Origin: Apostichopus japonicus | Taxonomy: Eukaryota > Echinodermata > Holothuroidea > Aspidochirotida > Stichopodidae | Direction of reading: 5' to 3' | NCBI RefSeq assembly: GCF_037975245.1 | Contig: NC_092572.1 | Coordinates: forward strand, 1,153,501 to 1,217,500 | DNA length: 64,000 nt | The notes under the pieces: model-generated | Told to the model about the DNA's origin: nothing | What the model saw: the letters and a program-made list of their open reading frames with translations, nothing else | Databases searched by the model: none | Shown: positions 1 to 64,000 of the stretch, in pieces | Layout: every line of letters begins with the position of its first letter | Numbering within the stretch: the first letter of the stretch is position 1 | Translations under genes and position numbers: made by a program

Positions 1-470
1 AAAGTGAAATAAACAAGCAAATGAAAGTGAAAAAAAATTATATAGCATACTTGTTCTAAGTTATACTCCTAAAAAACTACCTCATTAACTATATTACCCA
101 TATGAGTAAATATTAAAAACGATACCAGAAAAAAAATTACACAAACAACACTTGTATTCTCAATTAAGCCTTGTTACTTAATTACTTAGCAAGTGGATAA
201 AGTCATAAATATACGTCATATTTTTGTTCCTGGTAAATAGTGGTGGTAGGCTGAAAGTTTGCAAGCACAAAATCTGCAAAATTAAACTTGAAGCAAATTC
301 CACTTGCAAGCAAGGTAAGCTTAAATGACCTAAACATGTTGAAAGTAGATCGACTCTAATCGTTGGCTTTTGCTTTGCAGAGATTCGCTTTCGTTTCGAT
401 CCTAACTAGTCCCGCAAAACATGACAAGCAGCAGTCTGTAACTTAGCTGGGAATCCTTTTAATTTATCTA
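1..470. other. Non-coding sequence, no gene seen
   Basis: No supported reading frame. A short stretch near 240-275 (GGTGGTAGGCTGAAAGTTTG) resembles the segment just downstream of the tRNA-like head of the SINE at 63,041 (GGTGGAGGCTGAAAGTTTG), so a truncated SINE remnant may lie here. Confidence 0.4.
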
Positions 471-1570
471 CGACGGACACCTCAAGGTAAAATACATGCG
501 TATTGCCAAGTAGGTAATAGATATCGGTATACCACACGATAAATAGATGACGTTATAACATCAATTGTAAATAATAGTATGTAAGTATTAGCTATTTCTT
601 GACCGTGGAAAATGGTTTCCTTAGCTTATCTATTTTCAACTAATTATGCATATTTACTAAATATCCTCGAAAACAGAGTGTAAGTCTTCCCTAACATACG
701 CAATCGACACTTAATAATGCTGACTCGAGCCTGCTTGGGCTTGAAGGAACAAAAGTGTGACGCGACTGGGGAATGTACCCCTCACGTAGCTTCGAGACAT
801 CATATACACGTAATGCACTTGCTAAAGGCAACAAGATAGCTTCGACATGAGGAATACATGACGTAATCACTGCAATTTCCTAAACACGGTCGGTAATAGT
901 TATTTATTGAACGTGGAAATGGCTCTGTATGGTATTTATTTACAATTCAATATACAAATTTACAAATCATCCACGAGATCATCGTCTAAGTCGTCCCTTG
1001 TAGACGCAATCTACACCTAATAATGCTCACTCGAGCCTCCTTGGGCTTAAAGGAATAAACGTGCAACGCTGCGGGGCAATTACCCCTAACACGTAGCTTC
1101 GAGACATCATCTACACGTAATGTACCTGCTAAAGGCAACTATGGATAGCTTCGACACGAGGAATAGATGACGTAATCCCTGTAATTACCTATAGAATGTC
1201 GGTAATATGTATTTATTGACCGTGAAAACATAAAACACAAATAATACCTATTTAGTAGTTACAATACAACATATTCTAAGGCCGCATGTGTAGCAATCTT
1301 GCAAAGGGAAATATTTTTTTACGCGAATAAAACAAGAAAAGGAAAACAAAAAGTTGACGGGGAATCGAACCCGGGACCACTACACGAACCGGCTGCTTGT
1401 ACATATGCCATTTTGGTACTACAACCTACGGAGCTTCGACACGTTGGCCTCCAGCCAATGGGTAATAGCTATCAGTATACCACGCGAGAAATAGATGACA
1501 TAATCACTGCAATTGCCTATGGCCGATTGGTAATAGGTACTAATTGACCTCGGAAATGGTTAACTTAGTG
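470..1570. repeat. Tandem repeat, ~306-bp unit, about three diverged copies
   Basis: The string ACTCGAGCCTnCTTGGGCTT recurs at about 724 and 1,030 (306 bp apart). The companion string ATGACGTAATCACTGCAATT recurs in varied form near 546, 856, 1,166 and 1,494. Units also share a CGTAGCTTCGAGACATCATnTACACGTAATG block. The third unit is interrupted by about 250 bp of other sequence (1,210-1,460) that contains the tRNA-like box below. No protein is encoded. Confidence 0.8.
1350..1425 (-). repeat. tRNA-like (SINE head) remnant
   Basis: On the minus strand the sequence reads GTCCCGGGTTCGATTCCCCG, a near-perfect pol III B box with a T-arm-like stem. A convincing A box and complete cloverleaf cannot be built, so this is more likely a degraded tRNA-derived SINE or tRNA fragment than a functional tRNA. 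Confidence 0.35.
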
Positions 1571-3538
1571 AATATATTTACAACTCATTATGCAAATTTA
1601 CAAATTACTCCTAACTACATCATATTAGCTACGAAATTGTTCAAACTGTTCTGCTTTAATACACACGTTATCGTTAACCATGCGTCATTTAAACCTTTTT
1701 TTTGTTTATGTCAGCTAAACTGAGTTTAAGCTTGAGAGTCAGTTAAATGGTATACATCTCTCCAAAATGGATTTTTACCTGGGATTACTTCTGCACGTTC
1801 ATCACTATAGTGATATAGGTATATACAACTTCGTTTACAATTAAAAGAAAATTTTTGTAGCATATTTTCACACTTACACTTAGAGATTTGTCATATGGAG
1901 ATTGGTAAATAGTGCAAATCATGCGCATTAGGACCGATATTAGTGTCTCCTGTGGAAACGCTGGGATCCCAAGTGATTGTTATTCGGCTAAAAAGGTTAT
2001 TCAAGTTCAAGAGCTGTCAGAGTTGGAAAACATATCAATTCAATGAATGCAAAGTAACGCATACATAAGATTCTGACCTTGTATGTAGATGTACTTTAAT
2101 AAATACAATCAACAAACCGCATGTTGTGGAATTACAGTTTCATTCGCGGTCATCATCGGTCAATATTTGATAACTGTGTATACGTATTATCTCAAAATAA
2201 CCAGCTCAGATGTACTTCATGGCTTTGTTCGTGCACACACCTTATTAAATTCAAGGTCCCTGGCCTGGTTTGTGAATGTCGTGCTCATTTAAGTCAATAG
2301 AACTTTAAGTTTCAAAATCTTGTAAAAACAACAACTCCAAATTGAACTTGGATGTCATACATAGCTGTACTTTGCAATATCCGTAATAAGTAAAATGGCG
2401 TTTGTATTGTAGAAATAGCAAAAATGTCATTCGAGGTCAAAAGATGTTCAATGTCTAAAACTCTTTCAATTTATACACATTCCTCACAAATGTAATTGTT
2501 GTAATAACAACTTTGTTAGTACCGTGAACGCTCTACATTTTGCAGGGATCAAGGGTCAGTTCAGTTAAATCTAGCTTAATGTCTTAAAAACATGTCATGC
2601 AAACACAGTAAATGCTAAAACGAATCACACAGCCTTTTGGTTTGCGTTATGGTTATTTCAGACTGCCACAATGCCTCATCATGAACGTTGGTCCACTAAA
2701 ATCTGCAAAAAACTATCTCAATATTTGTATAACCCCTGATTGTTCAAGTTTTGTGAAGTTAAATGTCCATGTGTTAAAGATTTACTGCGTACCAATTTAC
2801 CAATATTGACAAAAACAATTCCTTAAGCAATGAATCGTTTATCTTGAAATGTTGAATAAACAAGTGATCAAACAAATTTTTGATCAAGTATGATGCGTAT
2901 AGCATATATTATCTTAATTATAATGTACCCTTTGAGGTATCCGTCTACACTTGTCGATCTCAAACATAATGTTTCTATGTTAATTTCTTTACTTGTATCT
3001 TCTGTCACTTTATTTCCATATCAGGCATTTTATATCTTACTTAAGGACCATCGATATGTTGTGGCTGACCTTTGTGAAGTGTTTGGTCTGAAAATCTGAC
3101 AAAGAAGAAGAAAGAGGAAATACGTCTTATTTTATGTTTGATAATACGCATACATTGTTCGATACCGAGATTATGAGATAAAATGGTTATTGCGGAAAAT
3201 ATACTTACAATGACGTTATTCCTTAATTGCAACAGCAGTGTATTTGTATCAAAAATGAATTTGAATTATGCATATATCGTGTTAACGAAGAAAAGGAAAG
3301 CAGTTCCCACAATGCTAGAAGCCTTTACATTTCTTATATCTCAGATATAAATACATGAATAAAGACATACACACACATACAAATATATATATATATATAT
3401 TTATATTTACATATATATATAATTATGTATATATTTTTTATGTATATATTTATATATATATATAGAAAGAAAATATAGATATAGAAAATATATATATATG
3501 TATATTAATTTGTTTATCTTTGTTGGAATAATACTTAC
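1571..3538. other. Intergenic sequence; nothing convincing
   Basis: Only short chance frames on both strands. It includes an imperfect AT-rich microsatellite at about 3,380-3,510. The 3' end of the minus-strand gene, with further LRR exons or a terminal exon and UTR, should lie here if intact, but I could not identify it. Confidence 0.5.
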
Positions 3539-3815
3539 TTTACTGTGTTACATTTTTTAAATGCAGTTTCTGTTATAGACTTGTAATCATTGTAGTTCTC
3601 TGATAAGCGAATGTTGTGAAAGACCAGTAGCTCAGTGACCGTTGGTAAATATTTCATCAGACGGAGAGGACAATCACCATATATTTCCAGAGTTTTAAGC
3701 TGTCGCTGTTGGTATAAATAACATAGTGTATAGTTTCCCATTGTATTGTCTAACGGCGATAAGCTAACAGTACACAGTGACGGAGGAAAGATATTCAAAG
3801 CTCTCATTCTCCTTT
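3539..3815 (-). CDS. LRR-like exon of the minus-strand NACHT gene (candidate)
   Basis: The minus-strand open frame reads through segments such as LKTLEIYGDCPLRLMKYL followed by PTVTELLVFHNIRL, which have the spacing of leucine-rich repeats. The 3' boundary is a strong donor (AAA|GTAAGT, read from 3,538 downwards; exon ends in phase 2). The 5' boundary is probably the AG after a long T-tract near 3,815 (phase 2). The frame stays open beyond both boundaries, but the flanking residues look like intron translation. It sits downstream of the NACHT exon on the same strand, where NLR proteins carry their LRRs. The NACHT exon ends in phase 0, so at least one exon between them is missing from this annotation. 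I infer it belongs to the same gene; the LRR match itself is by eye. Confidence 0.5.
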
Positions 3816-5013
3816 TTGCAAAAAAAAAAGAACATATCGGTAATTTCGTCAATCCTGCATCAATATCAAAGCAAAGTATTAGGCCAAACATTTGTGATTT
3901 GTGCAATTTTAAAGCAAACTCTAAAGTTCAACTTATCTTACTTAGTACAATTTATTATGCGACCACGGAACGGATGAAGTTTTGCATATGCATATGGTGC
4001 CAGGGGCAAGCATCGTTCTACGGTAGTGATATTACTGTGCACTTTAAAAGGTCTAACCAATCCTTGATGTCTACCAATGTATAATAATATGAGCAATTAC
4101 ACGCATAATAACGTACAGCGCGAGTACGAATGCTTTGAATTCTCCCTTTTACACTGTCGTTAGCGGTTGCATATGGCAATGTCATTTCTCGGAATCCTCT
4201 ACGTGTCTCACTTCATCATGATAGGGCAGAAAACTGACATTCAGGCTGTTTTGGCGCGAGGAATGGGCAAGTTGGAATCGTTTTGGGGTAAAACATTATA
4301 ATGATTTTTCGTGGCGTGCCAATAGTTTTCTTTCCAGCTGAAGTCGTAAAATACAAAAAGCTTTCATACGGTAACAGCTGACTTTATTTCTTGCTCAATT
4401 TGAAAAAGTTCATTAAGCCTTTGTTGTTGTTAAATGTTTTATTAAACTGATTTAGTTATGAAGCATCTGACATATTCGTAATATGCAGGTCGAGAAAGTA
4501 TAGAAATTATACTGCTAAATAATATCTGAATGAGTGCACTGATGTCAACGCAAATTTTCTCTCATGTAGTTATATATTATGTGATATCTTTTCTGATATG
4601 ATTAATCCTAGTCACTTCCTCAGAAACTTTATCAAAACTTTAAATGACATGATCCTTACGGCTTAGACTGAGTTGCAGTGCAAATGTTCACTTTGTATTC
4701 ATGACTATTTCATGGCGTTTAATTTACGAATTCTGACATTTCAGTTATGCAGTCATAAGTTACGAAAGCCCTACATCTTTTAACCAGTTCAAGGCAGTTT
4801 CGTGACATTTTTTTTCACACGTGCACTTGTATATGCACCCACACATACGTTCATTCCCAACTGTAATCATTTTCATTTGAATCCTAACTCCATCAGTGCT
4901 GTAGTACTAACCCCCATCAAACTAACATAGACCGTGCAACAATTTAGTACCATTTTTGCAGAGATTTCTTCCCTGTAACGTACATGAAAGAAAAAAAAAT
5001 GATAAATACTTAC
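3816..5013 (-). other. Presumed intron(s) of the NACHT gene
   Basis: Lies between the NACHT donor and the LRR-like exon. No further exon could be supported by eye, although the phase mismatch between the flanking exons predicts one. Confidence 0.4.
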
Positions 5014-6024
5014 GTCATTATTATTGAGCTCTTGCCACAAGTGCAGTGTTGCTTCTTGGAAATAATCATCTGTTGTGCGCCTGAACACTAACTGCTTCTG
5101 ATGAAACGTTTTAGCTCGTTCCTTGTATTCATTCTTATCTTGAAAGAATGCCTCAAGTAAACATACTAATATATCAAAGTTACCAACTTTCTCAAGTTCA
5201 TTCCATTTGGACTTCGTGAATGTCATCAAATGCCTAATCGTGTCTTTCTGTAAAACATAACTGACAAACAACTGTGCAATTAATGGAGATGAATATCTAC
5301 CATCAAGGGTTTCATTAAACTTTTCTTCAATATAAAATTTCCAAGTCTCTGAAATATCTTTTATAGAATTTTCATCCACAGACAAAGCTCTTGCAAAGAA
5401 TCCCTGTCTCTGTAGATCGTTAAACCCAAGAAGTTTTACTGTTGTTAATTTATCTTTAGATTCTTTCATGTCCTGCGAGGCATCTTCTAGGTTACGATAG
5501 GTTATCCAAATTTTCATTTTCTTGTACTGATCAATGTCTTTACCCATCAAGAGCTGTTTCACAGTCAATCCGTTCGTATTGTCATTATTCTGTGTAGTAT
5601 TATGAAACCGATCCAAATTGCTACGACCATCTAACATGACAATGCTCCTTTTATTTTGTAATATCATACGTAGGCTGTCAAGCGTAACCGAATTATTGTC
5701 AGATCTCAACGAATCCGCCAGTTCTTCTAATATGTTAGAGTCTATAGATAAATACTCAAGTTGAAGGTATATCAAAATCGCATCTTGCAGAATTTCTCCA
5801 TCCATCCACTTCTTTGTCATGGTTCGAAATAAACGTGACTTGCCACTACCAGACTCGCCAATAAATAACACACGTTTATCCTTAGGGTCCTTGAATAATG
5901 CCGCAAGCAGTTCATCGACAGTATTCATCGTTTTGTTGCTTCTGTCTGTATACGTTACTTCGTACTGACAATCGCCACACCAATATTCTCCATAGGGGAT
6001 GTAAATCTGCTTCAAACTTTCCAT
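5014..6024 (-). CDS. NACHT NTPase exon (NLR-type receptor)
   Basis: An open frame of 337 codons up to a strong donor (GAC|GTAAGT, intron starting at 5,013). A further 46 codons to a stop at 4,873 are read-through into the intron and include poly-F from a T-tract. Numbering from the ATG at 6,024: Walker A GESGSGKS at 56-63, Walker B-like IVMLDG at 128-133, sensor-1-like KIWITYR at 171-177, and a GFNDLQRQGFFARAL block at about 200-214 that is typical of NACHT domains. NACHT proteins are STAND NTPases that oligomerise on nucleotide exchange and act mostly in innate immunity. The ATG need not be the true start: the AG inside codon 3 (exon from 6,016) would accept a phase-2 intron and match the phase-2 donor of the TM exon, but its pyrimidine tract is weak. 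An unseen exon could also intervene. Walker B lacks the usual second acidic cluster directly after LDG. Confidence 0.85.
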
Positions 6025-6966
6025 AAACGTATCTATCGTTAAATTTGAAAAATACCGCTATTAAACAGCTGCCAACAAATTTATTCAAATAGTTAACTAT
6101 AAATTATTGAATATTATTTGTTTGTTAAGAATGTTTTATGATAGTAACATGTGGCACATACCTATAAATACAGAAAAATGATAATCACATTCGACTATTG
6201 GTAATTAACACAATCGAGCACAAGCATGTTACTTTATGACGAATTAATCAAAGGGAACGATAAGTAAGCAACATTATAAAGGTCCTCTTACAGAGTTGGT
6301 TAGCAATCTGGTTGGGTCTTATCACACTTGATAAGCTCGCTACACGATTTCATATGAAATCAACATTTATCTTAAAATCAAATAGAAATGGTAAACAATG
6401 CCACAAAAATGATGTGATGGTGAAGTAACTGTAATATTAGCTACCATGCATTTGAAAGTAAAAAGTGCACGCATGTATAAGAACGATGTTACACTTTTAC
6501 AACATATTTTTCATGTCGCAAATTCTTGTGTCAAAGAGCTTACAGCAGATACTTGTTAGCTTAGTTTAGTAGAAAAAAGGATCAGGAGGGACACTCAGGT
6601 CCCCATCAAGGACCCTATAGGAGATAATAAAACGGAAGACACAAATACTCAGACCCGGTTACAATGCTTAAGGTGCTTGTTCAGAGCATTCTTAAACCCA
6701 TCATTGTTGGCTCTGTATGAACATTTTCAACGAGCCTAAGTCAATAACAAACTTCGCAACGTTCAACATAAGCCTTAAACAAGCAAATAGCATGCGAACT
6801 ATCTGCATCTTAAGAATGATATTTTCCCGTGTTTTGTGGACAGTGCTAACCTTGCCAAGATTTTTATTATATGTATACAAAGAGCGTTTTCTTGACTGTC
6901 AATGTCGTTGGAAGAAGGTTTTATTATGTATAAAATTGATAAAAGAAGAATATATCAGTTAAATAC
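6025..6966 (-). other. Presumed intron between TM and NACHT exons
   Basis: AT-rich, with no frame on either strand that looks coding. A death-fold exon, common before NACHT in NLRs, was looked for and not seen. Confidence 0.4.
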
Positions 6967-7096
6967 CTTTTTTTTTTACAACACCGTATTAGAAAGATAC
7001 AAACAACAACCACCGCTGAAATCACAACCGCAATCGCAACCACTGCTCCCCAAAAATACAGTATTAGTTCTATCTTCTTTCCTTTATCACAGATTC
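6967..7096 (-). CDS. Transmembrane exon of the Ig/NACHT gene
   Basis: On the minus strand a 130-nt segment is bounded by an acceptor (TTTTGATTTTAAG|GA) and a donor (AAAAG|GTATTT). Its frame gives a short polar stretch (ICDKGKKIEL), then a clean single-pass helix of about 23 residues (core FWGAVVAIAVVISAVVVVC), and then a basic stop-transfer tail (IRCCKKK). It enters in phase 1, as TM exons after Ig exons usually do, and leaves in phase 2, which matches a possible phase-2 acceptor at the NACHT exon. The hydrophobic core followed by R/K predicts an extracellular N-terminus and a cytoplasmic C-terminus. It is too short to stand out as an open frame. The helix is seen directly; membership of this gene is inferred from strand, order and phase. 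Confidence 0.7.
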
Positions 7097-8790
7097 CTTA
7101 AAATCAAAACTTACAAAGACATTATTAAGAAATTTGTTTTGAAAGAACACTAACAGGGTTGAGATATGCATGAGCTAACACAGAACAAGTCTGATGAATG
7201 GTATATTTGATTATAAACCCTCGACTTATTATTTTGTTCAGTAAATCAAATCTCGTAAAATTCTCAGCTACTGATGAATATTATAGTAAAGTATTATTTT
7301 GGCAGCAGTCATAGAAGAAAGGGCTACTCCAGATATGCAACCTGTCACTAATAATATAGTTTACACCTTTTGACTAAATTTCTAAAACTCCTGTAGCATT
7401 TTGGGTTAAGACCATATTGTTGTAAATTGCATTATTATAACATTCAATGGGGTTTAGGCAAGGCACACGTGCGATCACCAAAAGTAGGAAACTGGTTCAG
7501 TAGGGGCAAAATTGAATACCACTGTGGAAGAATTTGACTACTAATGGTGTAAGCTTGCCCTTTGGTTTCAAACACACACGAACAATTTATTAGCTAAGGT
7601 TTGTGTCTAGGGTTACCGGAACTAATTTTAAATTTACCTTTTCCTCATAATGCACAATTTGAAGACGGCTTATGATACCAGTGCAGTATCCCCCGCCATT
7701 AACTATAAATTCCTTAATTTGCCTCTGTTTAAATCCTCCCGCCCCTTCCCACCCCAAGAAGCCTTACTTGAAAAGGTCGGGACAAACATTTGAAGTTTAT
7801 CAAGTGTTACCATCATAATTTTTCCTTTAGGATTAGAGCTATTCTTACATGGAAATAAATTATGAGTTGAATATGCCTCAGATCGCCCCAATTAATGTTT
7901 ATTATTGTATTTTTGTCTAGGGGATTTTTGTCTCATATGACTCGACTTCCATTATTCCATTACAGCCCATCCTTTGTAAAATCAATAATTTGCCTCATTG
8001 TCCTTCCAGAAATATTCACATACCCTATCTTAATCAGTCGCAGTCAATCCGGAATCCACCCCCCCCCCCCCAAACGTAGTATACCTTTGGAATACCGTCT
8101 CGCATATTATCTTGCATATTTCGGCAATGCAATTTAAGTTCTTAGGTTGTTATCACCTTTATACATGGCTGCTTTTTTCTGTAGAAGTTCATCGTTCTGT
8201 CAATGTCCACGGACAATTTTTCAAATTTGATAAGACTAAGGCATGTATTTACTAATCATTATCAATTTGACGATTTTCTTAGACCTATTTTGTATATTTC
8301 AATTACGCCCTTTGCTCAAATGTAACTGCTTGCAGAATGGTACTAAACTTTTTTTTTCAAAAAGAGTGTCCTAACATACTCATACAAGTCATATACAACG
8401 CTGCAGCTTATTCATTGTCGACATCGAAGTTGAATATATGTTACGAACAATTAGTATAAATATGCTAAACGTTAAAACATATCCTGTTATCATTTTGATA
8501 TTTGCGAATAATAACAATGTTAAGAAGGCGCCATTAAAAGTTCAACAACTTTTCTCGGGATGCCTTCTATATACATATTGTATTATGTATTGTAATATAT
8601 AGCCATTTATAAGAGTTTCGCATTAGCGGTTAAATATCATTACTTTCAAACAACGGGACGAAATATTAAATTTATTGTTTTGTTTTCCTAAACTTAAGAT
8701 AGATGACAACGTATAACTTGGTTGTAAGTAACGATGCCTTCAGCAATTGGTCTTAAAGAATTGGAATTCGTAGAAAACGAGAGACTATAT
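7097..8790 (-). other. Presumed intron between Ig and TM exons
   Basis: No second Ig exon was recognised. Contains a poly-C tract at about 8,057-8,070. Nothing else seen. Confidence 0.4.
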
Positions 8791-8794
8791 ACTC

Positions 8795-9123
8795 CTAAAA
8801 CGTGCTTGGTTGAATATGAACTGTTATATTTTCTTTGGTCACCATCTGCTCATCATTCTTTGCATAACAGACACAGGTGTGCGTTTGATTACACGATGTA
8901 TCATATGATACGAAGAGAATAGTACTGTATATGTTCCATGTTTCACTCTTTTCATCCTTGATTTTTAACTGTGTCTCGCTGTACTCACCTCCATAAGAAA
9001 CCAAACCAAATTTCTCCTTGTTCAAGAAGCAAGTTAAAGCTGTTTGTTCATTTCGTTCGAGTTGTTTGATGCAATCTTCACAGCTATTGCATTGTTGAAC
9101 CGTAGGACACTGAGTGGGTGTCA
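8795..9123 (-). CDS. Ig-like domain exon of the minus-strand receptor
   Basis: The minus-strand frame from an acceptor at 9,123 (CTTTTTCTCCTATTCAAG|TG, strong pyrimidine tract, phase 1) encodes an Ig-like fold: a B-strand cysteine in TALTCF, a canonical F-strand in QTHTCVCYAK, and a final G-strand-like ENITVHIQ. An unusual Cys-rich stretch (CPTVQQCNSCEDC) lies at the N-terminus. Potential N-glycosylation sites include NQT and NIT. Phase 1 matches the signal-peptide exon upstream. The 3' boundary is uncertain: the frame ends in a stop at 8,795, and where a donor is expected (after HIQ) the sequence is CAACCAAGCACG, which could be a mutated GGTAAG. So either a donor was lost, giving a truncated secreted Ig protein, or I have missed the true donor. 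Confidence 0.65.
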
Positions 9124-10611
9124 CTTGAATAGGAGAAAAAGAGTGGTGCTTGTAAAATGATGTCCATGACACAAAGCAACGGAAAAACTTGTATATTCCT
9201 ATAATGTACAAGCGGCAGTGTATCTTATCATATAAATACTCCACTAATAGTCGGAGTACAGACATCATTTAACCAATTGATTATTGTGGTCATGATTAAA
9301 TAACCAAAAATCTATTAACCTGTATAAACTTGTTTTGAATAATGTGATGAAAACATCGAAAAGTAATATATGTAGCAGCATTCCTTTAGTTAGAAATTTG
9401 ACCTCGCGACCATCAGTTTGTTTAGGCTCAGTGACTTCAGACATATTTTGAATGTTTGTGGTGTTGCTGTAAGAATGCTAAACTTGCAGAGGAACATCTT
9501 CAGAATATTAAGGTTGAAGATTAGGTCCAATAACAATCTTACTCATTTAAGCTACAAAATGCTTGATCAGTTACCGTGGGTCGAATATCAATGATATTAC
9601 CACGTTAACGACTGGGCTAGGCCGACTCAAACAAAGCTATGTGTTCTGCAGTGAAATTACGTTATATTACGTTAATTCAACATACCATGCATGTAACAAA
9701 CATTCACACATCCACAGTAAAACATATAAGTGTTCTAGCCTGGGTCGAATTAATTGGTTGGCAAAAGTATGCACTCATCTACTAAGTTAGCTACTGTCAT
9801 CAAAGCTGTGATCGTCCTTATTATTACACCCATGAACACAACAAATCCACTTCATTTATCAGCTTTCGCGCTGTGTCTGTTATAAATATGACTTGGCCTG
9901 TACATGTTAAGGGGTTGATTGAGCCATCTTGTGACGTACTATTTTATTGTAACGTACATGGTTTTACACTTATTGTTAGTGTATCAATACGTGTTTGCTG
10001 ATAATGTCGGAAAACAAGCTTCCAAAGCAGATCCAATGTTGCTTATTCTTAATGGACTCTGACCAGGTGGGTTTAATAGAGAAATGCTGATGCAATCGAA
10101 AAAGAGATTTATTTTCTGTTGCCTTTATCACGCGAACAATTTACCGTAAAAATACTGCGACCGCCCGTATCAGCATGTTCATTACACAAAAGTAACCTAT
10201 ATTTACTGGTATCGTCCACTTTTTTTACCATATTCTTACAGCTCATCACCATCTTGATTGCAGAATCGACAGAGAATTGCTGTCCAAACGCAGCTAATTG
10301 GACAAAGTTTAACGATATTCTTCTAAAGGTTGTTGAGATTTATTTGAAACAATGTGTGAAACACGCAAGTTTCCAAATATAGCTCCCCTGTAAAAAAATG
10401 CTCTGCTGATTTTCTCGCCTTCGTGTTTCGGCACTTCTCGGTTTGCCCAGCATTTCTTAAAATCTTTATTATACAGGTCAATCAGGGAGCTCAAATTCCC
10501 AACTGCTTTAGGGTTAATTGAAAAAAGAAGTGCAAAATTAACTTGCTTAAATGAAGCAATACGAAACGCATAGAAAATCGAAATTGGTTAATGTTCATAC
10601 AAAGAAGTTAC
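9124..10611 (-). other. Presumed first intron of the Ig/NACHT gene
   Basis: Only short, unconvincing open frames on both strands. Nothing else seen. Confidence 0.4.
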
Positions 10612-10669
10612 CTGCACCGACAACGCCGAAGAGAATAATCATGGCGTACAACATTTTGGGAATAGACAT
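10612..10669 (-). CDS. Signal-peptide exon of the Ig/NACHT gene
   Basis: From an ATG at 10,669 on the minus strand, 19 codons give MSIPKMLYAMIILFGVVGA, a typical secretory signal peptide with a hydrophobic core and a small-residue (V-G-A) cleavage context. A donor follows after one extra G (GCAG|GTAACT, phase 1). Signal-peptide exons ending in phase 1 just before Ig exons are the usual architecture of cell-surface Ig receptors, and the phase matches the Ig exon acceptor at 9,123. The exon is too short to appear as an open frame. I infer that it starts the minus-strand gene. No TATA box or transcription start could be assigned. Confidence 0.6.
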
Positions 10670-12453
10670 GATCCCGATGATAGTGTTCTGCAATAAAAGT
10701 TGCACATTGAAAAATTATTTTTCTCCGCAGTATGAAAAAAGTGATGGATAAACGAAGTAAAACATGTAGCAGTGTCGTAAATAAGCAGATAGGCCTTAAG
10801 TAGTGTCTGTAACAAATAAACATAAAATATCCGCTAAATTACCTACGAAATTTGCTTGGCTTCTGTTACATTATGGCTCCTATAGTACTAGGCATATAGG
10901 TCCTAAGCCTTTACAGAACTTTGAGTCGCTACTCAATGAGCGCGATTTTCTTAATTATTTATCTTGTCCTTTAGCTGCAGATTGGTGTGCGAACAATATC
11001 GTTATTACTTTATTACACTGCCTAAATCATTGCAATCTTTTCCGCACTGAATTTCTAAGGTGAAAATCTTTGCAAAAAATCCTAGCAGCAATTAAAAAAA
11101 ACTTGTCTCAAAACTCCCCAAATTGTTGTATATTTGGCAAACTATGACTGGTGGCATGTAGGGAATGCCATAAGATATAATTTAGGAGATGTAGGGCCAC
11201 CTTAATTATTGGTATTCTGACATGAACATTTTTTAAAAATGCTTATTGTTAGTAGTCTACCTGCAAAATTATTCTCTACTCTGCATGTGTTGCCTGCGCA
11301 TAAACCAAGCCGTCGTGATATCGACGTTTAATATTGTTTTTAATTGGTTGATATTTAAATATATGGGCACAACATATTTATAAACGCCTTTTAAACTCAT
11401 TACGTACTTCGTAAGCTCAAACCGTTCCCTCTAATAAGTTGTTATTTTAGATTTTAAAGGATTCTTTCGCTGTATGTTTGTAAATGCTCAATGAAGTTCA
11501 AGAAAACTACCCGTACAGAATGCAAGTGCAAATAGCGAACCATTCTACACAGTTAATTCGCATTAGGAACGGTCATTGATAAAAATCTAACTAGGCGACA
11601 GTAAATTTTCGTAAGCGGTGCCTTGTCATTAAAGCAACGTAATTACACCCAAAACTACACTTTTTATTTGGCACCGAATCTCGAAAATTGTGAAAAAGGA
11701 CCGAAACTCCCAGTAGCACCGCTGCATGTACAAAGAGTACACCGATTGCACTCAGTGTATGTAGCGAAAATATGCAGCTTAGCGACACGCTATTCTAATG
11801 AGGCGTAACTCACACATTTTTGCTGACAGGCTGGTCGGTGGGAGATACGGTAGCTTATAAAACATGGTTTCCACAATTTTTTTTTCCACTGGTGACTCCA
11901 AATGACCTTTGACATCCATAAAAAACAATATGCTATCATCATCATCGTCATCGTAGTCGTCGTCGTCTTCGTCGTCTTCGTCGCCTTCGTCGTCTTCGTC
12001 GTGGTCGTCGTCATCATCATCATCACTACCCCCACCATCATCACCATCACCATCATCACCATCACCATCATCATCATCATCAACAATTAATTGTTCGGTA
12101 TTGATAACAAATGTGGTGTTTACTATGTTTGGCAAAATTTAACAAAAATCGTTATGACTGTTCAAATACACTTTATATAAATATATTCTTATAAAAATGT
12201 GCTTAAGAAAAAGGAATTGTATTCAAGCTATTGGAAGATAAAATCACACCGAATACAGATGAGTATGTCAAACGCTGTAGACGTACTACAAAGTAAAATG
12301 AATTATGGTTGATCGTTAACCATTCTTAGTTGTGATTCTATTATAGCACGTCACAGAATAAAGTTTACACTAACCTGATCACTTTCTAATCAGTTCATGT
12401 AATGTATATGCCCTAACTAGCTTAATCGTACACACTATATTTAGCAAACAGTC
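10670..12453. promoter_or_regulatory. Intergenic space between two divergent receptor genes
   Basis: The start codons of the minus-strand signal-peptide exon (10,669) and plus-strand signal-peptide/Ig exon (12,454) face away from each other across 1.78 kb. Both promoters must lie here if the starts are right. Apart from the trinucleotide repeat at 11,936-12,083, no specific regulatory element was recognised. Confidence 0.35.
11936..12083. repeat. Compound (TCA/TCG/TCT)n trinucleotide microsatellite
   Basis: About 150 bp of TCATCG/TCGTCT/TCATCACCA-type triplets. It creates long Asp-rich, Met/Thr-rich and Ile/Val-rich frames on both strands, none of which is likely to be a gene. Confidence 0.9.
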
Positions 12454-12832
12454 ATGGCGCATTCAAAGTTGTTGTCTTATTATTTAGCCTGTCTGTTTTT
12501 GATAATGTGCAAACGTGTAATTGGAGTTTGTTATGACAATTATGGCACCCAGCCATTTCCGACCATCGAGTGCAACGCCTCGCTTAAGGATCCTGTCTGC
12601 CTTACTTGCCCGGTTTATCAAAAATCTGACGTGGAGTGGTACATAGCTAAGAATCGCATTGCTTACGGAAACTTTTATGTTGGTGAAGTTAATGACGTAA
12701 CCGTAAATACATGCCATGAGACAAATGCTTCGCTTAGTTTTAAAAGTTGCGACCAGGAAAGAATATCTTCAGTTCAATGCCAACAGGCAAAGAAAACGTT
12801 GGCAGACTTTACAGTTATATGTAAAATAAAAG
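12454..12832 (+). CDS. Signal peptide + Ig-like domain, first exon of an Ig-receptor kinase gene
   Basis: The ATG at 12,454 opens a frame with a signal peptide (hydrophobic core YYLACLFLIMC, cleavage probably around VIG-VC). An Ig-like domain follows with a tryptophan in VEWYIAKNRI (C-strand) and several cysteines (CLTCP near the B strand, then CHET, KSCDQ, VQCQQ and VICKIK). N-glycosylation sites NAS occur twice. The exon closes at a good donor (AAAAG|GTGAGT) in phase 1; the open frame continues 12 codons into the intron and should not be counted. It is head to head with the minus-strand Ig/NACHT gene, which has a separate signal-peptide exon. Ig-ectodomain tyrosine kinases (FGFR/VEGFR-like) start this way, and kinase exons follow on the same strand. 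Binding partner unknown. Confidence 0.7.
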
Positions 12833-13414
12833 GTGAGTTAATTATATACTTTGTCAGATTGACTTACTAGCTGTATTAGAAAGGTGAAAGGAAAATTTTC
12901 GCAATTTAAGATATAATAAGACTTGAGTTTACACTTTGTATTTAGCTCGATAAATATTAGGATTATTTCCTTCTGCAGACAAAGTTGGAAGTCTAGGAAA
13001 CCCACAAGGAAAATAAATTTACAGTTACAAGCATAATGCAGTTTCCTTCTTTTATAACCTGAAACCCGATGCACACAGAAAAGACAGTTAAATCTGTAAA
13101 TCTTAACGTTTTGTATCAACGTGAAAACTGGATCGTAATATAAATCGGTAGCATGTGCTATTAGGATCATAGTAAGAACTGAGGATATGTGTAATTCCAA
13201 CATATCCTGTTGTTTGGAATAAGATTAAGCGTAAGATTTAAAGCAGTTACTGTAATCTCTGTGTGAATCGGCTACACGTAAACATTGATCTGAAATATTA
13301 TGTGCCTATCGTGTACTGGAAGAGACAATATTTTTAAGTAGCCATACTAGAAAGTATGTGAGTTCGGCGAGGAGTTCTTTACGAGATTTTGTTTTCTTGA
13401 TTACATGTCGTCAG
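12833..13414 (+). other. Intron between Ig1 and Ig2 exons
   Basis: Bounded by GTGAGT and a CAG acceptor, both in phase 1. No other features seen. Confidence 0.55.
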
Positions 13415-13729
13415 AATTTGTGTTTCCAGAAAGAATTATCATCTTAGGAGATAGCGTACACGAGACGAAAGATGGCTATTTAACTGTTCAAAAATCCAGT
13501 GATATAAGTCTCCGCTGCATTATTCAACATGTGTTGCAACCTGTCAAAATAGTGTGGCTTGTCGACGACGAAATTATCTTGGAGGAAGACTTTGCATCTG
13601 ATTCTAATGAGACAACCAATATTTCGCTGTCACTTGATGTTGATGCAAGCAATATCAACAAGTCTATCACCTGTGTGGCATATGGACAGTATATGCGAAA
13701 TATGACTCGGGTGATATTTCTTATTAAAG
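13415..13729 (+). CDS. Second Ig domain exon of the Ig-receptor kinase gene
   Basis: A 315-nt, phase 1-1 exon between acceptor TGTCGTCAG|AA and donor TTAAAG|GTATGG. It encodes a textbook Ig fold: B-strand ISLRCII, C-strand tryptophan in VKIVWLVDD, F-strand KSITCVAYG, and closing G-strand TRVIFLIK. Predicted N-glycosylation sites are NET, NIS, NKS and NMT. Phase symmetry allows it to be spliced directly to the preceding Ig exon. The ATG at 13,405 lies in the intron and is not a start. The final strand parallels ENITVHIQ in the Ig exon of the neighbouring minus-strand gene, so the two ectodomains may be related; that is inference. Confidence 0.75.
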
Positions 13730-13879
13730 GTATGGGAAAATTACAACGTTGTTCAATGGATATCCTAATAAGAAAGTCAATATTTAGTACAGTGAAGACA
13801 TTAAAATTACAAGTATTAATGATAACCAATCAAATAGTTAATAGAACAGCAATTTTTAGTTTTGTTCCTTTAGTGACAG

Positions 13880-13900
13880 ATACAGCGTCTGAAGAAACTG
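13880..13900 (+). pseudogene. Dead duplicate of a candidate 21-nt microexon
   Basis: ATACAGCGTCTGAAGAAACTG preceded by GTTCCTTTAGTGACAG but followed by TT instead of GT. It is a direct repeat of the segment at 14,006-14,026, 126 bp downstream, with matching flanks. Confidence 0.35.
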
Positions 13901-14005
13901 TTAATTTTCCTTTCTATTTAAACTAATAATCAATTTTGGACGTTCAAAAGGGAAACCGCATAATATAATAGAACGATATTTTTATTCTTGTTCTTTAAAT
14001 GACAG

Positions 14006-14026
14006 ATACAGTGTCTGAAGAAACTG
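14006..14026 (+). CDS. Candidate 21-nt microexon (stalk region)
   Basis: A good pyrimidine tract and acceptor (TTGTTCTTTAAATGACAG), 21 nt, then GTAATT. Read in phase 1-1 it adds DTVSEET (plus the last split codon), an acidic linker suited to the stalk between Ig2 and the membrane. Phases agree with Ig2. The upstream copy at 13,880 supports that this block was duplicated. Without transcripts this remains a candidate. Confidence 0.35.
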
Positions 14027-14230
14027 GTAATTTTCTTTCCATTTAAAATTTAAGCTCATTGTTGAGGTGATCAACGATCTTATCAAAATGATATATATCT
14101 ATTTTTAAGTTGTAATAATTCTGAAAACACGGAGAACCAAATGTTCTTCTATTTGTCATGAACATAAATTCAAAGTTTTTAACGTCAAATGGTGCATTCT
14201 AAGATAATGTTTGAAAATAACTTGATACAG

Positions 14231-14278
14231 GTAGCTCGAAAATCAATATTGTGGTAATTATTCCCTTGAATAATTTAG
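14231..14278 (+). CDS. Possible remnant of a transmembrane exon
   Basis: 48 nt between TTGATACAG and G|GTATAG, phase 1-1, encoding a short hydrophobic run (SSKINIVVIIPLNNL). The position, between stalk and kinase, is right for the membrane exon, but 8-9 hydrophobic residues are too few to span a bilayer. It may be a truncated exon or chance. Confidence 0.22.
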
Positions 14279-14790
14279 GTATAGTTACCTGAATCGTTAT
14301 GGGAGGTGCAGATGTACAGTAAGTATGTTAAACAGGATGGGTGCTGCCACTTTTAAGATTGCTCATACAAAAATTCAAATGGTGCCATCTGAAGCACATT
14401 TATACTATAATTCTGGTCTTATAGTCTAAGTTAATACAAATGGAAGGTTTTGCAAATATATAATAATACATTCAATATTTCCCCGCATATTTAGTACATG
14501 GTTTGAATCATTAGGAGAGAACCAAAGACGAAAAAAGAATTGTATAATGAGGGAGGAGGGGGGGGGGGTGTTGGTTACCTTGAGCTCATTGAAGCCGTCT
14601 TCTTTGTAGGTGTTTGTTCGTCAATGGTGCATGCTGATGGTTAAAACTATAAATAAGAATATATAAGCTGCTTTAAACCCAAGGTTTGTCTAGCCGATAC
14701 TTTGTTTGAAGTTGCACATAAAGGGAGAGTAGAGGTGGTTCAGCCAGTGATACAATGAATTAAATATATACTTCTGTCGTTTGGAGGCAG

Positions 14791-14997
14791 AGGACAATAA
14801 CACTCCTGGTTCGTCTTTATGAAGCGATGAGCTGTGGAACCCTCTACGACCATGTAATGAATCATTATCGGAAACGATCTCGTCTTAGTAAAACGATCAG
14901 AAGACAGGTATCGTATTTTCACCGACCTGTTTTGAAGGAATTTCTTAACTTTGCGGTTAATATTGCCCAGGCAATGCAATATCTTGCTTCTCACAAG
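14791..14997 (+). CDS. Tyrosine-kinase exon: hinge, helix D, helix E
   Basis: A 207-nt phase 0-0 exon after TTGGAGGCAG and before CACAAG|GTAAGT. It starts TITLLVRLYEAMSCGTLYDH, matching the beta-5/hinge of receptor tyrosine kinases (LYLV-EYM--G-L-D-L). After a basic insert it continues LKEFLNFAVNIAQAMQYLASHK, matching helix E (-F--QIA-GM-YL----). The frame begins before the first ATG (14,827), so that ATG is internal. Beyond the donor the frame runs YHSLTTGIRLI; this aligns loosely to H-R-D-L-A-A-R-N-V-L with the catalytic HRD lost. It may be a degenerate catalytic loop read through without an intron, or intron sequence. No N-lobe exon (glycine loop, VAVK) was found upstream. Confidence 0.65.
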
Positions 14998-15504
14998 GTA
15001 AGTTATCATTCTTTAACAACTGGTATTCGATTAATAGCGTGCATTCTGAGACACCAAACGTGTTTTATATTTGTTGCCATTTGATGCCATTTGTGCATGT
15101 AATATTAGGTTCCATTGTCTCAGATCAGTTCTTGTGCAACTAATTGTGTACACATTTTATAATATCTTTTAAATGAAATTACATATCACAATACTTATAT
15201 ATTCCAAGTAATGGCAAAAAAAGACGCATGAATGGATCCTTTCAATTCATCCATTTTCTCATAGTTTTGCCATCCAGCACTCTCTTTGAGAAAGGTACTG
15301 ATGACGCCCCAAGGCTCCTGCAAATTATACGATGTTTATCCAAATAACTTATGTATGGAGAGAATTAAACATTTGATGAAAAAGGTAAAGCTATAACATT
15401 TAAACGTAAGTTAATTCAAAGTACTTATAATTCATACTTGACCCACCCTTTTTGTTTTCACTTATTTAAAAAAATATAATTTATTTATAATATATTTATA
15501 TAAA

Positions 15505-15536
<32 letters not shown>

Positions 15537-15691
15537 AATATAGAGTAGGTTGGCGTCTATCTTGGCGCAGAGTGCTCTATGTCCATTGGACAGAGCGTAA
15601 TATATGTTCTCTCAAGAGTTGTCTGAAGATCGCTATAACGCGTGAAACTCCGAGTAACAACTACTAGTGTTCCACTAGTCTCATCTAGTAT

Positions 15692-15751
<60 letters not shown>

Positions 15752-15786
15752 GTATATATAAATTCATATTTCTACTTTGTACACAG
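14998..15786 (+). other. Intron region lacking the expected HRD/DFG exon
   Basis: The kinase catalytic loop and DFG motif should be encoded between the flanking exons, but no HRDLxxRN- or DFG-like frame was seen. It contains a MITE-like element flanked by (TA)n (15,480-15,760). Confidence 0.45.
15541..15695 (-). mobile_element. Small (TA)n-flanked element, copy 1
   Basis: About 155 bp beginning GAGTAGGTTGGCGTCTATCT and ending CATCTAGTATCAAC, sitting inside (TA)n on both sides. The reverse complement recurs at 17,728-17,893 in the same (TA)n setting. No coding capacity. The two copies are in opposite orientation 2.2 kb apart. This copy has lost most of the internal palindrome present in the other. 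Confidence 0.75.
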
Positions 15787-15897
15787 AAAAATCCTCCTAC
15801 GGCATGGATGGCTACAGAGATATTTCTTCTTGACAAGTACTTTCTCAAGAGTGATCTTGGAACTTTTCCGTTTTCTTGTGGGAGGTTTTGACGATTG
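15787..15897 (+). pseudogene. Tyrosine-kinase exon (P+1 loop to helix F), frameshifted
   Basis: After the acceptor TTGTACACAG the frame reads PPTAWMATEIFLLDKYFLKSD, matching the receptor tyrosine kinase P+1 segment (P--WMAPE---D--YT-KSD). At about 15,856-15,858 one base is missing. In the next frame the exon continues WNFSVFLWEVLTIG, the expected V-W-SFGV-LWE--T-G, up to a donor (ATTG|GTAATA). Without the shift the frame hits a stop within about 13 codons. The conserved proline of APE is also replaced (ATE). This is the clearest sign that the kinase is inactivated, or that a sequencing error sits here. Confidence 0.75.
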
Positions 15898-16034
15898 GTA
15901 ATATTTTATAAAGTGAATTACTTTATGATCCATCATTAAAATTATTGCATTACCTGTGAAACTTGAAACATTTCAGACAAGTGCAGTTACTTTCATTACT
16001 TTGCCGCTGACATATGTTTGCATTTTATTCAAAG

Positions 16035-16131
16035 GTAAAATACCGTTTGCCAGTATCTCACAAGAAGGTATCAAAGAGAAGGTTCTTGAGAGTTTTATGT
16101 TGTCAAGACCGGCAATTTGTCCAAATAATAT
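16035..16131 (+). CDS. Tyrosine-kinase C-lobe exon (helix G region)
   Basis: A 97-nt exon between TTTATTCAAAG and AAT-AAT-AT|GTAAGG (phase 1 in, phase 2 out). It encodes KIPFASISQEGIKEKVLESF then MLSRPAICPNN, corresponding to G-TPYP-IS-E-----L--GYRL-RP--CP of receptor tyrosine kinases. The incoming phase 1 matches the donor of the frameshifted exon, and the outgoing phase 2 matches the next exon. Confidence 0.68.
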
Positions 16132-16935
16132 GTAAGGAAAACATCTATGTTATAGTTATGTTCTTTAATCAAGTGCGTTAAGTGGTTACTTTAATTACTA
16201 TTGATGCATGCATAGCGATAATTTCCAAAATGACACAGCTAAAACGATGTACTCTTCCTTAGAATTATGAAACACTTTTCAGCAACTCAAGATTTTTGTG
16301 AAGATTTAGTATTACGTAATACACTATCATTGGTTAGATGACTGTAGTTCTCTGTGCACGACTGTTTCTCACAGGTCCAATTGATATTGATATAATTGAT
16401 ATACAATATTGATTCTTACCTGCCATTATTATAAAATCTTTAAGTATTTTTGAAATCTCACTTAAAGGTTTACTGTAGAGCTAAGAAGGGTAACAAAAAC
16501 AATTATAAGAAAGGATTACACATATAACTCTATGAATACATTCGGGTATTACAGCAGCAGTTTAAGGGAATAATTGGTAATTATTGTTTTGTACCCATTG
16601 CTTCTTTTACTTGACGCTCAGCTCTAAATTTTACTTGTATTTTATGCCAGTTCGTATGTTCGCTTAGCTAAATAATATGACTTAACTTGGACATTTTAAA
16701 TAATATAAGACGCTGGTGGTAAGAATACAAGAAACGAATGGAGATAATTAAAATCAAACAATATGGCTCATTTTATTTTTGTAGGAAATCACATGCCTTA
16801 AGTTTAATTGCTTAAATTCGCATTTAGTGAGCCCGAGGTTAATAATAATTAACAATCATCCCTGACGTTTTGCTGTAATAATTTTTTTAGGTGTCAGTCC
16901 AATCGTGCTAGATTTCATTTCTCAAACATTATCAG
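16132..16935 (+). other. Intron between kinase C-lobe exons
   Basis: AT-rich, with no other features recognised. Confidence 0.5.
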
Positions 16936-17038
16936 GTTTCAAGTTATGGTGTCTTGTTGGCAAAAGGACCACACCCTGCGACCTTCGTGCAGTGATATAT
17001 TGCAATGTATTCGATCAGAATATGAAAAGATGCATGAG
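16936..17038 (+). CDS. Tyrosine-kinase C-lobe exon (helix H/I)
   Basis: A 103-nt exon after TTATCAG and before GAG|GTAGGA (phase 2 in, phase 0 out). It encodes FQVMVSCWQKDHTLRPSCSD followed by ILQCIRSEYEKMHE, a close match to the conserved end of tyrosine kinases (Y--M--CW---P--RP-F--I---L). The CW and RP signature residues are intact. The frame opens before the ATG at 16,946, so this is not a separate small gene. A terminal exon with a stop was not identified. Confidence 0.72.
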
Positions 17039-17660
17039 GTAGGAAAATATATGTATTCAGGGATCTCATTTCACAAATGTGCACGGAAAATTGTTTTAAT
17101 ACTTCCGAGTCTGAAAATATTCAATCATTTTGAAAAGTAACATACCTACTCAAATTGAACAAACTTTGCAGATGTTAAACTAAGAACTATCGTATTTTAA
17201 TTAAACAGTAATTGTGTTGATTTCAAAAAAATATAACAATATATATTTGCCCCATTTTATCAATGTTGAAGTTAGTCACTTCTTCCTTGTAAATGGCGCA
17301 TTGTATAACTTCGGTTTCGTTCAGAAATATCAAGACTGTGATTATTCAGAAATCCCGGAGTGATTCTATGTCGATCATCGAATCAGTGAATGGTGTTTAT
17401 GTATCGACGAAGTCTGAGTTCATCGTTTTTAGTTTCAAATTGCTCGTAAAATTTTCTCGGGTAAAAAAATACCTGGGATTGAAATATTTACCGTTAATAG
17501 GTACCTTCCGGGATAACCAGAGAGAGCAACATAACATACAAATGTTACGAGGCTAATTTTGTTTCAGCAACGTGAAAAACAATATCTTGGTCACTGTTTG
17601 CACAATAAAACCGACACTTTAAGGAACTTTGTAAACGCTACAAGCTTTGCACTGATACTA
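17039..17660 (+). other. Region after the last recognised kinase exon
   Basis: A terminal exon or 3' UTR is expected here. The 87-codon open frame at 17,293-17,556 shows no recognisable motif and I do not call it. Confidence 0.35.
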
Positions 17661-17672
17661 TGATGGTTAATA

Positions 17673-17731
<59 letters not shown>

Positions 17732-17890
17732 ATACTAGATGAGACTAGTGGAACACTAGTAGTTGTAACTCGGAGTTTCACGCTTTGTAGCGATCTTCAG
17801 ACAAGTTGTCTGAAGATCGCTACAAAGCGTGATTCCGCTCTGTCCAATGGACATAGAGCACTCTGCGCCAAGATAGACGCCAACCTACTC

Positions 17891-17970
<80 letters not shown>

Positions 17971-17972
17971 TC
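17660..17972. repeat. (TA)n tracts flanking an inserted small element
   Basis: Two long (TA)n runs (about 17,674-17,727 and 17,893-17,967) bracket the element below. Copy A of the large duplication begins immediately after the second run. Confidence 0.9.
17728..17893 (+). mobile_element. Small (TA)n-flanked element, copy 2, with perfect internal palindrome
   Basis: The reverse complement of the element at 15,541-15,695, about 166 bp. It includes a 53-nt perfect foldback at 17,779-17,831: 26-nt arms beginning CACGCTTTGTAGCGATCTTC with a single-base spacer. Short complementary ends (ACTAGTGG / CCACTAGT type) lie nearby. TA flanks suggest insertion into, or growth of, a TA microsatellite. Confidence 0.75.
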
Positions 17973-20696
17973 AATCGATAAAGGTATCTGAACTATATTA
18001 GACATTGCAGTTTTGGTTTATTAACTGTATCCGTCAACAGTATCATTATATGAAGGTCATAGGTGCAACGACACAACCGGTATTAGTCAAAGTGTGCACA
18101 CAACAGGGGTCGTTTCTTAGTATTACTAAATGATGTCACAATAGAAAATCCCTCTTTGGAATGAAACAGAGAAATAAGAGATTATGTACAGAGCAATTTC
18201 TCAAGTAGCTTAAAAGAATAGTTAAAGTATTTAACTACAATACGAGACAACCTTGCTACTTATACAATTGAATACTCTTAACAATACCAAGTTCTAAGAA
18301 TGAAAGATTTCTTGATATGTTTTCTTAGATTCACTAGGAGAGTTAATTTTCTTAGATTTCTGTAAATAAATGTGTCTAGGACACTTTTTTGAATTGAACT
18401 GAATTTAATGTCTACTTGTTATTATCTACTCGTTTTATAATTGTAATTAGCTTACATCATCATAAGACGTGGCAGGCATACTTAAATGATTGTCTGATTC
18501 CTTACACGTATGACTTAATGGCAAACCGAAAGTGAAACAAGCATTTTATGAAATATCAAAGTTCAAATGAAAAGAGTACTTCAAGTAGCAATTAATCATT
18601 GATACACCAGTTGAAGCAGATAAGACATTATTAAACCTAAACCGATCTAGCATAATCTATCAAATACGGTTTTATGACACACAGTGGTTAGAACTACTAC
18701 CTCACTAAGCAAAGAATATTAATAACCAGAACATTACACTGTGTTTGCAAATTAATATAAGATTATGTGTAACACCAAAACGCCATAACGCCAAAAATGT
18801 AACTAAATTACAGAATTTATCAAAGACAAAAGACATTACCGCTGTAGTTATTTCTAATGTTCACTTTATTTTCAGCAACGACCAATCTGACAAATAATCG
18901 TTGACAATTACGAATTAGTGTGTACAATTTCCATTGCATTTACCACTGAACATATCTCTTTTAACGATTCACTCTAACATTACATTTAAAAGATACTGAG
19001 TAGCTAGGAATTTCAATAACGCCACAACAGCATAATATTTTTATTGATTAAGGTTAGGATGACTTACCAACATTGTTGCGTTCTGTCTGGAACCGACGAT
19101 GAACAAAGATGTTATGTCGTCTTGCAAGCAAACCTTCGTACGTGCAGTTTTCGGTCAATAGTGTTTCCTAGTGCGGCTTATCAATACTTGAACTTTGGAT
19201 TGTAGATTATAAAACCTGGTATAGTGTAGACTTTTTTGCATACATGGCAAACATGTCTGTGATATAGATAATAAAATATGTTTACTTTGTGGGCGAGCTG
19301 TGTTAACAACGATTATAAATAACATCACGAGATATCTATGAAGTAAGGTTTGATTTTTAGGTAACTTATTCGTAGCATAATACATACATATTCCTTACGT
19401 TAGTTTTGGTAGATTTTGGATAAGACTATTCGGTTCCACAGAAGTTCATTGGTTTGACTGTTTATATTGACACCTTTCCGGTTAACACAATTATTACAAT
19501 CATGGAAATCATTATACTTAATATTAAACACATTAATATTCGAATCGGGTTAGAAATCATCAAGATTTTACACCAAGAACGTACTATGTGCAAAATGGAT
19601 AGTATTAGAACATTACCGAACTGAGATAACTGTTATTGTCGTTTGATCCGTTACGTCCACATTGCTAACATGATGAAAACGTTAGCCCAACCACGCTACT
19701 GCATTAAACGTCAATACCTGATTACAATAGCAAATACAGGACCGGATGTCATCACTGAGAAATATTAACATCATATTTATTTACATGGAGGTAACAATTA
19801 ATCAGGTGAAAACATCAAATGCATTTGGATTGTATGTACACTACAATGGTTTGCAATAGATTTACGCCGTCGACCGCCTACCAGATCTTGAAATCTTAAC
19901 GAAGTTAGAGGGTTATAATTGATTGTGTGGTGCAATGTGTTTGGTTCAGAACTATAAAGTTATATTCATGTAGTTGCAAAAAGTACGTTGAGTATGTTTT
20001 CTTTACATTCAAGCTTGAATGAATGCGTTCTTTACTGCTATATAATAACTCAAGGAAGTATACTTTTCTTAGTTTCATGCAAACAACACTTCTTAGAAGC
20101 TGACGTTTCTAAACAAAAGTCAACGCCTTGATGACAACGTATTAGCCACATTATGTGCTCTAGGTCATCTTTCAAGCGACAAATATTATAAGAGGTTTAT
20201 AAAGATGGATCAATACATTTTATGTGTTCTATGTTAGTGCAATTATTGAGAAACCTGTTCTCATATATACACAAGCCATGCTTCCACCACTAATATTTTG
20301 CCTTGGAAAGGGACACTCGATCCTTGTTTATTTGACGATATTTGGTAGCTTATTATTTCGCCAGTAAGAATTCTGCTAAATATGTAAATAGAAGCACACA
20401 AAAGATAGCATGCTCTTAAAAGTAGTATCATACTAAAAGTGAAACAGATTTTACATTTTATGATATATCATACGCAAGTTAAAACGCTCTTCAAATAATG
20501 AAAGTGCAATTGTAATCAGTTCAAGTTGATAACGAAACTATACCATGAGCTCTTTTAATACATTATAGTTTGTCATTCAGCGTTGAGTGTCATGAAATAA
20601 GTTACAATCTATGGTCACGTGGAGAACGTAGATGACAGATATATTCGATGTAGGAAAACCTGTTCCAGAGAGATATTCCAGTAAAATGTTGTTAGA

Positions 20697-21248
20697 AAAA
20701 TATATACAATGTATATCTGGCCTTAGTAAACTAGGCCTACATTACAGCATTCAGCATTATCAATAGATGTAGGTGGCTTCAAAGGGTTCCCAAAAATCGA
20801 GAAATCCAACAAATTCTGGTGGCTTTGCCTCTGGACCCCAGCCCCTCTACCATGGCTTTGATATGAAGTCCATACAAATTTAGTTTATTCCTCCCCCATA
20901 TATGTTTTACTCGCTAAGAGCAAGATCTAATCCCAGATTCATTCGACCAAAAACGCATTTTGCTGCTACTTTTCTTGATTTCCAAAGACCATTAGATTGG
21001 TTCGTAATCAACAATGACGTTGTTCAACTTCTGTACCATATTATTCGAAATTAAATGTTTCATTGATTTAATAGATATCTCCCTAGGAATCTAACTGTAT
21101 TTTAATTTAAAATTTCTCTCTCGGATCCCATATTTTTATTATCTTTCATAACGCTCTTTTCCATCCCAGGAATTAACTTCACTTGATTCGTGTAGCTCGC
21201 GATGCCATTATGGCAACTGTTTATTCAGTTTGTGATTTAGCCGCTGTT
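20697..21248. other. ~550-bp segment present only in copy A
   Basis: In copy B the flanks join directly (GGTTAGATGTAACTTA near 36,677). No clear terminal repeats or target duplication were seen, so it may be an insertion in A or a deletion in B. No coding potential. Confidence 0.55.
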
Positions 21249-24077
21249 AAGATGTAACTTAATGTATATGTGCATTCTTTAAGTTAAGGCTTTTTAGACA
21301 TGTAACACACTTTTATTTAACTAATTCTCGATTAAATATTTGTTATAACCTTTTATGTTATTACTTACCTAAGTACGATTTTCGTGATACCAAGACAGAA
21401 CAATGTAGTTTAATTGTTAGTCTCTTACATTGTCATAAATCAGTATGTTTCTTTGACAAAGCACCTTAAAACAAATTAATTAAATACACAACAAGTACAG
21501 ATAAATGTACTCATCTTCTCTGTTTTCTTCTTGTTATTGTCTTTTTTGTAGTATATTTATTTCATGTAATGTCTCCTTCTAAAGTATTCTCATATACGTT
21601 TGATTATAATACCCGTTTGACCGGTTTGACAAACAAATGTGTTAACTTTATGCATTTGACGTCATCTTCACTAAGTGTGACGAGATACTAATTGTTTGTT
21701 TTAAAAGTCAAATGTACTAATGCAATATGGACCTGTGAAGCTCTACTATTATGGGATATGTCGTTAATTTCGAGGACAGTAAACATATACCTTACTCTCC
21801 CTCGTTTCCCTTGCTGTCGTTCTGTCCACTGAATCATTGCCTACTGTCGTGTTCCAAAAGTATACACGAGACAGTCAGCGTCCTAGTTTTGAGTATTACA
21901 TCTAACGTCGGTCTGAAATTAACGGCAAGTCGTCATTCAAATTGGAGGTTGATATCAGTGTGATCATCTAAATATGAACGTAAGCCTTGAGTAACAATAC
22001 AGAGGGAACAAAGAAAACATGGTTTCTAACTTTCGTCTTAATTCCCATATTCACATAATATGAGGCTAACTATATAATACCCTACCGGGCCTGTGAAATA
22101 CATTCCTCTGAAGTTAAAGTCTTTCCGGAAACGTATTACTGCGCATGTAAATCGCTTCACGGGCACAGAGAATATGTCAATTATGTGACTGAGCACCCCA
22201 GGGTTCCCAGAAAGGGTTGAATTATATTTTATACACCTTCCTTTTCCTAAAATTTTTTGTGCAGTCATGTCGATATGAACACTTACCAAATGCTAAAGCT
22301 TCGCCACTTGGACCCATTGAAATACCTCACTGAGAGATTTAATTTCTCTGCCCAGAATTTGTTAATGTGTTTAAACTGACTAAGAGATAACAGGTAACAT
22401 CTAAACATACTGAAGCTTTCCGGGGCTTTGTTGCAAGGGCTCTGAGATACATTCAATAGAATCTTCGAATTAACCCTCTTTCTGACATGTATTGTTTATT
22501 TCGCAGCTACCGTGAATTAGCTTAACAGATCCTTCTTATCTCAAGTCGATACAGTATGCACTAGTAATGTGACAAAATGCTACTTTTGTTGCATATTTTG
22601 CATTTTTGTTGTTGCACTTTTGTTGCCTAGAAAGACGCTCTCAGATAATATAGTTGGTCAAAATGGTGAATGTTTTTCACCAGTAGTAGCTGTAGATTGA
22701 AAGAAGACTTTGTATTGCTAGTAAAAAAAATAATCAGAATATTGAGAAAAAAGTGCCCATTTCATCGAAACAAAGATATTTTTTGCGAAAGGAAAACAGG
22801 TACTGATCTATGCGGTAATAAATGTACATTGAATGTCAAACTAATAGGTTTATTACCATATATTGTAACACACAGCTCAAAGAATGGAAGTGTAATTTTA
22901 ATCAGTTCAAGTAGACAATACAAATTAGCACTAAAGAATGAAACTACAGCCCAAACACTTATGTATTTATTTTCCCGCGCCCTTCATTGATAAGTGTTCT
23001 TTTAAACGACCAAGTCGTATAACATTTAATGAAATGGACACTTCAATGCAGTGATCAAATTAATGCGACATTGCTTTGCAAGTATCTGGTAAGATTAGTT
23101 GTAATAAGTTCGTAGAAAACCATGCCGTATTTTCCTGCGCTACAATAATGCGGCACACGTCCCGACCATACATGAGTAAGCAGTCGTGTCCAAATATATT
23201 AAATACACAGTCTGAAAAAAAATGTTCTTCCCCGCCTGGCATAACTAACTTGATCCTCCTTTATTTTCGTGATTTCGACTTGGATGGGGTAATTCTGCAC
23301 CGTATCAGAGATGACTTCGCGGGTCACGCAAGTCTATTGGAGCTCCCCGTACTAGACTTTGCTGTAATGTAAACAACGTATACGTACACGGATACTGCTA
23401 GCCGAGTTTCTGTGCTGTTTGGGCCTAGTTTATAATAGTTTACTAGTAGAAGCTTACTAGTACTAGTATCGACAGTTTTTAAAGTTCAATACGAAGAGAT
23501 AAGTTGATAGTTTCACAGTAGTTTCCCATTCTTTCAGTAATTAAAAGAGGATTTTGAACAAAGTAAAATTATTAGTTAAAGAGAGTGAAAGTTCTCTCAC
23601 AAATTACAATTCACAATATCACGTTGTTAGATTCGAAGGAACCTTAGCCCAGAATATGCTATTTGCTCTTGGAATTGAACTTCCAAAACCTGGATATGCT
23701 TTATTTGCTTAATTCCTGCTATTGAACTTGGAATTCCGGGTGAAACTGTTTGACTACCTAATAAATGGGCCCTTTTGTCGGATTAGGGTAACCAACTTGT
23801 TATAACACGTTCGTGACTGCAAAACAGGAACATCTTTAATAGCCTTTACCAAACAATCATTTAAAACATCGAGTAGCATGGACAAATCATTGGTCACCTC
23901 GGCGGTTTCACTTTTACTTAACTGCATCTAGTGTCTTAAAGCTATCCGGATAGTAGCATATACACGTTTGTACTTACCTGCAATGAAGAATTAAGGTCCA
24001 TTTTAATAGCTAACAATTGAAAAATACATCCGATACTTAGTTGCCGTTATTTATATAACACCAAACACACACGCACA

Positions 24078-24098
24078 CACACATATATATACATATAT

Positions 24099-24176
<78 letters not shown>
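24078..24176. repeat. (TA)n microsatellite in copy A
   Basis: About 100 bp of TA/TACA repeats. Copy B has no TA array at this place and instead carries about 230 bp of other sequence (41,560-41,790). Confidence 0.9.
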
Positions 24177-24179
<3 letters not shown>

Positions 24180-27043
24180 TCGATGGAACAAAACATAACC
24201 AATATTAAAAACAACAACAAGTTGTTTATCAAGGTCTGACACAAATAATACCCACGTTATGTAGCGTAATCGGACTTATATTTTAAAATACAAAAATGTA
24301 AGATGAACCATAAATTTGCCAAAATACAGAATACAACTAAGGATTTGGCTGAATAAATCACGATTCAGCAGGCTAAATGTTCATTGGTACTGTGAACAGG
24401 GCTTATATAGTCAAATTTGAGTAGCGAATACAGAAAAGGGCGGGGTATACAAGTTTTCTGTTAGTAGGTTCTTTGGTCTAGTTTTAGGAGATCATTGCTG
24501 CATCTACATCTACAATCTACTAACCATTGGTTCTTAGAGAATGTTAATAATCAGTAAAGCACCCAGTTACAAAATAAGTATAAACATTGTGTATAACATT
24601 ATGCTGGTATTATATTATCCTCGGCCCGTGTTACTACCGGTATTATACACATTATGTGTATTATGTTCGTATTGATAAATATTTGCTTCCGGCAAAGATA
24701 GAAGTCATTGTTCGAACACAAAATAAATTTGAAAAAAAGAAGCTTGATATAAAGACTACTTTAACCTTGCTGGACACATCGTCATTAAATATGGCATACC
24801 GTATGGCGATCAAGAAAACCTAGCTTTTACCAGCTACTCAAGCTAGTGCAAGTCATGGTTTGATATATCGCATGCAATTTTTTTATTTTATGGCCAAAAC
24901 AATAACAAAGAAATGCCTAGACCAACATAAATATACATTTTATTGAAACAGACCGGTAAGGATGAGTTGTCAGCGTTATTTATTCCTGAACTGTAGAAAA
25001 ACAGTTATAATTCAAAGTAAACACAAATAAATATAATAATATGATTTCTTTGCCTCTACATAAAAGTTCAATGAAGTTCAATGATGACAAAGTGAGCAGA
25101 CACCTTGCATGAGTCACATGTTATATAGTTAAGTTAATAGCTATGAAATATTATTTCATGGCGGTTCATTCGACTCCTTTCCAATCGAATGAGTAATTCT
25201 AATGCCGTATACTCTGGAAGGAGAGGACAGAGTGCTGGGTGGCAAGTTGGCAGGAGTATTGACATTTCTGTCAACATGTATGGATATGCATTACGTTATA
25301 CTATTAATAATTGAATGAATGGCTAACTAGTTTTAATCTATTATCAGTGGGGAACCTTTGGAGTATTGACCCTTTTTGCTTCCCTAATAATAGTACAGAC
25401 ACAACGGTTATAAACTCTTTAGTGAAGATCTAATTAACTAAGTTCAGCAAACAGCTTTTACAGATAAGAACGAATATGTTTGCCATATTAGCAAAGTGAC
25501 TTTACTTGTGTCATTGCTCTCAGAGGAAATGTGAATAGAGGGCGAACATCAGGGTGAATTTTATAGGACGTGTGTTAGTCGTGTTCTGAATTCTCGAATT
25601 CTGTATGACCGACCCTTAGCCTGAGTCGCAACCTAAACCCGTTGGGTCCTTCAACGCCGGTGTACAGCACAGTAAATTGTTATCAGTTACATAATAAAAT
25701 TATGTTATTGTCGATATTCTTTAAACTTTGTAAATTGTCAGGCTATTATACATGTACTATTTGATTGGATACAGAGATTGTGGTTTGAGGTTAGCTTAAA
25801 CCTTTGTGTCAACTAGTTTCATCACCATGTACGATGAAGATACATCCCAAAATTGTTTGAAAAACCAATTGTGTATTGTATGGTTTATTAATGTATAATG
25901 TTCAGTATGTGTATGTAGGAAATGGCAGAGGTGAATAGTAGGAAACGCAATCCTGACATAGTAAAGGTCTACTGTGGATCTGTATATGACATTTTCTCCA
26001 CAGTAGTCCTACGTATTCCATTACTCATATCCCTTACTCTATTATCCTGTATGGTAAATTTGAGTGTAAACAATAATATAAAATATTTACGTTTATTCCA
26101 ATATTTAACCTCCCTTATTCATCTGTTTATAGAATAAATCAAATAAATAAATACAAATGTTGTATTTGTTTGTTGAAATAACTGTATTGAAAAACAAGGT
26201 TCAGTTCCAAAAGCATAAGAAAAGTAGTTCATGGAGTAGTCACGACAAGCTTTTAGCACATATTTTCCAAGTTCAACTGACCACGTGATCATTGATGTTC
26301 TTCATTAATAAATACAAAACTATTGTTCATAATTTGACATCCTAGCAAAATGGTTCTCATGAAATCTGCCATGTTCTAATTTTGGCGTTCGCGTAATGCT
26401 AAAACTGTTGGTGCTGTTATTTGTCATAAATCGCAGTTGAACTACACCATTTGTCTAGCTGTATATGGCATTGTCCTGTACAATTAAATTTTACATATCG
26501 ATGCCTCTCTTATGAATTAATCTTCTGAAGCAACTCCCCCTGCCACCAGGGTCCTTCAGTCGTTAAAATTGTGTCAATAAAACTTTACTTTCCAACTGTA
26601 TCTAACTAAAGCAGAATCTTCGAAACACTACTTTTTAAGTCGTGATCGCAATCGATCGTAAAGCTAGCATTTATCTTCTGCTTGACAAAATTGGTGACGG
26701 AATGAAACAAACAACGACGTTACACAACGACATGGCAGTTATGAGGAAATGTGCGACAATCTTTGCAAGCACTCTCCCACACGCCTCACACATACACACA
26801 ACTTACACACACCTCACACAAACGGCCACGTTAAAATATCTGCCACCGTTCTCTTCCTCAACTCAAAATGGAATCTTGGTCAAACTATTTCTGTATGACT
26901 ATTACATGGACCTTTATGAAATGTCCACACAATGCATTTTCAACTGTTGCTATGGTAAACGATAGTATTTTAATATCATGCAACAGCCTTATAACAATAC
27001 TATATCCCCGTGTACATGACATGTTGGGTGCACGGCTTAAATA

Positions 27044-27606
27044 ACTTAAGGCCTTGGTTTTCAACCTTTTTTCGATCACGAGCCCAATTCGTCTTCCGAG
27101 CCGTCCTCGCGAGCCCATACCCTACCCTGCAAAGTTATCAACTTCGTAAAATCAATTTCACAGCGTTTATTAGTGTATTCTTGACACAAGTGACCCGGGG
27201 ACTCAATCAGAGCTATGTATGTTCCTCCGTGATCAGATGACAGGTACTGCCCAATTAGAGCCTATCTCAAAGATTTCTTGCAACCCTCAATGGTACAAGG
27301 CAATGGTACAAAGCAAGGCTTCCACACATCATAACCTTGGTAAATACGTAGTGTGCAGTGGTTGGTGGGTGTCACCGAATTCTCTTATACTAGTCTTATA
27401 GGGTTAGGGTTGAGTAAATTTTACCCGTTGTACAAGGTTTCATCGAAGAGGCTTCCTAAGAAACATCATCATGTGCCTTCGCCACCAGCCCCCAAAAATG
27501 CCACAATTTTTAATCATTACTGGGGCAATGCTCGCGAGCCCACAAAATCGGCTTCGCGGGCCCAAATGGGCCCGCGAGCCCAAGGTTGAAAACCACTGAC
27601 TTAAGG
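27044..27606. mobile_element. Non-autonomous hAT-type transposon, 547 bp, with 8-bp TSD
   Basis: The element spans 27,052-27,598 and is flanked by perfect 8-bp repeats ACTTAAGG (27,044-27,051 and 27,599-27,606). Its ends are complementary: left CCTTGGTTTTCAACC, right GGTTGAAAACCACTG, then GC-rich GAGCCC/GGGCTC subterminal motifs. An 8-bp target duplication and CAGTGGTTTTCAACC-type ends are the hallmark of hAT transposons. There is no transposase frame, so it is a MITE-like derivative. The whole 26,240-27,700 block is absent from copy B. Confidence 0.88.
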
Positions 27607-28055
27607 TCTACCTTATAGCAAAATAGCGAACGAAAGATTTATCGTACTTACAAACTGAGCATAACGTAAAATAAAGTTTACTGTTTTGTTTTCTCCAAAA
27701 TATAATTTAACTGTACCGCCAAGCAGTCGTTCCTTTCGAGGCAACCGGCAATAGGAAGAAGAATTACTTGTGGCGATTTACTCAATATTATTAAATAATA
27801 TTATTAAATGTGTATTATGTATTCAATATTACTGTTGGGCATATTACACATATACTCCTTTCGGATATTCGAAACGTAACGGGACAGAACGTTCGACAAA
27901 GATCTTTTGTGAAAACTGTGTTGCAACTATAAGTTGTAGACAATGCCATTCCAGTTTTTTGTATAAATCTGCCTCTGAAGAGATCATCTTATTATCGAGT
28001 TGTTACGGTTATAAATTTCGCTTACTGCTATTGTTTCTCTGTGATAACAATGAAG

Positions 28056-28098
28056 TGAAAGTCAAAGTCAAAGTCAAAGTGAAAGTTAAAGTGAAAGC
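28056..28098 (+). repeat. (GTCAAA/GTGAAA)n 6-bp minisatellite, copy A
   Basis: About seven 6-bp units. The homologous tract in copy B lies at about 45,522-45,560 with fewer units. It produces a Lys-Val repeat in one frame, which I do not regard as protein. Confidence 0.85.
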
Positions 28099-28796
28099 TC
28101 TTATATCGTTTATTTGTTATGATTTAAAATATCTATAAGCATGCTTCAATTCTATTAGATTACCCTCTTAATACAATATAAGGGGAGATAATGAACTAAT
28201 ATTCTGAAGTCATTGTACTTTATGATAATGATGTATTAGTGTTTTAATTTCCCTACAAGAGAACAATAAATCACTGAAACACTGCGGCTACACCCCCTCC
28301 CCACCCAAACCCAATATATATAGTGCTGAGATATATTCCAAGGTTTACAAGAGGAGAAATTCTTCTGTCTGACATTTAGTTGTGTGCTTCAAATTGCTAA
28401 GAGGCCAAGAACTAGATGGCAGTGCTGCAGCTCCTGGTAGCTTCCTCGTTGTTGTCCCAGCCAATAATTTACACCATCGAAAATACTTCATACACGTAAA
28501 GATTCATAAGTTATACAATTATAAAAGCAAATTGTACTTTTTAAGAAAGGTGAATCGAACAGTCACTGCATTTGATTTCTAAAAGCTAAGCGGTATCGAA
28601 AGCGACGCTACTAGGTCAATGCAGCCAGTACCGACAAAGAAAAACACCCATCCACTGATGCCGACCCACTTAAAGAAATAGAATCTCTCCACCAAACTGG
28701 AAATTGAAAGGAAATTCTTTGCTCAATGGAGAAAGCATGAAAGTTCCATTTCCGTGCGTACAGGGTGTCAAATATCAAGCAAAATTACCAAAGGTC

Positions 28797-29400
28797 AAAC
28801 TAAGGTTGGACTTGATAATTATGGTTTGTCCTTTAAGGGTCAGATTATTATATTCCTGTTCATATCCTTGCTACGCCACTACCACCCATATTTAGAGGAT
28901 TGACACGCATCCAAACGTAAATACGGATCATATGGCATGTGAGTTCAGCATGATGCCTGCGTGATATATTAATCACATGACTACACTCACATTTCAATAG
29001 TAACATTAATTTTTACGTTATTTGAAAGTGCTAAAACTACAACCTTACTTGTTTGTGTTTCATAACGTATAAGTTAGCATTACCCATTGAAAAGCTCAAG
29101 TTAAATTTTCCGCATATGAAAATGTTAGTGCGTTCATATATATTTAACGCAAAAAACCAAGTTTGGACTTGATGATTATGGTTTGTCCTTTAAGGGCCAT
29201 TTATATTCCTGTACATCTCCTTGATACGCCACTACCACCCCATATTAAGAGGATTGACACGGATACCAACGTAAATGCGGAGTAAATGGCATGTGACTTC
29301 AGCGTGATGCCTGCGTGATATATTAATCAGATGACTACACTCACATTTCAACTCACAGTTAAATTTTCCGGCATATGAAACTGTAAGTGCATTCATATTT
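28797..29400 (+). repeat. Local ~360-bp tandem duplication inside copy A
   Basis: The stretch from TTGGACTTGATnATTATGG through GTGATATATTAATCA occurs at about 28,808-29,010 and again at about 29,163-29,370. Copy B has one version (about 46,247-46,435). The duplication therefore happened in A after the large duplication, or was lost from B. Confidence 0.8.
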
Positions 29401-32400
29401 AACGGAAAGAAATTTCCGTATGTATTGTGATAATAGTGTCAACATTTTTTTTAATAGATTCTCAAACAAACATCGAGATAAACAAATCTAAATTAACTGT
29501 GTTCAAAGGGAGTATTGAATCGGCATCCATTAGATGCACCAATGTTAAGTTTTCGTGAATTATTGCGAAATCCCAGAAATACAGCTCTAAGGTGAGAAAA
29601 GTTCTCACAATCAACATTTACAGTTTGCCTTTACTACATGATGAAGAATAATCAAATCAATTAAAAAGTTATACATATGCAGATCAATAACATTGAAAAA
29701 TACTTCTGGTTCTCCATACTAAGTAACTTTACCACAAGTGATAGTAAACATATGAGCATACTCAAAACATGTTGAACGACTTAGATCAAGGTTAGAGAGA
29801 ACTTTTAAGCTAAGCCTCAAAACAGCATCGATGGAGGGGGGGGGGGGTGCGCGTTGGAAATTAGTACTACACCATTCCTCCTCTCGTTACATTTCACGCC
29901 AAAACGTTAAATATATTGACGAATACATTTCGTTTCCAACATTGAGGGTTAAAACAAGGAAGTTGGTAAAGTGCTATGCAAGTTTGCCTTATTTTCTATG
30001 GATTGGACCATCCCACAACTTATGTAGGCATTAACTAATATACTGCTTTACTGATATAAAGTGATCAATAATATATGAACAACAATTCTGAAATGTTTGC
30101 AGTTCCTTTGAAGAAGCTATTCATTTGTAAATGAAAGTCGAAAGTGAACGACATGGCACGTTTCCATAATTTCCGGGTATATGTGTGTATTGGTGCTGTG
30201 AAAGTTCGACTCGTGATTTTGTCATGCTGGCTCTTGATATATTGCATAGTGTTAATCCATTAATGGTACATCGTCCGTTATTCGTTTATTATAGCGTGTT
30301 TGTCAGAAACATACATAGTGTTTAATCAGTATTCTTCTTAAACTGTGCAAACGATGTCACTAAAAGGATGAAGGCTTACCATTTCTCAAGATACAAAATA
30401 CACCTGTGTGACATAGTATTAGGGTTTTTTTTTTGTACACTAGAACAATAATTTAAGAAGGAAATATTGTTTTTCACATGGATGCTTTGGTTTCAAAACA
30501 TAAAAAATAACAAGAAAGCACATATTATAAACCTGTAAGCATTATTTTTGCTCCTCATAAATTGTTGGTGCCCCTCCAACTCGGAGTATCTGCGTCCCAA
30601 GGGCCCAAATATTTCTGTAAAGCCGTCTCCCCAAATTAGTTCGTTCTTATCAAAGCCAGCATGGCGAAAAATATAGACGGCTGGGCTTCGTGCTTTATGT
30701 ATATAGGTAAGTGATTAGCGTAAGATTGTACAACGTGTGCGAACGTGCTAGGAATTCCTCCTTTTGTTTTGTGCAAAAGGTAAGAACAACTGTGTAAGTC
30801 GCTGCTAAATCCAGTGAGTTGTAATTCATGACAACTACATTTTTCACACAGAACTCGAGCTAATATGATGCATCAAGTGTCTCCGTATTTGAAAATGAAA
30901 GATATATTGACAATAAGATCAGGATTTTGTCGAAATCTGGTTATTATAACGTAAGCTCCCTTGTGCGAGTCCTCGTTTTGGGTGTAACAAGATGGCGCTA
31001 GTGACATTTATATCGCTGCAAAGCGTATAGTTCTTTGCAGGTGCGATATGGTTTCTATGTTTACATTTCTGTGTCACGTGTACCTACAGGGTTTACTTAC
31101 ATTGTACTCTACAGTCAAGTAAACTATAAATATTCAATTTTAACACAAAAATCACTATATAACTAGTTGAAATTTTCCATTTTATTGGGGGTGGGGATCG
31201 ATTATACTTTAAAGGTATATGTATGTTAGCAGTAAAAACAGTGTATTTGCGATTATAGTTTTTCGACCAAACCACCTTTGACCTAAAGTTAAAGCTAGCA
31301 TTGCGCGCCTTAGAGATGTGATTGGGAGGGAGTGGGATTGGTAGGGATGGCTAGGGACGTGTAGGAAGGGGTAGAGAGATTAACTCTAGCTTAAAAGGTA
31401 ACCGAACTCCAAGGGTAATTATCGGCGGGCATTGGATTCCAGTATAGGAACTGCACGTCAGCTGGGCTTTCCTGGAGGGTGTGGTATTTAAGGTTAAAGA
31501 ATGATCCCCAAAATGAGCTACATCATTCCAAATGATATCCTCTTGAAACCACGCTGTTCTTAATGACCATCATTGCAAGGTCTTTAAAACAGGGATGGGT
31601 GACGCTTAATTGGTAGAAGTGTCTGCCTGACACAAATTTTGCAAAATTTAAAAGCATATGGTCCTCGATTAGGATGAGTACTTGAAGAGTACTTGACAGT
31701 ACTTCGTGAAAAGAGAGCTATGTTCTTTTAAAGTAATATCAAGAAGCCACAGAATGTTTGATAATTTACATATGGATTACGTTATAGTTTTACTATATTG
31801 CATATATCTCATGCACCTATACCCCAGCATAATATAATTTACATGCCACCTACTATATTACACAAAATACATGAGCGGTGTTTATCGAACAGTTGGTAGT
31901 ACACCTTTTTACCCAACCAATCCTGCATCATTCCATGGTCACCATAAAATGTTTGATGATATTGACAATATCAAGGTCCGAGCAATGTCGTCATAATTTA
32001 TATTACATCATATGACTACAAGGACTCCATAAGTGAGCAGAAGTTTCTAAAATATAACATAAAAATACCGCAAAAGTACGGCATGAAAAGAACACTTAGT
32101 TAGTAGTCGGATTATAAAATGTTGAACTAGGACACTGTTGCTCGTCACTCGGATCCTACAATGTAGTATGGTACTTGGTAGTGGGACCACAAATACTCGG
32201 AAGTACTTAGTAATGACATAAATGTCCTCATCCACACACTGGTTTAGTGTGCCTCAAATGTATATCTATCTTGATGTTTTCATGCTATGACTTTAAGGTT
32301 AGGGAACAAACCACATAATCACCTGAATACTGCTAGACGAAAATGGAACCTCTGTGATTTCTGTAGCGAAAACTTCTGTTCTAATATGAATGTCTCTCAT

Positions 32401-32977
32401 CAAACCACACGTTTTATCTAGGTCGCTTCTTTTCAAAATTGTCAACGCATGGGCACCTTTTAGGAAAATTTGTCTCGTTACTTGCAAGGTACCCTTTCAA
32501 ATAATAAAAGGCCTCAATTTAGTAACACTACTTTAAAAGGGGTACATCTCATTAATAAAAATGGGCACTGTTAATTCCAAGTTGGATCATTGTGATGATC
32601 GTTCACAATATGTGTACACATGTCCCCTGTGTATCTGGTTTCCCCGCACCTGCAGTAAAAAAGGTTTGTATCACAAATGTGCATTTAATGTAAAGACCTG
32701 AAAATACATGCCATGGAATGAATCAAACTCACACTTTCGACATAATACATTCTACGTTGTGGGCAGATAGATAGCTGGTTATGATTAAGTTACGGTAAAC
32801 CAAAATTTAGAAGATAAAACACTCAGAAACGTGTTGAGTTCACTTTACATCTGATACAGTGTAGCACTTTAAATACTATAAAACAAATTGAGTCTGTAAC
32901 TGATATTGCGCCTGTATACCAGTGCTTAATAAAATGAAGGCCTAGACCTACAGGCACTATTCCTGGATCACGTAGAT

Positions 32978-33184
32978 TTGACTAATGACCCATTTATCTC
33001 TCTGGTGAGCTATCTCTCATATGAGTTTCCTCACTATGGACCTATGCTCGAATTAAAAGTTGGTACTTCATGTAAAAGTAGAGAGGGTTGTCATTTGAAG
33101 GAATCCCAGAAACAGAATCATGTTTCACGTGAAGAAGTAGCTAATAACACAGATTCAGATTCGGATTTGTTTGAAATGTTGTAA
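32978..33184 (+). other. Coding-like tail ending in an acidic motif (copy A)
   Basis: An open frame that ends in TDSDSDLFEML and a stop. The nucleotides encoding this tail are identical in copy B (about 50,609-50,638), but a length change just upstream shifts the frame there. It could be a terminal exon of an unrecognised, now broken, gene. The protein family is unknown and the evidence is weak. Confidence 0.2.
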
Positions 33185-36100
33185 TAACTTTCTTTGGCGA
33201 TTTTTTATTCAATACTGTTATCTACGAGGCTGTAAGTTACCTCAGATGTCCCACTATTTTGAAGAGCGAAGCTCTAGATCAGGTACTGATAAAATCGTTC
33301 ATGTATATACACTTTGGTATTCTTCTTGAACTTAAAACAGTCCACGCAATTATGATAACGTATGTAAATAGCGACGACTTTATTTTCCTTAGTTTTTAAA
33401 TCAGATGACTCATAACGTACATGTTGGATTAACATTTATACTTGGTATGAGGATTCATCATCTTGGTCGTGTAGTGAGGGTCACTTTAAGCTGTCGTGAT
33501 GTATATAATCTAGGTTTATATAATCCCTCTCCCTCCACCTGACTAAAAGAGAATCTGCATCCCGTTTAAGTTGTTTTCCGTCTACATTAATGTTTGGAAG
33601 ACCTCTCATGAACAGTTGCTCTGCAGTGGTTACTTTGAAATATGACAGTCGCAATTTTTCTGAAGAGAATATATAAGCAATGGCGCTTATTGTTAATATC
33701 ACGTCAACTGTTTATGCAGATGAGTACTATTCGCGCTTTCAATAAGCTGACTCGTACATATGGGTGTACGACTCATAACGTTATCATGATAGTCGCTGTT
33801 AGATGTCTCCGTACGATATCGCGATGTGGTCTGTGTACCTTCATAACTTCATTTACATGTATTGCAAAACTATGAAATTCCAAAGTATCAATTTTCAAAG
33901 TATGTTCGACTGGAAATGTCAACGACGCAGCTTTCTGTTTGTTGCGACGTAGTTTTATAAAGTATAGATGGGAGGGCTGAACTAAATAAAGTGAGCAAAA
34001 TATAGTAAGGTTAACAAGAAGTATGATGTTATACATACAAAATATTACAAAGAAGATTGATGGTTAATATTCATATCTATCAGATAATCGATGGAAGGTA
34101 TCCGTACTACGTTAATCATGGTAGTTTTCGGTTTCTTAACTGTATCTATATTAACAATATATGAAGGTCATTAGTGCAACAACGCAAAATACACACTAAG
34201 ATTTGTTTCTACATAGTACTCAATTATGTCAAAATGTGTAAAATCGAAAGAAGATCCCTCTTTGGAATGAAACAGAGAAATGAGAGTTTATCTTAATTTA
34301 ATGTTGTGGTTGGTTATCAGCGATGTCCTTTACAAAACGACATACGTCATAAATTCAGTACAGAGCAATCTTTCAAGTTGCTTCAAAGTATCTAGTATAA
34401 GGTCATTAAATACATACGAGACACTCTAGCTGCCTGTACAAAACAATACTCTTGTTATGCTTAGGTATCAACAACAAATCCTGACTTTCCTTCCTTAGAT
34501 TAACTAGGAGAGTTTATTTTCAAATATAAATGATGAAATTGTGTCAATAGTTACGCCTGATCCACTCGTTTTATAATAATTTGTAATTTGCCTACGTCAT
34601 TATTTGACGTGGCAGTCATACGTTACTGATTGCATGACTGCGTAAACGTTTGAATAAATGGCAAACCGAAAGTGAAACAAGCATTCTATGAAATATCAAA
34701 GTTCAAATGGAAAGAGTACTTCAAGTAGCAATTAATCATTGGTACGCCAATTGACACAGATAAGACTAGTATAATCTATAACATACGGTTCTATGACGCA
34801 CGGCGATGAGAACTACTACCTTACTATGTAAAAAATGATAACCATAACATTGCACTGTGTTTGCAAAATAATATAAGTTTATGTGTAACACTTAAACGCC
34901 ATAAGGCCAAGCATGTAAATAAATTACAGAAATTATCAACTACGTAAATTACCGCTGTAGGTATTTCTAATGTTCACCTTACTTTCAGCGACGATCAATA
35001 TGACAAATTATCGTTTCGTATTACGAGTTAGTGTGTACAAAACCCGTTGCATTTACCACTGAGCATATATATTTTCCACCATTCATTCTAACATTACATT
35101 TTAAAACATACTGTGTAGCTAACAAATATGATTACGCCACAACGGCAGTTATAATTGATTGAGGTTAAGGTGACTTACGAACAACGTTGCGTTCTGTAGG
35201 AAACCGACGATGAACAAAGATGTTATGTTGTCTTGCAAGCAAACTATCGTACGTGCAGTTTTCGGTAAATAGTATTTCCTTGCTTATCAATACTTGAACT
35301 TTGGATTATAGATTATAAAACCTGGTATAGTGTAGACTTTTCTGCATATATGGCAAACATGTCTGTGGTATAGATAATATAATATGTTTACTTTGTGGGC
35401 GAGCTGTGTTAACCAACGAATATAAATAACATCACGAGATATCGATGAAGTAACGTTTGACCTTTGGGTAAATTATTCATAGCATAATACATACATTTTC
35501 CTTCCGTTAGTTTGGTATATTTTTGATAAGACTATTCGGTTCCATAGGAGTTCATTGGTTTGACTGTTTATATTGACATGATATTCATGTCTCATGTAAT
35601 CATACGTGAACCTTCCCAGTTAACGCAATTACTAAAATCGTGGAAATCATTAAACACATTAATATTCGAATTGGTTTAGGAATTATCAAGATTGTACACC
35701 AAGAACGTTCCATGTACAAAATGGATAGAAATAAAAACATTATCGAACTGTTTTGTCGTTTAGCTCGAAACGTCCACAGTTTTAACATAATGAAAACGTT
35801 AGCCCAACCACGGTACGGCATTTAACGTCACTACCCGATGATATTGGCAAGTACAGGACCAACATCGTCATCACTGAGAAATATCAACTTTATTTTTATT
35901 TACATGGAGGTAACAACTAATCGCGTGAAAACATCAAATTCATTTATGTACACTACAATCTTTTGCAAAAGATTTACGCCGTCGACCGCCTACCAGATCT
36001 TAAAATATTAAAGAAGTTAGAAAGTTATAATTGTCTGTTTGGTGCAATGTGTTTTGTTAAGAACTATAAAGTTATATTCCTCAGTTGCAAAAAGTAAGAT

Positions 36101-38276
36101 GAGTATATTTTCTTAAACATTTCATATTTAATGACTGCGTTACTCGTTCCAGGCGCTTTTGATGATCATTGTAAAATATTGCTATATAATGACTCAACGA
36201 AGTATACTTTTCTTAGATTCATACAAACAACACTTTTTAAGAGCTGACGTTTCTAAATAAAAATCAACGCCTTGATGACAACGTATAAGCCAAATTATGT
36301 GCTCTAGGCTATCTATCAAGCTACAAATAATATGAGAGGTTTATAAAGATGGATTATACACAATAGGTATCAAGCTCTTAACAATAGAATAATACTGAAA
36401 ATGAAACAGATTTTACATTTAATAATATATTATACGCAGGTTAAAACGCTCTTCAAATAATAAAAGTGCATGTATAATCAGTTCAAGTGGATAAAACTAT
36501 TTTTTTACGAGACAGTGGAACTTTACCATAAGCTCTTTTCATACTTTATAGTTTGTCCTTCAGCAATGAGTGTTACGAGTTAGATTGCAATCTATAGTCA
36601 CGATGGGAACGTAGATGACAGATATATTCGATGTAGGGAAAACCTGTTCCAGAGAAATATTCCGGTACAATCTGGTTAGATGTAACTTATTATGTATGTA
36701 CATTCTTTTAGCTGAGGCATTTTAAAAAGGACGTGTAACACGCTTTATTTAACTCATTCCCGATTACATATTTGTCTAACGTCATAAGTCTTACCTATCT
36801 CATTACGACTTATGCGATACCAATACAGAACAATGTAGTCTCTTACATGTAAATTAGTATGTTCTTTTGACAAAGCACCTTAAAACTAAATTAATAAAAT
36901 ACACAACAATTACAGACAAATGTACTCATCTTCTCTGTTTTCTTCTCTTTATTGTCATGTTTTCCTATATCCCTTTTATGTTATGGAGGGTTACTGCATA
37001 TCTGCTCACATAAGCTCTTTTTGAGCTTCACCTTCTTTGGTATTCTCATATAAGTTTAATTATTATACCCGTATGACCAGTTTGAGAAATAAATGTGTGA
37101 ACTGTATTCATTTGATGCCAACTAAAGTGTGACGAGAAACAAATGGGTTGTCTTAAAAGTCGACTGTACTAATGCAATGTGGACCGGTGAAGCTCTACTA
37201 GTATGGGATATGTCTTTAATTTCGAGGACAGTGAATAAATACCTTAGGATACAGATAATAGTTGTCCCTTCCTCCCCCTCGCATCCTTTGCTGTCGTTCT
37301 GTCCAGTGATTCATTGCTTACTGTCGTGTTCCAAAGTCCATATGAGACAATCAGCGTCCTGAAGTAATACATCTAACGTCGGTCTCAAATCAACGTCAAG
37401 TCGTTATTACAATTGAAGGTTGATATCAGTGTGATCATTTACCCATGAACGTAAGCCTTGAGAAACAATACAGGGAGAACAAGAAAAAATCGTTCTCTAG
37501 TTGTGTAACTTTCGTCTTCATTCCCATATTTATATAATATGAAGCTAATAATATGATACCCGCTGAAGTTGGATTTCTTCCGGAAACGTATTACTGTGCA
37601 TATACGGGCACATATTATATGCTAGCTATGCGGCCGAGCACCCCATGGTTCCCAGAAAGGGTTGAATGATATTTTATATATCTTCATTTTCATAATATGT
37701 TTTGTGCACTCACGTCAATACGCTTCGCCACTTGGACCCCAGGGGCTTTGAAATACCTCCCATAGAGTTTTAAAGGAGAAATAAACCCTAGTTTTTTTGC
37801 ATCCATTCTTACGTTTTGACAGATGGTCTTTCAAGTAAAAGCAAAAGAAAAGCATAAAAATCCCTTCTTTGAGGTGAAAAAAACGATTTGAATGTAGTTC
37901 ATGTGTCGCGACATTTTGTTTGAATTGAGCCAGTTCCCGGATGTACCGTGACGAAAGCGAGCCGCTTCGCGTATTTCAAGACAAAATAGTTGCCAATCCC
38001 TAAAATAATTAGAATTGTACTTTCAACAATAGTATTGAATAAAATATCGATCAAAAAATATCTTTTGTCTTTATTGATCTGTAAAAATGCTTAAAAAGTG
38101 TGTGAAATTTGTTATTGTAACGAGTATCAGTAGAAATATAAATTTTCAAGGATTTGATTTTTAACGTGTTTAAATTACATTGCTTTCAACACGCATACTC
38201 AGTCCTAGTGATAGCGTTACCTACGTCCATCATTGCACTCCAATTTACTGTCGAGCAAATATCTTCAAAAAAGAAA

Positions 38277-38623
38277 ATGGAAGCCTTTGGATTGGAATCG
38301 TATCTTTTCGAACCAGAATATTCAGAGGAAGAACTGATATATCGAGAGGAGGAGTTTGTGCAAAAAATCAGTCCGCGACTGTTGGTGATGTTGGGTCGAA
38401 TTCCGTTGCTGATACGAATACCGGTTCCGCGGGACACTGCGAAGAATGGTGTATGTGTGCACTCTGTTCGCCATTGGAAAGCGACAAGGGGAGGGTATGC
38501 TGCTATTGCTTGTTCGCGGAAAAAGCTTTGTTGAACGCAGGAGAATGTCTGACCAACAGACATGAATTCTCCCAGATTTTTCTGCAGCTAGTTCATTTAG
38601 AACTCTGTTTTGTAAATTTCTAG
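38277..38623 (+). pseudogene. P2X7-intracellular-domain-like protein fragment, frameshifted
   Basis: From the ATG at 38,277 the frame begins MEAFGLESYLFEPEYSEEEL, like the FEPE(Y)-acidic start of invertebrate proteins annotated P2X7-like. After about 27 codons the similarity moves to the next frame, which encodes EEWCMCALCSPL, RVCCYC, ECLTNRHEFSQIF and LQLVHLELCFVNF, then a stop at 38,623. The WC-x-C-x2-C ... CC pattern followed by a hydrophobic tail matches the zinc-binding cytoplasmic ballast domain of P2X7, which occurs in many invertebrate proteins without any channel part. No channel domain is present. A frameshift near 38,360 separates the two parts. Domain assignment is by eye. Confidence 0.6.
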
Positions 38624-38842
38624 AGGTACAAGAAGAAGAATCCTTTTCCTACGGCTGCTGAGAACATGACGAACAGGTACTGTACACCTCAGTGAAAGTT
38701 CACTCTTTTCCGGATATTTTATTCCATCTGGAATAACGAAATATCTTTTTCCTTTTACTGCTCCCTCTTCGGTTAACACAACCAAAGACTTGGCATTCGG
38801 CATTTTAACTGGTGATATAAGCGAAGCATGATGCTCGAACAT
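38597..38842 (-). CDS. Unrecognised 81-aa frame in the TTAA element
   Basis: Open on the minus strand and convergent with the P2X7-like frame (overlap 26 bp). A second in-frame Met starts MPNAKSLVVLTEEGAVKGKR; the frame ends in basic and hydrophobic residues (RRKRILLLVPLEIY). No family recognised. It may be the start of a spliced gene whose remainder was lost, or chance. Confidence 0.25.
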   Translation of the reverse strand: MFEHHASLISPVKMPNAKSLVVLTEEGAVKGKRYFVIPDGIKYPEKSELSLRCTVPVRHVLSSRRKRILLLVPLEIYKTEF

Positions 38843-39497
38843 AGTGTGAATAGACTATAACTTGTATGCAAAGCTTCATTGTTTTGAAGTTACGATGGGC
38901 TAGCCTACGTCACTTTTGAAGCGCCCTCAATACTCAAATTAACAAAATGGCCGTTGTTCAAATGGGTAAAAAAAAAAAAATGGGAAATTCGCGTAAAATT
39001 CAGGGAAACTATATTTTGCTTAGTAATATCATAAATGGTATCAGGAAAATATTACCTACCACATGTACACTTCAAAATCCCAGAGTTTATTTCTCCTTTA
39101 ATTTCTCTGGCCTGAATTTGTTACTGTGTTTAAACAGACTTAGAAATAAACAATAAACATTTAAATATACTGCAGCTTGCCGGGGTTTTGGTTCAAGGGC
39201 TCTGAGATACATTCAATCATGGAGGTAAAAACATGGAATCTTCGAATTAACCCTATTTCTGACATGTATTGTTTATGTCACAGCTACCTTGAATTAGCCT
39301 AACAGATCCTTCTCATCTCCAGTCGATACGGTATGCACTAGTAATTAGACAGGATTCCACTTTTGTTGCATTTAAAGCCGCTCTCAGAAAAGATAGTTGG
39401 TCTTGAAATTGTTATACACCCCATATCCCTTGACAAAATGGTGATGCTTTCCACCAGAAGTAGCTGTAGATTGAAAGCAGACTTATTGCTTGTTAAA

Positions 39498-39822
39498 ATA
39501 GGTGTAAAAGTAAGTTGGCCTGACGTTTCGATCCTAGCAGGATCTTCTTCAGAGGCTAAATGACAAGTAACAGTACAGTAACAGAAGGGACAAAAACATG
39601 CACAGATAACAGACAGGTAAATGAGCACGGTGAACACAATGAGATGGTTGAAAGGGGATAATATATTTTCATTTTCTGTGCATGTTTTTGTCCCTTCTGT
39701 TACTGTACTGTTACTTGTCATTTAGCCTATGACTCGTCAGGCCAACTTACTTTTATACCTTCTATTACACAGGCTTCCTAGTGGATAAGCAGTTTGCTAA
39801 CAGTTTTATTTCATTTTAGTTA
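39498..39822. mobile_element. Snap-back (foldback) element absent from copy A
   Basis: Long inverted arms (about 39,505-39,608 and 39,672-39,758) share AAAAGTAAGTTGGCCTGACG, TAAATGACAAGTAACAGTAC and AGAAGGGACAAAAACATGCA across a ~60-bp centre. The flanks resemble GTTAAAAT/GTTAAAAA repeats. The left arm contains about 28 bp, missing from the right arm, with the hammerhead-like motif. The end motif GTAAGTTGGCCTGACG recurs at about 56,570-56,588. No coding capacity. Confidence 0.75.
39525..39552 (-). ncRNA. Hammerhead-ribozyme-like motif (degenerate)
   Basis: On the minus strand the order is CTGAAGA, an extra A, GATCC-TGCTA-GGATC (a perfect 5-bp hairpin), then GAAAC. Hammerhead cores have CUGANGA, helix II, GAAA. 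The extra A before helix II, and no recognisable helix I/III and cleavage site, make self-cleavage doubtful. It may be a relic of a hammerhead carried by a Penelope-like element or retrozyme. Confidence 0.3.
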
Positions 39823-40465
39823 AAAATAATCAGAACACAGAAAAAAAGACCCCATTTCATCAGAACAGGGAAATAGTTTGCCAAAGGGAAACAGGAACGG
39901 ATCTATGCGGTAATTAATGTAGCTTGAATGTGAAGCTTCAGCTATATTTAAATACAATAGATTTATTACCATATATGGTAACACACAATTCAAAGAATGA
40001 AGTGTAATTTTTAATAAGTTCAAGTGGACAATACACATTAACACCAAAGAATGAAACTAAAGCCCAAACAATTAGGTGTACATTATCCTGCGTCCTTCAT
40101 AGATAAGTGTACATTTAATGAAATGGGCCGTTCTATCTAGTGGTAGAATTGATGAGACATTGTTTCGCAAGTGCCTGGTTAGTTTAGTTGTAATAAGGGC
40201 GTAGAAAACCATGCCGTATTTTCCTGTGCTGCGATAATGCAGCGCACGTCCTGACCATATATAAGTAAGCAGTCGTGTCCAAATATATTAGAAACACCGT
40301 CGGAACAACTTTCCTCCCCGCCTGGCCTAGCTAACTTGATCCACCCTGTATTGTTCATGATTCATGTTCGATTTGGCCGAGGTAATTCTGTACCGTATAT
40401 CACCAATCAGATTTGACCTCGCGGGTCACGCAAGTCGATTGGAGCTCCCCGTAAGACACTTTGCT

Positions 40466-40831
40466 GTAATGTAGTAGTGGGCAACCTTATTGAATGAATG
40501 GGCCAGATTTAAGGAGTGAAAGATTGACAGGGCCGCACCTAACCAAGGACCTGCTGTTGACTTAAATCCTTTGATTCCGAGGACTTTCAAGCAATAGGTG
40601 TGTGTACTAATCTGTATTCACTAAAACATAATGCCAATACAGTACAGTTGATAATTAATGGTGATAATATACCTACCTGACAGCATCATTAGTGCAGATA
40701 AGTTCTAAGTAGCTACCTCATTTTTGTGATTATGTAAAATAGATTTATTCTTTTTCTTTTTCTTGAGACATCTCACGGGCCGCAAAAAAATCACTGGCGG
40801 GCCCATGTGACCCGCGGGCCGCTGTGATGTA
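40466..40831. mobile_element. hAT-like 350-bp insertion in copy B
   Basis: The element at 40,474-40,823 is flanked by GTAATGTA and GTGATGTA (7 of 8 identical). Copy A has one GTAATGTA (near 23,366). The left end GTAGTGGGCAACC and the GC-rich right end (GGGCCGCAAA ... GACCCGCGGGCCGCT) are typical of hAT derivatives, though the inverted repeats are imperfect. No transposase. Confidence 0.7.
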
Positions 40832-41918
40832 AGCAACGTTTACGTACAAAGATAATGCTAGTCGTCAATATGTGCTGTTTGGGCCTAGTTTAGTTTACTA
40901 GTAGAGGCTTACTAGTATCGGCAAAGTTATTCTTCTCGACAGTTCTTAAAGTTCAATACAAGGTGATAAGTTTATATTTTTACAGTAATTTCTCATTCTT
41001 TCAGTAATAAAAAGAGGACTTTCAACAAAGTAAAATTATTATTTAAAGAGCGAAAGTTCTCTCACAATTTGAAATTAACAATATCCTGTTGTTAGATTCG
41101 AAGGAACCTAATTAACCCAGATTATGCTATTTGCTCTTGGAATTGAACTTCTAAAACCTGGATATGCTTTATTTACTTAATTCCTGATATTAAATTTGTA
41201 ACTCCGACAGAAACTGTTTGACTACCTAAAAAATTGAGCCCATATGTCGGATTGAGGTAACCAACTTGTTATAACACGTTCGTGACTGCAAAACAGGAAC
41301 ATCTTTAATATCCTTTATCACACAATCATTTATAAAATTGAGTAGCATAGAAAAATAATTGGTCACCGTGGCGGTATCACTTTTATTTAGAACTGCATCA
41401 ATAGTGTTTTATTAATGAAACTATCTGGATCCAGTAATGTATACAAGTTTTTATTTACCTGCAATGAAGAATGTAGGTCCTTTATAATACCGTACAATTG
41501 GAAAAATACATGCAATACTTAGGTGCCGTTATTAATTTAACACCAAACATATATATGAAGAATGGGCTGTTTTCTTCCTATCGTGATTATCAAAATATCG
41601 TTAGATCACCCTTGCAGTAATTCGTTCTATTACAAGTCTACAGGCTACAGTAGAATAATCATGTTTACTTCCTCTGTGAACATTGTATGTGAACTGGCTG
41701 TGTGTACATTCCACTACAAAGCTTCAATAGTAGAATAAAACAGGGTCCCTTTTTTCGTTCCTATGCAATTTTAGTGTTTTTTTTTTTATCGATGGAACAA
41801 AACATTGCCAATATTAAAGCAGCAACGCACATAGTTCCAAGTGCTCACTATGTAGTTGTTTCTCAAGGTCTAACATATATAATACCCACGTTATGTAGCG
41901 TAATCGGACTTCTAATTA

Positions 41919-42048
41919 GGGGATAAATACTAGGGGAACCGGTCTTAAATTTGATTTGAGACCGATGATGACGTCATCGAGGAGGCTGAGCGGACCGAGG
42001 CGAGGTCTAAAATCAAATTTAAGACCGGGTACCCTCGTTTTTATCCCC
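41919..42048. mobile_element. 130-bp palindromic MITE
   Basis: Inverted arms of about 45 bp, GGGGATAAA...CGGTCTTAAATTTGATTT...AGACC, meet around a centre with the CRE-like octamer TGACGTCA (41,969-41,976). Absent from copy A. It may be an independent MITE or the left part of the larger copy B insertion (to about 43,220). Confidence 0.75.
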
Positions 42049-42456
42049 ATTCATAAATGACCCTCACAAATGTTAGAAAACGGCATTTTTTCGCTAATTT
42101 TTGCTGATCTGTTTTTAATTCTCCTAATGCCTCCCTTGATCTTTTTCCTGAATGACGTAATAGTCACCTCATGTAAAACAGCATTTCCTTCCAACGAACA
42201 TTCAGAGTGGAAAAATACGAATGAAGCAGTGTCGTTCGTTCTTAAATTTTGGTAGTTTAATCGATTCAAACACTACAAAATGGAGGAAAAGACAATTAAA
42301 TAAGAACAGATGAACAAATTTCTAAAGATAACATTTTAAAACTTTATTTTGACCTACCAGGTCAAATTGCGCAATAAACAGATGCCGAGTTGTGTGTGTT
42401 CTGGAAAGTCCGTAAACGCTACAACTAAACAGTTAGGCTAGCAACGTTGCATGTTG

Positions 42457-42696
42457 CTAACATTCTTTTGAGTAGAACTCGTCTATGCCTATCAAATAAA
42501 CGTTTACTGGGCCAGAGAATGAGCAGTTTTTGAAGAGGTTCCGAGCCCCATTGTTCGACAGGTTTGGACTTGTAGTAACCGCAGTGTTATTGCGAGTCTG
42601 AAAGATCGCTAGGCCTAGTCCCTGGTCAGTTATGTCGTTACTGCTAGTAGTAGTAGTGCTTACGTTATTGTTAGGCTTAGCGACAAGGTTCTTCTG
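42457..42696 (-). pseudogene. Coding-like fragment without start codon, in a copy B insertion
   Basis: A 79-codon minus-strand frame with no ATG, rich in T/S/N at the start and then reading DITDQGLGLAIFQTRNNTAV and ARNLFKNCSFSGPVNVYLIG before a stop. Upstream, in another frame, lies SMSATLSRCFNEEPKRKASN, which also looks like protein and ends in a stop within 20 codons, so one gene may be broken by a frameshift. Composition is unlike the surrounding AT-rich frames. Family not recognised. It lies in sequence absent from copy A. Confidence 0.35.
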
Positions 42697-43112
42697 TTAT
42701 AGTGTCAACATTGGACGCTTTACGCTTCGGTTCTTCGTTGAAGCACCTCGATAAGGTTGCTGACATTGACTCTAGCTCAAAATTAAGCTCAAAATTTATC
42801 CCTTAGTCATTTCATGATCCTCGAAGTATTTAGCTGGATGATTTAAGAAGTACGTACAGTGTGTATTGAGACTAGGTGTGTGTGAAAACATATACAGTAC
42901 TACTGCTTTAACTAATTGCAAGTAGGCTATATATACTGTACAGTATTTCCAATTTGGAACATTTCTTTGCCCATAAACATATTTGCACATACTCATGGCA
43001 ACGTTACACCATGTCTTCATTTCTTTTAATTATGACTTCATGATTGCCACGGCAACAAACCAGTGTTTGTCTAACATTTCGATCCTGAAGCAATTCTCCT
43101 CTCTATACACTC

Positions 43113-43143
43113 GACCAGTCTCGAATCGCATTCGAGACTGGTC
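43113..43143. repeat. Perfect 14-bp inverted repeat with 3-nt loop
   Basis: GACCAGTCTCGAAT, loop CGC, ATTCGAGACTGGTC. It is near the right end of the copy B insertion and absent from copy A. It may be a foldback end of the inserted element. Confidence 0.85.
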
Positions 43144-46100
43144 CAGTATGCAGAAAGTTGGTTTAGGCATTTATGAATGTTCAATATCAAATTATAAGAT
43201 AGACCTAAAGCAAGGTGAGTTCTGAACCGTAAGTTTGCAAAAATACAGTGTACTACTAAGGTTTTGGCTGAATAAATCACGATTTAGTAGGCTGAATGTT
43301 CATCGGTACTCTTAACAGGGCTTTTATAGTCAAATTTGAGTTGAAAGTACAGAAAAGGGCGGAGGTATACAAGTTTCCTGTTGAAAGGTTGTTTGGTATA
43401 GTTTTAGGGTCATAACTGCATTACAATATCGTAACCATTGGTTCGTAGAGAACGTTAAGAATCAGTCAAGCACCCAGTTACATAATTAGTATATACATTT
43501 TGTATAACGAACATTATGCTGGTATTATATTATCCTCAGCCCGTATTACCGGTATTATAAACATTATTAAACTAATATAGGCTCATACGTCTTCTGTTAA
43601 ATCTTTGCTACCGGCATAGACAGAAGTCATTGTTCGAACACCAAAGAAATGCGAAAGCAGCTTGATATAAAGACTACGTTTAACCTTGAAGGAGACATTG
43701 TCGTTAAATAAGTGATAACGTTTATCAATCAAGGAACCATAGCATTTTACCAGCTACTCATGCTAGTGCAAGTCATGGTTTGATATATCGCATGCAATCT
43801 TTCACTTTATGGTCAAAACAATAACAAAGAAATGCCTAGACCAACATAAACAAATACATTTTATTGAAACAAGCCGATGAGGATGGATTATCAGCGATAT
43901 TTGAATTCGGAGCTGTAGAAAAACAGTTATGATTGAAACTGAACACAAATATAGTTAATAATATGATTTCTTTGCCTCCACATAAAAGAACAATGAAGTG
44001 AAATGAAGAATGAAGTTAGCAGACACCATGAATGAGTCACATGTTATACAGTTATGTTAATAGCTATGAAATATAATTGAATGGCGGTTCATTCGACTCC
44101 TTTCCAATTGAATGAGTGATTATAATGTCCTATCTATGAATCCTAGAAGGAGAGGACAGAGTGCTGGGTGGCAAGTTGGCAGGAGTGTTTTCTGTCAACA
44201 TGTGTGGATATGCATAACGTTATTCTATTAATTATTGAATGAGTGACTAATTATTTTTACTATATTATCAGCGGGGAATCTTTGGAGTGTTGACTCTTCT
44301 TGCTTCTCTAATAATAGTACAGATACAACGGTTATAAAATCTTTAGTGAAGATCTAATTTACTAAGTTCAGCAAACAGTTTTTACAGATAAGAACAAACA
44401 TGTTTGTCATATTAGCAAAGTGACTTTACTTGTGTCATTGCTCTTAGAGAAAATATGAATAGAGGGCGAACATCAGGGTGAATTTTATAGGACGTGTGTT
44501 AGTCGTGTTCTGAATTCTCGAATTCTAAATGACCGACCTTTAGCCTGAGTCGCAACCTAAACTCGTCTGGGTCCTTCAACAGCACAGTACAGCACAGCAC
44601 AGTACATTGTTTTAATGACATACACATAATATGTTACTGTCGATATTCTTTCAACGTTGCGAATTTGTCAGGCGATTAAACAAGTACTATTTGGTTGGAT
44701 AGGGAAATTGTGGTATGAGATTAGCTTTTACCATTATGTCAACTAGTTTCATCTCTAAGCACGGTTAAGATACAAACCCGAATGGTTTGAATTACCAATT
44801 TTGTATTACCATGGTTTAGTCATGTATAAGGTTAAGTAGGTGTACGTTCGAAATAGCAGAGGTGGATGGTGAGCAACGCTATCCTGATATAGTGTAGGTC
44901 TACCGTGGATCTGTATCAGAAATTTTCTCCGCAGTAGTCATACATATTCAATCACTCATAACCCTGACTCACATTATCCTGTATGTTAAATTTGAGTGTA
45001 AACAATAATATAGCATATTCACTTGTACTCCAAAGTTTACCCACATTTGTTAATCTGTTTATATAATAAATCCAAAAAAAAAATATTGAATTTGTTCGTT
45101 GCAATAACTGCACTGAAAAATAAGTAGTTCATGAAGACCCCCCCCCCCAAAAAATAATAATAATAATAATAAGAAGAATTTAACTGTACCGCCAAGCAGT
45201 CGAGGCAACCGGCTATAGGAAGTAGAATTAGCTTGTGGCGATTTATGCAATATTATTAAATAATATTATGAAATGTGTATTATGTATTTAATATTACTGT
45301 TGGGCATATTACACATATACTCCTTTCGGAGATTCGAAACGTAACAGAACAGAACGTTCGGCAATGATATGTTATGATAACTGTGTTGCAACTTTTAGTT
45401 GAAGACAATGCCATTCCAGTTTTTGTATAAGTCTGCCTCTGAAGAGATCATCTTATTATCGAGTTGCTACGATTATAAATTTCGCTTACTGCTATTGTCT
45501 CTCTGTGATAACAATGAAGTTAAAATGAAAGTCAAAGTCAAAGTGAAAGTCAAAGTGACAGCTCTTATATCGTGGATTTGTTATGATTTGAAACATCTAT
45601 AAGCATGCTTCAATTCTATTATATTACTCTCTTAATACAATATAAAGGGGAATAATTAACTAACATTCTGAAGTCATTGTACTTTATGATAATGATGTAT
45701 TAGTGTTTTAATCTTCCAACAAGATAACACTAAATCACTGAAACGCCGCGGCTACATCCCCTCCCCACCCAAACCCAATATATATAGTGCTGAGACATAT
45801 TCTAAGGTTGACAAGAGGAGTAATTCTTCTGTCTGACAATTATTTGTGTGCTTCAAATTGCTAAGAGGCCAAGACTTAACTAAAAAGTGTTGCAGCTCCC
45901 GGTAGCTTCCTTGTTGTTGTCCCAGCCAAAAATTTAAACCATTGGAATACTTCATACATGTAAAGATTCATAAATTATACTGTTGAAGAAAGATGAATCT
46001 AAAAGTCACTGCATTCGATCCCTAAAAGCTCAGCGGTATCGAAAGCGACGTTCCTGGGTCGATTCAGCCGGTACCGACAAAGAAAAACACCCAATCACTG

Positions 46101-48787
46101 ATGCATACCCACTTAAACAAATAGATAGAATCTCTCCAACAAACTGGAAATTGAAAGGAAATTCTTTTCTCTATGGAGAAAGCATGAAATTTCCATATCC
46201 GTGCATCCAGGGTGTCAAAATTACCAAGGTCAAACCAAGATTGGACTTGATGATTATGGTTTGTCCTTTAAGAGCCATTTATATTCCTGTACATCTCCTT
46301 GCTACGCCACTACCACCCCATATAAAGAGGATTGGCACGGATCCAAATGCAGATACGGAGCATATGGCATGTGACTTCAGCGTGCTACCTGCGTGATATA
46401 TTAATCACATGACTTCACTCATATTTCAATCGTCTACTACAGTTAAAACCTAATTTGTTTGTGTTTCATAAGAATATAAGTTAGCATGGTCCATTGAAAA
46501 CTCAAGTTAAATTTTCCCGCATATGAAACTGTTAGTGTATTCATCTTTAATGGAATTATTTTAATATATTTTCAAACAAACATCGAGATAGGAAACAAAA
46601 CCTAAATTAACTGTGTTCAAAGGGAGTACTGAATCGGCATCCATTAGTTGCAACAATGGTTAGTTCATCCTGAATCGTAACTAGCAATTGCGAAATCCTA
46701 GAAATACAGCTCTAAGGTGAGAAAAGTTCTCACAATCAACATTTACAGTGTGCCTTTACTACACGATCAAATCAGTTAAAAATGTGTACATATGCATATC
46801 AATTACATTGAAAAAATACTTCAAGTTTTCCATACTAAGTAACTTTACCACAAGTGATATAAAACATATGAACATACTCAAAACATGTTGAATGACTTAG
46901 ATCAAGGTTAGCTTCAAAACAGCATTGGTGGAATTGGGGGGGGGGGGTGGGCCTTTGGAAATTTGGAAATTTGGAAATTAGGACTTGACCATTCCTTCTC
47001 TATTTGCACTTCACGCCAAACGTTATACCTATTGACCATGACAAAGATTCCATTTCGTTTGCAACACTGAGGTTTAAAACAAGAAATTTGGGGAAAGTGC
47101 CATGCAAATTTGCCTAATTATCCATGGATTGGACCATCCCACAACTTATGTAGGCATTAACTACTATACTGCTTAACTGATATAAAGTGATCAATAATAT
47201 TGGAAAATCGATTCTGAAACGTTTCTAGGTCGTTTGAAGAAGCTATTCATTTGTAAAGGAAAGTCGAAAGTGAACGGCATGGAACGTTTCCATAATTTCC
47301 TGGTAGATGTGTGTATTAGTGCTGTGAAAGTGCCACACGTGATCTTGACATGCCCGACTGTTGATATATTGCAACATTGTAAATCCATTTGTGTTGCGTC
47401 GTCCGTTAATTGTTTATCATAGCGTGTTTGTCAGAAAAATACATAGTGTTTTATTCAGTTTCCTTCTTAAACTATGTAAACGATGCCACTAAACGGATGA
47501 AGGCTTACCATTTCTCAAGATACAAAATACGCCTGTTTGACATAGTAATAGCTTTATCTTTGCACACCATAAATTTTACAATAATTTTATAGGGAAATAT
47601 TGTTTCTCAAATAGATGCTTTGGTTTCAAAACAAAACAAATAACAAAAAAGCTCATATTATAAACCTGTAAGCAATGTTGGTGCCCCTCATAAATTGTTG
47701 GTGCCCCTCCAACTCGGCGTATATGCTTCCCAAGGGCCCAAACATTTCAGTAAAGCCGTCTCTCTAACATTTTGGTCTTTTCAAAGCCAGCATGGTGAAA
47801 CAAATATAGACGGCTGGGCTTCGTGCTTTATGTATAAAGGTAAGTGACTAATATAACATTGTACATTTGCGAACATGCTAGGAATACCTTGTTTATTTTG
47901 TGCAAAAAAGAACAACTGTGTAAGTCGCGGCTAAAATCAAAATCAGTGAGTTGTAATCCATTACAACTACATTTTTCACACAAAATTCGAGCTAATATGC
48001 TGCGTCAAGTGTTTATATATTTGAAAATGAAAGATATTTTGACAATAAGATCAGGATTTTGTCGAAACCTGGTTGTTGTAACGTAGGTACCTTAGTGCGA
48101 GTCCTTGTTTTGGGTGTAACAAGATGGCGCTAGTGACATTTATATCGCTGCAAAGCGTATTGTTCTTTGCAGGTGCGATATTGCTTCTATCTTTACATTT
48201 CTGTGTCACATATACCTACGGGGTTTACTTACAATATAGTCTGCAGTCAAGTACACTATGAATATTCAATATAACTCAAACATCACTATATAACTAGTTG
48301 GAATTTTCCATTTTTATTGGGGGCTGGGAAAGATTATACTTTTAAAGGTATATGTATGATAGCAGTGTAAACAGTTTACTTGCGATTATAGTTTTTCGAC
48401 CAAACCACCTTTGTCATGGTGAAAGAGAGCAGAAAGTTAAAGCTTATTTTGCACGCCTTATGGATGGAATTGGTAGGAAGTGGGAGTAATAGGGAAGAAG
48501 TAGGGAGAAGAAGGAAAGTGTAGGGAGGGTAACTGTAGCTTAAAAGGTAACTGAACTCCAAGGATTATTCTCGGCGTGCAATGAACTCCAAAAAAAGGAA
48601 CTACAGGTCAGCTGGGCTTCTCCCTGAAGGTGTGGTATTTTAGGTTAAAGAATGATCTCCAAAATAAGCTACATCATTCCAAACGGTAACCTTTTGAAAC
48701 AACGTTGTATTTGATGACCATCATTATAAGGTCTTTAAAACAGGGATTGGTGACGTTTATTTGGTGGAAGTGTCTGTCTGACATAAA

Positions 48788-49116
48788 TTTAGGCTCCATA
48801 ACATTAAAGTCAAACAAATCTGTTTTAAAATTGTGTAATATTTCAATATATAAAATTATGTACACTCCAACGCTATCGCAAGAACATTTAAGGAACATAT
48901 GTTGTGATTGCATACACCATGAAAGTACTTTAGAACCTCAATATTTTTTCTTAGATTGGGTAAATACCAATAGACCTGTGTTTGCTGTAGTATTGTAGTG
49001 CTAAAGAAGTGTTTAGTGTTGTGTAAACAAGTAGTACTCCGCACTAGCACGTGATCTAAAGTACTCATACATTACAGTAACTTTTATTAGGATGCACAAT
49101 TACTCATACTTGAAAT
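48788..49116. other. ~330-bp segment present only in copy B
   Basis: Copy A runs directly across this point (near 31,645). No terminal repeats or target duplication recognised. The 97-codon frame that covers it has no known motif. Confidence 0.5.
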
Positions 49117-50699
49117 CGATTTAAAGCATATGGTTCTCGATTAGGATGAGTACTTAAAGATTACTTGAGAGTACTAGATTAAAAGAGAGCTATGTTCTTT
49201 TGAAGTAATAACAAGAAGCCGAAGAATTTTTAATTATTTCCATATGAATTACGGTATAGTTTTACTATATTACTACTCTCATGCACCTATACTCCAGCAG
49301 AATATCATTTACATGCCACAAAATTCATAACACAATATACATGAGCGATATTTGTCGAACACGCATTTTAGCCAACAATCTTGCATCATTAAAAGGACAC
49401 CAGCAAATGTTTGATGATATTGACACATTATGAGTTTGAGAGCAATGTCAAGGTCCGAGCAATGTCGTCGTATTAAATATAACATTATTTGACTACATTG
49501 GCTTCATAAGGGAACAGAAGTTTCTAAAAGATTACATAAAAAATACTACAAAATACCGCATGAAAAGAACACCTAGTTAGTAGTCGGATTCTAAAATATT
49601 GACCTCTGACACTGTTACTCGTCACTCGGATTCTAAAATGTAGTATGGAACTTGGTAGTGGGAACCACAAATACTCGGAAGTACTTGAGAATGACATACA
49701 TGTCCTCGTCCACACACTGGTTTATTGTTCCTTAAATGTATGTCTATCTTTATGTTTTCATGCTGTGACTTTATGGTTAGGGAAAAAACACAGAATCACC
49801 TGAAAACTTCTAGATGAAAAAGGAACCTTTTGATTTCTGTAGCAAAAATTCCTGTTCTAATATGAATGTCTTTCATCAAACCACTCGTTTTCTCTAGGCC
49901 ACTTCTTTTCAAAAATTGTCAACGCATTGGCACCTTTTAGGAAAATTTGTCTCGTAACTCGCAAAACGGGTACCTTTTCAAAAACTAAAAGGCCAACATT
50001 TAGTTACACTACTTTAAAAGGGGTACATCTCATTATTGGAAAGGAGCACTCTTAATTTCCAATTTGGATCATTGTGATGATCGTTCACAACATGTGTACA
50101 TATGTTCCCTGTGTATCTGGTTTCCCCGCACCTGCAGTAACATAATGGTTTATATAACAAATGTGCATGTAATAAAAATACCTGAAAATACAAGCCTTTG
50201 AATAAATGAAACTCACAAATTCGACATCACACACTCTAATTTGTGGACTGGAGATGCCGGTTATAGTATCCTTAAACCAAAATTTAGAAGATAAAGTTCA
50301 CTTTATATCTGGTACATAGTAGCATTCAAATACTATCAAACAAATTGAGTCTGTAACTGGTATTGCTCATGTATACCAGTGCTTAACAAACGGAAGGCCT
50401 AGATCTACAGGCACTATTCTTGAATCACGTAGATTATACTAACACCCCATTTATCTCTCTGGTGAGCTATCTCTCCTATGAGTTTCCTCACTATAGACTT
50501 ATGCTCAAATTAAAAATTGGTCCTTCATGTAAAATATATGGATGGTTGTCATTTGAAGGAATCCTAGAACAAAATTCTGTCCTACGTGAAGAATTTAGCA
50601 AATAACACAGATTCAGATTCGGATTTGTTTGAAATGTTGTCATAATAACTTTCTTTGGCGATTTTTTGTTCAATACTGTTACGTACGAGGCTGTAACTG

Positions 50700-50975
50700 G
50701 TGGGAGTTTTAATGGCTTGGAGTTGGTGGTGGTGGGGGGGGGGGGTGGTAGTGTTATAGTTCATATATGTTAAGGTTATCTATTTGTTTTTGTAAGGAGT
50801 AGTTCTTTTATAGGTGTTAATAATATATATTTTCTTTGATGGGAGTACTCTTTTCGATAAAGCCCAAAACGTTTTCTTAGTTTACTTACTTTCACATTTG
50901 TTACTTAATTGCATTTATATTGTCTTGTTCATCTTGCTATACTATGTAGTGGAACAAATAATTAAATCAAGTGAG
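50700..50975. other. ~275-bp segment with a G-run, present only in copy B
   Basis: Absent from copy A at about 33,236. Contains GGTGGTGGTGGGGG followed by more G. No gene. Confidence 0.5.
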
Positions 50976-51790
50976 CTCTGATGTCTCAATATTTTGAAGA
51001 GCAAAATGCTAGATAAGGTACTGATAGAAACATACCTTCAGGTATATTCATTTTGGTATTCTTCCTGAACTTAAAAAAAAGTCCACGCGAAGATGATATC
51101 GTATGTATTTAGCGACGCGTTTGTTTTCTTAGATTTTAAATTTGATGGCTCATAACGTACATGTTGGATTAACATTTATACTTGGTAAGGAGATTCATTA
51201 TCTTAATCGTGTAGTGAGGGTCACTTAAAGCTGTTTTTAAGTACATAACCCAGGTTTATAGAATCCCCCTCCCTCCCCTGACTAAAAGATCAATGACATC
51301 CCGTTTAAGTTGTATTCCGGAATTTCCGTCAACATAACGTCTACATTACTGTTTGGGGACAGTTGCTCTGCAGTGGCTACTTTGTAATATTACAGTCGCA
51401 ATTTTTCTGAACAGACTGCATAAGCAATGGCGCCCAATTTCACGTAAACTTGATATTCAGATGAGTTCTATTGGCGCTCTTAAATATGTTGACTCGTACA
51501 GATTAGTCTACGACTTCTAACGTTATCGTGATAGTCACTGTTAGATGACTACGTACGCTATCGCGAAGTGGTCTTTCTACCTACATAACTTCATATACCT
51601 GTATTGCAAAACTATGTTATTCCAAAGTATTAATTTTCAAAGTACGTTCGATTGGAAATGTCAACGACGCAGCTTTCCGTAAGTTGCGACGTAGTTTTAT
51701 AAAGTATAGATGAAAGGCTGAACTAAGTGAGCGAAATATAGTCAGGTTAAAGAGAAGTGTGCTGTTATCCATTTAAAATATTACATAGAA

Positions 51791-53708
51791 GAGTATTCTG
51801 ATAAAGAGAGGATCAATTAAAAGCCAATTCCTAGTAAATGTTTATCCACGGAGTATATTTAATCCAATTAAGCAAACTACAGTATAGTAAGTTAACGTTT
51901 TCCATCGAAAAAAGCCCACCTCACCAAGAAAAGCAATGAGAAAGAACACAAGCGTCCAGCTACACTAAAATTGTAACACAGACTTAAGATCGCATATACA
52001 TTTGTAGTAATTGAATGTTTTCGCTACAGTTTTGGCTAAATGACATTATTACATCATTTGCATTTAAATCACCATCATGCAAAGTTGATTACCCATTTTT
52101 ATGTCATTTAAAACTAATAAAGGCGATATTCATGTTATGCCAAATAATGTTACACTCTGCTTAAAGAAAACAAATTTTAAACATTGGCAGATAAATAGAT
52201 AAAGTAAACTGTATTAAATTCCTTAAACAATGGAAAGCAAATCTATTAAAACAAATTTGTTAGATCTTGAAATAACCTACGGGGAAAAAAAATGTGGAAT
52301 CATGCGGTAATCAATTTCGTACAATACGAGGGATAACAACAACGTAACAATTCATAATATATGGGATGTTTTTTGTCGCTACTAGCAGAGTTTGCTTAGG
52401 CCCAAGACGAAGTCACAAATGCTTAAGAATGATTTCATTCAAACAGTTCTTGCTTTCTGACACCTCAGCAAGCAGTGAATGAAAACAACAAATACTGCAA
52501 AGCATATATTAATAATACTTTTAGAAAACATTTATGAATATTTTAACTTGTTTAACTAAATATATACATATATACATATGTGGTCTTACGAAGCAACTTG
52601 ATCACCATACACACCACGATACCTATATAATGGACATCTGTTTCGTCTTCTTCATATTAAGACAATTACTAAGAATTTTAACAAAATAGTATTTGACGCA
52701 ACAACGTATTTGAGCTCAATAAATGTTATCAAATATAAATTTAATTCATGAACGGCATGTGTAGTTTAAATAATGAATTGTAAGGGACTAACACATTATT
52801 AAAAGGAATAAAACTAGAAGATGTAATCAAATCAAGTATTTGGACTCACCTGTAAGATATAATAACCACCAAAATGAAATTATGTGGGAGTTTTCGTTTC
52901 ATGCACTCGTAGGTTAAAAAAAATAAGTTGCATAGTTTTGAAGGAGGAATACAATTAAAATTCGTTATTCTAGCTACATGAAGTAAGTAAGAATGTTGAA
53001 GGTGAAAATACAAATACGCAACGCATTCTAACAGAAGCTACGACAATAGTACTAAGGTCATTCGTACTAGCGATGATGTGTTTTTAAATGGAAACAGGAG
53101 AAATAAAGGAACGTTTTACATAGAAGAAATTTGCTTTGCAATAAAGAAAATATAAAAATATTCATTCAAATTGTTGGTGAGTTGGTTGGTACAATATTTC
53201 AGAACCTTTATTGAAAGTTGGTCTAGACCGGTCGCTTTCGAGACATTTTAAAGAGCATATTCCCGGTAAACATCATCTCTCGTTAGTGATCGAAAGGTTT
53301 GGTATTCAAAACAAATAAGCTTATATTAAGATTTTCGGTGATGTTCAACCTGTTTCGAGAATCATAGCAATCATCTGGATTGTAGATCTTTTTGAGCTAA
53401 TCAACCATCCATATTATGTTCATACCTCATGATATAGGCAATTGCGGAATTACATTTATAAACGATGCAATGTATTTTTAGCTCACTTGCTTCCATTGAT
53501 CAATTCTGCTGATCTTACCACATGCATTCACGGAATTATCACCAAAATGAAATATGTTTTTGTGGTACAAAATTAAAAGATTATTGTAATATACATATTT
53601 CCAATACTGGGTTGCTTTCTCAAACGTTGCTTCTAATATGTGAAACATAATCTGAAGTGTTTTTCAAAAGAAAATTGGGAAAGGCTTTGCACTCCGGGAA
53701 ACCATTAC
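51791..53708. other. Gene-poor single-copy sequence
   Basis: AT-rich, with short frames only. Nothing supported on either strand. Confidence 0.5.
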
Positions 53709-53787
53709 TTGTGTTCCTTCTTTTTATCCCAAGTCCCATCTTCAAAGCTATAGATCGTCTGGGTGTCAATATTCTTCCAAGAATCGC
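53709..53787 (-). CDS. Candidate exon of an unrecognised gene (b)
   Basis: On the minus strand, after TTGTATACTCAACAG and before CACAA|GTAATG, 79 nt encode DSWKNIDTQTIYSFEDGTWD followed by KKKEH (phase 1 in, phase 2 out). The incoming phase matches the donor of the exon at 54,072-54,157, and the split codon gives Ser. The regular W/I/D/Y/F/W pattern looks like real protein. The family was not recognised. An overlapping open frame here (53,620-53,808) is a different, less likely frame. Confidence 0.4.
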
Positions 53788-54071
53788 CTGTTGAGTATAC
53801 AACTGCAAAATATAATCAATACCAACACCTATTTAGCTGTCACAATCTTCGACTAACATTTCAATGGCCAGAGTTGTTACAGAACGACGACAGCAAACGA
53901 TATTATATTATTATGTTGCAGCTCATCCCAAGAAGAATTTTAGCTTTACGAAGCTGAGTGGGTTGACAGTTATCAGACTGATAGAGAATCTAATGTCACC
54001 AAAAGTTAATATTCTTCGGTCTTAGAGTCTGTTAACCTTTGAATTTAAAAAAAAAAGTTTTTGTTACTCAC

Positions 54072-54157
54072 TTGTATACTTGTTCTGCCTCATTACAATG
54101 TTACCAAGCTTTCTAATCGTTTCTTGAGAAAATGTATTCATAGCGCAATTGTGAAAC
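54072..54157 (-). CDS. Candidate exon of an unrecognised gene (a)
   Basis: On the minus strand, after the strong acceptor TTTCCTACCTTTTCTTAG and before TACAA|GTGAGT, 86 nt encode FHNCAMNTFSQETIRKLGNI followed by VMRQNKYT (phase 2 in, phase 1 out). It is upstream of exon b with compatible phase, so the two probably belong to one transcript with an intron of about 285 bp. No further exons on either side could be supported. Confidence 0.4.
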
Positions 54158-54839
54158 CTAAGAAAAGGTAGGAAAACACATTTATTTATTTGGCACATAA
54201 CCTGTCTAATGTATGCGTGGTCGCCATCTGGAAGACTTTCATGTTTTAATCTTCATATCTGAAAACGAGGGAACAATTACGATACAGTTAACCACTTACA
54301 CATGAATTAATGAACCAGCCCGAGTTCGTCGTTCAACAAGGTAAAGTTGAAGATCAATGATATTGTAGATTAGTTGGATTTCCCAAAGTGAATTGTACAG
54401 TCTGTTTCAAGTAAGGAAACATTCCATTTGGTCTGTTTTTTTAACAACCGAGAATAAATGAAGATAATTAACAGTCATTTGTCGAAACACTGTCCACTTG
54501 CAAATAGTGGAAGCGTGTGAGTATAACGTCCTTTTCACTACTGAGAAACACATTCTAAGACTTTTGTTTGGTTCTTATTTGATCTGACATGACCTTGAAT
54601 TTATTTGATCTTTAAAATATTTACCATATGTGACATGAGCATGTTTGGACCTGGCATCATTTCAAACGACCTTAAAACTTTATTTCTTGTGAATCGTAAA
54701 AAACCCTAACATGGGCAACAAAGTGTCCAACTTTCTTTGTGATCAAGCACATGTTGTAAGAGCATAACCTCCAGAACCTTCGGCTGTTACTGTAGTACTG
54801 ATATGTGTGCTAATAGAACTGAGCTATATTTGCACGGGA
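54158..54839. other. Non-coding sequence
   Basis: Further exons of the minus-strand candidate gene would be expected here, but none was convincing. Confidence 0.4.
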
Positions 54840-55830
54840 AAAAGACACGCATTTAAGTTATCGTAAGCACAGTCCTTGTATGTTTACGTCTTGCTTACGG
54901 TCACCTTAAACATCGGAAACCCGTACATTTTGGAACAACGCGTTTACGATGTGATTACGCATCCGTAAACATTGTAAACACGGAACAACAGATTTCCGTT
55001 ACGTTTATGACAACTTACATATCGGAAGTTAATAATTACTTTCGTATTTATTAAAACTTATTTCTTCTCCACGTTTACGTTGACCTTAATCTCGCCACGA
55101 AGAAATTTACGACAGGATTACGATTATCTTACACATCGGAATCTCGTAGCATAGATACAACGCGTTTACAACAAACTTCGCCAAACTTAAGCATGACGTT
55201 AACGTTGATTGTTCCATGAAATAAAACACTGGACACAATTCTCATGTCAATCTTTCCGATAATGATATTACCCTGTGACTACATGTCATGAACAAAATTT
55301 CAACATTTACGTTGGCTGAAACGAGTGCAGTTAAAAAAATTACTGTATATTTACAATTAACTTACAAATACCCCAATACGTTCATTTCAGCGTTTACGTA
55401 TTGATTACGAAATCCTTAAACGTCAAGTTTAAGTTATTTTCGTTCACCTGAAACAGGCACAGTACGGCATGTTTAGGATATACACGTCGGAAATTCCGAA
55501 GCATGCACACCACGGGATTACAGCATGATTACACCAACTTACTACGCATTGCGTTCACGTTGAATGTATTCTCCACTGAATTCGGAATTTACGGAAGATT
55601 ACGATTCACTTACGCGTCGAGCGCAAGGCATACACATACCACGAGTGTCAGTACAGCATGATTACATCAACTTCGCTTACGTTGACTCAATAAAGATTCG
55701 GAATTTAAGAGATGATTAATATTAACTTAAGCGTCGGAAATTTCAAAAAATACACAGAACGTGATTACGGTATGATTACAACGCCCATATACGTCACATT
55801 TAATTTATACCCACGGGTAATTTTTACCGA
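54840..55830. repeat. Degenerate minisatellite rich in TTACG/CGTAA
   Basis: About 1 kb in which GATTACG, GTTTACG, CTTACG and TACACATCGGAA-type words recur. A consensus order (CGGAATTTACG-GATTACGATT-CTTACGCGTCGGAAAT ... GATTACAGCATGATTAC) repeats with a period of roughly 105-135 bp and high divergence; clear members begin near 55,100, 55,465, 55,581 and 55,690. CpG content is raised compared with the flanks. No protein. Confidence 0.7.
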
Positions 55831-55879
55831 GACAATCATCTGCCTAGCTATTCTGTTCATTATATGTTCGTCTGTAATT

Positions 55880-56080
55880 ATAGCATGCTAAAGTACTTGC
55901 TAGAAGTTTTCAAAAAGAAAGGTTTTAACTATTCCAAAGTGTTCTCTTGAAATTCTAGTAAATGGACATACAAGATGACTGAATGTCCAGTGAGGTAAAT
56001 TTCCTTCAGGGTGCACGTGGTAATATAAAAAAGTTAAAGGATTTGACCAAAAATGACCATATTTGAATATCTGACATTGT
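55880..56080 (+). repeat. Dispersed repeat family member 1
   Basis: Shares GACTGAATGT, TTTCCTTCAGGGTG and GACCATATTTGAATA, in the same order, with 57,490-57,700. The reverse complement occurs at 58,590-58,810 and 61,000-61,220. No coding capacity. Confidence 0.65.
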
Positions 56081-56148
56081 TCTTATACAGCATATATCTT
56101 TCAACGTGAATGTGCATGGCTTGCACATACATACAACCATATGTACCT

Positions 56149-56280
<132 letters not shown>

Positions 56281-56784
56281 GCCGTCGAACCAACAAAACT
56301 CCTCAAGCTAATTCTATGAGAGTATCAGCAAATTTCCTCGTGGTTGCTCATTTTGGTAAGTTATAACGTAATTCACGTTGCGGGCCCTCGATCATAATAC
56401 CTCAACAAACAGCTCGCCCTCACAAAGAATTAAGTTTGGCGCTATGGCATGGCTGATCGATATTCTTATCACTACCACTGGAATCATGAGAAAACAGATG
56501 AGAAGACACATACACGGGTCTCCTCATCTGTCTGTCTAACTTTTTTATGTATAATTATTTATGTGTTAAAGTAAGTTGGCCTGACGTTTTTTTATTATTT
56601 ATTATTATTATTTATGTCCGATTAGTATGGTACGTATTTGGTTTATCTGCTTCTTGATGCATATGCAGATACAACAATGAAAATACACGACACGGCCTGC
56701 CTTATACTGTATCAAACAGAACAGTGCATTAAATTGGTTTATTGTAGAGAATTTGTGAAACCGCAATGAACAACCCTCATCTGT

Positions 56785-56820
56785 TGATCAGGGAGGTGAT
56801 ATTTTAGACCTCCCTGATCA
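56785..56820. repeat. Foldback TGATCAGGGAGGT / ACCTCCCTGATCA
   Basis: 13-bp perfect arms around a 10-nt centre. The outer flanks (ATGAACAA ... CTGTTCAT) extend the pairing with gaps. Related CAGGGAG words recur at 56,969-56,993 and about 57,237. Confidence 0.85.
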
Positions 56821-56968
56821 GTCGCTGTTCATCCTCCAATCAAACGACAGCAAAACCAGCATGAAAAAACGCGCTTGTTTTCAAACGCGGTCAAAGCTGC
56901 TTACATGACAACAGTAGGGTTAATAATGTGACCGCGAATAGCGTACGAAATGTATGGCTGACTAATAC

Positions 56969-56993
56969 CAGGGAGTTGCATAACAACTCCCTG
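56969..56993. repeat. Foldback CAGGGAGTTG / CAACTCCCTG
   Basis: 10-bp perfect arms with a 5-nt loop. Shares the CAGGGAG core with the foldback at 56,785. Together they may mark ends of small MITEs. Confidence 0.8.
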
Positions 56994-57489
56994 CTGATAC
57001 TATATACGTTTGAAAGTAATAGTATACTCTTACTGAATTAACGTCTGCTTTCTTATTGTTCTTTGTTTTCTTTTCACACGGGGAGGTTGTTTTCTCCTTT
57101 GATAATTTTCGCACACGTATCAGCGTTTGCTATACATTATCTTACACCCCATTAAGGGAGTATATGAACTGGAAAATTTCCAAAAGGATGGCGATCCTCC
57201 TGCGTTAATGTGCTTCCTAGCTAATTACTAGTTAAATCAGGGAGTTGTAACTCACCTGTTAAACAATCTGGCTATAGGTCGGGTCGTGAGCATGAAATGA
57301 TGGGTTAATGCCTAGAAAGCCACAGTTTTAGGGTAACATTAACAGCTCATATGTATAACACTGCTACCATTATGTGCACATGTATAACACACTTATAGGG
57401 CGGTGATCCTGAAAACATAACTTCAAAGATAATACTTGCCCGCTGAGCAATTTGTCGGTGGCTAAATGGATGAAAGGTAGTCTGCATAT

Positions 57490-57720
57490 GCCACAAATTA
57501 TAGCACGCTATATATAACTGCCAGAAGTTTACAAAAATTACCTTCCAGGAGGTCTTTACTTTCCAAATTGTTCTCATACTTTCTAAATTAAAGACATAAA
57601 ATGACTGAATGTTAATTTCCTCAAGGGTGGTAATACAAATACAATATTTTTTTTGTTATATCAAAGGTGACCATATTTGAATACCTGGCATATTAGGGGC
57701 CAAAACAGCAAACCATTGGA
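57490..57720 (+). repeat. Dispersed repeat family member 2
   Basis: Parallel to 55,880-56,080 (GCCAGAAGTTTACAAAAAT, AATGACTGAATGT, GGTGACCATATTTGAATACC). Confidence 0.65.
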
Positions 57721-58229
57721 GCGGGATATACTGGTTTTGTATTGGGGTGTAAAATCTAAAACATTGCAAGTAAAAGATTCAAAGTAAAGAACATACTTTA
57801 CCAAACACGTTTTACGAGGTACAAAGTATATATTTATAAATTTGTAGATAAGACGGTGCATTCTTTACTGCAGGAATGCGACAACTTAATAACGATTTTG
57901 CTCTCCCTTTCCTCTCTTACTCATTGCTGCAAATGTTTCTGTTGCAGCGATAGAAAGCAAGTGTAAATAAATGACACATGTTGACGCCAGAAATGTGTTC
58001 CACGTTCATTTCTATTGAAAATTTTCTATTGTAGATAATGTTATTGAACTCTGAATTCAAACATGGAAACGTTTTACAAACATTCACCTCAAAATTAGTG
58101 GAACAATGCCAAACAACTTGTAGGTAGGGCCTATTGCTTACCGGCTAGATACAGACGTAAATATTAAAATGAACATATACAACGTGTCTGCACGCAGCCG
58201 CGTACACTAAACACACACATATATACATA

Positions 58230-58860
58230 TGATCCGTATTGTGCCACGCTTAGGGAATTGTGCCCACGCTTGGGAAAGTATGATTGAAATATATTAGGCT
58301 AGTTGTCATGAAACCTGTTCTTAAATTTAACAATTTGGAAGGCATTACACCATGTACAAACGAGAAGGCCCCATGAAAAAAATGCAAGTGAGACAAAAGC
58401 CTATACATCATATACTTTCTTATATTCTCTTTCAAACACTCCGACCCCCCCCCCCCTCCCCCCTCTCACCCGTTTAATTTTCGAAGGTGTTTACGTTGCT
58501 ACGGGAGAAGTTTGGGTGTCCAGTTAGGTTCAAACTTGTTATATGCAACTAATATAGGTTATGTAGAAGGATTAAAGTATGCTGTATTGGCCCATATATG
58601 CCATATATTCAAAAATGGTCACCTCACCCCTGGTCAATATTCTTAAACGGTTATATTACCTCGTTGGAAAAAAAATTACCTCACTAGACATCCAGTCATC
58701 TTTTGTGTTCATTAAGAATGTCTGAGAACAATTTGGAGAGCGAAGACCTCAAAGGAAAGTATTTTTTGGAACATTCCTAGCAATTATTGCAAGTTGCTTA
58801 ATTTGCGGCCAATACAGTCCACAGATACAGTCTCAGATACAGACATATGTACGATTAACA
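58230..58860. repeat. Left flank duplication of the satellite: partial unit + dispersed repeat
   Basis: Contains one diverged satellite unit (two GTGCC-ACGCTT boxes at 58,238-58,275), a C-tract, then TTTTCGAAGGTGTTTACG, CCAGTTAGGTTCAAACTTG and a reverse-oriented dispersed repeat. The same order reappears at 60,810-61,220 after the satellite. Confidence 0.75.
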
Positions 58861-58921
58861 TATATACATAGACAACATATGTATAATGTACGCAGCCGCA
58901 TACACTACACATATACATATT

Positions 58922-60830
58922 GGTTAACATGCATGTGTGACAGTAACTTTATTGTGCCCACGCTTAGGAGAATTGTGCCCACGCTTGGGAAAGTATGACT
59001 GAAATATAGTAGTCTTCACAGAAACTGTTCGAAAATTAAGCGACTTAGAAAGCATTAAAACCCAATACAAACGAGTAGACCCTTTAGGAACTGCACTATT
59101 AAAGAAGCCTATATATTACATACTTTCTTGAATCCTCTTTCCCACCCGACCCCCCTCTCCCGGCACATATACATGTATACACATGTATACATATTGGTTA
59201 ACATGCATGTGTGACAGTAACTTTATTGTGCCCACGCTTAGAGGAATTGTGCCCACGCTTGGGAAAATATGACTGAAATATAGTAGTCTTCACAGAAACT
59301 GTTCGAAAATTAAGCGATTTAGATGGCATTAAAACCCAATACAAACGAGTAGACCCTTTATATTTAGGAAGTGCACTACTTAAGAAGCCTATATATTACA
59401 TACTTTCTTGAATCCTCTTTCCGACCCCCGACCCCCCCCCCCCCCGACACATATACATATATACACATTTTGGTTAACATGCATTTGTGACAGTAACTTT
59501 ATTGTGCCCACGCTTAGGGGAATTGTGCCCACGCTTGGGAAAGTATCACTGAAATATAGTAGTCTTCACAGAAACCGTTTGAAAATTAAGCAATTTAGAG
59601 GGAATTAAAACCCAATACAAACGAGTAGGCCCTTTAGGAACTGCACTATTAAAGAAGCCTATATATTACATACTTTCTTGAATCCTCTTTCCGACAACCG
59701 ACCCCCCCCCCTGACACATATACATAGATACACATATACATATTGGTTAACATGCATGTGTGACAGTAACTTTATTGTGCCCACGCTTAGGAGAATTGTG
59801 CCCACGCTTGGGAAAGTATGATTGAAATATAGTAGTCTTCACAGAAACTGTTCGAAAATTAAGCGATTTAGAAAGCATTAAAACCCAATACAAACGAGTA
59901 GACCCTTTAGGAACTGCACTATTTAAGAAGCCAATATATTACATACTTTCTTGAATCCTCTTTCGGACCCCCGACCCCCCCCCCCCCGACACATATACAT
60001 ATATACACATATACATATTGTTAACATGCATGTGTGACAGTAACTTTATTGTGCCCACGCTTAGGGGAATCGTGCCCACGCTTGGGAAAGTATCACTGAA
60101 ATATAGTAGTCTTCACAGAAACCGTTTGAAAATTAAGCAATTTAGAAGGAATTAAAACCCAATACAAACGAGTAGACCCTTTAGGAACTGCACTATTAAA
60201 GAAGCCTATATATTACATACTTTCTTGAATCCTCTTTCCGACACCCGACCCCCCCCCCCCCCGACACATACACATAGATACACATATACATATTGGTTAA
60301 CATGCATGTGTGACAGTAACTTTATTGTGCCCACGTGCACGCTAAAGGGAATTGTGCCCACGCTTGGGAAAGTATCACTGAAATATAGTAGTCTTCACAG
60401 AACATGTTTGAAAATTAAGCGATTTAGATGGCATTAAAATCCAATACAAACGAGTAGACCCTTTAGGAACTGCACTATTTAAGAAGCCTATATATTACAT
60501 ACTTTCTTGAATCCTCTTTCCGACACCCGACCCCCCCCCCCGACACATACACATAGATACACATATACATATTGGTTAACATGCATGTGTGACACTAACT
60601 TTATTGTGCCCACGTGCACGCTAAAGGGAATTGTGCCCACGCTTGGGAAAGTATCACTGAAATATAGTAGTCTTCACAGAACATGTTTGAAAATTAAGCG
60701 ATTTAGATGGCATTAAAATCCAATACAAACGAGTAGACCCTTTAGGAACTGCACTATTTAAGAAGCCAATATATTACATAATTTCTTGAATCCTCTGTCC
60801 GACCCCCGACCCCCCCCCACCCTCCCGCGC
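58922..60830 (+). repeat. Satellite array, ~275-bp unit, seven copies
   Basis: The marker GGTTAACATGCATGTGTGAC begins at 58,922, 59,196, 59,472, 59,745, 60,019, 60,295 and 60,574, spacing 273-279 bp. Every unit holds paired boxes GTGCCCACGCTT(A/G)GG about 22 bp apart, a conserved AAACCCAATACAAACGAGTA segment, and a C-tract (9-15 C) followed by a TACATA-rich stretch. The short open frames in units are by-products. Shared variants group the units: 60,295 and 60,574 share CCCACGTGCACGCTAAAGGG; 59,472 and 60,019 share GAAACCGTTTGAAAATTAAG. Confidence 0.95.
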
Positions 60831-61220
60831 CTCTTCATTTATTTTTCGAAGGTGTTACATACCGGGAAGTTTTGGTCTCCAGTTAGGTTCAAACCTTGTT
60901 ATATGCAACTTCACTAGGTTAAAGCCCAATACAAACGAGTAGACCCTACACTACTAAATATTACTATCATACTAAGTATGATTTATTGGTCCCATATATG
61001 CTACATATTAAAATATGGTCACCTTATGTTAAAATTCTTAAACTGTTTTATTAACCACCTTGGAGGAAATTTACCTAACTGGGAAATTTAGTCATCTTGT
61101 TGTGTGTGTTTATAATGTCAGCGAACAATATGGAGAGTGAACACCTTCAGGAAAGGACTTTTTTGAAAACTTCCAGCAATTACAGCATGCCGTAATTTGG
61201 GGCCATTACAGACTACTTTT
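60810..61220. repeat. Right flank duplication of the satellite
   Basis: Homologous to 58,440-58,830: C-tract, TTTTCGAAGGTGTTACAT, TCCAGTTAGGTTCAAACCTTG, CCCATATATGCTACATATT, and the reverse-oriented dispersed repeat. Confidence 0.75.
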
Positions 61221-61859
61221 GATGAGTATACGTATTTGAACTCGAAGCCCCTCACCCCACAATCAATTTCCCCTCCTCAAATCTATTACACCTCATTGAC
61301 TCTGCGATCAATTTCATATATAGGTTGATGATACCTATACTTACTTTTAATTTAACATAATATGTTGATTACATATATCAACTGAAAATTATAGTAGGGG
61401 ATCATAACGAGGAAGAAACTGTACCCATCAGCCTTAGATTAAATTTGTATACGTAAGCTTATGAGTGCGGAATTTCCGACTGTGGCACTCTACTTTTCAT
61501 AAATTCTTGCTATTTGTGAGTGACCTACAATTTTCGGTGAAACTTGACCTTTAATCAGTCATATTTACCACGTTTTCCTTGTCATATTAAGAAATTGTAT
61601 CTCGCGATACTTATACTCCACCTTACAAAACTTCGTGTGATTTTGAATACTCTAAAAAAAATGCCTAATTAACTACTGTACAACGTATACAATTAAAACG
61701 CTCAATGTTATTCTACTGAAGCTTAAAATGGCCATCAACATAAGAAAAACTTTGCCCATAAAGTGAAATTTTTCAGTAAATTGTTAAAATAACAAGATAA
61801 AATCTTATCCAAAAAAAACCCCAGAAATATGTTGGATTGCTTAGTTGCTTAAACTGAGT

Positions 61860-62195
61860 AATTGAACAATTTTTGAAAATTATTTAATTGACAACTTATC
61901 ATATCTCGTGTATTGGACATTTTGCTGCAAATTGTTCACTTGTTCACTTCATTCCATCTGAGCAATTGAAAAATTTTCTGCAAAATGTTCAATTGACAAC
62001 TTATCTTATCTCGTTAATTGGACATGTTTTTGGCAAAATGTTCAATTGTTCACTTCATCCCAATTGAGCACTTGTAAAATTGTCTGCAAAATGTTTAATT
62101 GGCAACTTATCGTATCTCGTCAACTCAACATTTTTCTGCAAAATGTTTAACTAATCACTTCATTCCCAATGCTCAGTTGGAATGAAGTGAACAAT
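61860..62195. repeat. 106-bp tandem repeat, three copies, closed by a foldback
   Basis: The block (A/G)CAACTTATCnTATCTCGT recurs at 61,889, 61,995 and 62,101 (106-bp steps), with TTTTCTGCAAAATGTTnAATT and TTCACTTCATTCC in each unit. The end at about 62,155-62,192 folds back (CACTTCATTCC ... GGAATGAAGTG). Confidence 0.85.
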
Positions 62196-62219
62196 TTAAT
62201 TTTTTTCATGTGAGTGATA

Positions 62220-63040
62220 AATAGCCCCCCCCCCCCCAAGAAAATAATATTAAATTAAGCGCGCTAGGAAAAAGCACTGTATTTTGGGGTAGTTCACTAT
62301 GTCTTCGAATATAATTTGTTGAAAAAGAAAACTTTTCCCCTTTGTTACATTAACATAGCTTTTTTAGTTCGTAGTCTATGTAGCCTATCAAGCTGATAAC
62401 TTATACTCATTGCTTACTCGCTAACCAGAGTGATTAATAAATTTGTGAAGTGAGGGCCAGTGGTACAAATGTACCAAAAAAACAAAAGTGCAGTCGCGAA
62501 AGATGGAGTGTCTGACTGACTGACTGACACTGACTCTATCGTTGACGAGTAGGGTGTGGGGGGGGGGGCTGCGGGTTACAAGGCAGCAGTCGGAATTTTC
62601 TGGCTCCAAATCCCATCCAGTTGGAATTTCAGCCACTAAATCTCTCCCCCCCCCACCCACTCTCAATCATCAGGCCTTAGTTACGTCCCTGTGTATAATA
62701 CGTATAAACGACGTTCATTACTGTTTAGTTTTTACGGAAATGTCGAAAATAATTTATATCGCTTGAGGAAATAAGCATTATGCCAAAAAATTGGCATATT
62801 CACGTGTGGTGTTTGTAAAAATCACGCACCTATATGCAAATATATAATAGCTAAGATTGTCCTGTGTCCGTTATATAATTCCATTAAAGAAATGCATACC
62901 TGAGACACGGAAGTATTATCCTGTGAGGGTACCGTAATACATTCATGCTTGAGACACATGCAAGTCTTAAATAAACAGAATAGCAAGTCCCAAACATATA
63001 GACCTTCCTTACCGGTTTCGAACCTATGGACATACAATCA
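62220..63040. other. Non-coding sequence with mirrored G- and C-runs
   Basis: C-run at 62,225-62,238, G-run at 62,557-62,568 and C-run at 62,645-62,655. No gene recognised; open frames crossing these runs are low-complexity shadows. A B-box-like GGTTCGAAACCGG lies on the minus strand near 63,012-63,024. Confidence 0.45.
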
Positions 63041-63114
63041 GCGTCCATATAGCCTTGTGGTTAGGGTGTCCGCGTACAGAGCGGGAGGCCCGTGGCTCGA
63101 ATCCTGGTGGAGGC
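63041..63114 (+). repeat. tRNA-derived SINE head
   Basis: 74 nt fold as a tRNA: acceptor GCGTCCA with TGGAGGC (one mismatch), A box TAGCCTTGTGGTTAGGGT, anticodon stem TCCGC/GCGGG with loop GTACAGA, and B box GGCTCGAATCC. Several T-stem mismatches and a tail (TGAAAGTTTGTTTCACTG) running to a (TA)n array indicate a SINE rather than a working tRNA. Confidence 0.7.
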
Positions 63115-63158
63115 TGAAAGTTTGTTTCACTGTTCTTGATTTACAAACTCATTACGAT

Positions 63159-64000
<842 letters not shown>

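Follow-up and report, generated by a model that had tools for sequence, protein, structure and literature searches.

The question raised by this locus is whether a single gene of the sea cucumber Apostichopus japonicus joins an Ig ectodomain, a transmembrane (TM) helix, a NACHT domain, and LRRs in one membrane receptor, as an earlier note on the same DNA had proposed, and whether such a receptor would be of a new design. We examined the locus within a window of NC_092572.1 (the whole 64,000-nucleotide stretch that was analysed) and against its relatives elsewhere in the genome. The reading that we prefer, with a probability of roughly 0.8, is that the locus belongs, as one of the copies, to a tandem array of NLR genes that are membrane-anchored and of the Ig-TM-NACHT type.

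Exons and splice phases at the locus

The minus strand of the A. japonicus NC_092572.1 window carries, in order, a signal peptide, an Ig, a TM, a NACHT, and an LRR-like exon, with the following features:

10612..10669, minus strand: signal-peptide-like exon of 58 nt, leaving in phase 1 at donor CAG|GTAACT
8806..9123, minus strand: Ig exon, entered in phase 1, with relatives found by tblastn and profile
8989..9123, minus strand: alternative, shorter Ig exon that stops mid Ig domain at phase 1 donor GAG|GTGAGT (score 8.19; donor scores are from a general consensus table, not trained on the A. japonicus genome)
6967..7096, minus strand: TM exon, entered in phase 1 and left in phase 2 as assembled, with a ten-A run adjoining
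5014..6032, minus strand: short NACHT exon, entered in phase 1 and left in phase 0, matching Pfam NACHT
3539..3705, minus strand: LRR-like exon, entered in phase 0 and left in phase 2, without a Pfam match

These exons are real and of one gene type. The signal-peptide exon with its phase 1 exit was borne out at 10669-10612, the signal-peptide scan giving four candidate ATGs across the whole window on both strands, and paralog B has a similar signal-peptide exon with a phase 1 donor. Entry into the Ig exon in phase 1 at 9123 likewise held: this exon was the top match among 1810 ORFs to an Ig profile of the relatives (E 1.6e-5) and matched paralog A by tblastn, and a Pfam Ig match was not obtained for it. 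That the Ig exon had no clear donor was correct in so far as no canonical donor follows the Ig domain, but a near-perfect donor inside the exon (8989) had been overlooked, as had the open frame that continues until a stop at 8797-8795. A weak GC donor at 8806 (AACCAA|GCACGT), in phase 1, would fit an Ig-to-TM splice.

The TM exon was confirmed as first read (7096-6967, entered in phase 1 and left in phase 2), and a genome search with it returned only the exon itself. Among other phase 1 donors in this exon, the best (exon end 6980) scored -4.73 on the same table and was judged too weak. The NACHT exon stood as well (339 open codons; Pfam NACHT at 37.2 bits against a cut-off of 26.7, E 3.4e-9), but its proposed phase 2 acceptor did not, as the NACHT exons of relatives are entered in phase 1 at the site corresponding to 6032. 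Relatives' TM exons leave in phase 1, whereas that of the window leaves in phase 2, and the TM-to-NACHT join in the window is thus out of frame at the best-scoring sites, as assembled. Hence, the proposal of a single Ig-TM-NACHT gene is upheld in part, by the co-occurrence of the exons in relatives but not by the window's own TM-to-NACHT join, and because this frame fails we file the locus with the Ig-TM-NACHT family by descent, and not as a proven working member.

Downstream, the suspected phase mismatch between NACHT and LRR disappeared, with the NACHT exon leaving in phase 0 at 5014 and the LRR-like exon entered in phase 0 at 3705. Alternative acceptors for the latter exist in the window in phases 1 and 2, one of them richer in pyrimidines, and 3705 was chosen because relatives support that site. 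One LRR-like exon, kin to that of paralog A, is present; an array of LRRs was not confirmed, and the plural was an overstatement. No Pfam LRR match was found in the window exon, motif and ORF listing of the sequence as far as position 1 and of the 10 kb beyond brought up no other LRR exon, and a profile of distant LRR-like exons missed the window exon, which only the near paralog A matched.

A same-strand array of related genes

A total of 68 NACHT matches were found, and merging those at C12:1.13-2.21 Mb gave 27 minus-strand loci, of which the window NACHT is one. All 11 Ig matches in this array (that of the window and 10 relatives) lie upstream of a same-strand NACHT by 947-3339 bases (0.9-3.4 kb), a placement with a chance of 2e-12 under uniform placement in the array, or ~3e-11 without the window copy. 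At E 0.1, an Ig match is lacking for 16 of the 27 NACHT loci. In ~3.9 kb upstream of L036, we saw nothing beyond a weak Ig-profile match (E 0.029), and 7 of the 18 Ig matches fall on the plus strand of C7, where no plus-strand NACHT is listed. A TM exon sits just before the NACHT exon in each of the five further array copies read (A, B, L036, L037, and L038). In relatives, the phases in and out are 1-1 for Ig, 1-1 for TM, 1-0 for NACHT, and 0-2 for LRR, and in A, B, and L038 the Ig exon ends at a phase 1 donor that fits the TM exon. The exons with their order, strand, and splice phases, and this linked recurrence, are the directly observed part of the preferred reading.

NACHT phases of 1-0 also occur in death-type NLRs and so do not prove an Ig join alone. 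A profile built from the A. japonicus genome's own death-type exons picked out no such exon in the window or in the 10 kb following it, and nothing fell under E 0.6 among 1810 ORFs of the window and L029. A separate IgV exon, which both neighbour copies read possess, was not found in the window by IgV profiles, the sole hit under E 0.1 being the known Ig exon.

Codon comparison between the window copy and paralog A gave a dN of 0.50 and dS of 0.81 for NACHT, 0.57 and 1.46 for Ig, and 0.53 and 1.50 for LRR, where the dS values for Ig and LRR approach saturation and the dN/dS ratio is rough. With dN below dS in all three, these exons therefore diverged as coding sequence.

Published receptors and the short NACHT

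The design had been put forward as unusual, but AjNLRC4 of A. japonicus (accession MN607598; PMC11932488) is a published Ig-TM-NACHT receptor of the coelomocyte membrane with its Ig part outside (PMC8699970). By published description, its TM (483-503) followed by NACHT (600-757) resembles the order of TM exon then NACHT exon in the window, while AjNLRC4 is described with two Ig-type domains and no LRR, and the window copy combines a single Ig exon and a short NACHT with an LRR-like exon. AjNLR-new (PIK48001.1), also by published description, resembles the window copy in uniting Ig, TM, and NACHT within a single membrane protein, for which NACHT outside, Ig inside, and two TM segments were reported (PMC13133943). 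For the window gene, by contrast, the signal peptide and TM charges argue for a predicted topology with Ig outside: positive charge is higher after the TM than before it in 6/6 array TM exons and in 9/13 overall. Further animal cases of NACHT combined with Ig or TM include Chiridota heheva NLRs with an Ig V-set domain, TM not being mentioned in the available part of that account (PMC8913654), and sponge NLRs with TM, where the available part likewise does not mention Ig (PMC12909245).

Within the A. japonicus genome, a long-NACHT Ig-TM-NACHT family (L011, L012, L017, L020, L024, L027, and L028) is like the window in having Ig exons followed by a same-strand NACHT, a TM between them where read, and the same phases. 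It differs in having as many as four Ig domains spread over three exons, DE after LDG, and NACHT ORFs of 470-553 aa (274 in L017) with ~20% identity to the window NACHT. The Ig-TM-NACHT design is thus known, and the array of its short-NACHT form is what is unusual here; our literature searches found no account of the array or its short NACHT.

The window NACHT is ~150 residues shorter than that of the long-NACHT family, the missing residues probably being the winged-helix part. The acidic pair after LDG has a role in ATPase-driven NLR switching, and both the window (LDGRSN) and paralog A (LDGVSN) are without DE there. The window NACHT could not be placed with support in a tree (its end branch is 3.49 long, and it falls in no supported set), and the best matches in a PDB sequence search, to chains of NLR family protein 1 and NLRP1, were not significant (E 0.26 and 0.48). 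Because the NACHT is short and without the acidic pair, we expect little ATPase-driven switching in this subfamily, which more likely serves as a scaffold, partner, or decoy beside full-length Ig-NLRs than as a stand-alone switch.

An intact gene of the array would encode a signal peptide placing Ig outside, a single TM helix, and NACHT inside, followed by the LRR-like part. By analogy with the published AjNLRC4, the product may be a surface receptor of immune cells in which a ligand touching the Ig part would cause receptor clustering, and the cytosolic NACHT part might then couple to cytoskeleton or cell-death proteins. A bolder and doubtful extension is that the ~27 fast-diverging surface NLRs have, beneath a variable Ig sensor, a short NACHT that serves in the cytosol for docking or as a decoy and no longer as an ATPase switch, as an NLR-based counterpart of paired Ig-receptor clusters for which full-length Ig-NLRs could be the activating partners. 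Together, these findings suggest that Ig-TM-NACHT genes are more than one isolated oddity and form a family whose exon rules are open to testing with cDNA, and that some of its members have lost features considered necessary for NLR switching. They also bear on the published conflict between AjNLRC4 (Ig outside) and AjNLR-new (Ig inside), as genes with agreeing signal peptide and TM charges permit a direct test of topology.

State of the window copy

As assembled, the window copy probably does not encode a functional full-length receptor, given the wrong exit phase of its TM exon and the lack of a canonical donor for its Ig exon; a pseudogene, a broken allele, and an assembly error are all possible explanations of these oddities. 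A young pseudogene, or a null allele of an array gene, is a serious candidate at a little under even odds: besides these two defects, the IgV exon of both neighbours was not found, and an internal stop interrupts one further copy in the array, but frames are open in all exons, and dN is below dS (roughly, given the near-saturated Ig and LRR dS). The same open frames (339 NACHT codons) and the low dN relative to dS in the NACHT, Ig, and LRR exons fit a copy that is intact in the animal, with the GC donor at 8806 used and the TM phase due to a base-calling error in the ten-A run, giving a full Ig-TM-NACHT-LRR protein. The 8806 donor has phase 1 and lies where a donor would be expected, and a GC-type donor (GAG|GCAAGG) also ends the NACHT exon of paralog A; the 8806 motif is off consensus, however, and two oddities in a single gene are more readily seen as decay, so that we hold an intact copy to be somewhat unlikely.

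Alternative products are improbable. Here, unspliced Ig read to the stop at 8797-8795 would give a small secreted Ig protein, and donor 8989 would lead to the TM with half an Ig domain; the signal peptide and Ig frame are open to the stop, and the high-scoring 8989 donor and the TM exon are both in phase 1, but a half Ig domain is unlikely to fold, and chance GT-AG words arise in coding sequence. Finally, an unfused pair of adjacent genes, one Ig and one TM-NACHT, would accommodate the window Ig exon that runs to a stop and lacks a canonical donor, and the 16 NACHT loci without an Ig match. Such a pair is very improbable, given that a fusion protein is published in sea cucumber (AjNLRC4), that the phase 1 donors of the A, B, and L038 Ig exons fit the TM exon, and that every Ig match in the array lies upstream of a NACHT.

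Exons of the window gene and rules in its relatives

The minus-strand exons of the window probably represent one gene type (probability about 0.8), and what we establish here are its parts, their order, their phases and their recurrence. The exons are as follows.

10669-10612, minus strand: signal-peptide-like exon, 19 codons plus one base, phase 1 out
from 9123, minus strand: Ig exon, phase 1 in, preceded by a strong pyrimidine tract, frame open until the stop at 8797-8795
7096-6967, minus strand: TM exon
minus strand: NACHT exon, Pfam NACHT at 37.2 bits
minus strand: LRR-like exon, without a Pfam LRR match

A scan for an ATG, a hydrophobic stretch and a phase-1 donor returned four candidate ATGs over both window strands, with 10669-10612 the sole candidate on the minus strand between 12400 and 9124, which bears out the signal-peptide exon of the earlier note. 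The Ig exon entering in phase 1 likewise stood. A profile of relatives including both read neighbours ranked this exon first among 1810 ORFs from the window and L029, the stretch just left of it (E 1.6e-5), while a profile without the neighbours placed it second (E 0.14), behind a plus-strand Ig ORF at 13351 (E 0.09). The exon had no Pfam match, and the equivalent exons of three relatives (L028, L017, and L027) also lacked a Pfam Ig match over cut-off. In L029, plus-strand ORFs at 5949-9428 resemble LINE-type reverse transcriptase by eye.

Across the genome searched (671.6 Mb, 35 contigs), a Pfam NACHT search gave at least 106 matches over cut-off, with 106 of 487 candidates scored, and exon rules were read from 20 of these 106, hand-picked, at 10 kb each. 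Upstream same-strand Ig exons occurred in seven loci (L011, L012, L017, L020, L024, L027, and L028) and a death-type exon in five (L014, L018, L019, L025, and L026), with neither detected in eight (L009, L010, L013, L015, L016, L021, L022, and L023, the first two having <2 kb upstream), using profiles built partly from the same sampled loci. Leaving out one locus at a time, Ig exons were recovered in all six building loci, the last Ig exon at E 1.7e-21 or better. Pfam matches over cut-off were C2-set_2 in L028 and Ig_3 in L027, with V-set below cut-off in both. Separately, a second, larger NLR expansion is seen in many strong NACHT matches at C12 27-34 Mb (e.g., L014); the loci examined in that region and on further contigs have in common a death-type exon before NACHT.

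The last Ig exon had a phase-1 acceptor in 6/6 relatives and a phase-1 donor in 5/6 (none in L011). TM candidates lay between Ig and NACHT in seven of the eight loci searched (none in L021); a phase-1 acceptor was best or joint best in all seven, and the five with an over-threshold donor had a phase-1 donor as the best every time. The NACHT exon was entered in phase 1 in 8/8, contrary to the phase-2 acceptor first proposed, and the donors read at its end were phase 0. The first LRR-like exon was entered in phase 0 (7/7), in keeping with a candidate phase-0 acceptor at 3705 in the window, so that the supposed NACHT-to-LRR phase mismatch disappears; in relatives this exon was left in phase 2 in 5/7, the other two being without a donor over threshold. 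Death-type NLRs show the same NACHT phases (acceptor read in L026; donors in L018, L022, L025, and L026), which therefore mark NLRs in general.

A tandem array on C12

Searching the window NACHT against the genome yielded 68 matches, and those at C12:1.13-2.21 Mb merge into 27 NACHT loci including the window (C12:1153501-1217500), all on the minus strand and one with an internal stop; the closest full-length match is 41% identical. At an E cut-off of 0.1 the window Ig gave 18 matches; 11, namely the window itself plus 10 relatives, fall within the array, and all 11 lie 947-3339 bases upstream of a same-strand NACHT, for which the chance under random placement within the array is 2e-12 (about 3e-11 for the 10 relatives). 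The remaining 16 of 27 loci had no match to the window Ig at this threshold; among them, neighbouring paralog B yielded its Ig exon by profile, and L036 a weak Ig-profile match alone (E 0.029, in about 3.9 kb). The other seven weak Ig relatives form a second cluster on the plus strand of C7 (15.58-15.82 Mb), with no plus-strand NACHT among the listed matches there.

Exons read in the two neighbours were IgV, Ig, TM, NACHT, and LRR-like in paralog A (L034, L032), and signal-peptide, IgV, Ig, TM, and long NACHT in paralog B (L033, L035). Three partly read array loci (L036, L037, and L038) carry a TM exon directly before NACHT, entered in phase 1, and the L038 Ig exon has a phase-1 donor. In A, B, L036, and L037 the top-scoring TM donor lies in phase 1, as does that of L038, which is weak (0.13). 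Upstream of its TM exon, at ~3129-3438 on the minus strand, L036 holds a long tandem repeat of short units (TDGR translated).

Divergent from the NLR gene, a receptor-kinase-like gene spans 12454-17040 on the plus strand of the window.

12454-12867, plus strand: Ig-type ORF
13351-13923, plus strand: Ig-type ORF, Pfam Ig_3 at 18.2 bits, under cut-off
near 14776-14998, plus strand: kinase exon, PK_Tyr_Ser-Thr at 20.5 bits, under the cut-off of 23.1
near 15787-15890 and 16937-17040, plus strand: further kinase pieces by eye, the middle piece seemingly frame-disrupted

Plus-strand Ig-type ORFs in L035 (2905-3393 and 3499-3921), divergent from paralog B, show weak likeness to these window Ig ORFs (E 0.018 and 0.074); perhaps an Ig-NLR gene and an Ig-kinase gene recur as a head-to-head pair.

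The window copy and its short NACHT

The TM exon is present and leaves in phase 2 as the earlier note read it, at odds with the phase-1 donors best in relatives. This donor (6967) scores -0.14 and adjoins ten A, and of the ten GTs listed three are phase 1 (-4.73, -7.03, and -10.73). Beyond the Ig domain just one GT scores above zero (1.46), in phase 0 and within the last strand; the GC at 8806 would make a phase-1 donor, and donor 8989, inside the domain, scores 8.19. A profile search did not find in the window copy the IgV exon of paralogs A and B. Old decay is disfavoured, given 339 open NACHT codons and the Nei-Gojobori comparison with paralog A: dN 0.50 and dS 0.81 for NACHT (334 codons, 41% identity), with dN 0.57 and dS 1.46 for Ig (102 codons) and dN 0.53 and dS 1.50 for LRR (54 codons), both dS values near saturation. 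We consider it rather unlikely that this copy itself yields a full receptor, and it may be damaged in the animal or just in the assembly; the array holds relatives free of its oddities.

The NACHT exon of paralog A has 378 codons, and long-family NACHT ORFs reach 470-553 aa in 7/8 loci (274 in L017). A profile alignment, whose second aligned piece alone is non-significant (-1.8 bits), suggests that ~150 residues between NACHT core and exon end are absent from the short form, and these may correspond to the winged-helix part. In the long family, DE follows LDG after one intervening residue (e.g., LDGYDE), against LDGRSN in the window and LDGVSN in paralog A. The window NACHT scores 35.0 bits with a clean long-family profile vs 13.8 with a death-type profile (best of 200 shuffles, 6.3 and 2.4), and a tree left it without placement.

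Comparison with described receptors

The published AjNLRC4 is described with Ig-like 31-132, Ig 251-353, TM 483-503, NACHT 600-757, and a second predicted TM 776-795; it is placed in the coelomocyte membrane, its Ig part binding microbes and its inner part binding beta-actin, with phagocytosis (PMC8699970), and caspase-1 is reported bound by the Ig part (PMC11932488). Reverse topology is described for AjNLR-new (PMC13133943), an Ig V-set domain for some C. heheva NLRs (PMC8913654), and NLRs with TM for sponges (PMC12909245). Passages of a pearl oyster report on NACHT and Ig families mention no NACHT-Ig fusion (PMC9646362). NLR-type and tyrosine-kinase-receptor families are expanded according to the A. 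japonicus genome report, as cited in PMC13228809. The gene families seen here are consistent with the sea cucumber literature. Among titles and abstract openings of open-licence PubMed Central papers, we found no earlier description of the array or the short NACHT form.

Signal peptide and TM charge would predict a type I topology, which TM-flanking charge fits in 6/6 array TM exons and 9/13 overall. Such a protein might sense at the surface through its Ig part, as in AjNLRC4, and the short form might have reduced ATPase switching. Elsewhere in the window, 38142-38620 on the plus strand holds two overlapping frames, of which 38174-38620 reaches 21.2 bits for Pfam P2RX7_C, slightly below the cut-off of 23.5.
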